A stretch of 64,000 nucleotides of DNA from Haloterrigena turkmenica DSM 5511 (lineage in GTDB: Archaea; Halobacteriota; Halobacteria; Halobacteriales; Natrialbaceae): positions 3,038,001 to 3,102,000 of the forward strand of contig NC_013743.1 in assembly GCF_000025325.1 (NCBI RefSeq), given 5' to 3'. Positions 1 to 64,000 of the stretch are shown piece by piece. The notes under the pieces were generated by a model. It did no database searches, was not told the origin of the DNA, and worked only from the letters and a program-made list of their open reading frames with translations. The translations under genes and the position numbers were made by a program. Position 1 is the first letter of the stretch. Each line of letters starts with the position of its first letter.

Positions 1-1976
1 TCGCCGGCCTCATCGCCGCGGCGCTGCTGGCGATGTGGCTTCTCCTGCCCAGCCTGTTCGACTCGATCGTCGGGAACGCGACGCGGCGCATGCTCCCGTT
101 TGGCGGAACGGCCACCGACCTCACGATTTCCGAGGCCCAACCCCCGGAGAACTTCCTCGACAGCGTCTTTAGCGAGTTCGGAAGCGCGTTCTACACGATG
201 CTCGCCGGCCTCGCTTTCATCGTCATTCGCCCGCTGTTCGGCCGCAAGATCCGCGCCGAGCACACGCTGGTCGTCGTCTGGACGCTGTTCCTGATCAGCA
301 TGGCGGCGACGCAGGTTCGCTTCTCGTACTACCTCGTGCTCGGCGTCGCGGTCGTCAACGCCGCGTTCGTCGCGGAGTTCGTTCGCCTCTTCGATCTGGA
401 CCTTCAGGCGAGCCTCGAGTCGATTCGCGGAATCGAGACCTATCAGGTGATCGTGCTTTTCCTCGTCGTGATCCTGCTGTTCGCGCCGCTACTCCCGCCG
501 ATCGCCGCCGACGATACGACCTCTTGGGAACAAGCCAATAGCACCGGCCCGTCCTACGACGCCACCATGGTCTGGGAGGGGTCGAACGAGTGGCTCGCCA
601 ACAACACGCCCGCGCCGGGCAACTGGGGCGAGCACGAAAACGCCGATCAGCTCGAGTACTTCGGATCGTACGACCGCCCCGCCGACGGGGATTACGACTA
701 TCCCGAAGGCTCCTACGGCGTGATGTCGTGGTGGGACTACGGCCACCTGATAACGACGCAGGGCGAGCGGATCCCCCACGCGAACCCGTTCCAGCAGAAC
801 GCGCCGTCCGCCTCGGCGTTCCTGACCGCCGAGTCCGAGGAACGCGGCGAACTGGTCCTCGATACCATCGCCGCCGGCGAGAACCCGGCCGACAAGTCCA
901 CCGAGGAACTCGAGTCGCTGTCCGAGGGCGCCACCCACGAGCAGATGCGGTACGTGATGGTCGACTACGAGATGGCGGCCGGGAAGTTCTCCGCGATCAC
1001 CGCGTGGTCCGGGCCGAACTACGAACACTACGTGACGCCGTCGGGCCACGAGGACGGAGAGCCGGTGAACATCAATGACTACCAGAACGGGACCATCCCC
1101 TACTACGACACGATGCAGTCCCAGCTGTACTTCGACGACGCGGACGGGCTCGAGCACTACCGGACCGTCCACGAAAACGCCGACGCTGGGACGGCGACGA
1201 TCGCCACCTACGCGAATGTGTTCGTCCCCGGCGCCATTCAGGGACAGGTCGCCCAGGAGCTGCAGGAACTGGGCTACCAGGAGGGTGACGTGATCTACTA
1301 CCAGGACGGCGAGTTCGCGGCGCCCGGCGAGGGACGTCCGTCGGTAGCGATACAGCAGATGGGATTCCAGCGGATTCAGAGCATCCAACAGAACCCGACC
1401 CAGCAGCTACTGGGCGTCCGGAGCGCCGCCGCGGTGAAGACGTTCGAACGCGTCGAGGGCGCGACGCTCACTGGCACCGTCGACGACGCAGACGACGTGC
1501 TCGGAAACGAGACGACGGCCACCGTCGAGGTCGAACTCGAGACGAACGCCGGTCGGACGTTCAACTACACGCAGGAGACCGAAGTCGCCGAGGACGGCTC
1601 GTTCGAACTGACCGTTCCCTACGCGACCAACGACGAACTCGGCGTCGAGGACGGCTACACGGACAGCGCCGTCGAAGCGACCGGCGAGTACGACGTGACC
1701 GTCGGCGAACCGGGCGAAACCGGCTACGCGGCGGAGACGGCCGTCCCCGAGACCGCAGTGGTTCAGGGCGAGACCATCACCGTCGACGGGTTCGAGCAGA
1801 CCGAACTCGAGGACCCCGACGAGTCGGAAGACGGCAACGAGACCGACGGCAACGAAACCGACGGCGGCTCGACGGACGGAAACGAAACCGACGGCGGGAA
1901 CGAAACCGACGACGGCAACCAGACCGACGGCGGCAACGAAACCGGTTCGGACGGCGCCGAAGCCGAGGACAACTAA
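1..1976 (+). CDS. aglB: Oligosaccharyltransferase AglB, C-terminal part (5' end cut by window)
   Basis: This STT3-family enzyme transfers a glycan from dolichol (pyro)phosphate to Asn in N-X-S/T sequons of S-layer and other surface proteins, on the outer face of the membrane. The reading frame is open from base 3, so the N-terminal membrane half lies outside the window. The visible part begins with the last few membrane helices and then enters the soluble domain with the family signature WWDYG (about 730-745). The C-terminus is a low-complexity Asp/Gly-rich tail with repeated NET/NQT sequons (about 1840-1950), which is unusual. A DUF368 gene follows on the same strand. The family call is firm. 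Confidence 0.95.
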   Translation, partial: AGLIAAALLAMWLLLPSLFDSIVGNATRRMLPFGGTATDLTISEAQPPENFLDSVFSEFGSAFYTMLAGLAFIVIRPLFGRKIRAEHTLVVVWTLFLISMAATQVRFSYYLVLGVAVVNAAFVAEFVRLFDLDLQASLESIRGIETYQVIVLFLVVILLFAPLLPPIAADDTTSWEQANSTGPSYDATMVWEGSNEWLANNTPAPGNWGEHENADQLEYFGSYDRPADGDYDYPEGSYGVMSWWDYGHLITTQGERIPHANPFQQNAPSASAFLTAESEERGELVLDTIAAGENPADKSTEELESLSEGATHEQMRYVMVDYEMAAGKFSAITAWSGPNYEHYVTPSGHEDGEPVNINDYQNGTIPYYDTMQSQLYFDDADGLEHYRTVHENADAGTATIATYANVFVPGAIQGQVAQELQELGYQEGDVIYYQDGEFAAPGEGRPSVAIQQMGFQRIQSIQQNPTQQLLGVRSAAAVKTFERVEGATLTGTVDDADDVLGNETTATVEVELETNAGRTFNYTQETEVAEDGSFELTVPYATNDELGVEDGYTDSAVEATGEYDVTVGEPGETGYAAETAVPETAVVQGETITVDGFEQTELEDPDESEDGNETDGNETDGGSTDGNETDGGNETDDGNQTDGGNETGSDGAEAEDN

Positions 1977-2099
1977 CGGCCAACGGATCCCCGTCGTCGC
2001 AGTCGATTTTCGATCGGAATTCGCGTCGCGCAATCCGAGCCGCCGCGGCGACCTCCGAAAGTGAGAACGCTTTTCTCCCCGTCCGAAATAGCTCCGGTA

Positions 2100-3026
2100 A
2101 TGCGGGAATTTCTCGCCGTGTACTGCAAGGGCTTCTCGATGGGCGCGGCCGACGTCGTCCCCGGCGTCTCGGGCGGGACGATCGCGCTCATCGTCGGCAT
2201 CTACGACCGGCTGATCCGCGCGATCACGGCCATCGACCCCCGGGCCTTTCGCCCGGCGCTGCGCCCCCACGATCCCGAGGCTCGAGCGCGACTCCGAGCG
2301 GAACTCGAGCGAATGGAGATCCCCTTTTTGCTATCGCTGGGACTCGGCGTCGCGACGGCGATCGTGGTCCTCTCGAGTCTCATGCACGGGGCGGCGACGA
2401 CGTATCCGGTGGCGACGTACGGCTTCTTCTTCGGGCTGATCGCCGCGTCGGCGGTCGTCCTCTACGGCGAGATCGACCGGTGGACGGCCGGCCGCGTGGC
2501 CATCTCGGTCGGCGCGATCGCGCTCGCGTTCGCGGTCTCGGGGACGACCGCGGGGAACGTGCCACACGGGCTTCCGATAGTCCTCCTCGCCGGAGCGATC
2601 GCGATCTGTGCGATGATCCTCCCCGGCGTTTCGGGCGCGTTCTTCCTCCTGATCCTCGGCCAGTACGAGTACATGACGGGGACGTTAAGCGGGTTCATCG
2701 ACGCGCTCGTCGATCTGCTCGACGGCGGCGCGCTGGCGCCCGTCCTCGAGAGCGGAACGGTCGTCGTCGTCTTCGGCGTCGGCGCGGTCGTCGGCCTGTT
2801 CACGATGGCCCACGCGGTCGGCTACGCCCTCGAGCGCTACCGGGCCGCGACGCTGGCCGCGCTGGTGAGCCTGATGGTGGGCGCGTTGCGACTGCCCGTC
2901 GAGCGCGTCTCGAGCAACCTCGGCGAGACGTCGCTCGGAACGCCCGGCGTCGCCGTCGCGATGGCGCTCGCCGGCGCCGGCGCCGTGCTGCTGGTCGACT
3001 GGCACACCGACGACCTCGAGTACTGA
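2100..3026 (+). CDS. DUF368 family membrane protein, possible polyprenyl-phosphate translocase
   Basis: This is a polytopic membrane protein of about 308 residues. It carries two related motifs, PGVSGGT near the N-terminus and PGVSGAF in the middle, as expected of the internally duplicated DUF368 fold. Bacterial DUF368 members (PopT) have been reported to move undecaprenyl phosphate back across the membrane. A matching role here, recycling dolichol phosphate released by AglB, is inference supported by the position directly downstream of aglB (123 bases). The ATG at 2100 is preferred because the conserved MREFLxxYxKG start begins there; an in-frame GTG lies at 2061. Confidence 0.85.
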   Translation: MREFLAVYCKGFSMGAADVVPGVSGGTIALIVGIYDRLIRAITAIDPRAFRPALRPHDPEARARLRAELERMEIPFLLSLGLGVATAIVVLSSLMHGAATTYPVATYGFFFGLIAASAVVLYGEIDRWTAGRVAISVGAIALAFAVSGTTAGNVPHGLPIVLLAGAIAICAMILPGVSGAFFLLILGQYEYMTGTLSGFIDALVDLLDGGALAPVLESGTVVVVFGVGAVVGLFTMAHAVGYALERYRAATLAALVSLMVGALRLPVERVSSNLGETSLGTPGVAVAMALAGAGAVLLVDWHTDDLEY

Positions 3027-3165
3027 GCGGCGATCTGGAACGCAGAACGGAGCGACGACTGATTTTCGATAGCGGAAGCCCGATAGCCGACCGCGAGGGC
3101 GAACGTTCGATAGCGAGGACTCGAGCGGATCGGTCAGGTCGAGACGTCGAGCGGAGAACCGGCCG

Positions 3166-4383
3166 TCAGGACGAGGGCGCGGTCCCGTCTCCGTCCGCGG
3201 CCTCGTCGTCGGTTTCGCCATCGGTCTCGTCGAGGCTCGGTCCGAGCGTCCGGAACGCGATCGTCGGGAACCGCACTGCGAGCGCGCTGGGGCGTCGGCC
3301 GCTCCCGGTCGCCGAGAGCGGGACGCGGTCGACGACGCCGCGGTCGGCGAGTTCGTAGAGGAACCGTTTGACGGTGCCCGCGGTCAGCGACGAACGGTCG
3401 GCGATCTCGGTCGCGAGGTCTCGAATCGGACGGTCGTCGGCGTCGATGGCGACGAGATCGAGCAGCACGCGCTGGCGGGTCTCGGACAGCGAGAGCACCC
3501 GATCGAGGTGGACGCAGTCGTCGGGAACGTCGGCTTTCGCCCGCTCGAGGTGCGCCGAAGCGATCCGGTCGCTCCCGTCCTGGCTCGCGAGGACGGCGGC
3601 GCCGAACAGGGCCGCGAGCGCGTCGTGGGCGTTCCCGTCGGCCCACGCCGCCAGCTCGCGGACGGACTCGTGATCGAGCGCGCCGGCCGCGAGCCCCGTC
3701 GACGCCCGATCGGAGACCACCTCGACGAGTTCGTGGTCGCGGTAGGCCGGGACGGTGACGGTCGGATGCTCGGCCGCCAGTTCGTCGGGGGCCTCCCGGC
3801 CGACCGCGACGGTCGAGACGCTGTCGGCGACGGGCTCGAGCAATTCGCGGGCCCGCTCGTAGGCGAGCGTCTCGGGCTCGTCGTGGTGGTCGACCGCGAC
3901 GACGGCGTGGCGGTCCGGCCGCGCGAGTTGCTGCTGGAGCCGGTCGCGGAGGTCGTCGGTCCCGACGCCGCTCTCGGGGACGGAATCGCTCGAGAGCACC
4001 GAGAGGACGGTCCGATAGAGGGCGAAGGCGCTCTCGACGCGGCGGCCGTCGACGTAGACGAACCACGTCGAGGAGCCGGTCTGACCCGCCCGGGTCGTCG
4101 TGCCGATCGACCGGGTCGATTCGCCGAGTTGCTGGTTCAACGCGTCGAAGACGGCGGTGACGATCGCGGACGTGCCCGCGCCCGCCGGGCCGACGACGGC
4201 GATCGGCGGCGGCAACTCGCCGTCGAACACCGCCTCGAGCGCGTCGAGCAACTGTTCTAAGACGGGGCCGCGACCGACCGGGTCTGCGGGGTGGACCACC
4301 GGGCTGAGGTAGTCCCGGTCGACGAGGATCTCACGGTCCTGCCGCGCCGACCGTCGCCGGGCGATGCGCTCCCGCAGCTCCAT
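3166..4383 (-). CDS. Orc1/Cdc6-like AAA+ protein with degenerate ATPase motifs
   Basis: The 405-residue protein has the layout of archaeal Orc1/Cdc6 initiators: an N-terminal lead (VDRDYLSPVVHPADPVGR), a P-loop region, an AAA+ lid and a C-terminal winged helix (about 295-380). The Walker A motif reads GPAGAGTSA, with Thr where the catalytic Lys should be, and the Walker B position reads VVAVDHHD, not hhhhDE. ATP hydrolysis is therefore doubtful. Its ATG directly follows the glpC stop codon (TAG-ATG), so it is probably the last gene of the glpABC transcript. It may be a DNA-binding regulator derived from an initiator. No origin-like repeats are seen beside it. Confidence 0.75.
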   Translation of the reverse strand: MELRERIARRRSARQDREILVDRDYLSPVVHPADPVGRGPVLEQLLDALEAVFDGELPPPIAVVGPAGAGTSAIVTAVFDALNQQLGESTRSIGTTTRAGQTGSSTWFVYVDGRRVESAFALYRTVLSVLSSDSVPESGVGTDDLRDRLQQQLARPDRHAVVAVDHHDEPETLAYERARELLEPVADSVSTVAVGREAPDELAAEHPTVTVPAYRDHELVEVVSDRASTGLAAGALDHESVRELAAWADGNAHDALAALFGAAVLASQDGSDRIASAHLERAKADVPDDCVHLDRVLSLSETRQRVLLDLVAIDADDRPIRDLATEIADRSSLTAGTVKRFLYELADRGVVDRVPLSATGSGRRPSALAVRFPTIAFRTLGPSLDETDGETDDEAADGDGTAPSS

Positions 4384-5730
4384 CTACCCGGCCTCCCGGC
4401 GCCCGCTCACGGCCGAGTCGGTCCCGACCAGCGCCGCCTCGAGGACCTCGAGCGTGTGTTTGATCTCGTAGCCGGTGCCGTGTTCCATCTGCATCGAGCA
4501 GGTCGGACACTCGGTCAGTCCGGTCTGCGCGTCAGCCGCGTCCATATGTTCGAACATCTCCTCGCCGATCTTCATCGACGTCTCGTAGTTCTCCTCCTTC
4601 CAGCCGTAGGTGCCGGAGATCCCCGAACAGGAGTCGCCGACGTCATGGGCCTCGATGCCGTCGATCGCGTTCATCAGTTCGATCGTCTGTCCGTCGAGTC
4701 CCTGGTTACGTGAATGACACGGTGCGTGATAGGCGAAGTCCTCGCCGTCGACGCTGGTCCCCTCGAGTTCGCCCTCGAGGTCCTCGTGAACCCGGAGATA
4801 CTCGACGGCGTCCCAGGTGTTCTCGGCTACCGACTCGGTGTTCTCGAAATCGAACAGTTCGGGGTACTCCTGACGCAGCGACATCGAACAGGAGCTACAG
4901 GAGGCGACGATATCGGCGCCGTCCTCCAGCGCCGCGGCGAGTTCGCGGACGTTGGTCTCGGCGGCCCGCCGTGCGTCCTCGAGCATGCCGTTGGCGAACA
5001 TCGGCGTCCCCGAGCAGGACTGGTCGGGCACCATGATCTCGTAGCCGAAGTGCTCGTAGACGCGGACGAGCGCCTTCGCAACCTCGGGCGTGTTGTAGTT
5101 CGAGTAGCAGCCGTGGAAGTAGGCGATCCGCTTGTCCGGGTTTTCGACCTTCGCTCCGCCTCGCTTCGTCCACCACTCGCGGAACGTCTCGGTCGCGAAC
5201 TCGGGGAACTCCCGCTCACTCGTGATCCCCAGCACCTTCTCGCCCAGCCACTTCGTGGCGGACAGCCCCATCACGAAGTTCGCCGTGCGGGGGAACGCCG
5301 CCGCCAGCGGCGCGAGTCGGCGGTAGTTCGCGAGGATGCGATTGCGGAGGTACTCTCGAGAGAATGTGTCCATCTGCTCCTCGACGTACTCCCCGCGGGC
5401 CGTGTTGTGCATCTGAGAGAGGGGCACCTCGGAGGGGCAAGCGCTGTCACAGCGCATGCAGTTCGAACACTTCATCACCGAGTCGTCGACGTCGTGGTCG
5501 TCCTGGCGCTTGAGCCGCCACTGCTCGGGGCCCTGGAACTTCGGGCCGGGGAACTCGTCGTCGACCTCGGCGACGGGGCAGTTGGTGTCGCAGGTCGAGC
5601 ACTTGTAGCAGTTGTCCGCCCCAGGCCGAAGGTCCATGTCTTCGGCCTCGGGGAACACCTGGATGGGTTCGAACTCCTCGTCTTCGGCGCCCGGTACGTG
5701 ATCGTCGGTCGGTTGCTCTGCGTCGCTCAT
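4384..5730 (-). CDS. glpC: Anaerobic-type glycerol-3-phosphate dehydrogenase subunit C
   Basis: This 448-residue iron-sulfur subunit passes electrons from the GlpAB flavoprotein toward the quinone pool. Two ferredoxin-like CxxCxxCxxxCP clusters are visible (Cys 41/44/47/51 and 88/91/94/98). Two later Cys-rich CCG-type regions follow (CSGTP, CSSC, HAPCH, DSCSG, ECPTC). It is the third gene of glpA-glpB-glpC, 76 bases after glpB. Its stop abuts the start of the Cdc6-like gene. Haloarchaea use this GlpABC type for aerobic glycerol catabolism as well, so the 'anaerobic' name comes from E. coli. Confidence 0.95.
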   Translation of the reverse strand: MSDAEQPTDDHVPGAEDEEFEPIQVFPEAEDMDLRPGADNCYKCSTCDTNCPVAEVDDEFPGPKFQGPEQWRLKRQDDHDVDDSVMKCSNCMRCDSACPSEVPLSQMHNTARGEYVEEQMDTFSREYLRNRILANYRRLAPLAAAFPRTANFVMGLSATKWLGEKVLGITSEREFPEFATETFREWWTKRGGAKVENPDKRIAYFHGCYSNYNTPEVAKALVRVYEHFGYEIMVPDQSCSGTPMFANGMLEDARRAAETNVRELAAALEDGADIVASCSSCSMSLRQEYPELFDFENTESVAENTWDAVEYLRVHEDLEGELEGTSVDGEDFAYHAPCHSRNQGLDGQTIELMNAIDGIEAHDVGDSCSGISGTYGWKEENYETSMKIGEEMFEHMDAADAQTGLTECPTCSMQMEHGTGYEIKHTLEVLEAALVGTDSAVSGRREAG

Positions 5731-5806
5731 GTGTGTCCTCGTAGTCGTCGTGTCTCGCTCGCTCTCGAGTCGGCCGGTCGTCGGTTCTCGCTCGAGTCGC
5801 CCATTG

Positions 5807-7135
5807 CTACTCAGCCTCCTCGCCGGCCCGCGTCCCGGCGACGTAGCCCGTCGCGAGCGAGACGCCGGCGCCGGACTTCTCGGCCGCGAAGTCGTAGCCG
5901 CCCAGCACAGCGCCTGCGGCCCGCAGGTTCGCGAACTCCGGTTCGTCGCGGGCGTCGAGCGGCCGAAGCTCGCGGTCGGACGCGAGGCCGAACCGCGCGT
6001 AGGGTTGGTCGCCGAAGACGTCGTCGACGAACCAGTCGTAGCGGTCCTCGGCGTGGGGGACGTGGCAGTCGAAGATCGGTTCGAACACCCGCTCGCGTTC
6101 GGAGCGAACCCCTTTGCCGACCAGCCCGCCCGTCGCGAGGACGTACTGGTCGGCGCGGTGGGGGATCTCGGTGCCGTTGCGGTCGACGACGACGCGGTCG
6201 ATCCGGTCGTCGCCGCTGCCGCCGTCGGCCGCCACCGCGTCCGCCTCGGCGGTCTCGTAATCGATCACCGGCACGCCCGACGTGACGCGGACGCCCCGCT
6301 CCTCGAGCGCGTCGTACAGCAGGTCCTCGAGTCGCATTCCCGGTAAACTGGGCGGCCCCATCGGGACTTCAAAGACGTCGGCGCCGAGGGCGTCCGCGAG
6401 GTCGGTACGGACCTCGGCCGCGTGCTCGTCGCCGAGCACGGCGGGGAAGCCGACGCGGGACTCGTCCTCGAGATGCTCGCTGACCGTCGTCGCGAGCGCC
6501 TCGCGCGCGCCGGTCTCGCCGGCGCCCGTCGTCACGGGCTCGTCCTGATCCAACAGGTGCGCGTAGCGGGTCACCTTGGCGTCGTCTCGAACGATTCCGG
6601 GAAACGGAATCGTGGTGCCGCGGGCCGAAAACGGCGCGCCCGTGGCCTCGAGGTGGGCGGCGGCCAGCGGCGCCTCGAAGTCGGGCAGCGTCTCGAAGCC
6701 GACCAGCAGCGCGTCCCGGTCGTCGCTGGCCAGTCCGTCGGCCGTCGCGACGGGATAGCGCGCGGTCGGTTTGACGGTGCCGCCGTGGGTCGGGACCAGC
6801 GCGTTCGCGTCGGTGTGAGAGCCCGCGTAGGCGTCGCCCGCGACGTCGTCGAAGAAGGCCAGCGCCTCGCGGACCGCATCGCTGCCGACGCGCTCGTAGG
6901 GATGGCCCTCGGGGAGGTCCGCGAGCGCGTCGAAGGGATCGACGAGCGGCCCCTCCTCGGGCGCACCGGGCGCGTAGCCCAGAACGTCGATCAGCCCGCT
7001 CGCGTGCCGGAGCGTGCTCTGTTTGTACGTCACCAGCCGGACGCGGACGTCGCGGCCGGCGTCAGCGGCCGCGAGCGCTGCCGTCGCGCCCGCGAGACCG
7101 CCGCCAATGACGAGGACGTCGTCCTCGATGGCCAT
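5807..7135 (-). CDS. glpB: Glycerol-3-phosphate dehydrogenase subunit B
   Basis: This FAD-dependent subunit of about 442 residues has an N-terminal dinucleotide-binding motif (VIGGGLAGATAALAAADAG). Near the C-terminus it has a second flavin-binding stretch (LATGGLVGKGV, then AAGAVLGGYDFAAEKSGAG). It works with GlpA and GlpC to oxidise sn-glycerol-3-phosphate to dihydroxyacetone phosphate at the membrane. The ATG at 7135 leaves one base after the glpA stop. An in-frame GTG at 7144 would overlap glpA by 8 bases and add three residues. Either way the two genes are translationally coupled. Confidence 0.93.
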   Translation of the reverse strand: MAIEDDVLVIGGGLAGATAALAAADAGRDVRVRLVTYKQSTLRHASGLIDVLGYAPGAPEEGPLVDPFDALADLPEGHPYERVGSDAVREALAFFDDVAGDAYAGSHTDANALVPTHGGTVKPTARYPVATADGLASDDRDALLVGFETLPDFEAPLAAAHLEATGAPFSARGTTIPFPGIVRDDAKVTRYAHLLDQDEPVTTGAGETGAREALATTVSEHLEDESRVGFPAVLGDEHAAEVRTDLADALGADVFEVPMGPPSLPGMRLEDLLYDALEERGVRVTSGVPVIDYETAEADAVAADGGSGDDRIDRVVVDRNGTEIPHRADQYVLATGGLVGKGVRSERERVFEPIFDCHVPHAEDRYDWFVDDVFGDQPYARFGLASDRELRPLDARDEPEFANLRAAGAVLGGYDFAAEKSGAGVSLATGYVAGTRAGEEAE

Positions 7136-7136
7136 C

Positions 7137-8807
7137 TCAGGCACCTCCGTCGAACGCGTCGAACTCGAGCGCCGTCGGCTCGCTCGCGGGATCCCGATCC
7201 CGGTTCATCGTCGTCGCGTGTAAGGCGTAGTTGAGCATGGCCTGTGAGAGCTGTTCGCCCCAGAGGGCGTGGCGCTCGCCCTTCCAGCGTTCCTGAAAGA
7301 GTTCGTCCAGCGCCGCGCGAACCGTCTCCTCGTCGTACTCGGGGTGGAGTTCGTTAGCCATGTTCTGACAGCAGAAGCCGCCCTGACAGTTGCCCATCGA
7401 GGCCCGCGTCCGAATGCGGACCGCGTTCAGGTCCGATCCCGACTGGTCGATCGCGTCGCAGATCTCCGCGCGGGTCACGCCCTCGCACTGACAGATCACC
7501 GGGTTTGCCTCGTCGGTTTCGAGCACCTCGCTCGCTCGGCTCCCCAGGCGCTGTTTGCTCCGGCGCGCGACCGGCGATCGGAGGCCGAAATCGTCCATGC
7601 CGGCCTCGAGCGTTGCGATGTCTTCGCTGCCGGGCAGCGGTTCGTCGGCGGTCGCACACGAGGCCCGGACGCCTAACTTCTCGCAGACGTGATCCGAGAT
7701 CTCCTCGGCCATCGCGCGGTACGTGGTGAACTTGCCGCCGACGATGCTCGAGATGCCCGAGACGCCGTCGCGGTCGGCGTGGTCGAGCAGGAAGAAGTCC
7801 CGCGTGATGTCGGTGGGGTCCTGCGTGCCGGTCCCCGGCGGCTCGTACAGCGGGCGCACGCCCCAAAAGGAGCGGATCGTCCGGGCCTCCTTGAGGATCG
7901 GGACGAGTTCCGAGAGGGTGTCGATCATCTGGTCGACCTCCCACTGGTCCTCGGGGAAGTCGTCCGGATCGGCGACCTCCTCGTCGGTCGTCCCGAGGAT
8001 GGCCGTCGTCTCGTGGGGGACGACGATGTCGGCGTCGCCCTTCGGCCGGCAGCGGTTGATTACGGTGTCGACCTGCCGGACGTTCATGATGGTCATGACG
8101 CCCTTGGAGGGACGGACCTCGATTTCGAGGTCGGCCATCGCGCCGATCTCCCCCGCCCACGCGCCCGTCGCGTTGACGACGTACTCGGCGGTGATCTCCT
8201 CGGTCGTGCCGGCCGCCGCGTGTGTCCGCTTGCCCGGCCCCGACTCGTGGCGCACCTCGACGCCGTAGACGTCGTCGCCGTCGCGCAGGAGGTCGATCAC
8301 CTCCGCGTGGGTCTCGACGCGCGCGCCGTGGGTCTCGGCGTCGATCGCGTTCGCGACGCAGAGCCGGAACGGATCGACGGCGCCGTCGGGAACCTCGATC
8401 GCCCGTTTGACGTCCTTCGCGAGATAGGGTTCGACCTCGCGGGCCTCCCGCCCCGAGAGAACGCGCGCGGGAATCCCGCAGTCGCGACAGCCCTCGAGTT
8501 TCTCCCGGAAGTAGTCGTCCGAGTCCTCGGGGCGCTGGACGAACAGGCCACCGGTCTCCTCGACGCAGTGGCCGGCGATCTCCCGGAGGATCTCGTTTTC
8601 TTCGATACACTCCGTCGCACTGGCGCGATCCGAGACGGCGTAGCGGCCGCCGCTGTGGAGCAGGCCGTGCATCCGGCCGGTCGTGCCGTCGGTCAAATTG
8701 CCCCGCTCGACGAGGGTCACCTCGAGGCCGCGCATCGCCAGATCCCGCGCGATGCCACAGCCCGTCGACCCGCCCCCGAGAACGAGGACCTCGGTGTCCG
8801 TTGCCAT
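7137..8807 (-). CDS. glpA: Glycerol-3-phosphate dehydrogenase subunit A
   Basis: This is the catalytic flavoprotein of 556 residues. The N-terminus carries [17 protein letters not shown] and a DAO-type fold with [15 protein letters not shown]. The C-terminal part has a BFD-like [2Fe-2S] domain (ICQCEGV then GNCQGGFCC), as in E. coli GlpA. It starts the glpABC transcript. A TATA-like TTATTTTAT lies about 32-40 bases upstream on its strand (8839-8847), with an inverted repeat just beyond it that may be an operator. It is divergent from glpK, so the two arms of glycerol catabolism share one control region. Confidence 0.95.
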
Positions 8808-9114
8808 TCCTTCGTTCGTCCCTCTCTCTCCCGGACCTTTATTTTATCGACGGTTGCGGAACGTCCGTAACGAGTTGATTGGTTCGAGATCGCCGCTCGA
8901 ACGGTGCGACGCCGGCTGACAGCCGGAACCGGTCGAGAACCCTGAAAATAGCCGAAATAACCGCTTACCATGAGTAATTGGGCCGATACTGTCAGATAAG
9001 ATACGACATACGGATTAGGACTTCGACAAATTTTATAATGATAGTAGGTATTGTTTACCAGTATCGTGCGATCGTCGGTAAAGACATCGTACGGAGCAAC
9101 GAGGGAGATTACCA
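8808..9114. promoter_or_regulatory. Divergent glpA/glpK control region with three inverted repeats
   Basis: This 307-base gap holds no gene. It has a TATA-like box for glpA (8839-8847, minus strand) and one for glpK (TTTATAAT, 9032-9039, plus strand). Three inverted repeats lie between them: 8853-8871 (8-base arms, one mismatch, 3-base spacer), 8882-8902 (gttcgag...ctcgaac) and 8912-8926 (ccggct-gac-agccgg). The first touches the upstream side of the glpA TATA box and is the best operator candidate. Haloarchaeal glp genes are known to be controlled by GlpR, a DeoR-type repressor not encoded in this window. Confidence 0.6.
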
Positions 9115-10656
<1,542 letters not shown>

Positions 10657-10658
10657 CT

Positions 10659-11732
10659 ATGTTCGGGACGATACTTCAGATTCCGATCATCGGCATGGAG
10701 ACCGAAGCGTTCGCCGTCCTGCTGATCGCCGCGCTCGCCGGCGGGGCGTTCGGCGCGGCCCTCGGTGCGCTTCCCTCCTTCGTCTTCACCGGCTTCGTCG
10801 TCTTCCTCGGGGAGGGTATCGCGGTCCTCGAGGGGGAACTCAGCGCCGCCGAGGCCATCGGTGCCGGTAACATCGCGACCGGCATCACCGGGACGATCGG
10901 CTTCGGCGCGGTCACCGGCCCCCACATCGCCTTCGCCGGCGGCGTCGCCGCGACGGCCTACGCCGGCCGGAAGTACCCCGAAATGGAGCCCGACGACTGG
11001 GACTACCACTTCGGGAAGAACATCCTCTACGCCTTCGGGACCAAACCCGACATCCTCGCGGTCGGGGCGCTCTTCGGCGTGCTCGGGATGCTCATCACCC
11101 AGGTGATGAGCGGGATCGGCTTCCCGACGGACAACATCGCGCTCTCGGTCGTGGCGACGGCGTTCCTCGCTCGACTCGCCTTCGGCTACCCGCTGGTCGG
11201 CAAGATCGGGGGCTCGAGCGTCCTCGACATGTCCCCGTTCGAGCGCGAGGAGAAGCGCGCGGTCACCGACGGCGGGGTCGAGACCGACCGGTTAGCCACT
11301 GAGCCGTGGCTGCCACATCAGTACGAGTGGGCCGGCGTCACCACCATCGGCGTCGTCGGCGGGATCCTCGGCGGCTTCATCTGGCTCCAGACCGGGAGCA
11401 TCTTCCTTGGCTACGCCATCTCGGCGATGAGCCTGCTCTTTCTCAACCTCGGCGTCGAGAAGATTCCCGTCACCCACCACATCACGCTGCTCGGGTCGAC
11501 GGGCGCGGTGATCGCGGCGGCGGCCGTCGGGAGCGATCCCGTCGTGTTGCTCGTCGCCGGCGCGTTCGGCGCGATCAGCGCCCTCCTCGGCGAGGTGTCC
11601 CAGCGCGTGTTCTACTCGCACTCCGGGACCCACGTCGACCCGCCGGCGATGGCCATCGCGGCGTTCATGTTCGTCCTCGGACTCCTGTATCTGGCCGGGC
11701 TGCTCCCCAACGCGGGCTATCTCGGCCTCTGA
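10659..11732 (+). CDS. Multi-pass membrane protein of the glycerol operon, putative glycerol transporter
   Basis: This 357-residue protein consists of about ten hydrophobic helices joined by short acidic loops and begins two bases after glpK. I recall that haloarchaeal glp operons carry a membrane gene of this kind just after glpK (called glpX in Haloferax volcanii) and that it is proposed to carry glycerol. It has no NPA motifs, so it is not an aquaporin-type GlpF. Conserved-looking loops include GAGNIATGITGTIGFGAVTG and THVDPPAMAIA. The transport role is inference from context. Confidence 0.7.
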   Translation: MFGTILQIPIIGMETEAFAVLLIAALAGGAFGAALGALPSFVFTGFVVFLGEGIAVLEGELSAAEAIGAGNIATGITGTIGFGAVTGPHIAFAGGVAATAYAGRKYPEMEPDDWDYHFGKNILYAFGTKPDILAVGALFGVLGMLITQVMSGIGFPTDNIALSVVATAFLARLAFGYPLVGKIGGSSVLDMSPFEREEKRAVTDGGVETDRLATEPWLPHQYEWAGVTTIGVVGGILGGFIWLQTGSIFLGYAISAMSLLFLNLGVEKIPVTHHITLLGSTGAVIAAAAVGSDPVVLLVAGAFGAISALLGEVSQRVFYSHSGTHVDPPAMAIAAFMFVLGLLYLAGLLPNAGYLGL

Positions 11733-11935
11733 CGGACCTCGAAATCCGACTGCGGTCCGTCTTTCCACTCTGCTGGTTGCTGGTTGGTTTCCGATACCAT
11801 TGCTGCTCAGCGTGATGACTGCTGGTTTCTGAACGGCACGTATCGGACGGCTAATTCGGCGCTTTCATCGGATGGGCTAGTTTCACTGGATAGCTTTATC
11901 GTGGTACTTGTTGGCATATAACGCGGTGTTCAGCA

Positions 11936-12547
11936 ATGGAAAAAGAGTGGATCATCGAGGGAGACTACGTCGAAGCCTGCAACTGCGACGTCGCGTGTCA
12001 GTGCGTGTGGATGGAACCGCCGGACGACGACGTCTGTACCGTCTCGCTGGCGTGGCACATCGAAGAGGGACGCTACGGCGATGTCGACTTGAGCGGGGTA
12101 GACGTCGGCATGCTCATTTCGACCGATGAGGGCGTCATGTTCGCCCCCGAGACGGAATGGGACGTCGTGTTACTCGTCGACGAAACGGCCGACGACGACC
12201 AGCGCGAGGCCATCGAAGACATCTACTCCGGCCGCGCCGGCGGTATCTGGGCCCCCGTCGCTGACACACACGTCCGATCGGTCGACGTCACGACCGTTCC
12301 GATCAGCTTCTCGCGGGACGGGTCGGACTTCTCCGTCGAGATCGGGGACGCCGTCGAAATGGACGCGAGCGGCGCGGTCGGGTTCAACGAGGAAGTCGGG
12401 ACGGTCTCGCCCCACCCGCTGACGAAGAGCACGGAGGTACAGACCGGGAAGTCGACCACGGCGACGGTCTCCTACGATGACCGGTTCACGTGGGACGTCT
12501 CCGGAAACAACGCCTACCTCGGCGACTTCGAATTGGCGAACTCCTGA
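11936..12547 (+). CDS. DUF1326 domain protein with clustered Cys motif
   Basis: This soluble, acidic protein of 203 residues opens with the DUF1326 hallmark ACNCDVACQC (about residues 14-23), a set of four closely spaced cysteines that looks like a metal-binding site. No signal peptide is visible, so it is likely cytoplasmic. It is followed 32 bases later by a DUF2182 membrane protein, a pairing found in many genomes. The function is unknown; binding of a soft metal such as copper is inference from the cysteines. A TATA-like TATAAC lies close upstream (11917-11922). Confidence 0.8.
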   Translation: MEKEWIIEGDYVEACNCDVACQCVWMEPPDDDVCTVSLAWHIEEGRYGDVDLSGVDVGMLISTDEGVMFAPETEWDVVLLVDETADDDQREAIEDIYSGRAGGIWAPVADTHVRSVDVTTVPISFSRDGSDFSVEIGDAVEMDASGAVGFNEEVGTVSPHPLTKSTEVQTGKSTTATVSYDDRFTWDVSGNNAYLGDFELANS

Positions 12548-12579
12548 GGGCGAGAGGACAGCGATATAGTCGATCGATC

Positions 12580-13371
12580 ATGGGGACACACGACTCGTTT
12601 CGAGACCGATTCACCCGTCGACGCGTTCCGATCGTCGTGCTCGTCACGTACGTAATCGCGTTGCTCGCGTGGGCGGCGGTCGTGGGTCGGTGGCTCCCGA
12701 TGCCCGGTGGACAGATGGAGCTGCAGATGTCCGACCCGGGAGCACCGGAGGCGATGGCCGTCTCGAACGGGCTGACCGGTATCAGCCTCTACTTGCTCAT
12801 GTGGGGAGTGATGATGATCGCCATGATGTATCCCTCGTCGGTCCCGCTCTTCCGGCTGTACGCCGAGACGCTCGAGGGGACCACGGCCGCGGGTAAAGCG
12901 ACTCGAGTTGGGGCGTTTATCGGGACGTACGCGCTCGTTTGGACGCTGACGGGAATCGTCCCGCTCGTCGTCAACGCGGTGGTACCGATCGTCACCCTCG
13001 CGAACGCCCACGGCGGGCTCCTGGTGGGCGGGTCGTTGCTCCTCTTGTCCGGATACCAGCTCTCGCCGTACAAGTACCGCTGTCTGCGGTATTGCCGGTC
13101 GCCGCTCGGGTTCCTCATGAGTCATCACCGACCGGGAGTGCGCGGCGCCGTTCGGATGAGCTGGCAGTTCAGCGTCTTCTGCGTCGGATGCTGTTGGGCG
13201 CTGTTCGCGTTCATGGTGATCGTGGGCTCGATGAACATCGTCTGGATGGCGCTCATCGCGGTCGTGCTCTCGCTCGAGCGGACGGTCGCGTGGGGTGAGC
13301 AACTGGCACGTGCGGTCGGCGTTCTCGCCGGCATCGCCGGGAGTACCGTCATCGTGATCGCACTGGTCTAG
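12580..13371 (+). CDS. DUF2182 predicted metal-binding membrane protein
   Basis: This membrane protein of about 263 residues has roughly seven helices. Motifs typical of the family are visible: GGQMELQM, LLMWGVMMIAMMYPSSVP, YQLSPYKYRCLRYCRSP and FCVGCCWALFAFMVIVGSMN. The Met and Cys in and next to helices suggest soft-metal (Cu or Ag) coordination, but no function has been shown to my knowledge. It lies 32 bases after the DUF1326 gene on the same strand and is probably cotranscribed. The ATG at 12580 is chosen because the first helix follows about 20 residues later. Confidence 0.8.
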   Translation: MGTHDSFRDRFTRRRVPIVVLVTYVIALLAWAAVVGRWLPMPGGQMELQMSDPGAPEAMAVSNGLTGISLYLLMWGVMMIAMMYPSSVPLFRLYAETLEGTTAAGKATRVGAFIGTYALVWTLTGIVPLVVNAVVPIVTLANAHGGLLVGGSLLLLSGYQLSPYKYRCLRYCRSPLGFLMSHHRPGVRGAVRMSWQFSVFCVGCCWALFAFMVIVGSMNIVWMALIAVVLSLERTVAWGEQLARAVGVLAGIAGSTVIVIALV

Positions 13372-13487
13372 AAATCAGAGCAGGGGGTGAAACGCGCGGT
13401 AAGTACAGGGTATTTACTGAGCAGATTGTCTATTCCAGCCCTCGTTTTACACCGTGAGTTGTGGACGATATGAGAAACTCATAAATT

Positions 13488-13811
13488 ATGGCTCGCGAAA
13501 CTGGAGCGCCCTCCCGAGAAGAGATCGAGGAACGGATTCAACAGGTTGGAAAATACTCTCGCGCAGTTCGTACAGGATTAGTGATTATTCTGATCGCGTT
13601 TCTGTTGGCCATTGGCGTTGTTCTGCCTGCGAATCTCGAGAGTCCCTCGCAGGCGATTGAGTCGATACTCATGCCGCTCACGTTCGTCGGATTAGGCACC
13701 ATCCTGTACGGAATCGGGATGCATCTTCACCTGATGCACTTGAATCTCGTTCGTCAGTTACAGCCCGAACCGACGGACGATCAGGGATCAGTTCCCGAGT
13801 CAGACGACTAA
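13488..13811 (+). CDS. Small two-helix membrane protein
   Basis: This 107-residue protein has a basic/acidic N-terminal stretch, two hydrophobic helices (about 30-50 and 64-82) and an acidic cytoplasmic-looking tail. The family is not recognised. An A+T-rich stretch with ATAAATT directly precedes the ATG and the 117-base gap before it is A+T-rich, which fits a separate promoter. It may be related to the DUF1326/DUF2182 genes by position only. Confidence 0.65.
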   Translation: MARETGAPSREEIEERIQQVGKYSRAVRTGLVIILIAFLLAIGVVLPANLESPSQAIESILMPLTFVGLGTILYGIGMHLHLMHLNLVRQLQPEPTDDQGSVPESDD

Positions 13812-13933
13812 CGAGTGTACTCGGTTCGCACACGCACTTAGCGAACCGTCCCGATTCAGTCACTGACGGATCTCTCGGTCTCGAGCACGCCCGAACCGAC
13901 CCCTTTAGGTCGCCCAGCCCTCGAGTGACGGCC

Positions 13934-14620
13934 ATGAGAGCCGATCCACCGCTCGTCCTCGACATCGACGGGACGCTCACCCGCCCGGAGGGGTGGGGCA
14001 TCGATCCGCGCGTCTTCGACCCCCTCCGCGATTGGGAGGCGCCCGTCGTGATCGCCACCGGGAAGGCCTTTCCCTACCCCGTCGCGCTCTGTCACTTCGT
14101 CGGCATCCCCGAACTCGTCGTCGCCGAGAACGGCGGCGTCGTCTACACCGGCGACGACGTCTTCTTCACCGCCGACCGCGAGGCCGCTCAGGCCGTCCTC
14201 GAGGCGTACCGCGCCGCCGGCTACGAGACGGGCTGGGGGCCGGAGAACACCGTTAACCGCTGGCGCGAGACCGAGATCGCCGTGAACCTCGACCAACCCA
14301 TCGAGCCGCTGCGCGAGATCGCCGCCGACCACGGCCTCGAGGTGATCGACACCGGCTACGCCTACCACGTCAAGGACGCCGCGCCGAACAAGGGCGACGG
14401 CCTCGAGACGATCGCCGAACACGTCGATATCGACCTCGAGCGAACCGTCGCAGTGGGCGACTCGATCAACGACGTCTCGACGTTCGAGGCCGTCGGCCGG
14501 AGTTTCGCCGTCGCCAACGCCGACGAGACGGCGAAAGCGGCGGCCGACGAAGTGCTTGACGAGGTGCACGCGGACGGGACGCTGGCGGTTCTCGAGCGAG
14601 TTCGCGGGTCAGTCGACTAA
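13934..14620 (+). CDS. pgp: Phosphoglycolate phosphatase (archaeal HAD family)
   Basis: This HAD-superfamily phosphatase of 228 residues hydrolyses 2-phosphoglycolate to glycolate. Motif I LDIDGTLTR gives the Asp nucleophile and the +2 Asp. ATGKAF supplies the motif II region, and VAVGDSINDVSTF is motif III/IV for magnesium. The size and motifs match archaeal TA0175-type enzymes. A CTTTAGG box about 30 bases upstream suits a leaderless transcript from the ATG at 13934. An in-frame GTG at 13925 is the alternative start. Confidence 0.88.
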   Translation: MRADPPLVLDIDGTLTRPEGWGIDPRVFDPLRDWEAPVVIATGKAFPYPVALCHFVGIPELVVAENGGVVYTGDDVFFTADREAAQAVLEAYRAAGYETGWGPENTVNRWRETEIAVNLDQPIEPLREIAADHGLEVIDTGYAYHVKDAAPNKGDGLETIAEHVDIDLERTVAVGDSINDVSTFEAVGRSFAVANADETAKAAADEVLDEVHADGTLAVLERVRGSVD

Positions 14621-14942
14621 CTCGTCCCGGTGGTTCGACTCGGTGACCGAATCGGCTGTGGGTGATGTGGAATCCGTTAGCTCATTGAATACAGCAATAA
14701 CGCAACTTCACGCTGGCAACGGTGAGTGCCACGCCCTCCCCAGCCGATTCGTTCGCTCCTCTCAGTCGCTCACTCATCCCTCGCACGGTTCTGACCGTGG
14801 CTCCTTGTACAGTCGCCACGGTCCAGCGCGCGCCACCGCAGAGAGATCCCTCGAGCGGAGCGCGTACACCGAACGACGGACTCGAGTGGGGCCGATCGGG
14901 CCCACTCAGAACGCTTTTCTTTCGGCCGACGAACGCTCACGT
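14621..14942. other. Intergenic stretch with dispersed repeat copy A and a long palindrome
   Basis: No gene is seen in these 322 bases. They hold one copy of a repeat also found near 23.2 kb (14728-14838) and, closer to the next gene, a 24-base near-palindrome (14884-14907, two mismatches, gagtggg...cccactc) that ends about 35 bases before the ATG at 14943. Confidence 0.6.
14728..14838. repeat. Dispersed intergenic repeat, copy A
   Basis: Three blocks are shared with copy B at 23176-23341, in the same order: a 22-base block starting gccacgccctcccc (21 of 22 identical), a block around catccctcgc, and an exact 15-base block cagcgcgcgccaccg. The sequence between the last two blocks forms a stem (gaccgtgg...ccacggtc). 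The pattern suggests a small non-coding repetitive element with variable stem-loop inserts. Confidence 0.65.
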
Positions 14943-15230
14943 ATGGTAGTCGACACCCTCGTCGCCGTCATCGGCGTGGTGGGGACCGTCGGGCTCTTCG
15001 CTTGGACCTACCGGGACGCCACGGATCACGAGGTCTCGAGACCCCTGCTGTGGGCCGCCTTCTCGGGGGGCGCCGTCGCGGTCGGCGCGGGGCTATACCT
15101 GTTCGCGTCCGTTCCGACCACCGGAACCATTATGACCGCCAACACGGGGCTGGTCCTGTACGGGTTCGAGCGGGAAGTGACGCTCGAGGACGACGAACCG
15201 GCCGAACCAGGCGAGTTACCCCACAAATAG
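14943..15230 (+). CDS. Small two-helix membrane protein
   Basis: This 95-residue protein has helices at about 2-20 and 36-58 and an acidic tail ending ELPHK. It looks like one of the short conserved membrane proteins common in haloarchaea, but no named family is recognised. The ATG at 14943 follows a T-rich box (CTTTTCTTTC, about 14911-14920) and a GC palindrome at 14884-14907. The tyw1 gene follows on the same strand after 129 bases, with its own palindrome upstream. Confidence 0.65.
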   Translation: MVVDTLVAVIGVVGTVGLFAWTYRDATDHEVSRPLLWAAFSGGAVAVGAGLYLFASVPTTGTIMTANTGLVLYGFEREVTLEDDEPAEPGELPHK

Positions 15231-15330
15231 CAGTCAGGCGTCGCTCGAGGTCCTGCAGAGTAGGGACTCGACATGCCCGAGTCCGATCCGTTCCGCGCCG
15301 GAGAGTCGAAGCGGCGACACCACACACCTT

Positions 15331-15348
15331 TTGGTCGGGCCCGACCAA
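15331..15348. promoter_or_regulatory. 18-base perfect palindrome before tyw1
   Basis: The sequence ttggtcgggcccgaccaa is a perfect palindrome ending 11 bases before the tyw1 ATG at 15360. It could be an operator over the transcription start or a short hairpin in a leader. Confidence 0.5.
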
Positions 15349-15359
15349 GCGGGGGCAAC

Positions 15360-16397
15360 ATGAGTAACTCCGCCGAATCCGGCGTCGAGGGTGGGAGCGA
15401 CACCGACGCCGAACACGACGAGAGCGAGGACGGCGGTGCGATGCAGGTCTCGAGCCCGGACTACCACAGCGAGAACCACACGGCCGCCCAGACGTGTGGC
15501 TGGACGGCCAACGCCGTCCGGGGCGAGGGGAAGTGTTACAAGTACATCTACTACGGGATCGAGTCCCATCGGTGCATCCAGATGACGCCGGTCGTCCGGT
15601 GTAACGAGCGCTGCGTCTTCTGCTGGCGCGACCACCAGGGACACACCTACGAGATGGACGACGTCGAGTGGGACGACCCCGAGGCGGTCGTCGACGCCTC
15701 GATCCGGCTCCAGAAGAAGCTGCTCTCGGGCTTCGGCGGCAACGACGAGGTGCCCCGCGAGGTCTTCGAGCAGGCGATGGAACCCCGACACGTCGCCATA
15801 TCGCTGGACGGCGAACCGACGCTCTACCCCTATCTTCCCGAGCTCATCGAGGCCTTCCGCGACCGCGATATCACCACTTTCCTCGTCTCCAACGGGACCC
15901 GGCCCGAGGTGCTCCGGGAGTGCGATCCGACGCAACTGTACGTCAGCGTCGACGCCCCCGAGCGCCACACCTTCGACCAGGTGGTCGGCGCGACGGAAGA
16001 CGACGCCTGGGAGCGCCTGCTCGAGACGATGGACGTCCTCGCCGAGAAGGACGAAACCCGAACGGTCCTCCGGACGACGCTCGTCAAGGGCGAGAACATG
16101 CACCACCCCGACTGGTACGCGGGCTTCTACCAGCAGGCCGATCCCGACTTCGTCGAGCTGAAGGCGTACATGCACGTCGGTCACTCGCAGGGCCGGCTCG
16201 ACCGCTCGGCGATGCCCGACCACGAGGAGGTCATGGCGTTCGCCGACGAGGTCAAGGAGTACATGCCCGAGTTCACCGAGTCTCGAGGGGTGTCGGAGTC
16301 CCGCGTCGCGCTCCTCGCGAAGCAAAAGGACACCTGGGTCCCCAAACTCAAGAAGGGCAGCGAGTTCTGGGAGCGCGATCCGGTCGTCGGCGACTGA
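15360..16397 (+). CDS. tyw1: 4-demethylwyosine synthase TYW1
   Basis: This radical SAM enzyme makes the tricyclic imG-14 base at position 37 of tRNA-Phe from m1G37, using pyruvate. The radical SAM motif is CNERCVFC. The three upstream cysteines spaced 13 and 13 residues apart (CGWTANAVRGEGKC, then CIQMTP) match the second [4Fe-4S] site of archaeal TYW1. The downstream region (SLDGEPTLYP, NGTRPEV) also fits. The ATG at 15360 begins MSNSAES; an upstream in-frame ATG at 15273 would add 29 residues and put the palindrome inside the gene, so it is less likely. Confidence 0.93.
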   Translation: MSNSAESGVEGGSDTDAEHDESEDGGAMQVSSPDYHSENHTAAQTCGWTANAVRGEGKCYKYIYYGIESHRCIQMTPVVRCNERCVFCWRDHQGHTYEMDDVEWDDPEAVVDASIRLQKKLLSGFGGNDEVPREVFEQAMEPRHVAISLDGEPTLYPYLPELIEAFRDRDITTFLVSNGTRPEVLRECDPTQLYVSVDAPERHTFDQVVGATEDDAWERLLETMDVLAEKDETRTVLRTTLVKGENMHHPDWYAGFYQQADPDFVELKAYMHVGHSQGRLDRSAMPDHEEVMAFADEVKEYMPEFTESRGVSESRVALLAKQKDTWVPKLKKGSEFWERDPVVGD

Positions 16398-16511
16398 GCG
16401 CGCGGCCGATCGCTCGAGTCGCCGCCGCTGCTATCGCACTGACGGTCCCTCGAGTCGCCGCCGCTATTGTCGTGCTGACTATCGCACCAGTCATCGGACC
16501 TGCCACACCGC

Positions 16512-17624
16512 TCAGTCGCTGTGCAGCGGCTTCGCCCGCCGCACGTCCCGCTCGAGTCGCTCGGCGTACTCGAGCCGGAGTCGCCGCGCTTCGTCCGGAT
16601 CGATCCGTCCCCGACCGGCGATCTCGTGAGTGATCGGCTCGTAGGCATCGACGTCGAATCCCATCCGGTCGAGATACGATCGAACGGCGTCTGACTCGAG
16701 CCCCTCCCGGATCGCGGCGTCGACGTACTCGAGGACGGCGTCGAACTCCGGGAGGACGATCGTCTCGTCCGTGACGCGACCCTTCTGGCTGTCGATGCGC
16801 ACGTCGGTGTCCTCGAGATCGCCGACGATGTCGGCCAGGCGATTCGCCAGCCTGACGACCTGACTCGGGAGCGCGGTGTCCGGCGAGCGCCACTCGACGG
16901 TGGAAAACGACGAGCGAAGCTGGACCGGCGTCCAGACCGCGCTCTCGGGGTCGAAGTTCGACTCGAGGGTCTGCCGCGAGACGCCCGCGTCGGTCGCCAC
17001 CGTCACGAACTCCTCGTGCCGGCGCTCGAGCCGTCGCGTCCACTCCTCGCGGTCCGAGACGTAGCGCCACAGCCAGCCCTGATGGGGGATGTCGTCATAG
17101 GCCAGCCAGCGGTAGCACTTCGACCGGGCGCCGGCCGCCATCGGGCGCCCGCGGTAGTACGGCGAGGAGTTGACCAGCGCCAGCGCGGGGTCGAGCGCGA
17201 CGAGGGCGTTCAACTGATCGATCTCGCGTCCGGGTTGCTGTTCGACGTGGACGTGGGTCCCCGCGCAGTGGCGCACGTACGCGAAGTCCTCGCCGACGAC
17301 GGTGTTCTGGATCCGCGTCCGGTCGCTGGAAAGTTCGCTGATCCGTTCGTCGCCCACCGGCGTCGCCAGCGGCACGAGTCGCTTTCCGAGGTCGTCGGCC
17401 CGCTCGAGGACGGCGCCGATCCGGTCGAACAGCTCCTCGCGCAGTTCGGCCGCCGTCTCGCAGGGAGTGGTCTTGATCTCGAGCACCGGTTCGACGAACT
17501 CCCGTTCGGCGCCCGGCGACGCCGCGACGAGTTCCCCCGGCTCGGTCAGCCGCCCCTCGTCGTCGATCACCCAGTACTCGACCTCGATGCTCCGGCGTCG
17601 CGGTTCAGCGTGGTCTACGGACAC
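16512..17624 (-). CDS. gshA: Glutamate-cysteine ligase (gamma-glutamylcysteine synthesis)
   Basis: This GCS2-type ligase of 370 residues joins Glu and Cys with ATP. Haloarchaea accumulate gamma-glutamylcysteine in place of glutathione. Family features include the N-terminal IEVEYWVIDDEG, FVEPVLEIKTTPC, the HCAGTHVHVEQQPG stretch and the later FSTVEWRSPDTALP. It is convergent with tyw1 and no glutathione synthetase lies beside it. It appears monocistronic. Confidence 0.88.
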   Translation of the reverse strand: MSVDHAEPRRRSIEVEYWVIDDEGRLTEPGELVAASPGAEREFVEPVLEIKTTPCETAAELREELFDRIGAVLERADDLGKRLVPLATPVGDERISELSSDRTRIQNTVVGEDFAYVRHCAGTHVHVEQQPGREIDQLNALVALDPALALVNSSPYYRGRPMAAGARSKCYRWLAYDDIPHQGWLWRYVSDREEWTRRLERRHEEFVTVATDAGVSRQTLESNFDPESAVWTPVQLRSSFSTVEWRSPDTALPSQVVRLANRLADIVGDLEDTDVRIDSQKGRVTDETIVLPEFDAVLEYVDAAIREGLESDAVRSYLDRMGFDVDAYEPITHEIAGRGRIDPDEARRLRLEYAERLERDVRRAKPLHSD

Positions 17625-17831
17625 GGGTGGTTCGATGGAGCACCGGCGTGTCTCTGCTGCGACGTGATTCGGTTCCGCTGATCAAAGATTGATGGTAGCA
17701 TATCACACGATGCTATCCATCGAACACCCTCAAGAGTATTTCGTCTATGGAGACATTAGCCGCAACAACCGCGTATACGGGTCGGAATCGTACCGAACCC
17801 GTCCAAAAACGCGCTCGAACGCCGGGGACGG

Positions 17832-19274
17832 CTAGATCTCGAAGCGCGAACTGCGGACGACGCCCCTGATCGTGATGCGGAGCTTTCGACTGATCGCCGC
17901 CAGCGTGACGGCGTAGACCGCCGCGCCCAGCACGACGATCGCGAGGAGCTGGTACCAGTGATCGACGGCGACGGCGCGTTCGACCGGGACGATCACGGCG
18001 AACATCGCGAGGCCGGCCGCGAACTGCTCGCCGAGCGTCCGCGGGAAGAGGACGACCGACGGGAGCTGCCGTTTGATGATGACCGCCGAGCAGACGTACC
18101 GGAGCGTCTCGGCGACGACCGTCGCGATCACGACGCCGATCGCGCCGTAGACGAGCGTCAGTGCGACGCCGAGGACGATGTTGATCCCCAGTGTCAGCGC
18201 CGAGACCCGCGTGTTGACGTCCGGCCGATCGATCCCGTCGATCACGCTCGTGAGCACGCCGGCCTGGGTCTTCGCGATCTGGTAGAGCGCGAGTCCGACG
18301 AGGAGCACGGCGGCCTCGGCGTACTCGGGGCCGAAAAAGGTCACGACGAGCTGTTCCGGCATCGCGACGGCGCCGAAGAACATCGGGATCGCGACGATGC
18401 TCGTAAACGCCAGCGTGTTCGAGACGTCCGCGCCCGGCTCCTCGCCCTTGCTGTGTCTGTGGCTCACGCGAGCCATCAGGCCGCTCGAGGCGGCCATCGT
18501 CACGAACGTCGCCGGCACCGTAAGCTTGAGCGCGACCTCGTAGTGGCCGGCGGCGGCGGGCGCCAGCAGGTAGCCCAGCAGGATGATGTCGAACCGATCG
18601 TAGGCCTGACTGAGCAGCGAGTTCGGAATGCTGAACCTGGCGTACGACCAGAGGTTTTCGACCGTCTCCCGCTCCGGAGCGACCGGCCTCGCCCGAACGA
18701 AGTACCAGAGGATCGGCACCGTCAGGAACGTCGCCGCGGCCAGTCCGTAGGCCATGCCGGCGGCACCGAGTCCGAGCGTGATCAGCCCCAACTGAAGCGG
18801 GAAGGTGAGCACCGACCGGAGCGTGTCGGTCCACATCGAGGCGCCGACGCGGCCCCGCGCCTGTACCATCAGGTCCAACGGCTCGAAGAGCGTCACGGCG
18901 AACAGCAGGACGATGAACAACACCGGCGCCTCGGGAAGCCCCGTGTAGTCGACCAGCTGCTTCGACGCGAGGAGCGCCGCCGCGCAGACGATCGCCATCC
19001 AGACGACCGTGAACAGCGCCTGACTGCCGACCAGTTCTCCCGGCGCCGTGTCCGCTTCCGAGAACCGCTTCTTGACCGCGGTTCCCCATCCGTTGACCGC
19101 CCGGTCGGCGATCTTCACCAGCGAGAAGAGGAGGTAGTAGCCGCCGAACCCGGTCGGGCCGAGCACGCGCGCGAAGACGATCGTCCCGAGAAAGCCGATC
19201 GCGGCCATCGTGAACTTCGCGGCCGTCGCCTTGAGCGTCTCGCCGCCGAGGCTGACGGAGGTCGCGTCACTCAT
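17832..19274 (-). CDS. Wzx-type polysaccharide flippase
   Basis: This MATE/PST-superfamily protein of about 480 residues and 12-14 membrane helices is expected to move lipid-linked glycans to the outer face of the membrane. The N-terminal FARVLGPTGFGGYYLLFSLVKIADRAVNGWG and the central SYARFSIPNSLLSQAYDRFDIILLGYLL are typical. The ATG at 19274 is chosen because the conserved region begins right after it; the longer open frame upstream runs back into the preceding gene. It lies 22 bases after a sulfatase-like gene and is the last gene of the minus-strand glycan block. Confidence 0.88.
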   Translation of the reverse strand: MSDATSVSLGGETLKATAAKFTMAAIGFLGTIVFARVLGPTGFGGYYLLFSLVKIADRAVNGWGTAVKKRFSEADTAPGELVGSQALFTVVWMAIVCAAALLASKQLVDYTGLPEAPVLFIVLLFAVTLFEPLDLMVQARGRVGASMWTDTLRSVLTFPLQLGLITLGLGAAGMAYGLAAATFLTVPILWYFVRARPVAPERETVENLWSYARFSIPNSLLSQAYDRFDIILLGYLLAPAAAGHYEVALKLTVPATFVTMAASSGLMARVSHRHSKGEEPGADVSNTLAFTSIVAIPMFFGAVAMPEQLVVTFFGPEYAEAAVLLVGLALYQIAKTQAGVLTSVIDGIDRPDVNTRVSALTLGINIVLGVALTLVYGAIGVVIATVVAETLRYVCSAVIIKRQLPSVVLFPRTLGEQFAAGLAMFAVIVPVERAVAVDHWYQLLAIVVLGAAVYAVTLAAISRKLRITIRGVVRSSRFEI

Positions 19275-19296
19275 GGCTCTCGTCTCGAGACCACCG

Positions 19297-20739
19297 TCAC
19301 AGATACCCCAGCTCCTCGAGCTGGGATTCCAGACCGTCCATATCCGCCTCGGAGAGTCCCTCGCGGCGCTCGAGGCCGTCGACCAGTCGACCGAGTTCCG
19401 ACTCGAGGGCCGCCGGGTCACAGTCGCCGATCAGCTCGGTCCCGGACAGCCCCTCGAAGTAGTAACAGTCGGCCGTCGCGACGCCGTGGCGTTCGCGGTC
19501 GACGGGGCCGATATCGTAGCCGTCCTCCTCGAGCGCGAGCGCGCGTCGCTTCGAGATGCCGTGGAACTCGAGCAGCGCGCTCGAGCGCGGCTCAGTGATG
19601 ACGGTGTCGCTCGAGTGGGGCTCGGTGTCGGTGGGATCGCTCGAGCACAGCGGGCGGAACGACTCGCCGCGACGGTGGGCCGACTCGATACCGGCGAGGT
19701 CGAGCACCGTCGCGTAGACGTCCAGCAGGTTCACGAGGGCGTCCCGCGTTGGCCGCTCCGCGCTGCCTGCGTTGGGGGTTCGGTCGTCGGCGTTCGGTCC
19801 GGGCGCGGAGACGACGAGCGGGACTTTCGTCACGGGCGGATGGAGGCCGCCGCCGTGTTGCCACGCGCCGTACTCGCCGAGCGCTTCGCCGTGGTCGGCG
19901 AGGGTCACGACGTAGTCGAACTCCGCGGCGAGCTCCCCGTAGATGTCGCGGTAGATGTCCGACAGGTACCGTACGGCGTCGTCGTACGCGGTCCTGATCC
20001 GCTCCGGATCGGCCGAGGGCTCCCCGAGCGTGGCCTTCACGCTGTCGAAGTGGGGCGACTCCTCGTCCGGATAGGTCTTGTACTCGTCGGGCGGGTCGTA
20101 CGGCAGGTGCGCCTCCATCAGATTCGCGAAGAGGAACTCGCTGTCCTGGGTCCACGAACGCTTCTGGACGTACTCCAGAAACTCCGACGCGCCGTCGTCG
20201 GGGTGGCGCCCCTTGAGGCCCATGTCTCGGAGCTTCATCAGGGCGCCCTGTTTCAGCGACTGGGTCGTATCGCAGTCGCCGTCGACGCAGCGCCAGAGCG
20301 CTCGGAGGTACCGTTCGGGGCCGTCGGCCCGGTGTTCGGCGATGAACTCGTCCCAGTCGAAGACGTCCTCGCCGAGGCCGCTGAGCCGCCAGCCGCCGTC
20401 GAACTCGTCGAACCCGTGGTGCCAGCCTAGCTGCTCCGAGATGTTGACGTTACAGCTGAACGCCCGCGTCCGGTAGCCGCGGTCCCGGAGGAGTTCGGGG
20501 AGGCGAGTCGTGTCCCGGTCGAAATCCTGGGATTTGATCGTCACGCCGGCCTCGCTCGCGTACCGGCCGGTGAACAGCGAGGCGTGGGCCGGGGCCGTCC
20601 AGTGGCTCGTGCTCCACGCGTTCGTGAACTGCACGCCCGGTAGCCAGTCGAAGTGCTCGTCGAAGGAATCCGCCCGCAGGGTGTCGAGCACGACGAGGGC
20701 GATGGATGGCTCGTCTCCCATGGTCGCGTGTCCGTTCAT
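19297..20739 (-). CDS. Sulfatase-like alkaline phosphatase superfamily enzyme
   Basis: This 480-residue protein has the superfamily metal sites: VVLDTLRAD near the N-terminus and LADHGEALGEYG in the second half. The nucleophile region reads HWTAPAHASLFTG, with Thr in place of the Cys or Ser of the sulfatase CxPxR signature and no Arg. Phosphate-ester chemistry is therefore as likely as sulfate-ester hydrolysis. No signal peptide or membrane helix is seen. The C-terminus ends ELGYL, as in neighbouring superfamily members. It is upstream of the flippase. A second ATG lies at 20721. Confidence 0.82.
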   Translation of the reverse strand: MNGHATMGDEPSIALVVLDTLRADSFDEHFDWLPGVQFTNAWSTSHWTAPAHASLFTGRYASEAGVTIKSQDFDRDTTRLPELLRDRGYRTRAFSCNVNISEQLGWHHGFDEFDGGWRLSGLGEDVFDWDEFIAEHRADGPERYLRALWRCVDGDCDTTQSLKQGALMKLRDMGLKGRHPDDGASEFLEYVQKRSWTQDSEFLFANLMEAHLPYDPPDEYKTYPDEESPHFDSVKATLGEPSADPERIRTAYDDAVRYLSDIYRDIYGELAAEFDYVVTLADHGEALGEYGAWQHGGGLHPPVTKVPLVVSAPGPNADDRTPNAGSAERPTRDALVNLLDVYATVLDLAGIESAHRRGESFRPLCSSDPTDTEPHSSDTVITEPRSSALLEFHGISKRRALALEEDGYDIGPVDRERHGVATADCYYFEGLSGTELIGDCDPAALESELGRLVDGLERREGLSEADMDGLESQLEELGYL

Positions 20740-20841
20740 CCTACCAGCCCTCCGCCAAAGAACCTAGCCCCGGCAATGGAACCGGCTGCGGGAGCACTGG
20801 TCGCCGTCGCTCTCCGGTCGGCAACGCGGTCAGGCTCATGC

Positions 20842-21852
20842 TCACAGGACCGTCGTGACCCCTTCCTCGAGGGCCTCGACCTGTTCGTCCTTCTCCCGCT
20901 CGAGTTCGTCCATGTCGAACCGGACCGGCTCGCTCGTGACGTCGCCGTCGATCGGGACTCGATCGAAGAGGTTCGCCCGCGGCGTGTCGAAGTAGAACTG
21001 CGCCCGGTTGCCGTAGGTCAGGGCGGGCAGACAGGCGTGGATCCGGTCCGATCGCACCACGTCCGCGTTGGCGTAGAGGAAGAGGTAGTCGGTCACCATG
21101 TCGGAGACGAAGACGTTCTCCGCCTCGAACAGCGGCGTCTCGAGGCCGAGCAGTTCCCGCGCCCGCTCGCCGACCGGGAAGTGGTACGGTTCGTCGAAGG
21201 GCGCGTGATCGGGCCTGATGATCGTCGACGACGCGCCGTCGATATCGGGCTCCTCGCCCTTGTCGAACGTGTGGACGTCGAACTCCCGATTCGCCTCCGG
21301 CGGCTGGTGAGCGTCGCCCAGGAACAGCGAGCAGTCGATGCCGTCGTACAGGTACTCGACGAGGTCGCCGTACTCCTCGTAGGCGGTTCGATCCCGCGTA
21401 AGCAAGACCTCGATGTCGAGTGCGTCGAAGACGGCCTCGACGTCCTCGCGCTCGACCTCGTCGTACTCCTCGCCGCCCCCGCCGACGATAACGATCGGAA
21501 TATCTCGCTCCCTGAGTCGAGTGAGCGTGTCGAAGTACTTCCGGAACGTCGGCCGGGAGAGCACACAGCCCGGCAGGACCGCCAGATCGGCGTCGATCAG
21601 TTCGCTGATGTTTACCGTGTTCTGCCGAATTCGGTGGGTCGGCGACTCGTAGTCCGCCCCGTGGCCCGCCATCCGTTCGAACTTTCGGGTCCCGCGCCAC
21701 AGCGCCGCGGTGTCCGCCGCGTGGTTTGGATAGCCGCCCGTCTCGACGATCTCGGCGTCGGGAAACGCCCGCTCGAGCATCGCCTTCGCCCCGTAGTCGA
21801 TGAATCCGTTCCCGATGTTCGTCGTCCACGTCCGCAAAAGCAGGATTCTCAT
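20842..21852 (-). CDS. Polysaccharide pyruvyl transferase family protein
   Basis: This GT-B-like protein of 336 residues belongs to the family that adds ketal pyruvate to sugars from phosphoenolpyruvate. The N-terminal LLLRTWTTNIGNGFIDYGAKAML resembles the family's GxxNxGD start, and VIVGGGGEEYDE and SDRIHACLPALTYGN are its usual middle and C-terminal motifs. A pyruvylated sugar would add negative charge to a surface glycan. The start at 21852 is preferred to a GTG five codons upstream. It is 102 bases upstream of the sulfatase-like gene. Confidence 0.85.
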   Translation of the reverse strand: MRILLLRTWTTNIGNGFIDYGAKAMLERAFPDAEIVETGGYPNHAADTAALWRGTRKFERMAGHGADYESPTHRIRQNTVNISELIDADLAVLPGCVLSRPTFRKYFDTLTRLRERDIPIVIVGGGGEEYDEVEREDVEAVFDALDIEVLLTRDRTAYEEYGDLVEYLYDGIDCSLFLGDAHQPPEANREFDVHTFDKGEEPDIDGASSTIIRPDHAPFDEPYHFPVGERARELLGLETPLFEAENVFVSDMVTDYLFLYANADVVRSDRIHACLPALTYGNRAQFYFDTPRANLFDRVPIDGDVTSEPVRFDMDELEREKDEQVEALEEGVTTVL

Positions 21853-22108
21853 TGCGCTCGTCTCCACCGGAACGGGCCATAATTATGGGGAGGCTACGGC
21901 CAGACAACAGTCCAATTCGGTACCGGATGGCGGATTGTAGATGCCGATCTCGAGTCGAGTTGCATCAAGTGGAACGATCCACGAGTGATTTCACGCGGTA
22001 ATCCGTCGCTGGCGGTTCCGTACTGGGCCACGCGACGAGTGTCAGCTAGTCGTCTCGAGACAGGAACGAATACCAAGCCTTAATCGTGACCAGCAGAGAG
22101 TGGAGGAC

Positions 22109-22183
22109 AGCGGGATGGGATAGCCAGGAGATTCCGGCGGGCTCATAACCCGCAGACCGGTAGTTCAAATCTACCTCCCGCTA
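22109..22183 (+). tRNA. Initiator tRNA-Met (CAT)
   Basis: The 75-base gene folds as a cloverleaf with acceptor stem agcggga/tcccgct and discriminator A. The anticodon CAT is at 22144-22146. Two features mark it as the initiator: the A1-U72 end pair and three consecutive G-C pairs (ggg/ccc) in the anticodon stem. There is no intron, and CCA is not encoded. A TTAAT box lies about 27 bases upstream. The 3' end is duplicated 115 bases downstream. Confidence 0.95.
22160..22180 (+). repeat. Attachment-site-like repeat, copy 1 (inside the tRNA)
   Basis: These 21 bases cover the T-arm and acceptor 3' half of tRNA-iMet. An exact second copy lies at 22275-22295. tRNA 3' ends are classic targets of tyrosine-recombinase integrases. 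Confidence 0.65.
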
Positions 22184-22221
22184 TACTTCTGCCGCGAGCA
22201 AATTCGCGAGCGGCAGGTATA
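22182..22221 (+). other. Stem-loop directly after the tRNA
   Basis: The arms tatac..ctgccgc and gcggcag..gtata pair across a 14-base loop, with a two-base bulge on one side. It could be a processing or termination structure of the tRNA transcript, or part of a recombination-site scar. Confidence 0.45.
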
Positions 22222-22274
22222 GCACGGTGGTCGTTTGAACCAGAGCAGCGCTCGAGCGGAGTGAGGGCGACGGC

Positions 22275-22295
22275 GTAGTTCAAATCTACCTCCCG
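22275..22295 (+). repeat. Attachment-site-like repeat, copy 2 (orphan tRNA 3' end)
   Basis: This is an exact 21-base copy of the tRNA-iMet 3' end, with no 5' half of a tRNA before it. It has the appearance of the distal attachment site left by an integrated element that has been deleted or excised. Confidence 0.65.
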
Positions 22296-22470
22296 TTGCC
22301 AGTCGATATCCCTCCTTCCTTGCAGGCGGTCTCCATTCGGTTCCCGCGATCAGTTCAGGGAAAACACTGACCGGAGCTGCTACCCGGATTTCTGAACATT
22401 GTCACAATCGACGTACAAGACGGAGAACGAGTTCGGTCTAAGGTATCGTGGATCTCACTGTCGATCGTCG

Positions 22471-22854
22471 TCAGTCGGTGACGTTACATCCCAAATCTTC
22501 GAGCCGCAGGACAGCAGCATCAAGCTCGTCTTCCTTGACAAACACGTGATCGGTTGAGTACGTAGAGATGACGAACACCGAAACATCTACTTCGGCAAGG
22601 GCTGATGCAACCGCCGCCAGAAAGCCAACGAGTTCAAACGGGAGATCCATCTCGAATGTCAGTCGCTTCCACCCGGACTCAATCTCACTGGCATCGACCG
22701 TATTGACATCATCCTGCTCGACGACCACCGTGGTCTCCGTCTCGTCTTGGATGGTCGCAAATGCACCGGGATGATTGTGATCGGTCCGGCAGACTGCATA
22801 TGTGTCGTCCGATACGCTGACTGTCCCGTTCTGGAGAAAATCGGTCGGGTCCAT
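22471..22854 (-). CDS. ACT domain protein
   Basis: This 127-residue acidic protein has an ACT-like second half: the fold's second strand-helix unit is visible in LTFEMDLPFELVGFLAAVASALAEVDVSVFVISTYSTDHVFV, with the usual 'regulatory domain' hydrophobic pattern. Such small ACT proteins often bind amino acids. The ATG at 22854 (MDPTDFLQNG) fits; a longer reading frame extends upstream to 22932. No amino-acid gene is adjacent. It sits alone between the tRNA and the glycan genes, in DNA of lower G+C. Confidence 0.7.
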   Translation of the reverse strand: MDPTDFLQNGTVSVSDDTYAVCRTDHNHPGAFATIQDETETTVVVEQDDVNTVDASEIESGWKRLTFEMDLPFELVGFLAAVASALAEVDVSVFVISTYSTDHVFVKEDELDAAVLRLEDLGCNVTD

Positions 22855-23449
22855 ACGGACAGGGACTATACAATGGCGTAAAAAGTGTGTCATGAGCAAT
22901 GCGAGTGCTGCATCCGAAACTGTAGGTAACAAATCGAGCGCTCAGATTCATGTTCTGGCCGGCTACTGTTACGTCTCGAGGCGACCACGAACTCCTGCTC
23001 CTGTTCAGAAATCCCGGACTCGGAGTCGTAACTCTCTGAAACCGGTGCCAGAGGTTGAATACGACCATTCCGTCTGCAAACGGGTGCAGCTGCTACGCAG
23101 ACGTGGAAAGAAGCTAGGAAGCGGTACCATGAAAACGCGACGAGGAGCAGTTTGCTATCGTGACAGCAGGGGATCGCCACACCCTCCCCAGCCGATTTCT
23201 GCTCACGGGCGCTACGCACCCGTTCGCATGGTTCGCGGAACCGTCGGTTCCGCGCTAACGCTCCCTGTGGTCGCTCATCCCTCGCGCAGTATCAACGGCT
23301 GCCCTCGCTAGCGCTCGGTCAGCCGTCAGCGCGCGCCACCGTCGCTCATAGTAGTCGGTTCGAGGAGAGACAGACTCGGCCATACTGCGTACGTACTTCG
23401 TTGATCGCACGAATCGCGACAACGACCGCCGATAGGTTCGATGTAGCGA
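22855..23449. other. Gene-poor gap with dispersed repeat copy B
   Basis: No convincing gene is seen in these 595 bases; the reading frames present lack haloarchaeal composition. The left half is less G+C-rich than its surroundings. The right half is taken up by the repeat at 23176-23341. Confidence 0.55.
23176..23341. repeat. Dispersed intergenic repeat, copy B
   Basis: This shares three ordered blocks with 14728-14838. Between them lie different palindromes: cgcggaacc-gtc-ggttccgcg (9-base arms) and acggct...agccgt. Conserved ends with variable stems suggest a structured repeat family and not a decayed gene. Confidence 0.65.
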
Positions 23450-24367
23450 TCAGTCGAGATAGCCGAGTTCGCGCAGGCGCTCGGTCGGCATGTCGATTCC
23501 CTCGTCGTCATCGGACGCGCTCGCGCCGGACGCCGCCGCGCGCTCCTCGACCCATCGGCGCACGTCGTAGACCGATTTCGGATACGTGTCCGCCGTGGAA
23601 CTCGCGTACGCGCGCCAGGAGTGGCTCGCCGGCTTCTCGCCGGCGTCGGGCGGGTAGAACTCGGTTCGCATGCCGTGGTCGCTGACGACGAGGAGTTCGT
23701 CGTCCTCGCCGAGGGCGGCGACGATCTCTTGGACGTACTCGCCGACGCGTTCGTAGGCGCGGCCCAGTGCGGCCTCGTCGTCGGCGTAGGCGTGGCCCGC
23801 CGCGTCCAGCGTGTGAACGTGGACGCCGGCGATCGAGACCGGATGTGCGAGCATCTCGCGGGCCCAGCCGAACTGTTGGGCACAGAGCCCGAACAGCTCG
23901 CGTTCGAATTCGCTGCGTGGCATTCCCTCCGCGACGGCGTTCATCAGGTCCCAGGCCCGCTGGAGGGGCTTGCCGTCGTGGACGCCCGGCCAGTTGTGGA
24001 CGACCGCGTCGTCGGCGTCGAACATCGACTCGCGGTCCGTCTCGCCGATGCGCTCGCGCGTGCCGGTTCGGGACCGCACGAGTTTGCCGAGCGTCCCCCG
24101 CGTCGACTCGTCGAGGTGGCCGGTGACCGTCGAGGCGAGATCGAGTGCGGGGTTTTGCCACTCGCTCGTGCCGCCACCGGTGATCCCGTGTTCGGCGGGC
24201 TCGAGCCCGGTCGCGACGGTCGCCCAGACCTCCGGCGTGTACGGGACGTCCTGGGTGTTCGCGAACGTCTCGATCTCGCCGCCCGACTCGAGACGAAACG
24301 CGTCGAGATCGAAGTGGTTGATCAGTCCGGCATCGAGCGCGTCGAGCGCCAGTACGACGACCGTCAT
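23450..24367 (-). CDS. Type I phosphodiesterase/nucleotide pyrophosphatase family protein
   Basis: This alkaline-phosphatase-superfamily protein of 305 residues has VVVLALDALDAG (metal Asp) at the N-terminus, the nucleophile region YTPEVWATVATG (Thr) and VVSDHGM for the second metal site. It resembles the NPP branch, which cleaves phosphodiesters such as nucleotide-sugars or lipid-linked pyrophosphates. It has no signal peptide. Its start overlaps the preceding sulfatase-like gene by four bases (ATGA). The C-terminus ends LRELGYLD. The substrate is unknown; a role in glycan or nucleotide-sugar turnover is inferred from context. Confidence 0.8.
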   Translation of the reverse strand: MTVVVLALDALDAGLINHFDLDAFRLESGGEIETFANTQDVPYTPEVWATVATGLEPAEHGITGGGTSEWQNPALDLASTVTGHLDESTRGTLGKLVRSRTGTRERIGETDRESMFDADDAVVHNWPGVHDGKPLQRAWDLMNAVAEGMPRSEFERELFGLCAQQFGWAREMLAHPVSIAGVHVHTLDAAGHAYADDEAALGRAYERVGEYVQEIVAALGEDDELLVVSDHGMRTEFYPPDAGEKPASHSWRAYASSTADTYPKSVYDVRRWVEERAAASGASASDDDEGIDMPTERLRELGYLD

Positions 24368-25473
24368 GCGTAGCCCAGATCCTCCAGGTCTTCCTGCAGC
24401 GCCTCTTCCTTGACGACGTAGGCGGGATCGAACCGATCGAGTTCGCGCTCGAGATCGGGGTCGTCGACCGGTTCGCCGTCCTCGAGCCGATACACGCCGT
24501 CTTCGGTCGCGATGCGGTCGGCGGTCATCGCTGCCTTTCGGTCTCCGTAGGCCGCGAACGCGGTGTCGCGATCGAGCGTCCCCTGACGGTGTTCGGCGCC
24601 GGTCAGGATCGTCGGCACGTCGATCAGGGAGACGACCTCGCCGACGTCGGGGGCGTTTCGCGTCCCGAACGGGACGTTCAGCAGTTCGGGGCGCATCTCG
24701 CCGGGGTGGCCCCACAGTCCGTCCTCGCCGAGTAACTCGCCGTGGTCGCCACAGAAGACGACCCGCGTCTCGTCGGGGATCGCGTTCCAGAGGGCCTCGA
24801 GGGCCGCGTCGAGTTCGGCGATCTCCTGTCGGTAGAGGTCCCGTACGAGGGCTTCGTCCTCCTCGGAGCCCCGATCCGAGAGGACGCGGCGGGTGACCCG
24901 CTGGGCCGTCGCGCGGTCGATGTTCGCACCGTCGGGGTCGTACGGGTGGTGGGGCTCCATGAAGTGCAGCCAGCCGAACCACTCCTCGCGGTCGTCGACC
25001 TCGCGCAGAAATTGGTCTACGACAGCGTCCGCGGGTCTGAACGACTTCTCGGTCTCCTCGACGTAGCTCCGAAGCTGCTGGTAGCGGTTGTAGCCCCAGC
25101 TGGCGACCTTGTAGGGAAGCGAGCCGCGCTCGAGCAAGATCGCACCCTTGTCCTTCAGCGACTCGCCGCCGCCCTTCGGCGACGTGAACGAGTCGAACCC
25201 GGCCGCGTAGCCGTACTCCTGAGAGAGCAGGTGGTTCGTCGTGATCCCGACGCTGGGAGCGTCGAACTCGTGGGCGACGCTGGCCGCTTCCTCGAGGCCG
25301 TTGCCGGCCGGATACTCCCCGCCGATGATCGCCGGGAAGCTGCCGGGCGTTGCGGTGCTCGTGGCGAACGCGGCGTCGTGGGTGTCGTCCAGAAACGCCA
25401 GGGTCTCCGGCATGTACTGGACGTGATCGGTTCTGAGCGAATCGACCGTAACTAGCAGGGTAGTGTCCGTCAT
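24364..25473 (-). CDS. Sulfatase-like alkaline phosphatase superfamily enzyme
   Basis: This 369-residue protein has TLLVTVDSLRTDHV at the N-terminus and VVFCGDHGELLGEDGLWGH for the metal site. The nucleophile segment reads TSTATPGSFPAIIGG, so the CxPxR sulfatase signature is absent. No export signal is seen. The start at 25473 is chosen because the catalytic domain begins there; an open frame continues upstream to 25842 inside the neighbouring gene. It shares an ATGA overlap with the phosphodiesterase gene downstream and lies 46 bases after another family member. It ends LEDLGYA. Confidence 0.8.
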   Translation of the reverse strand: MTDTTLLVTVDSLRTDHVQYMPETLAFLDDTHDAAFATSTATPGSFPAIIGGEYPAGNGLEEAASVAHEFDAPSVGITTNHLLSQEYGYAAGFDSFTSPKGGGESLKDKGAILLERGSLPYKVASWGYNRYQQLRSYVEETEKSFRPADAVVDQFLREVDDREEWFGWLHFMEPHHPYDPDGANIDRATAQRVTRRVLSDRGSEEDEALVRDLYRQEIAELDAALEALWNAIPDETRVVFCGDHGELLGEDGLWGHPGEMRPELLNVPFGTRNAPDVGEVVSLIDVPTILTGAEHRQGTLDRDTAFAAYGDRKAAMTADRIATEDGVYRLEDGEPVDDPDLERELDRFDPAYVVKEEALQEDLEDLGYA

Positions 25474-25519
25474 GTGCTTGGTTCGTAACCTCCGTTCGAA
25501 GCGCGACGCGACCTCGCGC

Positions 25520-26974
25520 TCATAGGTATCCCAGATCCTCCAGCCGGGCGCGACTCGCCGCGTCGACCTCCTCGGCGTGGTCCCGGCCGTCGCGCTCTTC
25601 GTCGGTGATCCAGTCGCCGAAGGCGGACTCGAAGAGCCCGTCCGGCACCGTCTCGTCGGGCAGTTCGACCTGTTTCGACGGCGGTCCGGAGACGTCGTAG
25701 ACGGCCTCGTCGCCGAGCTGATCGCGGTAGTACTTCCGGTCGTCCTCGTAGACGACCCGCTGGCCGCGGTCCCAGTACGATTCGTCCCCGCCCTCCGGGA
25801 TGCCGGAGCCGGAGCCGACGATCTCGGCGCGAGCACGCTCACGCTCGAGGGCGAACGGATCGAACGGCTCCTCGCCCGCGAGCGACCGGACCGCGTCGCC
25901 GAGGTCGGCGTGGGAGGCGAGCCCGTCGACGTCGACGGGACGGGTAGTATCGTCGACCGCGAGCTCGAGGGCGCTGTCGTCGGTGGCCACGATGTCGAAC
26001 GGGACGTGTAACAGCCCTTCCGAGAGGCTGCTCATGTGGTTCATGAGGTAACCGTCGGACTCGTAGCCGAGGTTCTCGCCGTGGTCGGCCGTCACGATCA
26101 GAATCGACTCGCGGTCGTCCTCGCGGGCTAACGCGTCCAGGAGGTCGGTAACGACCCGGTCGAGGTAGTCGACCGTCGCGGCGTAGAGCCGGCGGACGCG
26201 CTCGATGTCCGATTCGTACGCACCGAGTCCGTCCACGACGTTGACGTCCGAGTCGCGAAACGAACTCGAGTGGAAGTCCGCGGAGACGCCGTGGATCGAG
26301 TCATCGAGCCCGCGGAAGGCGGTGTGGGGGCCGTGGGCGTCCATAACGTTAGCGAAGGCGACGACCGGCCCGTCGGGCTCGGCGACCTCGCGCTCGAGGG
26401 TGCGGGCGATCGCTCGCCCCCCGAAGTCGGTCGGCTTCTCGATCGGCAGCTTCCGGCTCACGTCGTCCAGTTTGAGCAGGACGCCGTTGGCCAGCGAGCG
26501 CAGCGGGTGGTCGTGCTCGAGGGCCTCGCGCACGAAATCGGCGTACGCTTCCACGCCCTCGGCCGACCGATCGGAGATGTGTTCTTGAACGTCCATCCCC
26601 TCCGGGAGTCTGCGGCTCGGCGAGATGGGAACCGTCCGATCGAAGAAGCGGTCGAACCCGAAGACGGGGCTGGCGTAGATGTTCGACGTGACGCAGACCG
26701 ACTCGTACCCCTGCCCCTCGAGGGGCGCGATCCAGGTGTCCTCGGGGTCGATCGGGTCGAACCGCCGCTGGTGGGCGTGGACACCCGTTTCCGACGGGAC
26801 GGTGCCCGTCAGCATCCCGGCGTGGCTCGGAACGCTCCAGCCGCCGAGCGCCCGCATCCCCTCGAAACGGACGGCCGCCCGCTCCCGGAGGCGGGTCGCG
26901 AATCGGTCGTAGACGTCCTTCCTGACGGTGTCGAGACAGAGGACGACGATATTCGGTCGACGATTTTCGGTCAT
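25520..26974 (-). CDS. Sulfatase-like alkaline phosphatase superfamily enzyme
   Basis: This 484-residue protein has IVVLCLDTVRKDVYD at the N-terminus, nucleophile region GGWSVPSHAGMLTG (Ser at the catalytic position, no Arg two residues after the Pro) and IVTADHGENLGYE for the second metal site. A Ser-type sulfatase needs a maturation enzyme, and none is seen here; phosphoester chemistry is the alternative. It overlaps the upstream glycosyltransferase by four bases (ATGA), which ties it to glycan assembly. It ends LEDLGYL like its relatives in the cluster. Confidence 0.82.
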   Translation of the reverse strand: MTENRRPNIVVLCLDTVRKDVYDRFATRLRERAAVRFEGMRALGGWSVPSHAGMLTGTVPSETGVHAHQRRFDPIDPEDTWIAPLEGQGYESVCVTSNIYASPVFGFDRFFDRTVPISPSRRLPEGMDVQEHISDRSAEGVEAYADFVREALEHDHPLRSLANGVLLKLDDVSRKLPIEKPTDFGGRAIARTLEREVAEPDGPVVAFANVMDAHGPHTAFRGLDDSIHGVSADFHSSSFRDSDVNVVDGLGAYESDIERVRRLYAATVDYLDRVVTDLLDALAREDDRESILIVTADHGENLGYESDGYLMNHMSSLSEGLLHVPFDIVATDDSALELAVDDTTRPVDVDGLASHADLGDAVRSLAGEEPFDPFALERERARAEIVGSGSGIPEGGDESYWDRGQRVVYEDDRKYYRDQLGDEAVYDVSGPPSKQVELPDETVPDGLFESAFGDWITDEERDGRDHAEEVDAASRARLEDLGYL

Positions 26975-28062
26975 GCGAACTCCTCGAGTGCGGCGCTGAA
27001 GCGTTCGCCCTGATTCGATTCGGTCAGATCGGCGACGAGGTCGCGCTGCTCGCTCGCGGTCGCCTCCCGTTCGGCCGGCGACCGCTCGAAGACGTCCTGC
27101 AGCCCCTCGAGCAGTCCCTCTTCGGTCGGTGGAACGACCTGTCGGGCGGGCAGGAGCTCCCGGACGCCGGTCGCCTCGGTGACCAGCGTCGGCGTGCCCG
27201 AGAGGATCCCCTCGAGTGCGGCGACGGGGAACGCGTCGCCCCGGGAAGACTGGACGTAGACGCTCGCGCGGCCGAACCAGTCGGCGAAGGTATCGAGGTC
27301 GACGAAGCCGGGCGCGAGGACGTGGGATCTGTCCGCGTACCCTTCCGCCTCGTGTCCCTCGCCGAGGACGACCAGTCGCACGTCGGCGTCGACGGCGCGG
27401 GCGAATCGTCCGACCGCTCGAGCCAGTCGATCGTAGCCGTTGGCCGGTTTGGCTTCGCCGGCCGAGAGGATCGTGAACGGGTCCTGTGGCGAATTCGGCG
27501 AGAGCGACGCGAGCCGTTCGTACTTCGCGTCGCTGATCGGCGGCCGGACGTAAGCGACCGGGTGATCGCCGAGGTACGGTCGCGCCCAGTCGTAGACGTC
27601 CCTGCCGACCGCGATCACGCCGTCCAGCAGCCGCCTCGAGAGCGGCTCGAGGCCCCGCCAGAGGTAGCGTGTCGGCCGCTCGGAGAGGGTGTAAAAGGTC
27701 TCGTCCGCGGCGAGGTAGACGAGCGTCGTTTCCGGGTGGCGCAGTTTGTACACGAGCCCGGTCTGGAGCGGCGCACTTCCCTCCGCGATGACGGTGTCGT
27801 ACGCGGGGAGCGTCGCGGCGGTCCGAACCCGGTCGACGATCCGCTCGGTGTTGCCGTCCGATTCGGACGGACGAGCGCCGGTCTCGAAGTGGCGTCGATC
27901 GGCGCCGACGGCGTCGGCGAACACTCGGTGTGCGGGGTGGGCGTCGCTGTTCTGGTAGAGGAGACAGCGATCGCCGGGTTTCGATCCCCGAGACCGTGCG
28001 GAGTCGGCGTCCGTCCGTTCCCTCGAGTCACCCCGATCGCGAGCGGTCGCGCTCGCCGTCAC
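26971..28062 (-). CDS. GT-B (family 4-like) glycosyltransferase
   Basis: This 363-residue enzyme has a GT-B layout: an N-terminal acceptor domain after about 30 disordered polar residues, then the donor domain with FTILSAGEAKPANGYDRL, VVLGEGHEAEGY and SSRGDAFPVAALEGILSGTPTLVTEATGV. The usual EX7E Glu pair appears with an Asp at the first position (GDAFPVAALEG). It overlaps its neighbours on both sides by four bases. The sugar it adds cannot be told from sequence. Confidence 0.87.
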   Translation of the reverse strand: MTASATARDRGDSRERTDADSARSRGSKPGDRCLLYQNSDAHPAHRVFADAVGADRRHFETGARPSESDGNTERIVDRVRTAATLPAYDTVIAEGSAPLQTGLVYKLRHPETTLVYLAADETFYTLSERPTRYLWRGLEPLSRRLLDGVIAVGRDVYDWARPYLGDHPVAYVRPPISDAKYERLASLSPNSPQDPFTILSAGEAKPANGYDRLARAVGRFARAVDADVRLVVLGEGHEAEGYADRSHVLAPGFVDLDTFADWFGRASVYVQSSRGDAFPVAALEGILSGTPTLVTEATGVRELLPARQVVPPTEEGLLEGLQDVFERSPAEREATASEQRDLVADLTESNQGERFSAALEEFA

Positions 28063-29318
28063 TGATCGGCCACCCCCTCGGTACGCTCTTCGTCGCGTCG
28101 CTGTTTGGCGCGTTGGATGTCGGCTGCACGGTCTGATTCGGATTCACTGACCGGCTCCGACGCTAGCTCCGGTACCGGCACGTCGATCTCGGTCGCCGCC
28201 GTCTCTGCGACGACCTCGCGCAGCCCGGCCGCGAAGCGGTCGTACTCGTAGCGTCTGGCTTCCGCGCGGATCTCGGTCGAGTCGAAGTCGTCGGGGTCGA
28301 ACTGGCGGACCGTCTCGCGGATCGACTCGACGGTCGGCTCGAAGAGCAGTCCCGTCCGGCCGCCCTGCACCTGATAGCACGTAAAGCCCTCGTTCACGCC
28401 GAGCAGGGGTTTGCCGGCCATCATGGCCTCGGCCCCGACGAGGCCGAAGTCCTCCTGCTTGGGGGCGTAGACGACCGCGGTGGCACGGGCGACCAGCGAC
28501 TCGATGTCCTCGACGTAGCCCCGGACCTCGATGTTGTCGTAGTTTTCGGCGAACGCCTCGAGGGCCTCGCGTTGCTCGCCGTCGCCGGCGATCACGAGCC
28601 GTTCGTCGAGCCCCGCGAAGGCCTTCGCGATCGTGTCGATCCGCTTCTCGGGGGCGAGCCGGGACCAAGTGACGAAGTAGCCGTCGTCGCCCTCGTTGCG
28701 CCAATCGCCGGTCACCGGCGGGTAGACGACCGTCGCGTCGCGGTCGTAGAACCGCCGGATCCGGTCGCGGACGAGTTCGCTGTTCGCGACGAACCGATCG
28801 ACGTAGTCGTTGGCCTCCTTGTCCAGCGCCCGCCAGCCCTTGGCGTAGGCCTTGATCCCGGTCTGGACGAACGGGGCGTCGAACCCGGAGAGTCGGTCCC
28901 GATAGAGGTCGTACAGCCACCGCGGCGGACTGTGCGGGTAGTGGACGATCCGCTGGCCCACCTCGGGGACGTAGTACTTCGAGAGCGGCGCGCTCTCGAG
29001 GATCACGTCGTACTCCGTCAACGCGGGGTGGGCGTCGGTCATGTCCAGCGCCACGTTGAGCGTCTCGAGGGGGTTCATCCCCTCATTTTTCCACTCGAGG
29101 AACGGGCGCCACGGCAGCGAGGTGTACTTCGCCTGCTGGAACGGGATCACCTCGACGTCGTCGGGGATCTCGGTTCCCTCGGCGACGTAGGTCGTGTAGA
29201 TCGGCGCCTCGAGGACGCGCGCGGCCTCGATGGCGAACTCCTCGCCGCCGCCGATGCCGGGGAACCGGTCGTGGAGGATGGCGACGTCCGCGTCGGTGCT
29301 GGTGTCGGCGTCGGTCAC
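28059..29318 (-). CDS. GT-B family 4 glycosyltransferase
   Basis: This 419-residue protein has the N-terminal glycine-rich loop DRFPGIGGGEEFAIEAARVL and the donor-site EX7E motif (EDFGLVGAEAMMAGKPLLGVNEG). It most resembles archaeal mannosyl- or glucosyltransferases acting on lipid carriers. The GTG at 29318 overlaps the upstream family 2 gene as GTGA, and the stop overlaps the next gene as ATGA, so three transferases are translated as a coupled set. The Glu/Arg-rich C-terminal tail is disordered. Confidence 0.9.
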   Translation of the reverse strand: MTDADTSTDADVAILHDRFPGIGGGEEFAIEAARVLEAPIYTTYVAEGTEIPDDVEVIPFQQAKYTSLPWRPFLEWKNEGMNPLETLNVALDMTDAHPALTEYDVILESAPLSKYYVPEVGQRIVHYPHSPPRWLYDLYRDRLSGFDAPFVQTGIKAYAKGWRALDKEANDYVDRFVANSELVRDRIRRFYDRDATVVYPPVTGDWRNEGDDGYFVTWSRLAPEKRIDTIAKAFAGLDERLVIAGDGEQREALEAFAENYDNIEVRGYVEDIESLVARATAVVYAPKQEDFGLVGAEAMMAGKPLLGVNEGFTCYQVQGGRTGLLFEPTVESIRETVRQFDPDDFDSTEIRAEARRYEYDRFAAGLREVVAETAATEIDVPVPELASEPVSESESDRAADIQRAKQRRDEERTEGVADQ

Positions 29319-30478
29319 TGTAACACCTCCCGGAGTTCGTCGTCGGTCGACCAGGTGCCGTCGTGGGTCTCCTCGTCGCCGTCGGCACGGGCGCGGATGA
29401 GGGAGACGCTGGCACGCAGCAGCGAAACTTGGGTATCGAACAGCGAGTACAGCGGCTGGAGGGGTCCGAGGGCGTCCCGCGAGCCGAGCGCCGTGAAGGC
29501 GAGGACGCCGGCGGGCGTGAGCAGCCCGGCGGGGCCGAGGACCGCCAGCGAGCCGAGGGTCGCCAGCGCGAGGCCGGCGCCGACGAGCCACGGCGAGACG
29601 ATCATGAACCACCAGTTGAAGGGCAGGACGACGCGGCCGTAGTTGCCGTGGCGGCCGAGGGAATCGCGCTGGCGCCAGAGCAGGCGTAACAGCCCCATCG
29701 CACGGCGGTCCTTCTGCTCGCGGCGCTTCGAGAACTCGGAGTGGGCGGCCTCCTTGTAGTGGATGTCGGGATCGAAGACGACGCGGCCGCCGTTACGTCG
29801 AATCTTCAGGGCGAGTTCGGTGTCGTCGGCGATCGAGTCCTCGTCGATCGGGACGATGGCGTCGCGCTCGAACGCCGAGAACGGTCCGTGGAAGATCAGC
29901 GTCGAGTCGATGTGGGACTCGAGGATCTGGATCATCGTCTGGATGTCCCGGTAGCTCTGTTCGACCTCGCTGCCGCCGATGACGTCGGCGTTGCGGCCGG
30001 TCACCGCCTCGACGTCGGGATCAGCGAGGTTCGCGACCGCCTTCCGGACGGCGTCGGGCGCCAGTCGAGAGTCGCAGTCGGTCTTGACGACGACTTCGTT
30101 CTCCGCGGCGGCGTAGGCTTCGTTCAGCGCGGTCGCGAGCCCGCGCCGCTCGTCCTCGCGGATGAGCGTCAGTTCCGGCTCCGGACGGCCCGCGAAGAAG
30201 GTCTCGACCAGCTCGGCCGTCCCGTCATCGCTCGAGTCGACGACGACGACCTCGACCTTCGCTATCGGGTAGTCGAGTTCGACCAGTTCCTCGAGTTTCG
30301 ATTCGACGATGGCGGCCTCGTTGTACGTCGGCAATACGATGCTCACCGACGGTTCACGGGACCGCGTGTTCGCCGGCGTGCCCGACGGCCGCCGGAGATA
30401 GTACGCTCCCAGGTAGATCAGGTACGGGAGGCCCGTTAGTGCGACCAGTCCGAACAGGGCCTCGACGAGACGCTTCAT
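29315..30478 (-). CDS. Membrane-bound family 2 glycosyltransferase
   Basis: This 387-residue protein begins with one membrane helix, then a GT-A domain with [29 protein letters not shown] and the metal-binding VKTDCDSR, then [17 protein letters not shown]. Two C-terminal helices (about 300-350) follow. The layout fits dolichol-phosphate or processive synthases that use nucleotide sugars at the inner face of the membrane. It is the first gene of the minus-strand block that ends at 23450. Its promoter must lie in the gap shared with ribK. Confidence 0.9.
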
Positions 30479-30763
30479 GCAAGTACGGCTAAACGCTCAA
30501 CAGACCGCGGTAAAACCGGACGGCTTGCATTGTGCAAGGAACGTCGTCGCTCCATCGAGCCCATGAATTTCGACGGTATGAGTCAGTCGACGAAATCGAA
30601 CCGATACCGCGAGCGGACGACGCGTACTCCGAGCGGACCGGTGGCTTTTTGCGCCGGGCACGGAATTGGGAGACACGCGATAAACGCTCGACGACGCCAT
30701 CACAGTTTTGGTACGCATGCCACATTCGGTATGCTTTTAGGGAATCCACCCGTAGGCACGGGT

Positions 30764-31471
30764 ATGTCAGTCTCAGCGGAGTCCGCCGTCGGGCACGACG
30801 AACTCGCCGTGCTCAAACTGCTCGCGCTCGAGGGAGGACTCGAGGGCGACGTGAAGATTTCCTGTTCTCACCTCGCGGATCGACTCGAGGCGTCGAACCA
30901 GACTGCCTCGCGCCGGCTCCAGCGCCTCGAGAGCGCGGGCCTGCTCGAGCGCGATACGGTCAGCGACGGCCAGTGGGTGGCGATCACCGACGACGGCGAA
31001 CACGCGCTCCACGCCGAGTACGAGGATTACCGTCGCATCTTCGAGACGGACTCGGAGATCGAACTCGACGGCACCGTCACCAGCGGCATGGGCGAGGGCC
31101 GCCACTACATCTCCCTGCCGGGCTACCAGCGCCAGTTCGAGGAGCGACTCGGCTACGAGCCGTTCCCCGGCACGCTGAACGTCGACCTGCGCGACGATAG
31201 CGTCCGTCGGCGCGGCGCCATGTCGTCGCTCGAGCCCGTACCGATCGACGGCTGGGAGGACGACGACCGCACCTACGGCCCCGCGGTCTGCCACCCCGCG
31301 ACGATCGAGACGGCCGACGGCCAACGGTACGAGACCGCACACATCATCGCGCCCGAGCGGACTCACCACGACGAGGACCAGCTCGAGGTCATCGCCCCGG
31401 ACAAGCTCCGCGAGGAACTCGGCCTCGAGGACGACGATCACGTCGTCGTCTACGTGGGTGGTCGCGAATGA
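30764..31471 (+). CDS. ribK: CTP-dependent riboflavin kinase with N-terminal winged helix
   Basis: This archaeal kinase makes FMN from riboflavin using CTP. The 235-residue protein has an N-terminal helix-turn-helix (about 12-85, [20 protein letters not shown]), also present in other euryarchaeal RibK proteins and suggestive of autoregulation. The catalytic cradle-loop barrel follows with [25 protein letters not shown] and [11 protein letters not shown]. The ATG at 30764 is preferred: a TTTTAG box at 30735-30740 then sits at the right distance for a leaderless transcript. It overlaps ribB by four bases. Confidence 0.93.
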
Positions 31472-32199
31472 CTGGCCACCACGCCGGGCCGCGATCGACC
31501 GCGGACGGCGAGCCGAACGCGAGCGCCGACGGCGGCACCGGCCGGGCCGCGACGGCCGACGCCGTCGACACCGCCCTCGAGTCGCTGCGGGCCGGCGAGC
31601 CCGTGTTGGTCCACGACGCGGCCGATCGCGAGGGCGAGACGGACCTGATCTACCACGCCGACGCGGTCACGCCCGAGGCCGTCGCTCGCCTGCGCAACGA
31701 CGCAGGCGGGCTGGTCTGTGTCGCGCTCGGCCACGAGGTCGCCGAGGCGTTCGACCTGCCCTTCTACGGTGAGGAAGTCGACCACCCCGCGACGGGCGAC
31801 CACGAACTCGGCTACGACGAACGCTCGTCGTTCTCGCTGACGGTCAATCACCGGGATACCTACACCGGGATCACGGACAACGACCGCTCGACGACGATCC
31901 GGGCGCTTGGCAAGGCCGCCGCCGCGCCCGCCGAGACCGATTTCGCCACCGAGTTCCGCGTTCCCGGCCACGTCCACCTGCTGAAGGCCGCGCCCGACCT
32001 GCTCGCCCAACGGGAGGGTCACACCGAACTCGGCGTCGCGCTGGCCGAGGCCGCCGACCTCCCGTCGGCCGTCGTCGTCTGCGAGATGCTCGACGACGAG
32101 ACCGGCGAGGCGATGACGCCCGTCGACGCCCGCGCCTACGCCGACCGACACGGCTTCGCCTACCTCGAGGGCAGCGAGGTCCTCGAGCGACTGGAGTAG
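31468..32199 (+). CDS. ribB: 3,4-dihydroxy-2-butanone-4-phosphate synthase
   Basis: This 243-residue enzyme converts ribulose-5-phosphate to the four-carbon precursor of riboflavin, plus formate. Visible motifs are [13 protein letters not shown], the catalytic acidic loop, the [18 protein letters not shown] stretch, the [12 protein letters not shown] region and the conserved His/Glu ([15 protein letters not shown]). A variable, disordered stretch of about 30 residues precedes the fold. The ATGA overlap with ribK gives a two-gene flavin operon. Confidence 0.95.
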
Positions 32200-32230
32200 A
32201 AATCGACTTGGCAACCGCTCCACACCCCAC

Positions 32231-32235
32231 TTTTT
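32231..32235 (+). terminator. T-tract after ribB
   Basis: A short run of T follows a C-rich stretch 32 bases after the ribB stop codon. Archaeal transcription commonly ends at T-rich tracts; this one is weak. Confidence 0.35.
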
Positions 32236-32295
32236 GGGAATGAGGTCGCTGACCTAATCGCTGACTCGAGGGCGTACTAACCGATCATCGTCCCG

Positions 32296-32811
32296 TCAAA
32301 AAGAGGTGGAAGACCAGGGGGCACGAGCTGCATTATTTCCTATCATTATGCTGCCAGCATGTAGAGAGGAGTTACACTGTTGTTCACGGGTATCAATATC
32401 AGCCGTTTCCCAATGGGGGATTCCATTGCCATCAGACCCAATCCAATACGCGATGTGATAGGCACTGCTTTCGGATTCTTCCTCGCAATCAATTGTCACC
32501 CACTCTGAATGAGACTCCATGCGCGTATGAACGCGGAAGTGTCCTGGATCAGCTGGCCAATCTTGTGTGATCCATCGGTGCTGATGCGGGCCGTTTTCTC
32601 GACTACCATCGATATGATACGAGTCAGAAAGCACTTCCTCGCCCTCGTAGTCAATCCGTAGATGAACCGTATGAGGCGTGCTACTCGCACTAACAATCTC
32701 AATACAGTTGAGAATTGAATCATCATTCGATAAAACTGCGGAGACGCATCCAGATGGAGAGAACGTCATCGAGGTAGTTGCGCCCGCAAGAAGTGTACGT
32801 CGTGAGACCAT
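32296..32811 (-). CDS. Orphan Tat-exported lipoprotein
   Basis: This 171-residue protein starts with a twin-arginine signal (MVSRRTLLAG) and a lipobox-like SPSGC at about 18-22, so it should be exported folded and lipid-anchored outside. The mature part is rich in polar residues with several Cys and His; no family is recognised. The gene and its flanks contain clearly more A+T than the neighbourhood, and the protein is less acidic than typical haloarchaeal proteins. That suggests acquired DNA. Its upstream region (32812-32870) is A+T-rich and promoter-like. Confidence 0.7.
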   Translation of the reverse strand: MVSRRTLLAGATTSMTFSPSGCVSAVLSNDDSILNCIEIVSASSTPHTVHLRIDYEGEEVLSDSYHIDGSRENGPHQHRWITQDWPADPGHFRVHTRMESHSEWVTIDCEEESESSAYHIAYWIGSDGNGIPHWETADIDTREQQCNSSLHAGSIMIGNNAARAPWSSTSF

Positions 32812-32902
32812 AAAAAATAACCACCATATTAATACATATATTTATGAATGTATCGAATGCCTATAGACGTGTGACCGATACTGAACAGCGAAGGGAGGCG
32901 TC

Positions 32903-33700
32903 TTACGAAGCAATGTCGCTTCGTTCGAACCAGCGCTGACTGGCGATGACGAGGATGGCGGTCATCGCGATCAGGATTCCGGCGTGGACGGGATCGATCG
33001 AACTCTCGAGCAACACGGCGTTGGGATCGAAGTACCGCATGGGGGCGACGGCGCCGACCGCCTCGTAGTCGGTGCCGGTCAGGAGGGACTCGAGCATGAA
33101 CAGCCCGAACGTGATCCCGAGGGCGAGCCGCTGGGCGATACCGACGCGGTCGACGGCGACGGAGGCGACCAGCCCGATGGCCCCGCAGGCGAAGAGGTAC
33201 GGCACCGAGAGGGCGTGCAGCGCCACCAGGTCCGCGGCCGAAATCGGCTCGCCGACCAGCGTCGCGGCGACGAAGACGACAATCGGAGTGACGACATTGA
33301 CGACGATAATCGGGACGGCCAGCGAGGCGAACTTCTCCGCGACGGTCCGGGCTCGCGAGATCGGCATCGAGAGCAGGATGTCCATCCGCCCGCGCTCGAC
33401 GTCGTCGGCGATCGTCCCGGCCCCCAGATAGGCCAAGTAGAGCCCCAGCAGGATCGTCCAGCCGAAAACGTAGAGTTCGAAGGCAAGAAACCCCTCGAGG
33501 GAGGCCATCGTCCGGATGTCGAACAGCTGGATGACCCCCTCGGGGTAGGCCTGCAGGAACTCCTCGTCGACGTCGTCGAACGAGCCGCTGAAGGAGGGGT
33601 AGATCCAGACGACGGTGACCGCCAGCAGCGACATGGCAAGCGAGAGGTAGAGGCTTCCCTTGAGCCGCTGCCGACCGTCATACCGAGCGATTTCGAGCAT
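32903..33700 (-). CDS. ABC transporter permease (ABC-2 type)
   Basis: This 265-residue protein has six hydrophobic segments and the ABC-2 feature DVERGRMDILLSMPISRARTVAEKF between helices 2 and 3. The ATG at 33700 overlaps the stop region of the ATPase gene upstream, so the pair is one operon and works as a complex. The direction is probably export; the substrate is unknown. Confidence 0.85.
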   Translation of the reverse strand: MLEIARYDGRQRLKGSLYLSLAMSLLAVTVVWIYPSFSGSFDDVDEEFLQAYPEGVIQLFDIRTMASLEGFLAFELYVFGWTILLGLYLAYLGAGTIADDVERGRMDILLSMPISRARTVAEKFASLAVPIIVVNVVTPIVVFVAATLVGEPISAADLVALHALSVPYLFACGAIGLVASVAVDRVGIAQRLALGITFGLFMLESLLTGTDYEAVGAVAPMRYFDPNAVLLESSIDPVHAGILIAMTAILVIASQRWFERSDIAS

Positions 33701-33701
33701 C

Positions 33702-34685
33702 TCAATCGTCCCCCGTCCGCTCGGACAACGCCGGTTGCGACGCGGATTCGGCGGCTTCTTCGCCGTCGCCGTAGAACCGCATAAAGACGTCCTCGAGGGG
33801 CGCCTCCTCGATCGACAGGTCGAGTAAGCGGTACTCACGCAAGTGGGCGAGCAAGGAGTTGACGTCGCCGGTGAAGGTGAACGCGCACTCGGTGACCGCC
33901 GTCGTCGCGTCGTCGGCATCGTCGGCGTCGCCGCCGCGAACGACGCTCGTCTCGAGGTCGTGGACGCCGTCGATCGCGAGCGCCTCGCGGGGGATCGAGG
34001 CCGCGGCGCGCAGTCGGACGACCTTCCCGCTGCGGTCGAGCAGCGATTCGACGGGTTCGACCGTCACGAGGCGTCCGTTCCGGATGATCCCGACGCGGTC
34101 ACAGAGCCGCCGGACCTCGCTCAGCACGTGCGAGGAAAAGAACACCGTGACGCCGCGCTCGCGTTCCTCGCGGAGGAACTCGGCGAAGCGGTGTTGAATC
34201 AGCGGGTCGAGACCGCTCGTCGGCTCGTCCAAGATCACCAGCTCCGGGTCGTGCATGAACGTCGTCACGAGCCCGAGTTTGCGGACGTTGCCGTGGGAGT
34301 AGTCCCGAATCGGCCGGTTCAGCGGCGGTTCGAACAACTCGAGTAACGCCTCGCTGCGCTCGTCGCCTTTGATCGCGGCGTGGAACTCGAGGACCTCCCG
34401 ACCCGTCGCAGTCTCGTCGAACGCGGGAGCGTCCGGCAGATAGCCCAGTCGCCGTTTGGCCTCGATCAGAGCGTCCTCGTCGGTGACGTCGCGGCCGAGC
34501 ACGCGGGCCGTTCCCGCCGTCGGCGCGAGCAGGCCCAGCAGCGTCCGGATCGTCGTGGTCTTGCCGGCCCCGTTTGGCCCGAGGTAGCCGAAGATCTCGC
34601 CGCGCTCGACGGAAAACGTGACGTCGTCGTTAGCCAGCACCTCGCCGTAGTCCTTGGTGAGCCCCTCGAGTTCGATCGCGGCCAT
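33702..34685 (-). CDS. ABC transporter ATP-binding protein (ABC-2/NatA type)
   Basis: This 327-residue ATPase has Walker A GPNGAGKTTTIRTLLG, a signature region reading DYSHGNVRKLGLV in place of LSGGQ, Walker B LVILDEPTSGLDPL and a switch His (SSHVLSEV). A C-terminal domain of about 100 residues typical of NatA/CcmA-like exporters follows. It powers the permease encoded directly downstream. The divergent signature motif is common in this subfamily. Confidence 0.93.
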   Translation of the reverse strand: MAAIELEGLTKDYGEVLANDDVTFSVERGEIFGYLGPNGAGKTTTIRTLLGLLAPTAGTARVLGRDVTDEDALIEAKRRLGYLPDAPAFDETATGREVLEFHAAIKGDERSEALLELFEPPLNRPIRDYSHGNVRKLGLVTTFMHDPELVILDEPTSGLDPLIQHRFAEFLREERERGVTVFFSSHVLSEVRRLCDRVGIIRNGRLVTVEPVESLLDRSGKVVRLRAAASIPREALAIDGVHDLETSVVRGGDADDADDATTAVTECAFTFTGDVNSLLAHLREYRLLDLSIEEAPLEDVFMRFYGDGEEAAESASQPALSERTGDD

Positions 34686-34796
34686 GGCGGACTATTAGCG
34701 CTGCGATTACATGTAACCCGTCGCCGACCGCGATCCGAGGCGCTTCGAGTGAGGCGCAACCGAAATCATTTCCGATGGGACGTGGGCCGGACATGT

Positions 34797-35042
34797 ATGA
34801 GCGAGATATTCGCACGAGACCTGGGCGGAAAACGCGTCGTCAGAACGGACGGAAAGGTCTTCGGTCGGCTCCACACCGTGACCATGGACCCCGAGTCCGG
34901 CGCGCTGCTCGACCTCGTCGTCGACCCCGGCGACGGCTCCCCGAGGCCGGCGTCCGAGCGGTCCGACGACGACCGACTGTGGGTCCCCGTCGATCGCATC
35001 GAGACGGTAAAGGATCAGATCATCGTTCGATCGGACCGCTAA
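34797..35042 (+). CDS. PRC-barrel domain protein
   Basis: This 81-residue protein is a single PRC barrel: FARDLGGKRVVRTDGKVFGRLHTVTMDPESGALLDLVVD, then LWVPVDRIETVKDQIIV. In euryarchaea such proteins are linked to RNA metabolism or cell division (CdpB-type proteins that bridge FtsZ partners are PRC-barrel proteins). Whether this one has that role cannot be decided from sequence. The gene is monocistronic and divergent from the ABC genes. Confidence 0.85.
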   Translation: MSEIFARDLGGKRVVRTDGKVFGRLHTVTMDPESGALLDLVVDPGDGSPRPASERSDDDRLWVPVDRIETVKDQIIVRSDR

Positions 35043-35096
35043 GTGCGGCCGGTACGGACGGGACGTTCTGGCAGTATCACCCTTTCTCGAGGCCGA

Positions 35097-35969
35097 TCAG
35101 GGGATGCGACCGACCGTGACGAAAAACGGCACCGACTCCTCGCGGCGGTACTCGCGGGCTTCCATCTGCTCGATCACGTCCCGTCCCATCTCGCGCCACG
35201 CGCCCCGGAGGTCGTCGTACTCCGCCTCGGTGAGCGCCCCCGAGAGCATCGTCTCGCGGTCGTCGGCCAGCCCCGCCCCGGTCGCCTTCCGCCGGGCCGC
35301 GACCAGCGCCATCTCGCTGTAGGGCGGTTCGACCGTCCGGACGTGATCGTACCGGCGCGTCTCGCAGACCTCGAGGCCCGCGTCCTCGAACGCCGTCCGA
35401 GCGTCGGCACCGAGCGCGACGTCCGTCGCGACGCCGTCGAGGTAGGCGCTGCGGGCCCGCCGCTCGAGGCGGCCCTCGCGGTCGACGCTCGAGTCGATCT
35501 CGACGGTGGCGTTGTTCGGTTCGACGGCCGCGACGAGGTCCGTCGAGACGCGGGCGAACTCCGCGACGGCGGCCGCGGGATCGGGCAGGTTGATCAACAG
35601 CGCCTGACAGACCACGAGGTCGAAGCCGTCGTCCGAGAACGGGAGGCGCAGGGCGTCGCCGGCGACGGCGGGGACGGGGTCGTCGTGATCGGCCGCGATC
35701 TCGAGCAACTCGCGGTCGGCGTCGCAGCCGACGACGGTGGCGTCGTCGGGCGCCTCCTCGCGCAGAACGCGGCTCAGCTCGCCAGTCCCGCAGCCGACGT
35801 CCAGAATTCGCTGGCGGGACTCGAGGGCCAGCAGCTCGAGGGCCTCGCGGGAGTCGTCCCACATCCCCTCGCGGGTCCGGCGCAGGTAGTCCTCGGAGAA
35901 CTCGCGCACGGGCCGTCGTAGGACGGTCTCGAGTAAAAACGGGTCGATTTTCGACTCGCTGGTGACCAT
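35097..35969 (-). CDS. Class I SAM-dependent methyltransferase
   Basis: This 290-residue protein has motif I RILDVGCGTGELSRVL, an acidic motif II CDADRELLEIA and motif IV-like FDLVVCQALLINLPDP, as in UbiE/small-molecule methyltransferases. The C-terminal half is variable and probably sets the substrate, which is unknown. The ATG at 35969 is chosen; a GTG one codon upstream is possible. The convergent neighbour is the PRC-barrel gene. Confidence 0.85.
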   Translation of the reverse strand: MVTSESKIDPFLLETVLRRPVREFSEDYLRRTREGMWDDSREALELLALESRQRILDVGCGTGELSRVLREEAPDDATVVGCDADRELLEIAADHDDPVPAVAGDALRLPFSDDGFDLVVCQALLINLPDPAAAVAEFARVSTDLVAAVEPNNATVEIDSSVDREGRLERRARSAYLDGVATDVALGADARTAFEDAGLEVCETRRYDHVRTVEPPYSEMALVAARRKATGAGLADDRETMLSGALTEAEYDDLRGAWREMGRDVIEQMEAREYRREESVPFFVTVGRIP

Positions 35970-36104
35970 CACGGTTTGATTGGCGGTACTGGTCGATAGA
36001 GTCGAGACCTATCGTTTTAAACGGCAGTCTCAGCTACGTCGGCGCGCCGAATGGCGAGGACCGATTTGCAGATCGCCTGTACTACACGTCTCCGCTCGTA
36101 GTTT

Positions 36105-36124
36105 ACGGCTCGCTTCGCTCGCCG
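36105..36124 (+). repeat. 20-base repeat, copy 1
   Basis: This is an exact 20-base match to 36245-36264 and includes cgcttcgctcg, itself a short internal palindrome. Confidence 0.6.
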
Positions 36125-36244
36125 TTCATGAGAACGAGATTCCCGTTCGCCAATCCAAGACGCTTACGCGTCTCGAAGTTCGCGGCTACGCCGCTCACTT
36201 TCCCGCGATTCGCACTCGTTTCACTCGTTCGAATCGCTCAGCTC

Positions 36245-36264
36245 ACGGCTCGCTTCGCTCGCCG
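36245..36264 (+). repeat. 20-base repeat, copy 2
   Basis: This is an exact match to 36105-36124, 140 bases away. Together with the hairpin units it forms a repeated module downstream of nfo. Confidence 0.6.
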
Positions 36265-36282
36265 CTCGCATTCTCGAGACAC

Positions 36283-37152
36283 TTACGCGTCTCGCAGCTC
36301 TTTTACCTTCTCGATGTTCCACGCGAAGCCTTTCCCGTCTTCCGTCGGCGTCTCGAGCGCGAACGGCAGGTCCCGCAGATCGGGATGGTTCACGATCGCT
36401 TTCATCCCGTCCTCGCCGATGTAGCCCTCGCCGATGAGCGCGTGTTCGTCCTTGTGGGTGCCGACGTCGTGTTTCGAGTCGTTGAGATGGATGTACTCGA
36501 GGTACTCGAGGCCGACCTCGTCGTCGAACCGCCCGACGGTTTCGTCGACCGCTTCGGGCGTCGTGAGGTCGTTACCGGCGACGAGCGTGTGGGCGGTGTC
36601 GATGCAGATGCCGATGTCGGTCTCGGTGCGGTCGATGATCCCTGCGAGGTGGGAGAATTCGCCGCCCAGCTTGGTCCCGCTGCCGGCGTCGGACTCGATG
36701 AGGATCTGGACGTCCTCGGGGACCTCGAGTTCGTCGATGAGACTCGCCGCGTTGTCGAGGCCGCCTTCGACGCCCGCGCCCGTATGCGCGCCGAGGTGGA
36801 CGTTGACGTAGGGGATTCCCAACTGCGCGGCGGCGTCGAGTTCCGCCTGCATGCTCTCCTTTGACTTGCGCCGGAGGTCGTCCTTCGGGGTACAGAGATT
36901 GACCAGATACGCCGAGTGGATCACCCACGGTCCCTCGAGTCGCTCGTCCGATTCCTCGCGGAAGCCGTCGGCGGCCTCGTCGCTGATCTCGGGCTGGGCC
37001 CAGACCTGCGGCGAGGTGGTGAAGATCTGCCCGCAGTTGCCGCCGAACGCGCGCTGGCGGTGGACCGCGTTGCGGAGATCGTCGTACGGCGGCGTTTCGT
37101 CGTCGGAGGAGACGCGCGAGCCGGAGATGGATACGTGTGCGCCGACCTTCAT
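36283..37152 (-). CDS. nfo: Endonuclease IV (AP endonuclease)
   Basis: This TIM-barrel enzyme of 289 residues cleaves DNA at abasic sites in base-excision repair. Metal ligands sit in [12 protein letters not shown] (His), [17 protein letters not shown] (Glu), [13 protein letters not shown] (Asp, His), [25 protein letters not shown] (Asp, His) and ALETP (Glu). The last codons fall inside a hairpin repeat unit. It is monocistronic. Confidence 0.96.
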
Positions 37153-37529
37153 GGACGCCCGTCAGTACCGGTCGGTGATAGGTATACTGGTTTCCGGAAC
37201 CGGTCGCGGGAGTTCGTGGCACGGACCGGAACCAGCGGAGGCGCCGGACGGTCCTCGGTCCGGTGACCGGTCACGGTCGATCGGCGTCACCGGCGTCCAC
37301 TCGCGGAATCATCTGCCGGGTATCAGTTAGCGTAGGTCCATCGTTTCGAGGGGATATTTCCGAGACTACGGCCGACGAACTGACCCGATTCGGTGTATTC
37401 GATCCTCATGTAATGTCAATAATCAGTCATGATATCGGGTTTAAGATTTGAAAAAGACAGTCAACGTCCCCCAATAAAGACAAACAACAATTAAGGTTAT
37501 CCGTCCCCCTCGATTTGCCTAGAGGTACC
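37153..37529. promoter_or_regulatory. Long leader/promoter gap before cstA
   Basis: No gene is seen in these 377 bases. The last 130 bases are much more A+T-rich than the surroundings, with several TATA-like stretches (around 37405-37450 and 37470-37497), and they probably hold the cstA promoter. No clear riboswitch or operator is recognised. Confidence 0.45.
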
Positions 37530-39365
37530 ATGACACAAGTAATCTGGATCATCGCGGCAGTACTGGTGACGTTCACCGCCGGCTACGTGGGATACTCGCG
37601 GTATCTCACGCAGTTCGTCGAACTCGATAAAGAGGCGGAAACGCCGGCGCACAAGTACGAAGACGGGCAGGAGTACGTGCCGTCGAAGAAACCGGTCCTG
37701 TTGGGGCATCACTACTCGAGCATCGCGGGTGGGGCCCCGATCGTGGGACCGATCACGGCCGGTGCCGTGTGGGGATGGGTGCCGGCGCTGCTGTGGATCG
37801 CGATCGGGAATCCGCTGATGGGTGCGGTCCACGACTTCGTCTCGCTGTCGGGCAGTCTCCGCCACGAGGGGAAGTCGATCGGCTACATGATCGGCGAGTA
37901 CGTCGGAGAGAGCGGGAAGAACATGCTACTGTGGTTCGCGTTCCTGACGATCATCCTCGTCGTGGCGGTGTTCGCGCTGGTCGTCGGAATCGTCTTCAAC
38001 GCGTATCCGCAGGTCGTCACGGCGTCGCTGCTCTACATCGCGCTGGCGCTGGTCTTCGGCGTCTACCTGTACCAGTTCAACGGCCCGTTCATTCCCGGGA
38101 CGGTACTGTTCGTCGCGGGGGTCTTCGCGGCCGTCTGGGTCGGGCTTCAGTACCCGCTGGCGCTGTTCGCCGGCGACTACCCGGCCGGGACGATCGTCCT
38201 GCTCGGCGGTGACGGGAGTTGGGTGCCCGGCGCCGGCGCACTCGGTGGGAACACCGCGGGGTGGATCCCGATCGTCATGCTCTACGCGGCGGTCGCGAGC
38301 GCACTGCCGGTGTGGGTGTTGCTCCAGCCGCGCGACTACCTGTCGTCGTTCCTGCTGTACAGCGGGGTCGGCGGCGCGATCGTCGCGATCATCGTTGGGA
38401 CGATACTCGGCACGTCGTCCCAATCGCTCGTCATCGACAGCTCCATCGGCGCGTTCGAAGGGTTCTGGGGTGTCGACGCCGTCTTCCTGCCGCTGTTCCC
38501 GCTGCTGTTCATCACGATCGCGTGCGGGACGATCAGCGGCTTCCACTCGCTGGTCTCGTCGGGGACCACCGCGAAACAGCTCGACAAGGAGACCGACGCC
38601 CGACTGATCGGGTACGGTGGGATGCTCGGCGAAGGGCTCCTCGCGGCGGTCGCACTCTCGACGCTCGCGGTCGCCGGCTTCGCCGACCCCGCCGGTGGGA
38701 TCGGCGCTGCGCTCCCCAACTTCGCGGAAGGGGGCGGCATCATCCTGACGAGCCTCGGTATCTCCGAGACCGTCGGCGCCGTCTTCATGGCGCTAGTCCT
38801 CTGTAGCTTCCTCCTCACGTCGACTGACACGGCCGTTCGTCTCGGTCGATACATGATGGAAGAGATCGTCGGAACCCCCGCGGGGAGGACCGATACGGGA
38901 CTGAATCTCGACGCGCGCTCGATCGCACGCGGTCGGTACACGAATCCGATCGTGCAGTGCGTTCTCGCGTACGCGCTCGTCGTCTCCGGCCAGTGGGTGA
39001 CGCTCTGGGCACTGTTCGGCGGTGCGAACCAGCTGCTCGCGGCGCTGGCGCTGCTCACCGCGACCGTCTGGCTGGCTAACTGGGACGACAACAAACAGCT
39101 CGTCTCCACCGGCGTCCCGATGGCGATCATGGTCACGATCACCGTGCTCGGCCTGTCGTGGCTGGTGTTCTACGAGAACCTGTACACGAACCTAATTCAG
39201 GGCGGGGCGGGATCGACCAGTGCGGTGATCTCGTCGGGCGTCCAGATGGTGCTCGGACTCGTCCTCATCGGACTGGCGCTCGCGCTCGTCAGGCTGGGGT
39301 ACAAGAACATCCAGAGCGTCCGGAGCGGACCCGAGACGCCCGCAGCGGAACCCAGCGACGACTAG
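37530..39365 (+). CDS. cstA: CstA family carbon starvation protein, probable pyruvate or peptide transporter
   Basis: This 611-residue membrane protein has about 16 helices. Family motifs at the N-terminal end are KPVLLGHHYSSIAGGAPIVGP and GNPLMGAVHDFVSLSGSLRHEGKSIG; LLTSTDTAVRLGRYMMEE follows later. E. coli CstA and BtsT import pyruvate (CstA also peptides) under starvation. The start is ATG at 37530. A T-tract follows the stop codon. Confidence 0.93.
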   Translation: MTQVIWIIAAVLVTFTAGYVGYSRYLTQFVELDKEAETPAHKYEDGQEYVPSKKPVLLGHHYSSIAGGAPIVGPITAGAVWGWVPALLWIAIGNPLMGAVHDFVSLSGSLRHEGKSIGYMIGEYVGESGKNMLLWFAFLTIILVVAVFALVVGIVFNAYPQVVTASLLYIALALVFGVYLYQFNGPFIPGTVLFVAGVFAAVWVGLQYPLALFAGDYPAGTIVLLGGDGSWVPGAGALGGNTAGWIPIVMLYAAVASALPVWVLLQPRDYLSSFLLYSGVGGAIVAIIVGTILGTSSQSLVIDSSIGAFEGFWGVDAVFLPLFPLLFITIACGTISGFHSLVSSGTTAKQLDKETDARLIGYGGMLGEGLLAAVALSTLAVAGFADPAGGIGAALPNFAEGGGIILTSLGISETVGAVFMALVLCSFLLTSTDTAVRLGRYMMEEIVGTPAGRTDTGLNLDARSIARGRYTNPIVQCVLAYALVVSGQWVTLWALFGGANQLLAALALLTATVWLANWDDNKQLVSTGVPMAIMVTITVLGLSWLVFYENLYTNLIQGGAGSTSAVISSGVQMVLGLVLIGLALALVRLGYKNIQSVRSGPETPAAEPSDD

Positions 39366-39385
39366 AACCTGCCGTTTCGTTTCCG

Positions 39386-39391
39386 TTTTTT
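39386..39391 (+). terminator. T-tract after cstA
   Basis: Six T residues lie 20 bases after the cstA stop codon, with more T-rich sequence just before them. This fits an archaeal T-rich terminator between two convergent genes. Confidence 0.45.
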
Positions 39392-39438
39392 CACCGACGC
39401 GAGAGCGATCGACTGGTCGGTACCGACGGGGCCGTCAC

Positions 39439-40047
39439 CTACTTCCAGAACCGTTTCGCGAACTGCGAGAGGAATCCCTCGTCGGGCTCGCTGACCTCGT
39501 CCCATAGGGTGAACGCTTCGGCGACGTCGGCGGCCTCGCTGGCGACGTGGTCTTCGGCGTCGGGAACCACGACGACGAGGTTCACCTCGTAGTGGCCGTG
39601 ATAGCCGAACTTCAGCAGCGTTCGGTCGCGGAAGCCATCGACGAACTCGCGGACGTCGTCGGGGAGCTCGTCGGCGACGAGGACGAACGTGAAGTCCGTC
39701 CCGAAGTGTTCCTCGTTGGGGACGACGCGCTCGTCGGCGAGGTCGTGGCCGAAATCAACGAGGCGTTCGAGGGCCGCGACCGTCGGCCGCGACTCGCGCC
39801 GGGCGAAGAGGTACTCCTCGGCCTCGTGGTCGGCGTAGGAAAGCGCCGGGTGGAAGAACTGCTTCTGACTGCGCACGCGCATCTCCCCGTAGAGGTCCCA
39901 GCGCTCGCCGCTGACCGAGCGGTCCTTCTCGAGGTCGTAGTTGTACATCAACCGATCGGAGACCCGGTCGAGGTACTCGTCGTCCCAGTCGGGCACCGCC
40001 TCGCGGATCTCTGCCGGAAGCTCCTCCGGTCGTACCTTCTCGCTCAT
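39439..40047 (-). CDS. Conserved acidic haloarchaeal protein, unknown function
   Basis: This soluble protein of 202 residues has no signal or helix and a composition typical of haloarchaeal cytoplasmic proteins. It is rich in Asp, Glu, Arg and aromatic residues, with a central predicted alpha/beta part (FTFVLVADELPDDVREFVDGFRDRTLLKFGYHGHYEVNLVVVVPD). No family is recognised. It is convergent with cstA. Confidence 0.75.
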   Translation of the reverse strand: MSEKVRPEELPAEIREAVPDWDDEYLDRVSDRLMYNYDLEKDRSVSGERWDLYGEMRVRSQKQFFHPALSYADHEAEEYLFARRESRPTVAALERLVDFGHDLADERVVPNEEHFGTDFTFVLVADELPDDVREFVDGFRDRTLLKFGYHGHYEVNLVVVVPDAEDHVASEAADVAEAFTLWDEVSEPDEGFLSQFAKRFWK

Positions 40048-40256
40048 CGCGGGTCCGTGGATCGCGGTTGCGTCCGGTTCGACGCCGGTTCGGTCTCGCG
40101 CCGATCCGTGGTCCGAATTCCCATACCACCGGTTACCGTCGGGGTATCAAATAATCGTCGGTGAGAGCGGCGTCGGCGACTCTCGAGTCGCCGGTGCTAC
40201 CGATTCAGGCGGCAGCTTTTAGCCGGCGGAGACGTAGTCTCTTGCGAGAGATTCCC

Positions 40257-40493
40257 ATGGGAGGCAAGAAAACCGAGGCCTGTGGCCGCTGTTCGATGTC
40301 GACGGTCGTCGACGTCGCCTCGTCCAACGACGGAGAGGGCGAGAGCGAGGACGAACCGAACCGTGACCCGTTCGGCGAGAGCGCCATTGAGGTCGACGAT
40401 GAGACGCTCCGACGCGTCTCGCCGGGCGCCTGGGCGAGTCGCGTGACCGACCGCATCAACGACGTCGGTCGGCGACTCATCTACGGTCGGTAG
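40257..40493 (+). CDS. Small CxxC protein, unknown function
   Basis: This 78-residue protein opens MGGKKTEACGRCSM, with a CxxC pair that could hold zinc or be redox-active, followed by an acidic middle and a basic, helical C-terminal third (SPGAWASRVTDRINDVGRRLIYGR). The composition is clearly haloarchaeal. The family is not recognised. A promoter-like TTTTAG lies about 40 bases upstream. Confidence 0.6.
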   Translation: MGGKKTEACGRCSMSTVVDVASSNDGEGESEDEPNRDPFGESAIEVDDETLRRVSPGAWASRVTDRINDVGRRLIYGR

Positions 40494-40561
40494 AGCGGTC
40501 ACCGGGGCCGATATCTGGAGCGAGAATCGAGCCTGGGCCGGGACCGGCACCGAAACCGAAC

Positions 40562-40786
40562 TCAGCTCATCGTCACGAGATACGTCATCGCGAACAGCAC
40601 GATCGCGGCCGTGGCGACGTTGATGAGCCCGAACTCGAGGACGCCCAGAAACGACAGCCCCCAGACGATCGTCCACGCGAACAGCGTCGACAGGACCGCG
40701 TTCATCGCGATCAGCACGCGGGGATCGCCCTGCGATCCCGCCGCGCCCGCCTCGAACCCCTCCCGTTCGGAGTCGCTATCGCTCAT
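40562..40786 (-). CDS. Small two-helix membrane protein
   Basis: This 74-residue protein has an acidic N-terminus (MSDSDSEREGFE) and two membrane helices covering most of the rest (about 25-73). It resembles the many short conserved membrane proteins of haloarchaea; the function is unknown. The ATG at 40786 is chosen over an upstream start at 40810 because it lies closer to the hydrophobic core. Confidence 0.6.
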   Translation of the reverse strand: MSDSDSEREGFEAGAAGSQGDPRVLIAMNAVLSTLFAWTIVWGLSFLGVLEFGLINVATAAIVLFAMTYLVTMS

Positions 40787-40966
40787 ACAGGGAGAGATCG
40801 GTACCGTCACTTATACCTTCGCCGTCCCGAGCCATCGGGCCGTCGGGCCGTCTCCGGGTCGGGGCCGTCGGTGCCGAACCCGGGACCGGACGTCCGGATC
40901 ACTGCCGATTCGGCGGTGCCGATCCCAACGATACAGGTCTATATTTCTCGACCGCGAACGCACCGT

Positions 40967-41287
40967 ATGCGACTCCGTAACCGCCACGGCTCGCACGTCG
41001 ATCCGGTGCCGTTCGTCGTCGTCGTGGGCCTCACCTTCATGATCTCGCTCTCGTTCGGACCGCTGTACGGACAGGCGCTGGGACTGTCGCTCGAGGTGGC
41101 GATCGCCGCCTCGACGGTCCTATTCGCCGTCGCCACCGTCGCCGCCTATCACCGGCAGGTGTGGACCGCGCGGCCGGAACTCGCGAGGGAAGTGCCGGCC
41201 GCGGTCCGCGCCGAGCGCCTGTTCTATCTGATCCCGATTCTGGCGGCCCTCGTCGTCGTCCTCGCCATTCCACTGATCCCCGAGTAG
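40967..41287 (+). CDS. Small membrane protein with three predicted helices
   Basis: This 106-residue protein has hydrophobic segments at about 14-30, 36-57 and 85-104, joined by a basic/acidic loop. A TATATTT box lies about 27 bases upstream (40939-40945), which supports a leaderless start at this ATG. No family is recognised. Confidence 0.65.
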   Translation: MRLRNRHGSHVDPVPFVVVVGLTFMISLSFGPLYGQALGLSLEVAIAASTVLFAVATVAAYHRQVWTARPELAREVPAAVRAERLFYLIPILAALVVVLAIPLIPE

Positions 41288-41425
41288 TCCCGGCCGCTCC
41301 TCGAGCGGCACCGACGCGAGTGCGGGTCGGTTCGCGCCGGCCTCGAGTCTCTGCTGGTTTTCGCCGTCCATGAGTGTGTGCCACATTCGCACAACATTAT
41401 TGGCGTCGCCGACGAATAGTCGCGC

Positions 41426-41629
41426 ATGGGGCTCGTCGATTCACTGAAGGACGCACTCGCATCGCCCGCACCGAACCGTCGTCCGACGGACGGCTCGTCG
41501 GGCGCCTACTGGTGTGACGACTGCGGCGTCCGAATCCGGGACGTCGAACTCGAGGGGGAGCCCACTTGCCCCGACTGCGGCGCGGAGATGCGCTTCGAGC
41601 GGGCGACCGGCGGCGACTGCGCGTGCTGA
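41426..41629 (+). CDS. Small zinc-ribbon protein
   Basis: This 67-residue protein contains a two-knuckle zinc ribbon (YWCDDCGVRI ... PTCPDCGAEM) and a C-terminal CAC. It resembles the many short zinc-finger proteins of haloarchaea that often act as regulators or protein partners. It is convergent with the CobW-family metallochaperone gene, whose stop lies 22 bases away; a zinc link is possible. Confidence 0.75.
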   Translation: MGLVDSLKDALASPAPNRRPTDGSSGAYWCDDCGVRIRDVELEGEPTCPDCGAEMRFERATGGDCAC

Positions 41630-41651
41630 CGGCCGTCCGGTGAGAAGCGAA

Positions 41652-42893
41652 TCAGGGCTCGCGGACGACCGACTCCGCGCCCTGCTCGTCGGGGAAGGGG
41701 CCGTCGTGACCGGTCTCCCACTCCGCGTCGGTCACCAGCGCGTCGTCGAGCGTGGCCCGCAGGGCCGACTCGTCGTAATCGGTGCCGATGAACACGAGTT
41801 CGGTCCGCCGGTCGCCGTGTTCGTCGTGCCACTCGAGGTCGGGGCGGTTCGACCGATACATGTCGCGCTCGACCGCGGGCAGGCTCGCGATCCAGGGGCC
41901 CTGTGCGGTGGCCCTGATCGACGGTCCCGCCTGCGCGATCGCGACGCGCATCTCGTTGTCGGCGATCCAGGCGGTCCCCTTCGCGCGGACGATCGACTGC
42001 GGCAGGTCCCGGAGGAACGCCGCGAACCGTTCGGGGTGGAACGGCCGCCGCTGTCGGTAGACGAACGACGAAACGCCGTAGACTTCGTCGGGGTGGTTGT
42101 GGCCGCTGTGGTCGTGACCGCCGTCGCCGTGGTCGCGATCGGACGGTCCGTCTGTGTCGTCCAGCGCGCGCTTCCAGCCTGGGAGATCGTTCACCCGGTC
42201 GGGCTCGAAGCGGTCCGCGCCGAGCAGTCGGTCGGGATCGACCGCGGAGAACTCGGTGCGGATCGTCTCGGCGTCGGGCTGGAGCGCGCGGACGAGGTCC
42301 TCGGCCTCCGCGAGTTCCGCCTCGCTACACAGATCCGCCTTGTTGAGCAGCACGACGTTCGAGACCTCGACCTGTTCGACGAGCAGGTCCGACAGCGGCC
42401 GGTCGCCCTCGTCGCCGCGCCGTTCGGGCGTCCCCTCACCGGCGAACGCCTCGAGGAAGGCGGGCGTGTCGAGGACAGTCACGAGCGTGTCGACGTCGTA
42501 GCGGGCGGCGACGCGGGACTCGGTCGTGAACAGCCGCGCGACGGGCGCGGGCTCGGAGATACCCGACGACTCGACGACGAGGTGATCGAACGAGCGGTCG
42601 CGAGCCAGCCTGACCACGGCGGTCTCGAGGTCGTCCTGCAGCTCACAGCAGATACAGCCGTTCGAGAGCTCCGCGACGCCGTCGTCGAGTTCCAGTTCCG
42701 AGCCCTCGGCGACGAGTTCAGCGTCGACGTTGACCTCGCCCATGTCGTTGACCAGCACCGCGAGCGTTCGCTCGCCGGCGTTCGAGAGCAGGTGGTTGAG
42801 TAGCGTCGTCTTTCCGGCCCCCAGGCTCCCGGAGAGGATCGTTACGGGGATCCGGTCGTCGGAGTCCGTGTTCGTGTCCGTCATCGTCCCCAT
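41652..42893 (-). CDS. CobW/COG0523 family GTPase metallochaperone
   Basis: This 413-residue protein has Walker [17 protein letters not shown], the COG0523 metal-binding motif [13 protein letters not shown] for guanine recognition and a His-rich loop ([17 protein letters not shown], about 260-276). A CobW C-terminal domain follows (FRPERF-like [21 protein letters not shown]). Members deliver Zn, Co or Fe to client enzymes using GTP. The His-rich loop favours zinc. It is monocistronic and divergent from a small gene coupled to get3. Confidence 0.9.
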
Positions 42894-42967
42894 ATCCGGA
42901 CACTGGGATCGGAGCGCCTTGAAAGCGAGCCACGACAGTTTTCACCGTTGGATACGGAGGGACGCAC

Positions 42968-43264
42968 ATGGATCTGGCCGATCGGATCGAATCGTTCCGG
43001 CAGACGCTCGAGGAGTGGCTGCGAGGGCTCTATCACGGCATGATCTCGCACCCGGCCTACGAGAAGATCGAGAAGGAGGCCGAGGACGCCGAGGACGCGT
43101 TCATGCTGGCGTGTTTCCCGGACGCCTTCGGCATCCCGTCGCCGGTCTCGTACTACACCGCCGAGCTGCTGCCCTACCTCGAGGACGAGTTCGAATCGTG
43201 GGAGCGACGGCTCTGGGACCGCGGAACGTATCTCGAACGCAAGGGCCAGCAGTACCACTTCTAA
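42968..43264 (+). CDS. Small conserved protein coupled to get3
   Basis: This 98-residue protein is mostly helical with no membrane segment: MDLADRIESFRQTLEEWLRGLYHGMISHPAYEKIEKE, then AFMLACFPDAFGIPSPVSYYTAELLPYLEDEFESWERRLWDRGTYLERKG. No named family is recognised. Its stop overlaps the get3 start by one base (TAATG), so the two are translated together, and a role with Get3 is the simplest inference. Confidence 0.8.
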   Translation: MDLADRIESFRQTLEEWLRGLYHGMISHPAYEKIEKEAEDAEDAFMLACFPDAFGIPSPVSYYTAELLPYLEDEFESWERRLWDRGTYLERKGQQYHF

Positions 43265-44238
43265 TGGAACCGTTCGTCTTCTTCGGCGGCAAGGGCGGCG
43301 TCGGCAAGACGACCGTCTCGTGCGCCTACGGGCTCAAGTGCGCCCGCGACGGCCACCGGACGCTCGTCGTCTCGACCGACCCGGCCCACTCCGTCACCGA
43401 CGTGTTCGATCAGTCCTTCGACGACTCACCGCGGTCGGTCGAGGGGATCGACGGCCTCGACGCGATGCAAATCGATCCCGAGGACGAGGTCACGCGCCAC
43501 TTGGACGAGATCCGCCAGAATCTCTCGGAACAGGTGTCGGCATCGATGGTCAACGAGATCAACCGGCAACTCGAGATGGCCCACGGGACGCCGGGCGCCT
43601 ACGAGTCGGCGCTGTTCGACCGGTTCGTCGACGTGATGCGCGACGCGGACGACTACGACCGAGTCGTCTTCGACACCGCGCCCTCGGGGAGCACCCTGCG
43701 GCTGCTCGGCCTCCCCGACCTGCTCGAGGAGTGGATCGACCGGCTGATGTACAAGCGCCGGACGAGCATCGATCTCTTCGAGAAGGCCGCGGTCGGCAAC
43801 AACGAACCGCGGCGCGTGATGGACGGTGATCCCGTCCTCCGACGGCTCGAGGAGCGCAAGGCGTTCTTCGAGTTCGCCGGGTCCGCGCTCCACGACGACG
43901 CCGCCTTCTTCCTCGTCCTGAATCCGGACGAGCTCTCGCTGAACGAGACCCGTCGATCGATCGACGACCTCAGGGAGAAGGGGTTCGCGGTCCGCGGGCT
44001 GGTCGCCAACAAACTCACGCCGTCGCCCGACCCCGACGAGAACGGTCGCGGCGCGCGCTACCTCCGCGAGCGCGTCGAGACGGAGGAAGCGCGACTCGAG
44101 ACGATCCGCTCGGAGTTCGAGCCGCCGCTGGTCGCCGAGATCGGCTGGCGGAGCGCGGAGGTCAAGGGCGATCTGCTGGCCGACGTCGCGGCCGAACTCG
44201 ACGTCGAGACGGCGGTCGAACCGCCGACGCACGTCTGA
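43264..44238 (+). CDS. Get3/ArsA-type ATPase (tail-anchored protein targeting or anion pump subunit)
   Basis: This 324-residue protein has a deviant Walker A FFGGKGGVGKTTVSCA, switch I STDPAHSVTDVFDQ, switch II DTAPSGSTLRLLGLP and the A-loop region. It has a single ATPase domain, as in archaeal and eukaryotic Get3, and lacks the tandem arrangement of bacterial ArsA. No arsenic genes are nearby, which favours membrane-protein targeting. The helical part after switch II (LLEEWIDRLMYKRRTSIDLF) would form the client-binding groove. Confidence 0.88.
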   Translation: MEPFVFFGGKGGVGKTTVSCAYGLKCARDGHRTLVVSTDPAHSVTDVFDQSFDDSPRSVEGIDGLDAMQIDPEDEVTRHLDEIRQNLSEQVSASMVNEINRQLEMAHGTPGAYESALFDRFVDVMRDADDYDRVVFDTAPSGSTLRLLGLPDLLEEWIDRLMYKRRTSIDLFEKAAVGNNEPRRVMDGDPVLRRLEERKAFFEFAGSALHDDAAFFLVLNPDELSLNETRRSIDDLREKGFAVRGLVANKLTPSPDPDENGRGARYLRERVETEEARLETIRSEFEPPLVAEIGWRSAEVKGDLLADVAAELDVETAVEPPTHV

Positions 44239-45414
44239 CTAGCCGCGAGCGGGACCCCGAGCTGCCGTGTTCGGTCGCTGATCCTCGCGGTCCTCGACAG
44301 CGGGTAGTGTGAAGTGAAACGTAGCGCCCGCGTCGAGATCCGACTCGACCCAGATCTCGCCACCGTGGCGCTCGACGATGCGCTCACAGAGCGCTAGCCC
44401 GATCCCACCGGCCTCGCTCGAGACCTCCTCGCCGGCGTGGAGTTGCTCGAACACGCTGAAGATCCGTTCGTGGTACTCGGGCTCGATTCCGATCCCCTCG
44501 TCGGCGACCGAAAACCGCCACTCGTCGCCCGTTCGCTCGGCCCCGACGTGAATCCGCGGCGGTTCGTCGCCGCTGTACTCGAGCGCGTTCGCGAGGAGGT
44601 TTCGGAACACCTGCGCGAGCTGGTCCGCGTCCGCGAGGACCGTCGGCAGATCGTCGGCGGTGATCGTCGCGTCGGTCTCCTCGATGCGCAACTGGAGGTC
44701 GGTACGGACGTCCTCGAGCACCGCGTCGGCGTCGGTCGACTCGAGCGGGTCGCCGCGGGTCACGCGCGAGTACTCGAGCAGGCTGTCGATCATCGCGCGC
44801 ATCCGGTCGGCGCCGTCGACCGCGAAGTCGATGTACTCCCGGGCGTCCTCGTCCAAGTCGTCGGCGTACCGCTGGTCCAGTAACATGAGGTAGCTCGAGA
44901 CCATCCGTAGGGGCTCCTGGAGGTCGTGGCTGGCGGCGTACGCGAACTCCTCGAGGCGCTCGTTCGACGTCCGTAGCCGCTCGACGGTCTCCTCGAGTTC
45001 GCGTTCCCGCGTTTTGACCCGCGCGTCGTGAACGCCGACGGCGAATCCGCCGAGACTCCCGAGCGCCGTCGCGAGCGGGACGGCGAAGGCGGGATTGTCC
45101 ACGCCGCTGGGCGAGATCAGCTCCATCATCACTACGACGGCGCTCATGACGCCGATTCCACCGGCCGTCCAGATCACGATCCGCGGCGCCGCGTCGGGAT
45201 GGAGGTCCATCTCTCGCACTCGACGGCTACCGACCAGTAACGCGAGTCCCGGAGCGGCGACCATCACGAACCGCCCGACGACTTCGGAACCGTCCGCGTT
45301 CCCCAGCAGGAGAACGACCGCCAGTGAGAGCGCCAGTGCGACGTACAATCCGCCCAACGCCGCGATCGTCCGTCGCGGACCGCTCGCCGAAACGAATCGC
45401 ACCCGTCGATCCAT
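44239..45414 (-). CDS. Membrane sensor histidine kinase
   Basis: This 391-residue protein has four membrane helices in the first 130 residues with almost no external domain, then a coiled linker, HisKA (AASHDLQEPLRMVSSYL, His about 166) and HATPase_c with FRNLLANALEYSG, DEGIGIEP and GGIGLALCERIV. It phosphorylates a response regulator or works with HalOD1-type outputs; none is adjacent. Its stop abuts the get3 end. The input is probably sensed within the membrane. Confidence 0.9.
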   Translation of the reverse strand: MDRRVRFVSASGPRRTIAALGGLYVALALSLAVVLLLGNADGSEVVGRFVMVAAPGLALLVGSRRVREMDLHPDAAPRIVIWTAGGIGVMSAVVVMMELISPSGVDNPAFAVPLATALGSLGGFAVGVHDARVKTRERELEETVERLRTSNERLEEFAYAASHDLQEPLRMVSSYLMLLDQRYADDLDEDAREYIDFAVDGADRMRAMIDSLLEYSRVTRGDPLESTDADAVLEDVRTDLQLRIEETDATITADDLPTVLADADQLAQVFRNLLANALEYSGDEPPRIHVGAERTGDEWRFSVADEGIGIEPEYHERIFSVFEQLHAGEEVSSEAGGIGLALCERIVERHGGEIWVESDLDAGATFHFTLPAVEDREDQRPNTAARGPARG

Positions 45415-45594
45415 TATCCCCGTTCCGGGAACCGCTCACATCAAAGTAACGTCGTGGAGTGCAGGTTCTGAACGGCCGGTTTCGCCGGCGAGAAGAGCCC
45501 TCGAGCACGGAGCGACCGCGGTGAGACAAGAGATCGCATACCACTGCGAACCCAGACAGAAACCCGTTTAGGGCGGCCACGCCAGGGTCGGGTA

Positions 45595-46794
45595 ATGAGT
45601 ACGAGTTACCGGATCGGACTCGTCGGCAAACCTTCCGTCGGCAAGTCCTCCTTCTTCAATGCGGCCACGATGAACGACGTGCCCGAGGGCGCGTACCCGT
45701 TCACGACCATCGACCCCAGCGTGGGCGAGGCCTACGTCCGCGTCGACTGTGCGGCCCCCGAGTTCGACGAGGAGTGTACCCCCAACGTCGGCTACTGCGA
45801 CCACGGGACCCGGTTCGTCCCGACGAAACTCGTCGACGTCGCCGGTCTCATTCCCGGCGCCCACGAGGGCGCGGGCCTCGGCAACCAGTTCCTCAGCGAC
45901 CTGAACGAGACCGACGTGCTCGTCCACGTCGTCGACTTCTCGGGACAGACCGACCTCGAGGGCGAACCCACTGAGGACCACGACCCGCGGAAGGACATCG
46001 CCTTCTTGGAGGAGGAACTCGATCAGTGGTATCTTGACGTCTTGGAGAAGGGGATCAACCGGTACGAGTCCGGGTATACCACCGAGGAGGACGCCATCGA
46101 GGAAGAGCTCGCCGAGCAGATGAGCGCGTTCAAGACGAACGAGGACGAGATCAAGCGGCTCATCCGCCGGATCGACGTCGGCTTCGACCCCGCCGAGTGG
46201 GACGACGAGGACAAACTCGAACTCGCGCGCGAGATCCGCACGGAGACCAAGCCGATGGTCATCGCGGCGAACAAGATGGACACGCCCGAGGCACAGGAAA
46301 ACTACGAGGAGATCACGAACGATCCCGAGTACGACCACCTGACGATCGTCCCCTGCAGCGCCCACGCCGAGAAGGCGCTGAAGTCGGCGGACAAGGCCGA
46401 CGTCGTCGACTACCGCCCCGGCGACGCCGACTTCGAGATCACGGGCGATATTTCGGGCGACCAGGAACAGGGCCTAGAGCAGATCCGGGACTTCCTCTCC
46501 GAGTACGGCGCGACGGGCGTCCAGGCGGCCCTCGAGACCGCGCTGTTCGACGTGTTAGGCGTCGTACCGGTGTTCCCCGGCGGCGCGAACGGGCTGGGCA
46601 ACGAACGGGGTGAGGTGTTGCCCGACTGCTACCTGATCCCGCCGAACTCGACGGCCGAGGACTTCGCGTACAGCCTCCACTCCGACATCGGCGACGGCTT
46701 CCTCCACGCCATCGACTGCCGGACGAACCGCCAGCTCGGCAAGGACTACGAAGTCGAGTCCCGCGACGTGATCGAGGTCATCACGACGAACTGA
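45595..46794 (+). CDS. Obg-family nucleotide-binding protein YchF (archaeal)
   Basis: This 399-residue protein has G1 GLVGKPSVGKSSFFNA, the G3 region DVAGLIPGAHEGAGLGN, NKMD for nucleotide recognition and a C-terminal TGS domain (GEVLPDCYLIPPNSTAEDFAYSLHSDIGDGF). It binds ribosomes and is linked to translation and stress. Archaeal members keep NKxD, which favours GTP, while bacterial YchF prefers ATP. It is monocistronic. Confidence 0.93.
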   Translation: MSTSYRIGLVGKPSVGKSSFFNAATMNDVPEGAYPFTTIDPSVGEAYVRVDCAAPEFDEECTPNVGYCDHGTRFVPTKLVDVAGLIPGAHEGAGLGNQFLSDLNETDVLVHVVDFSGQTDLEGEPTEDHDPRKDIAFLEEELDQWYLDVLEKGINRYESGYTTEEDAIEEELAEQMSAFKTNEDEIKRLIRRIDVGFDPAEWDDEDKLELAREIRTETKPMVIAANKMDTPEAQENYEEITNDPEYDHLTIVPCSAHAEKALKSADKADVVDYRPGDADFEITGDISGDQEQGLEQIRDFLSEYGATGVQAALETALFDVLGVVPVFPGGANGLGNERGEVLPDCYLIPPNSTAEDFAYSLHSDIGDGFLHAIDCRTNRQLGKDYEVESRDVIEVITTN

Positions 46795-47116
46795 GCGCCC
46801 GGTCGGCGCCTCGAGACGGTGCGGTCCGCTTTTCGCCGCGATACGAACGGTACGTCGACGAGCCGTAACGAGAGCCGTCTCCGTTCGGTGGCCCGTCGCG
46901 AGCGGTCCGCGCCCGTCGCCAGCGGCCGGCAGCCCGGAGCCGCGACACGATATCTGTCTGTATATTCGTTTTTACGTCACTTTCGAGTTGCGAAGTATAC
47001 AGGTTCGCCCGTCGCGCACCATATATTTTCACCTCTCGTCTGCTGATTGTAAAGAGTACCGTCGTATTTTGGGGAAAATATGATCCCAGGGTGTGAGTAC
47101 TGCAAAATCGTGATTC
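46795..47116. promoter_or_regulatory. Gap before the Lrp/AsnC gene
   Basis: No gene is seen in these 322 bases. The second half is A+T-rich with several TATA-like stretches (cgaagtatacagg, catatattttc near 47020-47035, and tattttgggg near 47066), so the promoter of the Lrp-HalOD1 pair lies here. Confidence 0.45.
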
Positions 47117-47590
47117 ATGGAGTTAGATGACGTCAACAAGGGGATCCTGTACGTACTCCAACACGACTCTCGGCAGATCACGACGCGCGAGATGGCGGAT
47201 CGAATCGGCGTCTCGGCCAGTACGATTCGGAATCGGATCGAGCGACTGGAAGAGGAGGGCGTCATCCGGGGCTACTATCCGGAAATCGACTACGACAACG
47301 CGGGGCTCCAGTTACACGTGCTCTTCGTCTGTAGCGCGTCCGGCGTCGAACGGAGCGCGCTCGCCGAAACGGCCAGAAACGTGAGCGGCGTCGTGAGCGT
47401 GCAGGAGGTCCTCGACGGGACGGAGAACGTTCGGATCGAAGCCGTCGGGACGGATACCGACGACATCGCTCGCGTCGGCGACGAGTTGAGCGCGATTGGT
47501 CTCTCGATCGCCAACTCGAAGGTGTTCAAGAGTTCGCACAGACAGCCGTTCGATCACTTCGGCGAACAACTCGTCGACGAACCAGAATGA
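47117..47590 (+). CDS. Lrp/AsnC family transcription regulator
   Basis: This 157-residue protein has an N-terminal winged helix (ITTREMADRIGVSASTIRNRIERLEEEGVIRGYYPEIDYDNAG) and a C-terminal RAM/ligand domain. Its length is normal for the family. It overlaps the next gene by four bases (ATGA), so a DNA-binding regulator and a HalOD1 protein are made together. The effector and targets are unknown. Confidence 0.9.
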   Translation: MELDDVNKGILYVLQHDSRQITTREMADRIGVSASTIRNRIERLEEEGVIRGYYPEIDYDNAGLQLHVLFVCSASGVERSALAETARNVSGVVSVQEVLDGTENVRIEAVGTDTDDIARVGDELSAIGLSIANSKVFKSSHRQPFDHFGEQLVDEPE

Positions 47591-47925
47591 CGGGAGGAAC
47601 GCCTGTAGCTATCGAGACGCTCGAGTACGAGCCGGAGACGAATACGTACCGGATCGCGTACGACGCGGGGACGACGCCGCCGAGCCTCGCCGTCGCCTCG
47701 GCCCTCGACTCCCTCTCCGACGGCGGACGCGACGACGCGCCGCTGTACGACGCGATCGACCCCGATGCGCTCGATCGACTCCTGTCGCCCTCCGATCCCG
47801 CCGAGACCGCGGATCGGCGCTCGGTCGCGTTCTCCGCTCGCGGGTTTCGAATCACCGCGTCCAGCCGAGGCTACCTCGAGGTGCGGTCGGACCGCGACGG
47901 AGACGGCGCGGAGGGGCCGGAATGA
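47587..47925 (+). CDS. HalOD1 output domain protein
   Basis: This 112-residue protein fits the halobacterial output domain 1: YEPETNTYRIAYDAGTTPPSLAVASALDSLSD, with LYDAIDPDALDRLL and the C-terminal VAFSARGFRITASSRGYLEV. HalOD1 is found at the end of haloarchaeal signalling proteins and as stand-alone proteins. It is translationally coupled to an Lrp regulator. Confidence 0.85.
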   Translation: MTGGTPVAIETLEYEPETNTYRIAYDAGTTPPSLAVASALDSLSDGGRDDAPLYDAIDPDALDRLLSPSDPAETADRRSVAFSARGFRITASSRGYLEVRSDRDGDGAEGPE

Positions 47926-48213
47926 CCGTCGACCCGGGGGAGCGGCGTCGATCCGCGACGCTCCCGGTTCGAGTCGGGTGCCGACGCCGATGGAGCGGAC
48001 GCCCCGACCGTCCGAGAGACGGCGCGTGGCGCAGCGGAATCTCGTAGCGGATCGAGACCGAGCGACACGGGTTCGTGAATCGTCGCGTTCCGTCGGACAA
48101 TCGGTTCGATCGCCCGACGGGAGAACTCCGAGAGAGTTATCTCTATCATTCCATCCCCAGAAACCATACAATAAAGTTTAGGTCGGTCTGATTCACCTAC
48201 TCGAGTGAGCAGT

Positions 48214-48795
48214 ATGTCAGTTACAGACCGCCCTGTGCATCCGCCGAGCGCCTCCGCCAGCGAGACCGGCGAACCGGAAGCCGAAACGTCCGCAGCCCTC
48301 TCCCCCGACGAAACGTTCCACATCCTCCAGACCTTCCGACGACGGGAGTCGATCCGATACCTGCTGCGGGAAGACGGCCCCGTCAAGATGCGCGACGTCG
48401 CCGAACACGTCGCCGTGCGGGAACACGAGACGACCGTGGCCGAACTCACCTCCGCGCAGCGCCAGCGCGTCTACATCCCGCTTTACCAGTCGCATCTACC
48501 GAAGCTCGACACGGCCGGCGTCATCGAGTACGACAAGCCGCGCGGAATCGTGCGGCCGACCGATCGACTCGAGTCGTTTCGCCCGTATCTCGAGGCGGCA
48601 ACGACCCCGACGGACGCGGAGTTCGGTCGAGCGGACCGCGAGGCAGCCTCGAACGGACGGCGCCAGTCCGTCGCGGCGCTCGGGGCGATCGTCGCCGTTC
48701 TGTTCTCGATCGCGGCGAGCGCGCTGGAGGCCTCCGGCGTGATCCTCGGAGCGGTACTCGCCGCGCTCGTCCTCGTCGCGGTGGCGGTATTCTGA
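48214..48795 (+). CDS. DUF7344-like winged-helix membrane protein
   Basis: This 193-residue protein has a disordered N-terminal tail (about 30 residues), then a winged helix (LSPDETFHILQTFRRRESIRYLLREDGPVKMRDVAEHVAVREHET), then YIPLYQSHLPKLDTAGVIEYDKPRGIVRPT, and two C-terminal membrane helices (about 145-190). It looks like the DUF7344 family found in many haloarchaeal genomes. It would be a membrane-tethered regulator. The start is ATG at 48214; a GTG at 48205 is in frame. A TATA-like AATAAAG lies at about 48172. Confidence 0.75.
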   Translation: MSVTDRPVHPPSASASETGEPEAETSAALSPDETFHILQTFRRRESIRYLLREDGPVKMRDVAEHVAVREHETTVAELTSAQRQRVYIPLYQSHLPKLDTAGVIEYDKPRGIVRPTDRLESFRPYLEAATTPTDAEFGRADREAASNGRRQSVAALGAIVAVLFSIAASALEASGVILGAVLAALVLVAVAVF

Positions 48796-49241
48796 TCCGG
48801 TCGCGACGCGGCGATCCGCTTACCGCCGCCAGATCGTGCGCTGGGCCGCGTCGTTCAGCCGGCTCAGAGGCCGGCGATCCAGGGGACGCGGCAGCGACGT
48901 CTTTCGTCAGGTGAATGTCTACCAAACAATTACGGGCATCGATGTGAAACGACAGATCGCCCGTCTCACCCGCTCCGACGGAGCCACGGCTCGTCGGTAT
49001 GGTCTCGCCGTGAAAACGGGAGCGGGTGGTGTGTCTTACTGCGACGCAGCTCCCGTAGGAGACAGTCGCAACTGGACGCTAATAATGGCATCGTCTCGAG
49101 ACGAATCGATGGGTTCGAACGACGTCGATACGACGGTTCTTGACCCTCGAGTCGCGACGCACCAATGCGCTCGGATTCGGGCGACGGTCCCGTCACCGCG
49201 CTCGCGGGCGATCGCATCCGCGAGTCACCTGCGTCCGTAAC
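48796..49241. other. Long gap without a convincing gene
   Basis: These 446 bases hold open frames, but none has the acidic composition or length of a real gene. The right end abuts the 3' end of the SRPBCC gene. A short Arg-rich frame beginning near 49085 is the only alternative and is not supported. Confidence 0.5.
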
Positions 49242-49649
49242 TCAGTCGAACGCGTCCTCGAGGGCCTCGAGCAGCCGCGAGCACTCGCCCTTCCGTTTCC
49301 AGGCGGCGATCCGGTCACCGAAGGGCAGCGGGGCCGACAGCGAGACCGACGAGCGGATCGCGACCCGCGTCCCGTCGGCGGCGTCCTCGAGTTCGATCCA
49401 CGTCTCCATGTGGGAAAACGGACCCTGGTCGCCCTCCTGCGTGTAGTATATCGCGCCGTCGCGGTCCTCGAACCGCAACGGGAACTGCATTCCGGGGCCG
49501 GTGGCGAGGACGACCACCGCGTCGTCCCGGTCGTCGACCGCCTCGACGGTGAAACTCCCCTCCGCGCGGACGATCGTCGGCGGATCGAGCCACTCCGAGA
49601 GCTCCGCGGGCGTCGCGTCGACGACTCGAGCGACCGTCACCTGACGCAT
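49242..49649 (-). CDS. SRPBCC family protein
   Basis: This 135-residue protein has the START-like helix-grip fold pattern: MRQVTVARVVDATPAELSEWL, then FSHMETWIELEDAADGTRVAIRSSVSLSAPLPFGDRIAAWKRKGE with a C-terminal helix that closes a ligand cavity. Such proteins bind lipids or aromatics. It is divergent from the spermidine-synthase-like gene, with 95 bases between the starts. Confidence 0.82.
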   Translation of the reverse strand: MRQVTVARVVDATPAELSEWLDPPTIVRAEGSFTVEAVDDRDDAVVVLATGPGMQFPLRFEDRDGAIYYTQEGDQGPFSHMETWIELEDAADGTRVAIRSSVSLSAPLPFGDRIAAWKRKGECSRLLEALEDAFD

Positions 49650-49744
49650 ACCGTCCACGTTCGACCCGACTGATATAAATGCCGGTGGCGGCGATCGCCA
49701 CCGAGGCGACAAGTTCTCGTCGTCGGGGCCCAATCTCGAAACGA

Positions 49745-51400
49745 ATGACCGCGCGGACCGCGCTCTCCTATCGACCCGCGAAGCCCGAACTCGCCGTCTT
49801 CGTCTCGGGGATCACCAGCATGGGGATCGAAATCCTCGCCCTCCGGATCGTCGCGCCGCAGTTCGGCAGCCACATCTACACCGTCGGCGGCATCATGACG
49901 GTCTGTCTCGCGGCGCTGAGCCTGGGCTACTGGCAGGGCGGCAAACGGGCGATCGATGCGACCAACCGGGAGATGACGTGGCTGTTGCTCGGGACGGCGG
50001 TGTACATGGCGGTCGTGATCTACGCCAGCGACATGCTGTTGAGCCAGACCGCCGCGCTGGCGTTACCGGCGCGATACGCCGCCCTTCCCTCGTCGATCAT
50101 CCTGTTCGGTCCGCCGACCTACCTGCTCGGCTTCATCAGCCCCTACGCGGCCGAACTCTCCAGAAAGGAGAGCACCGGCGAGGCGTCGGGCCACGTCTAC
50201 GCGCTGGGGACGATCGGCAGTATCCTCGGCTCGGCCGCGACGACGTTCGTCCTCATCCCCGCGCTGACCGTCAACACTATTGGCCTCGTCTTCGGCATCA
50301 CCCTCGTCGCGACGGCGATCGCCATCGAGGCGCCGTCGCTGCCCCAGAAGCCGACGCTCGCGAGCGTCGGAATCGCGGTTCTGCTCGTCGTTGCAACCGG
50401 CGCCGGACCGGTCGCGCTCGACCACCGCGGCGACGTCGTCTACCAGACCCAGACCGCCTATCAGGAACTCGAGGTCGTCGACAACGGCGACGTCCGGACG
50501 CTGTACTTAGACGGCGCTCGCCACAGCGCGATGGATCTCGAGGAACCCGACCGCCACGTCTTCGAGTACACGAAGTACTTCCACCTGCCGATGCTCATGA
50601 CTGACGACGTCGATGACGTCGATAACGTGCTGTTCATCGGCGGGGGCGGCTACACCGGGCCGAAGGACTTCGAGCGCCGGTACGACGTCGACGTAGACGT
50701 CGTCGAAATAGACCCGCAGGTGACCGAGACCGCCGAGGAGTACTTCCGTCTCGAGCACGGCGAGAACATGACGTCCCACACCATCGACGGCAAGCAGTAC
50801 CTCCAGAACACCGACGAGACCTACGACGTGATCGTCCTCGACGCCTACAAGAAGGATCAGGTCCCCTTCCACCTGACCACCATCGAGTTCATGGAACTCG
50901 CCTCTGATCGGCTGGCCGACGACGGGATCTTCCACGCCAACGTCATCGCCGCGCCGAGCGGTTCCGCCGGCGAGTTCTACCGCGCCCAGTGGAAGACGAT
51001 GGACGAAGCCTTCGGCGGCACGTACGCGTTCCGGACCTCGAACACGAACGAGATCCAGAACATCGAAATCGCGGCGACCAACGCCGAGACCGACTTCTCC
51101 GAGGCCGACCTCGCCGAGCGAAACGACGAGCGCGACCTCGGCATCAACCTCTCCGACGAGGTCGACCACTACATGGACGCGCCGGACACCTCGGACGCGC
51201 CCGTGCTCCGCGACGACCGCGGCGGGGTCGACAGCCTGCTCGATCCGATGCTCGGCCAGCGCTACGTCATCGAGGAGACCGAGGACGGCTCGAGTGCCGG
51301 CGGCGACGGCGGTGGCTCGGCCGCACCCGCGGTCGCGCTCGGCACGACCCCGCTCGTGGTCGCGGCCGCTCCGAAGAAACGAGCCAGAGTCGAACGTTAA
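49745..51400 (+). CDS. Membrane-anchored spermidine synthase-like protein (fused)
   Basis: This 551-residue protein is a fusion. The N-terminal half has 6-8 membrane helices (SGITSMGIEILALRIVAPQFG start), as in 'fused MFS/spermidine synthase' proteins. The C-terminal half is a Rossmann methyltransferase-like domain with NVLFIGGGGYTGPKDFE, VVEIDPQVTETAEEYF and VIVLDAYKKDQVPFHLTT. The aspartate of the aminopropyltransferase catalytic site is in this last motif. A tail of about 80 residues is Asp/Glu/Gly-rich. The substrate is unknown. Confidence 0.85.
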   Translation: MTARTALSYRPAKPELAVFVSGITSMGIEILALRIVAPQFGSHIYTVGGIMTVCLAALSLGYWQGGKRAIDATNREMTWLLLGTAVYMAVVIYASDMLLSQTAALALPARYAALPSSIILFGPPTYLLGFISPYAAELSRKESTGEASGHVYALGTIGSILGSAATTFVLIPALTVNTIGLVFGITLVATAIAIEAPSLPQKPTLASVGIAVLLVVATGAGPVALDHRGDVVYQTQTAYQELEVVDNGDVRTLYLDGARHSAMDLEEPDRHVFEYTKYFHLPMLMTDDVDDVDNVLFIGGGGYTGPKDFERRYDVDVDVVEIDPQVTETAEEYFRLEHGENMTSHTIDGKQYLQNTDETYDVIVLDAYKKDQVPFHLTTIEFMELASDRLADDGIFHANVIAAPSGSAGEFYRAQWKTMDEAFGGTYAFRTSNTNEIQNIEIAATNAETDFSEADLAERNDERDLGINLSDEVDHYMDAPDTSDAPVLRDDRGGVDSLLDPMLGQRYVIEETEDGSSAGGDGGGSAAPAVALGTTPLVVAAAPKKRARVER

Positions 51401-51411
51401 CCGTCCAGCTC

Positions 51412-52275
51412 TCACTCTGGCCGCTGATAGTCGGGATCGAACAGCTGCGCCGATCCGGGCTCCGGGTCGCCCTCGGTGAGGTTGTACCGCGAGAAGTCCT
51501 CGAGCCCCGCCTCTCGCAACAGTTCTTCGTCGTAGACGACGTTTCCGGTGAACGAGGCCGGATCCCGAGAGAGGATCTCGAGGACCGCATCGGCGACGAT
51601 CTCCGGACTGCGCCAGTCGTCTTCGGTCCCCATCCCGAAGTGGCGGGTCGCACGCGTATCGATCGCCGTCACGGGCCAGAAGGCGTTACAGCCGACGTCG
51701 TCGGCCGCGAGTTCGCTCGCCATCGAGAGCGTGAGGAAGGTCATGCCGAGCTTCGACCACGCGTACGGTGCCAGATCCGGCGCGCGATCGATACTCACTG
51801 GCGGCGCGTTCGCCAGCAGCCACGAGTCGTCGGCCTCGCGGAGGTGGTCCGCGAACGCCCGCGAGACGAGGTACGTCCCGCGTACGTTGACGTCGGTCAG
51901 GAGGTCGAACCGCTTCGGCGGGAGCTCCGCGACGGCCGCGAGCTGGATCGCGCTCGCGTTATTGACGACGATCTCGACGGTCCCGAACTCGTCGATGGCC
52001 CGCTCCGCGGCCGCTTCGACGGCCGCCTCGTCGCGGACGTCCAACTGAATCGGCAGCGCCTCGACGCCGCGCTCCCGCGCTTCGCGGGCCGTCCGTTCGA
52101 TCGTCCCCTCGAGGTCGCTGTCCGCGTAGTCCTCGTCCCCCTCGCTCGTTTTGCCGGTCGAGACGATGGTACAGCCCTGCTCGGCCAGCGCGAGCGCGAT
52201 GGCCTTGCCGATGCCGCGGGTCGTGCCGGTGATGAACGCCGTCTTGCCGGAGAGATCGGGTCGATCGAGAGCCAT
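51412..52275 (-). CDS. Short-chain dehydrogenase/reductase
   Basis: This 287-residue enzyme has the Rossmann TGTTRGIGKAIALALAE at the N-terminus, NNASAIQL, and a catalytic YAWSK (in APYAWSKLGM), with Ser and Asn nearby, so the tetrad is intact. It resembles the hydroxysteroid dehydrogenase-like (HSDL2) group. It reduces or oxidises a carbonyl/alcohol with NAD(P)H; the substrate is unknown. The gene is convergent with the spermidine-synthase-like gene. Confidence 0.9.
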   Translation of the reverse strand: MALDRPDLSGKTAFITGTTRGIGKAIALALAEQGCTIVSTGKTSEGDEDYADSDLEGTIERTAREARERGVEALPIQLDVRDEAAVEAAAERAIDEFGTVEIVVNNASAIQLAAVAELPPKRFDLLTDVNVRGTYLVSRAFADHLREADDSWLLANAPPVSIDRAPDLAPYAWSKLGMTFLTLSMASELAADDVGCNAFWPVTAIDTRATRHFGMGTEDDWRSPEIVADAVLEILSRDPASFTGNVVYDEELLREAGLEDFSRYNLTEGDPEPGSAQLFDPDYQRPE

Positions 52276-52350
52276 GTGCTACCGTCTCCCGTTCACGTGA
52301 TAAATCCCGGCGACGGCCCGAAATTCGGGCAGTGTCGACGGCTCTTCCCC

Positions 52351-52779
52351 TCACTCCTCGCGCTCACTGCCGGTGACGACGACCGGGCGATCGCTGGCCA
52401 GAATCACCGACTGCGTGAGGCTGCCGAACACGGCCTTTCCGACGGGCGATCGCTTCCGGCCGCCGAGGACGATGGCGTCGGCGTCGCGCTCGTCGGCCGC
52501 CCCGAGAACGTCGTCCGCTTCGATTTCGCCGCTGCGCTCGAGGACGGTGACGTCGACGCCGGCCTCCTCGAGACGCCCCCGCGCGCGCCGGACGGACGCG
52601 ACCCGCGAGGCGGACTTGTAGCGTTCGATCTCCTCCGGAAGGTCCTCGGTCTCGTCCGTGAAGACGAACAGGATCGAGGCCTCGACGGACTCGGCGGCGT
52701 GGGGGAGCGACGCGACGTACTCGGCCTGCGCGATCGCTCGGCTCTCGTTCGTGTCGACGGGCATCAGAACGTGGTACAT
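52351..52779 (-). CDS. Universal stress protein A family
   Basis: This 142-residue protein has [15 protein letters not shown] at the start, [37 protein letters not shown] near the end (the G-2X-G-9X-G(S/T) ATP-binding pattern) and a normal length. It is likely an ATP-binding stress protein. It lies 75 bases upstream of the SDR gene on the same strand. Confidence 0.92.
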
Positions 52780-52938
52780 GGACGAGTGTTCAACTGACTG
52801 AATGATAAAACCGCCTTCACCTGTTACGGTTCCGGGAGTACCTCGAGGGCGGCGCGACCGCTCCGGGACGAATCGACCGCCAAAAACGATGGTCGCTTGC
52901 TGTCGTTTCGCGACCGGGGACGCGAATCGAACGGCGTC

Positions 52939-53145
52939 CTACTCCTCGTCCTCGTCTTCGTCGCCTTCGTCGGCGTCTTCCGCTTCCTCGCCTTCGACCT
53001 CGATCTCCGCCTCGACCTCGATCGTCAGTCCGTCCGTCTCGAACTCGCCTTCGAACTCGCGGCGGTCCTCGGCCTCGAGTTCGAGTTCCTCGCTGTCGAC
53101 TTCGACCTCTACCTCGACATCGACGGTGACGTCGGAATCGTCCAT
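52939..53145 (-). CDS. Very acidic 68-residue protein with alternating valine/glutamate strands
   Basis: Nearly half the residues are Asp or Glu. Hydrophobic Val/Leu/Ile alternates with acidic residues (DVTVDVEVEVEVDSEELELEAE ... LTIEVEAEIEVEGEE), a pattern typical of exposed beta strands, and the end is a run of acid residues. It is not a recognised family. The opposite strand contains no gene here, and this strand has the expected haloarchaeal composition, so it is probably real. Confidence 0.55.
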   Translation of the reverse strand: MDDSDVTVDVEVEVEVDSEELELEAEDRREFEGEFETDGLTIEVEAEIEVEGEEAEDADEGDEDEDEE

Positions 53146-53259
53146 ATCTGCCCGTCAACCGAGAACGGTAAAATAGTACCGAGTGCTCTCGCCGGTCGAG
53201 GGGACGTGGGTATTGGACGCACGAGTATCGTTATGTACCCGGGAGCCAACAGCCAACGT

Positions 53260-54396
53260 ATGGCAGGAGACGCCGTAGAGCGCGCCGTTCTCGAGCGCGA
53301 ACCCGACGATCGGATCCGGGTGCTCGACGCCGACGGGACGGTCGTCGCGCCGGAACTGGAACCCGACCTCGCCGACGCGACGCTGCGGTCGATGTACCGG
53401 GATATGTACTTTTCGCGGCGGTTCGACGAGCGGATGATCAGCCTCCAGCGGCAGGGCCGACTGGGAACCTACGCCTCGCTGGCGGGCCAGGAGGGTTCCC
53501 AGATCGGGTCGACGTACGCGCTCGCGGACGACGACATGCTCTCCTTTCAGTATCGAGAACACGGGGCCATCGTCTCGCGGGACCTCCCGTGGGAGTACCT
53601 GCTGTACTGGATGGGCCACGAAGACGGCAACGCGGCCCTGGCCGAGATCGACGTCTTCCCGCTGAACATCTCGATCGGCGGCCACCTCCCTCACGCGGTC
53701 GGCTGGTCGTGGGCCGCGAAGCTCAACGACGACGAACGCGCGAGCGTCGTCCACTTCGGCGACGGAGCCACGTCGGAGGGCGATTTCCACGAGGCGATGA
53801 ACTTCGCGGGCGTCTTCGACACGCCCACGATCTTCGTCTGTAACAACAACCAGTGGGCCATCTCGATCGCGCGGGAGAACCAGACCGCGAGCGCCACCAT
53901 CGCCCAGAAGGCCGACGCCTACGGCTTCGAGGGCGTCCAGGTCGACGGGATGGATCCGCTGGCGAGTTACGTCGTCACGGGGGCCGCACGGGAGAAAGCA
54001 ATCGCCGCTCGCTCCGGCGACGACGGCCGACCGCGACCGACGCTGATCGAGGCCGTCCAGTACCGCTACGGCGCGCACACGACCGCGGACGATCCCTCGG
54101 TCTATCGCGACGACGAAGAAGTCGAGCGCTGGCGCGAGCGAGACCCCATCGATCGGTTCGAGACCTACCTCCGGAACCGCGGCGTCCTCGACGACGAGCG
54201 GATCGAGACGATCGAGTCCGAAATCGAGGCTACCCTCGAGGAGCTGGTCGATCGGGCCGAGTCCGCCGAGGCCGACCCGCGCGGGATTTTCGAGCACGCG
54301 TACGACGAACCGACGCCGCGACTTGAGGCCCAGCGCGAGGACCTCGAGGCGCTGCGGGAACGACACGGCGACGATGAATTACTCGATTACGAGTAA
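53260..54396 (+). CDS. 2-oxoacid dehydrogenase E1 component, alpha subunit
   Basis: This thiamine diphosphate enzyme of about 378 residues decarboxylates pyruvate or a branched-chain 2-oxoacid. The ThDP motif runs from HFGDGATSEGDFHEAMNFAGVF to CNNNQWAIS, and SIGGHLPHAVGWSWA precedes it. The beta subunit, E2 and E3 genes are not adjacent. The ATG at 53260 is preferred: TTATGTA at 53231-53237 then sits at TATA distance for a leaderless transcript. An ATG at 53233 is in frame. Confidence 0.88.
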   Translation: MAGDAVERAVLEREPDDRIRVLDADGTVVAPELEPDLADATLRSMYRDMYFSRRFDERMISLQRQGRLGTYASLAGQEGSQIGSTYALADDDMLSFQYREHGAIVSRDLPWEYLLYWMGHEDGNAALAEIDVFPLNISIGGHLPHAVGWSWAAKLNDDERASVVHFGDGATSEGDFHEAMNFAGVFDTPTIFVCNNNQWAISIARENQTASATIAQKADAYGFEGVQVDGMDPLASYVVTGAAREKAIAARSGDDGRPRPTLIEAVQYRYGAHTTADDPSVYRDDEEVERWRERDPIDRFETYLRNRGVLDDERIETIESEIEATLEELVDRAESAEADPRGIFEHAYDEPTPRLEAQREDLEALRERHGDDELLDYE

Positions 54397-54467
54397 CGAT
54401 CGCACCATAAAGCCGGAACTGGGACAGGACAACGGCTACCGGGGCGTCGTCCCTTTCGGCGAGTAAT

Positions 54468-54983
54468 ATGCAACTCGAGCAGCCGACGCAGGTCGAGGGA
54501 TCGACACGGGAGTCGGGCTGGAGCGGGACGGTTCCCAGCGCGATCGACGCGCGGATCCTCGGGCTTGTCGTCGTGGTGGGCGGACTGGCCGCGTCAGTGA
54601 ACATCCCCTACGGCGGCGTGCCGATGGCCCTCGCCGCGTTCGCCGTGCTGGTCGGCGGCGGCGTCGTCGCCCATGTGCTCGGCGAGCGGCAACTCCGCCG
54701 GATCACGGACGGCCTCGTCGAGCGGTGGGTCGACGACGGCGCCTATATCGAGGACGTCACCCGATCGTCCGACGGAATGCGGACCGAGTGGGAGATTCAC
54801 ACGCCCGACGGCGAGATCCGTATCGGCGGCCTCGCACTGGTCCCGATCAGCCGCTTCTCGGTCGAGTGGCAGGGCGTCGGCGACACCATGGACGCGAGCG
54901 AAGCGGAGGAGAACCTCGACGCCCTCGCGCGAGGGCTCTACGCCGAGTTCTTCGACATCGGCTCGGCGACGCAGCGCTCGTAG
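54468..54983 (+). CDS. Membrane protein with cytoplasmic C-terminal domain, unknown function
   Basis: This 171-residue protein has two membrane helices (about 29-44 and 51-69) and a C-terminal acidic domain of about 100 residues (LRRITDGLVERWVDDGAYIEDVTRSSDGMRTEWEIHTPDGEIRIGGLALVPISRFSVEWQG). No family is recognised. It lies 71 bases after the E1 alpha gene on the same strand and might share a transcript. Confidence 0.7.
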   Translation: MQLEQPTQVEGSTRESGWSGTVPSAIDARILGLVVVVGGLAASVNIPYGGVPMALAAFAVLVGGGVVAHVLGERQLRRITDGLVERWVDDGAYIEDVTRSSDGMRTEWEIHTPDGEIRIGGLALVPISRFSVEWQGVGDTMDASEAEENLDALARGLYAEFFDIGSATQRS

Positions 54984-55067
54984 TTCGATTCGCGGTTCGC
55001 GACCTCGTTCTCGGCTCTCGCGTGCGACGACCCATACGATAAACTAACAGGACGACGAGGGCACCGT

Positions 55068-56261
55068 ATGCGCCTCGATGGCATTCGTGTGCTCGACTGC
55101 TCGCGGCTGCTGCCCGGCCCCTACGCGACGCAGTTGCTGGCCGACTGCGGCGCCGAGGTGGTGAAGGTAGAGGACACCGACGCCGGCGACTACGCTCGAG
55201 CGATGGAGCCGCACACGGCAGACGGCGTCGGCGCGATTTTCGAGATGGTCAACCGCGGCAAGCGCAGCGTCGCGATCGACCTGAAAACCGACGGCGGACG
55301 GGCGGCGTTCTACCGGCTCGTCGAGGGCGCCGACGTCGTCCTCGAGGGATTCCGGCCGGGCGTGGTCGATCGGCTGGGAATCGACTACGAGACGCTCACG
55401 GAGCACAACGACGAGCTGATCTACTGCTCGCTCACCGGCTACGGTCAGGACGGCCCGTGGGCGGATCGGGCCGGCCACGACTTGAACTACGTCGCGCTGG
55501 CGGGCTTGCTCGATATGACGCGGGAATCGCCCGAGGAGAAACCGCAGGTGCCCGGCTACCCGATCGGCGACATGGCCGGCGGACTGTTCGCCGCGTTCGC
55601 TATCGTCGGAGCGGTGCTCTCGAGGGAACTCGGCAACGCCGGCGGCGAGTACGTCGACGTCGCGATGGCCGACGTTGTCGCCTCGTTCGCCCAGCCGATC
55701 GCCTATCAGGCCGCGACCGGCGACCCCGACGAGCCGCGACCCGGGGAGACACCGCTGACGGGCGCCTATCCGTGGTACGACTGCTACGAGACCGCCGACG
55801 GGAACTGGGTGACGCTCGCGGCCCTCGAGCCGGGGTTCTGGCGGGCGTTCTGCGAGGCCGTCGATCGGGACGACCTCGCCGACGAGCACGGCGCGGAGGA
55901 TCCGGCCGTTCGCGCCGCGCTCGAGGTCGAACTCCGGGATCTCTTCCGTGAACGGACCCGTGACGAGTGGGAGGCGGCCCTCGAGGGCGTCGACGCGGCG
56001 TTCGCCGGCGTCTACTCGCCCGCCGAGATGATTGAACACCCCCAGTTTCGGGCGCGAGATCTCATCGAGCGTCCGAATGGCGCCCCGCCGCGGATCGGAT
56101 TTCCGGCCCGGTTCGGCGACGAAACCGCAGAGACGACGGAGAGCGCGGAACTCGACGAACGCGTCCCGACGCAGGGCGAACACACCCGCCGGTATCTCGC
56201 CGAGGCGGGCTATAGCGACGCGGAGATCGACGCGCTCTACGACGCCGGCGCCGTCCGGTGA
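55068..56261 (+). CDS. CaiB/BaiF family CoA-transferase
   Basis: This 397-residue class III CoA-transferase has an N-terminal DCSRLLPGPYATQLLADCGAEVVKVED and the catalytic Asp region (GHDLNYVALAGLLDMT), with NRGKRSVAIDLKT and PVAYQ-like IAYQAA. It moves CoA between acyl groups; the acid pair is unknown. It is single-domain and of normal length. It is downstream of the E1 alpha gene, but separated by one gene. Confidence 0.9.
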   Translation: MRLDGIRVLDCSRLLPGPYATQLLADCGAEVVKVEDTDAGDYARAMEPHTADGVGAIFEMVNRGKRSVAIDLKTDGGRAAFYRLVEGADVVLEGFRPGVVDRLGIDYETLTEHNDELIYCSLTGYGQDGPWADRAGHDLNYVALAGLLDMTRESPEEKPQVPGYPIGDMAGGLFAAFAIVGAVLSRELGNAGGEYVDVAMADVVASFAQPIAYQAATGDPDEPRPGETPLTGAYPWYDCYETADGNWVTLAALEPGFWRAFCEAVDRDDLADEHGAEDPAVRAALEVELRDLFRERTRDEWEAALEGVDAAFAGVYSPAEMIEHPQFRARDLIERPNGAPPRIGFPARFGDETAETTESAELDERVPTQGEHTRRYLAEAGYSDAEIDALYDAGAVR

Positions 56262-56476
56262 GCCGATAGCGACGGTCGGAAACGGGCCGGACGGCGGGAC
56301 GAGGCCCGCGCTCGTTCGGCTACTGTACAGACGGACTATATAGCAACAAACCCCCATATTTCTCCCAATTGTGTTCTATAAGGCCAATTTAAAACACACT
56401 TCGGCACAATACTAGGACATAGATTTCATATGTCCGAAGTAATTATGTGGCGGATCGTGGTAGCGACGTGCAAGCG

Positions 56477-56923
56477 ATGATCGACGTTCCACTCGAACGC
56501 GTATTGACTCAGCCCGGTCGAACGATCCAGCCCGAAGCGCCCATCACCGAAGCCGCGGAGCGACTCCGCGACCCGGACGTGTCGGCGCTTGTCGTCCTCG
56601 AGGACGAAACCGTCGTCGGAATCGTCACTGAATCGGATATCGTCGCCTTCGTCGCCGAGACGCTCGAACCGCACCCGGTCAGGACGGTCATGTCGTCGCC
56701 GGTCACCACGATTTCGCGACACGAATCGCTGGTGGCCGCCGCGGAAACGATGCGCACCGACGGCGTGAAACACCTCCCGGTCGTCAGCGACGGCGCCTAC
56801 TGCGGGCTCGTCTCCGCGTCGACGCTCGCGCCGTACCTCTCGCGGCGTCGACTCGAGATCGACTGGGAGGACGACCCGGTTCGCATCGACGACGACGGGC
56901 AGGAAATCCCGGTCAGCGAGTAG
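56477..56923 (+). CDS. Tandem CBS domain protein
   Basis: This 148-residue protein holds two CBS motifs (ITEAAERLRDPDVSALVVLEDETVVGIVTESDIV, then TISRHESLVAAAETMRTDGVKHLPVVSDGAYCGLVSASTLA). Such a pair normally binds adenine nucleotides. The ATG at 56477 is preferred to a GTG at 56447. The upstream region (56330-56430) is A+T-rich. Confidence 0.88.
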   Translation: MIDVPLERVLTQPGRTIQPEAPITEAAERLRDPDVSALVVLEDETVVGIVTESDIVAFVAETLEPHPVRTVMSSPVTTISRHESLVAAAETMRTDGVKHLPVVSDGAYCGLVSASTLAPYLSRRRLEIDWEDDPVRIDDDGQEIPVSE

Positions 56924-56973
56924 CAGGCCGCTCCACCGACTCGTCTACCCGTCTACCGCTGCGCGACCGGCGC

Positions 56974-57492
56974 TCAGTCGAACAGTTCCTCGTGGCGACC
57001 GGCCAGGTTCGTGTACTCGCCCGACGAGAAGTCCTCGAAGATCGCCTCGGCGTCGACGCCGGTCTCCTCGAGCGGCGTGATTCTGGCAGGGACGCCGCGG
57101 GCGAACGACTCGGGCGGGATGTCGTATTCGTCGGGTACCACCGTCCCGGCGGCGACGACGCTGCCCGCGCCGACGGTCGACCCCGTGTTGACCGTCGCGT
57201 TGAATCCGATCAGCGTTCCCTCCTCGACGGTCGCCTCGTTGAGCACCGCGCCGTGGCCGATCATGACGCGATCCGCGAGGGTCGAGGCGTGAATCGTCGC
57301 GTTGTCGCCGATATGCGCCTGTTTACCGACGCGGACGGGACCGATGTCGCCCCTGAGGACGACCCCCGGCCAGACGCTCGCCTCGGCATCGATCCGAACG
57401 TCGCCGACCAACGTCGCTTCCCGACTCACCGCTGCCGCGTCGTCGACCGTCGGTTCCGTCCCCTCGAACGCGTAGGTTCGACTGTCCACCAT
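56974..57492 (-). CDS. Gamma-class carbonic anhydrase-like protein
   Basis: This 172-residue protein is a left-handed beta helix with hexapeptide repeats (VLRGDIGPVRVGKQAHIGDNATIHAST...VMIGHGAVLNEATVEEGTLIGFNATVNTG). The zinc ligands expected at three His are seen in AHIGDN, TIHAS and IGHGA. It hydrates CO2 or is a close relative without activity. The ATG at 57492 begins MVDSRTYAFEG, in line with related proteins. Confidence 0.85.
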   Translation of the reverse strand: MVDSRTYAFEGTEPTVDDAAAVSREATLVGDVRIDAEASVWPGVVLRGDIGPVRVGKQAHIGDNATIHASTLADRVMIGHGAVLNEATVEEGTLIGFNATVNTGSTVGAGSVVAAGTVVPDEYDIPPESFARGVPARITPLEETGVDAEAIFEDFSSGEYTNLAGRHEELFD

Positions 57493-57684
57493 GGTGAACG
57501 GACCACGAAGGCCCTCATAATTCTCAATGGCCCGTACCGTGACACTCAGTCTCGCGTGACGGTCGCCGGCACGCGGAGCTAGCGACTGGATTGCGATATG
57601 AGGTATTTCATACCAATAGATACCATTCAGTGGTTTGCAAGCCCGCCCCTTATCCTCGGTCGGCACCCACTACCGAGTGAACCA

Positions 57685-58512
57685 ATGAGTCAATCGGAAT
57701 CCCCCATTCGAGCGATGTTCGACGTCCAGCGAACCGCGGTCAAAGGAAGCCAGCAGCTGTTCAAACAGGGACTGTCCGCCCAGTCGAACGTCGACACGAT
57801 GGCGTTGACCGGACTGAAAGGCCAGGAGTCGCTCCAGCGCCAGCAACTCGAGCTCGCGCAGGCGGCGACTCACAGTTACGTCAACGCGACGACCGCGCTG
57901 TTCCCCGGCGACGAGTCCACGGACGCTCACCGAACGGTCGACGAGACGTTCGCGCAGCTGAAAACGAACCATGCCGAGTTCTACGACGCCCTCGAGCGCG
58001 AACTCGAGCGGGACGTCGACTCCGCGGACGAACTCTCGGACGAGTTCGTCGACGCGCTCGAAGAGCAGACCGACCAGTTCCTCGAGCTGTCCCAGTCGGT
58101 CGAGGACCAGACGGTCCAGAACGTCGACGAGCTCTCGAGTCAGCTCGAGGAGCAACTCGAGCGGACCCGAGAACTGCAGGATCAGTTCGAGGAGCAACTC
58201 GAGCGCCAGACCGACGACGCCGCGGAGCTGCTCGACCGCCAGGCCGAACAGATCGAAGAGTTCCAGCAGCAACTCGAGGAGCAGGCCGAAGAAGCGACGC
58301 AGCAGATCACGGCAGAGACGAAGATCGAGACCGATCCGGAGCATACGCTCGAAGCCGTCGCCGGAATCGATGCGGACGTCCGGGAGCAACTCGCCGACGC
58401 CGGCATCGCGACGGTCGACGATCTCGTGCGCGCCGATGCCGAGACCGTCGCCGAGGCCGCCGACGTCTCGGAAAGCGACGCCGAAGAGTGGATCGACCAG
58501 GCCGAAGCCTGA
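57685..58512 (+). CDS. Phasin-like coiled-coil protein with C-terminal helix-hairpin-helix
   Basis: This 275-residue protein has an N-terminal phasin-like helix (MFDVQRTAVKGSQQLFKQGL), then a long coiled coil (about 75-210) made of QLEEQLER-type heptads. It ends in a helix-hairpin-helix domain (LEAVAGIDADVREQLADAGIATVDDLVRADAETVAEAADVSESDAEEWIDQAE). It may tether a granule or membrane structure to DNA. No PHA genes lie in the window. Confidence 0.75.
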   Translation: MSQSESPIRAMFDVQRTAVKGSQQLFKQGLSAQSNVDTMALTGLKGQESLQRQQLELAQAATHSYVNATTALFPGDESTDAHRTVDETFAQLKTNHAEFYDALERELERDVDSADELSDEFVDALEEQTDQFLELSQSVEDQTVQNVDELSSQLEEQLERTRELQDQFEEQLERQTDDAAELLDRQAEQIEEFQQQLEEQAEEATQQITAETKIETDPEHTLEAVAGIDADVREQLADAGIATVDDLVRADAETVAEAADVSESDAEEWIDQAEA

Positions 58513-58547
58513 GCACGGTTTTCCGCGCCGAGACCGTTCGTCCACTC

Positions 58548-59210
58548 ATGCTCGTTCTCGGCGATGCCCACGCGTCCGAGCCGGACCGCCGCGAGACCCT
58601 TCTCGAACTGTATCGCACCGTCGAACCCGACCGCGTGTTACAGCTCGGCGACCTCGAGTACTACGACCTCCCGGCGCCGACGTGGTTCGTCGCGGGTAAC
58701 AACGAGGACCTCGACGTCATCGAAGCGCTGCGCGCCGGGGAGGACCCGCCCGAGGCAAGCGATGTCCACCTGCTCGCGAGCACCGTCGCGTCCGTCGACG
58801 GGCTCCGCGTGGCCGGCCTCTCGGGGAACTACGCGCCGACGAAGTACGACTGTTCGCGCGACGAACTCGAGGGAGACCGTCGCCGACACTTCACCCGCGA
58901 CGACGTCGAGCGAGCGGCCGAACTGGACGACGTCGACGTCCTGCTCACCCACGAGGCCCCGACCGGGCTCCTCTCCTACGGCTACGATCCCGGCTGCGAG
59001 CACGTCGACGCCCTGCTCGAGGCGCTCTCGCCGTCGCTCTGTCTTGTCGGCCACCACCACCGCCACCGCGAGGCCGAACTCGCCGGCGTCGACGTCGTGA
59101 GCCTCGCGCCCGCCTGGGAGCGATACTACACACTCGAGGGCGACGTCGACAGGGGTGGGCTCCGGCTCGAGGGCCACGAGCACGCGTTCGGCACCGATGC
59201 GTCCGACTGA
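58548..59210 (+). CDS. Metallophosphoesterase
   Basis: This 220-residue calcineurin-like phosphatase has LVLGDAHAS (D-x-H), QLGDLEYYD (GDxxD-like), FVAGNNED (GNxE-like), LTHEAPTG and GHHHRHRE. The five metal-site blocks are complete. It begins 35 bases after the coiled-coil gene stop, so it is probably cotranscribed. The substrate is unknown. Confidence 0.88.
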   Translation: MLVLGDAHASEPDRRETLLELYRTVEPDRVLQLGDLEYYDLPAPTWFVAGNNEDLDVIEALRAGEDPPEASDVHLLASTVASVDGLRVAGLSGNYAPTKYDCSRDELEGDRRRHFTRDDVERAAELDDVDVLLTHEAPTGLLSYGYDPGCEHVDALLEALSPSLCLVGHHHRHREAELAGVDVVSLAPAWERYYTLEGDVDRGGLRLEGHEHAFGTDASD

Positions 59211-59375
59211 CCGCGGCGACGGCGGCGACGGAATCGTGGCGGACCGCCGCGGGTCGCGGTGATATGAACGGCTCCGAGAACTGACGGCTCGTACGCCGGA
59301 CGCGAGTTACGGACCGAACCGAAACGGAGAGAGAAAACGGCAGAACAACGGGTTTGCGTCGAACGCCGGGTGGCC

Positions 59376-60728
59376 TCAGAACGTCTCGAGGTAGCGGTCG
59401 AGCTCCCACTCGGAGACGTCGACGAGGTACTCCTCGAACTCCTGGCGCTTGGCCTCGACGAATTTCGGCGCGACGTGCTCGCCCAGCGCGCTGTAGATGG
59501 CCTCGTCGTCCTCGAGGGCGTCGACGGCCTTACCGAGGTTCGACGGGAGGGTGTCGATGCCGTACTCGTCGCGCTTCTGCTCGTCGAACTCGTAGATGTT
59601 CTCCCGGACCGGGTCGGGACACTCGAGGTCCTGTTCGATGCCGTCGAGACCGGCGTGGATCATGACGGCGAAGGCGAGGTACGGGTTACAGGACGGATCC
59701 GGCGAGCGCAGTTCGATTCGCGAAGCTGCCGGTGTGCGGGCCGCGGGCTTGCGGACCAGCGCCGAGCGGTTGCGGTCCGACCAGGCGACGTAGACCGGCG
59801 CCTCGTAGCCCGGCACCAGGCGCTTGTAGCTGTTGACCGTCGGGTTCGCGACCGCCGTGATCGCCGGCGCGTGCTCGAGAATACCCGCGAGGAACGAGTG
59901 AGCCTCGTCGCTGAGGTTGAACTCGTCGTCCTCGTCGTGGAAGGCGTTCTCGCCGTCCTCGAACAGCGAGAAGTGCGTGTGCATCCCCGAGCCGTTGATC
60001 TTCGGGATCGGCTTGGGCATGAACGTCGCGTGCAGGTCGTGTTGGGCCGCGATGGCGCGGACGACGGTGCGGAAGGTGGCGACGTTGTCCGCGGTCGCGA
60101 GCGCGTCGTCGTACTCGAAGTTGATCTCGTGTTGCCCCTCGGCGACCTCGTGGTGGCTGGCCTCGATCTCGAAGCCCATGTCCTCGAGACCGTAGATGAT
60201 GTCGCGGCGGACGTCGCTGGCGAGGTCTTTCGGCGCGAGGTCGAAGTAGCCGCCGGCGTCGTTGGTCTTGGTCGTCGCACGGCCCTCCTCGTCTTCCTCG
60301 AACAGGAAGAACTCCGGCTCGGGCGCGGCGTTGACATCGTAGCCGAGGTCCTCGGCGCGCTCGAGGGCGTTCTTGAGGACGCGGCGCGGGTCGCCCTCGA
60401 AGGGCTCGCCCGTCGAGGTGTTGTAGACGTCACAGATCATCCGGGCCGCGGCACTGTCCTCCTTCTGGCGCCACGGGAGGATGGCGAACGTGTCCGGGTC
60501 GGGGACCAGGCGCATGTCCGATTCCTGAATGCGGACGAAGCCTTCGATCGAGGAGCCGTCGAAGTAGATACCCTCGCTGAAGGCCTTCTCGGCCTGGCGA
60601 GCGGGAACGGAGACGTTCTTTACCGTTCCGAGAATGTCAGTGAACTGAAGACGGAGGAAATCGACGTCTTTCTCCTCGATCTCGTCTAATACCGCCTGTT
60701 CGGCCTCGGTGATGTTTCCGCTTGTCAT
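59376..60728 (-). CDS. glnA: Glutamine synthetase type I
   Basis: This enzyme of 450 residues makes glutamine from glutamate, ammonia and ATP. Catalytic and metal sites are in [49 protein letters not shown] and [18 protein letters not shown]. The bacterial adenylylation-site motif NLYDL is not seen, so control is probably by feedback and transcription. It is divergent from an Lrp gene. Confidence 0.96.
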
Positions 60729-60854
60729 ATTTCTCGTCGTCCTACCCAAGTAACTCTGCTACTAAAACCCTACTGCTCTAAGCAAATCTTCTCTCCAGCG
60801 GTCGGAACTGACTGTTCGTAAAGTTCTAATGGGACTAGTGAGTGGGTGAGTGTG
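60729..60854. promoter_or_regulatory. Divergent glnA/lrp promoter region
   Basis: These 126 bases separate the two starts. TATA-like boxes are visible for glnA (ttttagtag on the minus strand near 60763-60771) and lrp (ttctaatg near 60824-60831). A shared operator for the Lrp protein is likely, but not located. Confidence 0.5.
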
Positions 60855-61316
60855 ATGACGTACGAAAATCTCGATGCAAAACTAGTGAATGAACTTCTGG
60901 GTAACGGACGGGCGAGCCTCCGCAGTCTCGGCGAGGAACTCGACGTTTCGGTGACGACAGTTTCGAATCACCTCTCCGACCTCGAAGAGCAGGGTGTGAT
61001 CGAAGGCTACACGCCGCAGGTGGATTACGACGCGCTCGGATACGATGTCACAGCGATCATTCAGCTCCAGGTCGAAGGGAACGCGCTCCCCGACGTCACC
61101 GACACGCTCCGGGATCACCCCCAGATTCCCTCGGTCTACGAGGTCACCGGCGACAACGACGTCGTCGCCGTCGGCAAGTTCACTGACACCGACGACATGA
61201 ACGACGAGATCAAGGAGTTGCTGTCCGACCCGGACATCAAGGCCTCGAACACGAGCGTCGTTCTCAACGCGGTCGGCGAGAACGAGCAGTTCGAACTCGA
61301 GGTCGACGAGCGCTAA
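60855..61316 (+). CDS. lrp: Lrp/AsnC family regulator next to glnA
   Basis: This 153-residue protein has a winged helix ([41 protein letters not shown]) and a RAM domain with [23 protein letters not shown]. The location divergent from glnA recalls the Halobacterium Lrp that activates glnA. A GTG start at 60846 is in frame. ATG at 60855 is preferred. Confidence 0.9.
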
Positions 61317-61402
61317 TTCGAACGGGAGCCGACGTCTCGAGCTGTTTTCGATCGCTGCCCGTCAGTCGGTGCGGTACTATTGGCGTCCGACACCGATCGC
61401 GT

Positions 61403-63322
61403 TCAGTCGTCCCCCTCGGTCAGTGCCTCGGCGGCCGTTTCGCGATCCCCGGCCTGGGCCGCCCACAACATCGCGTACCGCCCGTCTGCTTCCAGTAACT
61501 CCTCGTGCTCCCCGCGTTCGACGATTTCGCCGTCCTCGACGACGAGGATCGTGTCCGCCTCCTTGATCGTCGAGAGGCGGTGGGCGATCGTCAGCGTCGT
61601 CCGCTCCGCGGTGAGTCGGTCGATCGACCGCTGAATCTGGAGCTCCGTCTTCGTGTCGACGGCGCTGGTCGCCTCGTCTAACACGACGAGCGCCGGATCC
61701 GCGAGGACGACCCGCGCGAGCGCGATCCGCTGTCGCTGGCCGCCCGAGAGCTTAACGCCCTCCTCGCCGACACGGGTCTCGTAGCCGTCCGGGAGGCCGG
61801 TGATGAATTCGTGGGCCTGCGCCGCCCGCGCGGCCTCGCGGATCGCCTCGTCGTCGGCCTCGAACTGGCCGTAACGGATGTTGTCCGCGATGGTCCCGTC
61901 GAAGAGCACCGTCTCCTGACTGACGTAGCCGATCGACGATCGGAGATCGGCCAGCGAGAGCTCGCGGACGTCGTGGCCGTCGATCCGGATCGATCCCGAC
62001 TCCACGTCGTACAGCCGGAGGAGCAGTTTGACGAGCGTCGACTTGCCGGCGCCGGTCGGCCCGACGAACGCGACCGTCTCGCCGGGTTCGGCCGTAAAGG
62101 AGACGTCCCGGATCACGGACTCCTCGAAGGCCGTCTCCTCGCCGACGTGGGCCTCGCTGGCGTCGTAGCTGAAGGTGACGTCCTCGTACTCGACGCGACC
62201 CTCGATCTCGTCGAGGTCGACCGGATCCTCGGGATCGTCGACGCGGACGGGAATGTCCATCAGCCCGAAGACGCGCTCGCTCGAGGCCTTGGCGTTCTCG
62301 TACTGGTCGACGATGTTCGACACCTCGGCCAGCGGCGCGACGATCCGCTGGGTCATGAAGAGGAAGACGACGAAGTCGCCGACCGAGAGGGTGCCGGTCA
62401 GCGGGCCGGGCGCCGTGCCGGTGGCGAGCCAGAGGCCGCCGACGAGGAAGGTCCCGGCGAAGGCGAGCCCGGCGAGCAGTTCCATCCCGGGCCGGTAGAA
62501 GTACGAAAGCCGGAGGACGGCCATCGTGTCCTCGTAGAGCCGCCGCGACGCCTGCCGCACGCGATCGATCTCGTGGGACTCGCTGTTGGTCGCCTTCGTC
62601 AGCGTGACCGCCGAGAGGCTGTTCTCGAGGCGGGTGTTGAGCCAGCCGACGGCCGAGCGCTGGCGGGCGTACCGCGGTTCGACGACGCGCATGAACCAGA
62701 TCGTGAAGGCGACCATCGCCGGGATCGCGACGAGGGTGACGAGCGCCAGCTGCCAGTTGAGATAGAAGAGGACGCCGGCGATCCCGCCGACCATCACCAG
62801 CAGCCGCGCGGAGTTCATCAGCGCGTTGTCGAGGAACATCTCGAGGTTCTGCGTGTCGTTGTTCAACACCGCCATGACCTCGCCGGTCTCCTTGTCGTCG
62901 AAGAAGGTCATGTCGAGGCGCTGCATCTTCTCGAAGGAGTCGACGCGCACGGCGTGCATCACGCCGTGCGCGAACAGATTGGCGGTGACGCCGTAGATCC
63001 AGGTAAAGAGGGCGACGACGAGAAACGAGACCGCGATGGCGGCGATGGAGAACCAGAACTGGGCCATCTGCGCGGTCGGCAGCCAGGCGTTGGGAACGAT
63101 CGGCAACTCGAACGCGCCGTCGCCGGTGAAGATCGCGTCGATAGCAGTACCCAGCAACAGCGGCGGCACGAGACTCGCCATTCGGGCGACGAAGTTGGCG
63201 AGCATCCCCGCGGTGAACCAGCCCAATCGATCGGGCGCGTATTCCTGAAAGAGTCGCCACAGCGGTCGCTCGACGTGCTCGCGGTAGGCATCGAACGGCG
63301 TTTCGTCTTCGTTGGTACTCAC
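61403..63322 (-). CDS. ABC exporter, fused membrane and ATPase domains
   Basis: This 639-residue half-transporter has six membrane helices (about 25-330), then a nucleotide-binding domain with Walker A GPTGAGKSTLVKLLLRLY, signature LSGGQRQR, Walker B LVVLDEATSAVD and a switch His (AHRLSTI). It forms a homodimer or pairs with another half. The type is MsbA/multidrug-like. The substrate is unknown. Confidence 0.95.
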   Translation of the reverse strand: MSTNEDETPFDAYREHVERPLWRLFQEYAPDRLGWFTAGMLANFVARMASLVPPLLLGTAIDAIFTGDGAFELPIVPNAWLPTAQMAQFWFSIAAIAVSFLVVALFTWIYGVTANLFAHGVMHAVRVDSFEKMQRLDMTFFDDKETGEVMAVLNNDTQNLEMFLDNALMNSARLLVMVGGIAGVLFYLNWQLALVTLVAIPAMVAFTIWFMRVVEPRYARQRSAVGWLNTRLENSLSAVTLTKATNSESHEIDRVRQASRRLYEDTMAVLRLSYFYRPGMELLAGLAFAGTFLVGGLWLATGTAPGPLTGTLSVGDFVVFLFMTQRIVAPLAEVSNIVDQYENAKASSERVFGLMDIPVRVDDPEDPVDLDEIEGRVEYEDVTFSYDASEAHVGEETAFEESVIRDVSFTAEPGETVAFVGPTGAGKSTLVKLLLRLYDVESGSIRIDGHDVRELSLADLRSSIGYVSQETVLFDGTIADNIRYGQFEADDEAIREAARAAQAHEFITGLPDGYETRVGEEGVKLSGGQRQRIALARVVLADPALVVLDEATSAVDTKTELQIQRSIDRLTAERTTLTIAHRLSTIKEADTILVVEDGEIVERGEHEELLEADGRYAMLWAAQAGDRETAAEALTEGDD

Positions 63323-63413
63323 TGGCGAGGGCGTTTCGGTTCGAAACGGAAAGCGGCCAGGATTTCGGCAACCGGTGGCATCGACCGCCGGGTCGGCGAT
63401 AGTGGCGCTACGG

Positions 63414-63554
63414 CTACCGATAGTACAACAACACTAGTCCAACGGCGAGAAGCATAAGCCCCCACCACAGCGAGTCGCCGGGGAGCGCCTTCAGGACGAG
63501 CGTGACGATACCGGAGGTAAAGAGCGACCAGCCGAAGGTCGTTTGCGACGACAT
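63414..63554 (-). CDS. Very small membrane protein
   Basis: This 46-residue protein has two hydrophobic segments (GWSLFTSGIVTLVLKALPG, then SLWWGLMLLAVGLVLLYY) with a short loop. The ATG at 63554 directly precedes the first helix. No family is recognised. It lies 91 bases upstream of the ABC exporter on the same strand. Confidence 0.5.
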   Translation of the reverse strand: MSSQTTFGWSLFTSGIVTLVLKALPGDSLWWGLMLLAVGLVLLYYR

Positions 63555-63684
63555 ACGCCGCGTAGTAGCCCCAGCACAAAAGATCACCGGCTTGCCAAGA
63601 AACGCGGATTCGGGCCGCGAACCGCCTTCCGTTCGACTCGAGCGCAACGCTGCACACCGAAAGCGACCTCGAAGAATGCGGTGC

Positions 63685-64000
63685 TTAGATCACGCTCCGG
63701 ACGACCTGATTAGCGTAGTACACCGCTGGATACGTAGCCGGAAACGCGATAACGAACTTGTTCAATCCCATGAAGACGGCGTTGAATCCGTGGAAGAGAA
63801 TCCCCGCCGCGAACACGACCACCGTCCACTGCGGATCGACGAACAGGACGATCGGAAAAAGGCACTCGAACGCGATAACTAGCCAGGCGCCGACCACGTT
63901 GAGATGCGGATATCGCTGCAGGAGGTGGTATATCCGTTCGTCTCCCCAGACCTCGGTCGAAAACACTCCCGCTATTGCGGAGCCGGTCTGCCAGTCCGAC
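63685..64000 (-). CDS. HTTM-like membrane protein, C-terminal part (5' end cut by window)
   Basis: The frame is open to the window edge, so the N-terminal part lies outside. The visible part has at least three hydrophobic segments, with WLVIAFECLFPIVLF and FAAGILFHGFNAVFMGLNKFVIAFPATYPAVYY, similar to the vitamin-K-carboxylase-like HTTM proteins. HTTM proteins have been linked to membrane and surface chemistry; here the function is unknown. Confidence 0.55.
   Translation of the reverse strand, partial: SDWQTGSAIAGVFSTEVWGDERIYHLLQRYPHLNVVGAWLVIAFECLFPIVLFVDPQWTVVVFAAGILFHGFNAVFMGLNKFVIAFPATYPAVYYANQVVRSVI

Follow-up and report, generated by a model that had tools for sequence, protein, structure and literature searches.

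In bacteria, proteins of the DUF368 family (PF04018) return undecaprenyl phosphate, and their loss raises the level of this carrier in the outer leaflet (PMC9876793; PMC12826051). VCA0040 of Vibrio cholerae and SAOUHSC_00846 of S. aureus are such DUF368/PopT undecaprenyl-phosphate translocases. A DUF368 protein of H. volcanii partly complements the Vibrio cholerae mutant lacking VCA0040, and dolichol phosphate was brought up in the same work (PMC9876793). A dolichol-phosphate role for archaeal DUF368 is therefore not wholly new. The DedA/UptA undecaprenyl-phosphate translocases (PF09335), which belong to another family, are proposed to perform the same task of carrier return. In H. volcanii, dolichol monophosphate serves as the carrier for N-glycans of the AglB pathway (PMC3871713), and the published agl cluster, which is described as spanning aglJ to aglM, does not name a DUF368 gene (PMC5867893). 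In the literature searched, we found neither a named protein for returning spent dolichol phosphate across the archaeal membrane nor a paper treating DUF368 or COG2035 together with AglB or an oligosaccharyltransferase.

The DNA analyzed here (“the window”) is a stretch of 64,000 nucleotides (G000:C1:3038001-3102000) from the 5.4 Mb genome of the haloarchaeon Haloterrigena turkmenica. An initial annotation, made from the letters of the window, had placed a DUF368 gene directly behind aglB on the same strand and had proposed its product as a translocase for carrier recycling. The features considered are as follows.

1 to 1976, plus strand: 3' two thirds of aglB, encoding an archaeosortase-A-type oligosaccharyltransferase (TIGR04154; AglB_L1 and AglB core-like Pfam domains; WWDYG motif).
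2061 to 2099, plus strand: spacer with the promoter-like element GTGAGAACGCTTTT (2061-2074; TTTT at -29 to -26 from the ATG), found by eye.
2100 to 3026, plus strand: DUF368 (PF04018) membrane protein of 308 amino acids, candidate dolichol-phosphate translocase (Pfam, 25-sequence alignment A1, AlphaFold2).
2160 to 2174, plus strand: first PGVSG motif, residues 21-25 (P21, G22, S24 and G25 shared by 99% or more of 150 archaeal DUF368 sequences).
2622 to 2636, plus strand: second PGVSG motif, residues 175-179, the repeat counterpart of the first (P175, G176, S178 and G179 in 100% of the 150).
G000:C1:3737412-3738212 (L004:7325-8281), minus strand: second DUF368 gene, 0.7 Mb from the first copy; it lies beyond the window and was therefore invisible to the initial annotation.

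The complete aglB gene occupies G000:C1:3036980-3039976, so that its first 1020 nucleotides precede the window. The whole gene scored 930 bits with TIGR04154 (cut-off 450), and the WWDYG motif was read in the sequence. From the aglB stop at 1976 to the DUF368 start on the same strand, the gap is 123 nucleotides. The DUF368 reading frame is open from a GTG at 2061 to the stop at 3026. This GTG was considered as a start codon and rejected due to in-frame stops directly upstream of the ATG in several close relatives; for the same reason we took the ATG at 2100 as the true start, as the initial annotation had done. By eye, an element like GTGAGAACGCTTTT could be recognized at a similar distance before the ATG in most of the Natrialbaceae relatives listed; it is probably the leaderless haloarchaeal promoter of the DUF368 gene. 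In the Haloterrigena turkmenica genome, DUF368 may thus have its own promoter, while coupling to aglB is strong in many other genera.

Upstream of aglB, outside the window, are genes for glycosyltransferases and for an FkbM-type methyltransferase. Downstream of DUF368, on the other strand, a Cdc6/Orc1-like gene is followed by glpC, glpB and glpA. The Cdc6/Orc1-like AAA protein (3166-4383, minus strand) fell below NCBIfam cut-offs (80 bits versus 181 for TIGR02928) and may be a regulator instead of a replication initiator. In several families, its gene is again found between DUF368 and the glp genes.

The C-terminal tail of AglB (window positions 1800-1976) is dense in N-glycosylation sequons, with six in the last 70 residues, and sequon-rich tails were also seen in AglB at other loci (for example, L262, L249 and L258). 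The mean sequon count in the last 70 residues was 2.8 over 77 AglB proteins from haloarchaea, compared with 0.85 when tails were shuffled and 0.6 for every 70 residues in the rest of the protein; 16 of the 77 had none in the tail. AglB may glycosylate its own tail.

The product of 2100-3026 matched PF04018 at 225 bits (cut-off 26, E=1.5e-66), and this was its sole Pfam match at E values up to 10. The BacA/UppP pyrophosphatase is likewise a polyprenyl-phosphate membrane protein with PGxS-type motifs; unlike it, the DUF368 product had no match to BacA, nor to DedA (PF09335), in that search. The DUF368 protein of Haloterrigena salina is 93% identical. Both motifs are nearly invariant across the 150 archaeal sequences, where the second takes the form PG[VI]SG, and the N- and C-terminal halves of the protein can be aligned with each other as repeats by HHalign (probability 97.9%, E=3.2e-13). 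The product thus combines the two PGxSG motifs with an internally repeated membrane domain, a family criterion derived from the alignment in the present analysis.

Scores against the two NCBIfam polyprenyl-phosphate transporter equivalogs, NF052564 and NF052563, were 196 and 102 bits (cut-off 400). Because it falls below both cut-offs, we assigned the protein to the DUF368 family and not as an equivalog of PopT/VCA0040. It shares PF04018 with VCA0040 and SAOUHSC_00846 but differs from them in these scores, in its presumed substrate (dolichol phosphate) and in its coupling to aglB. It is also encoded in archaea, whose cells are without peptidoglycan. The AlphaFold2 model was of fair quality (mean pLDDT 81, pTM 0.73). 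No PDB chain was found as a solved relative by sequence, a Foldseek search of the PDB with the model returned no confident match, and the best structural score on a second look (Z 7.5, to ZIP zinc transporters) was in the uninformative range. Apart from the internal repeat, the model shows only that an all-helical membrane protein is plausible.

A neighborhood survey had been proposed with the initial annotation as a check for linkage beyond this genome. The PF04018 and TIGR04154 profiles were both run against one set of 242 Halobacteria genomes, and weaker matches were placed by further searches. DUF368 was present in 239 of the 242. Among the matches listed, aglB and DUF368 could both be placed in 209 genomes, and these were used for the linkage count, which leaves aside the other 33. 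In 153 of the 209, DUF368 followed aglB on the same strand at a distance of up to 3.5 kb (“linked”). These genomes represent nine of ten families and 52 of 73 genera. Among the 209, the two genes were never found within 3.5 kb in another orientation. A first tally with a stricter 2 kb limit gave 143 linked genomes of 203. The pairing is far beyond chance and has been retained through deep splits; no probability is attached to the 153 of 209 because the genomes are not independent. In the other 56 genomes (about a quarter), DUF368 occurred only away from aglB, mostly as a member of a separate clade. Linkage was thereby extended well beyond the one genome in which it had been noticed, so the first half of the refuting outcome named with the initial annotation, an absence of conserved linkage elsewhere, clearly does not hold. 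The family, its bacterial role and the activity of one haloarchaeal protein in a bacterial host are published; the present work adds the conserved, often overlapping aglB-DUF368 pair. This coupling was not found in the literature searched, whose coverage did not include the second founding paper on the family (the parallel PopT work).

One Natrialbaceae genome (G118, 100% complete) has DUF368 and no canonical AglB, its best TIGR04154 match being 80 bits.

Gaps were measured at base level for 58 aglB-DUF368 loci with a gap below 1.5 kb. The median was about 58 nucleotides. In 23 of the 58 pairs the genes were separated by 20 nucleotides or less, overlaps included, and start-stop overlaps of 1 or 4 nucleotides occurred in several families. 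Such spacing is the signature of an operon, and we read the arrangement as operon-like in many genera. Gaps were larger in Haloterrigena and most of the other Natrialbaceae listed. In Haloferax-type genomes the sole genes between aglB and DUF368 are aglF and aglM. In G078, whose DUF368 groups with that of Haloferax profundi, aglB is followed by aglF, then aglM (on the opposite strand), then DUF368; in G113, aglM alone separates aglB from DUF368. AglF of G078 and AglM of G113 scored above their NCBIfam equivalog cut-offs. DUF368 in these genomes is thus beside aglB or directly past aglF/aglM. If gene order in H. volcanii matches, its DUF368 gene (HVO_RS12060) would sit directly past the aglM edge of the published cluster.

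Coupling to aglB is a feature of Halobacteria. Elsewhere in the phylum, 27 sampled genomes had DUF368, and all 27 had STT3. None showed linkage of the two. The claim is restricted to this class because the nearest STT3 elsewhere is at least 13 kb from DUF368. The closest cases were three methanogen-side loci of one family (L213, L222 and L214). At these, STT3 belongs to the same region, at a distance of 13-14 kb, and DUF368 is near a small conserved set of genes that includes those for a 209-213 amino acid protein and a 419-429 amino acid transporter-like protein. At many methanogen loci, the neighbors of DUF368 were an NDP-sugar epimerase gene and housekeeping genes.

A tree of 132 DUF368 proteins placed linked copies in both main halves, and one clade of 36 rows had no linked member. 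The linked label required nine changes on this tree, versus about 40 in shuffles. The second Haloterrigena turkmenica protein belongs to the clade without any linked member, for which no conserved neighborhood was found and which never adjoins aglB. In Natrialbaceae, 27 of 60 genomes carry a linked copy, and ten of these 27 have a second copy as well; the remainder have one unlinked DUF368 (31 genomes) or two (2 genomes).

The best explanation of these data is that DUF368 is a dolichol-phosphate translocase that returns the carrier freed by AglB, a reading to which we assign a probability of roughly 0.77. It draws on the role of the family in bacteria, the partial complementation by the H. volcanii protein, the monophosphate chemistry and the linkage to aglB, and from these we infer its substrate, direction, use of motifs and service to the AglB pathway. 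AglB would transfer the glycan from its dolichol-monophosphate carrier and leave dolichol phosphate on the outer face. DUF368 would then bind this lipid by its phosphate head group, with the two PGxSG motifs perhaps forming the site, and carry it inward for a new round. The initial annotation had allowed for release of either dolichol phosphate or pyrophosphate. Because H. volcanii glycans are borne on the monophosphate (PMC3871713), transfer should release dolichol phosphate itself, with no phosphatase step; the first of these products was kept and the second dropped. In species with an unlinked DUF368 alone, that copy is assumed to perform the same return. Since Haloterrigena turkmenica also encodes a second DUF368 protein and four proteins with a DedA domain, the protein at 2100-3026 may not be the sole translocase in this organism.

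The chief rival is an old syntenic block, kept by descent, which might produce the same linkage while DUF368 served some other process, for example one tied to the glycerol-3-phosphate dehydrogenase genes. Among 40 linked loci picked for diversity, a GT2 gene was kept upstream in 23, and glpCBA followed downstream of DUF368 in 15-16. Of 13 loci at which aglB has been lost beside a DUF368 that is not of the all-unlinked clade, 8-9 still had the glp genes. The block is by these counts older than the pair alone, and, because glp has stayed with DUF368 after loss of aglB, part of the linkage may be inherited block structure. Retention of glp at the chosen linked loci is roughly 40%, however, versus 153 of 209 genomes for the aglB-DUF368 pair, and the glp genes are mostly opposite in strand and kilobases away, whereas 23 of 58 aglB-DUF368 pairs overlap or abut. 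The overlap and the stronger retention both speak for something beyond block structure, and a carrier-lipid role is known for the family (PMC9876793); we consider descent with an unrelated function unlikely. Transport in the other direction, with DUF368 as the outward flippase of glycan-charged dolichol phosphate for AglB, would predict an identical genomic position, and the flippase for the main H. volcanii tetrasaccharide is not named in a review of the pathway (PMC3871713). Bacterial DUF368 mutants nonetheless accumulate uncharged carrier outside, which is the opposite of what a flippase would give (PMC9876793), and the proposed flippases for charged carriers are AglR (dolichol-phosphate mannose) and Agl15 (low-salt glycan) (PMC3871713). 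An outward role is accordingly very improbable.

Another alternative is that DUF368 is a general translocase for all dolichol-phosphate glycoconjugates, conditional on salt or pH, with DedA as the main route and AglB only the largest consumer. In bacteria, the action of DUF368 proteins does depend on pH and sodium and overlaps with that of DedA (PMC9876793). DedA-domain genes were present in all 20 genomes tested (2-6 in each), and most genomes that lack a linked copy have a DUF368 of the all-unlinked clade in its place. What is kept beside aglB is nevertheless DUF368 and not DedA, which adjoined aglB in none of the 20 genomes compared (the nearest, in G010, was about 10 kb away). We regard a general translocase as possible, but lean against it. 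Somewhat more doubtful is a reading in which haloarchaeal DUF368 is a dedicated carrier-return arm for N-glycosylation, made with AglB, possibly complexed with it and taking dolichol phosphate from it directly, and the second clade supplies the general translocase.

A single genome in the survey (G021; 98% complete and fragmented) has aglB but no DUF368. It belongs to the same order as Haloterrigena turkmenica, is the only sampled member of its family, and encodes two DedA-domain proteins. If the assembly is complete enough, G021 is a natural case in which another translocase must suffice.

The tie between the oligosaccharyltransferase and a family of carrier translocases, which is class-wide and often operon-like, reduces carrier return in haloarchaea to a single-gene question in H. 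volcanii, a genetically tractable organism. If dolichol-phosphate return by DUF368 is correct, carrier recycling by this family would extend from bacterial cell-wall synthesis to archaeal protein N-glycosylation.
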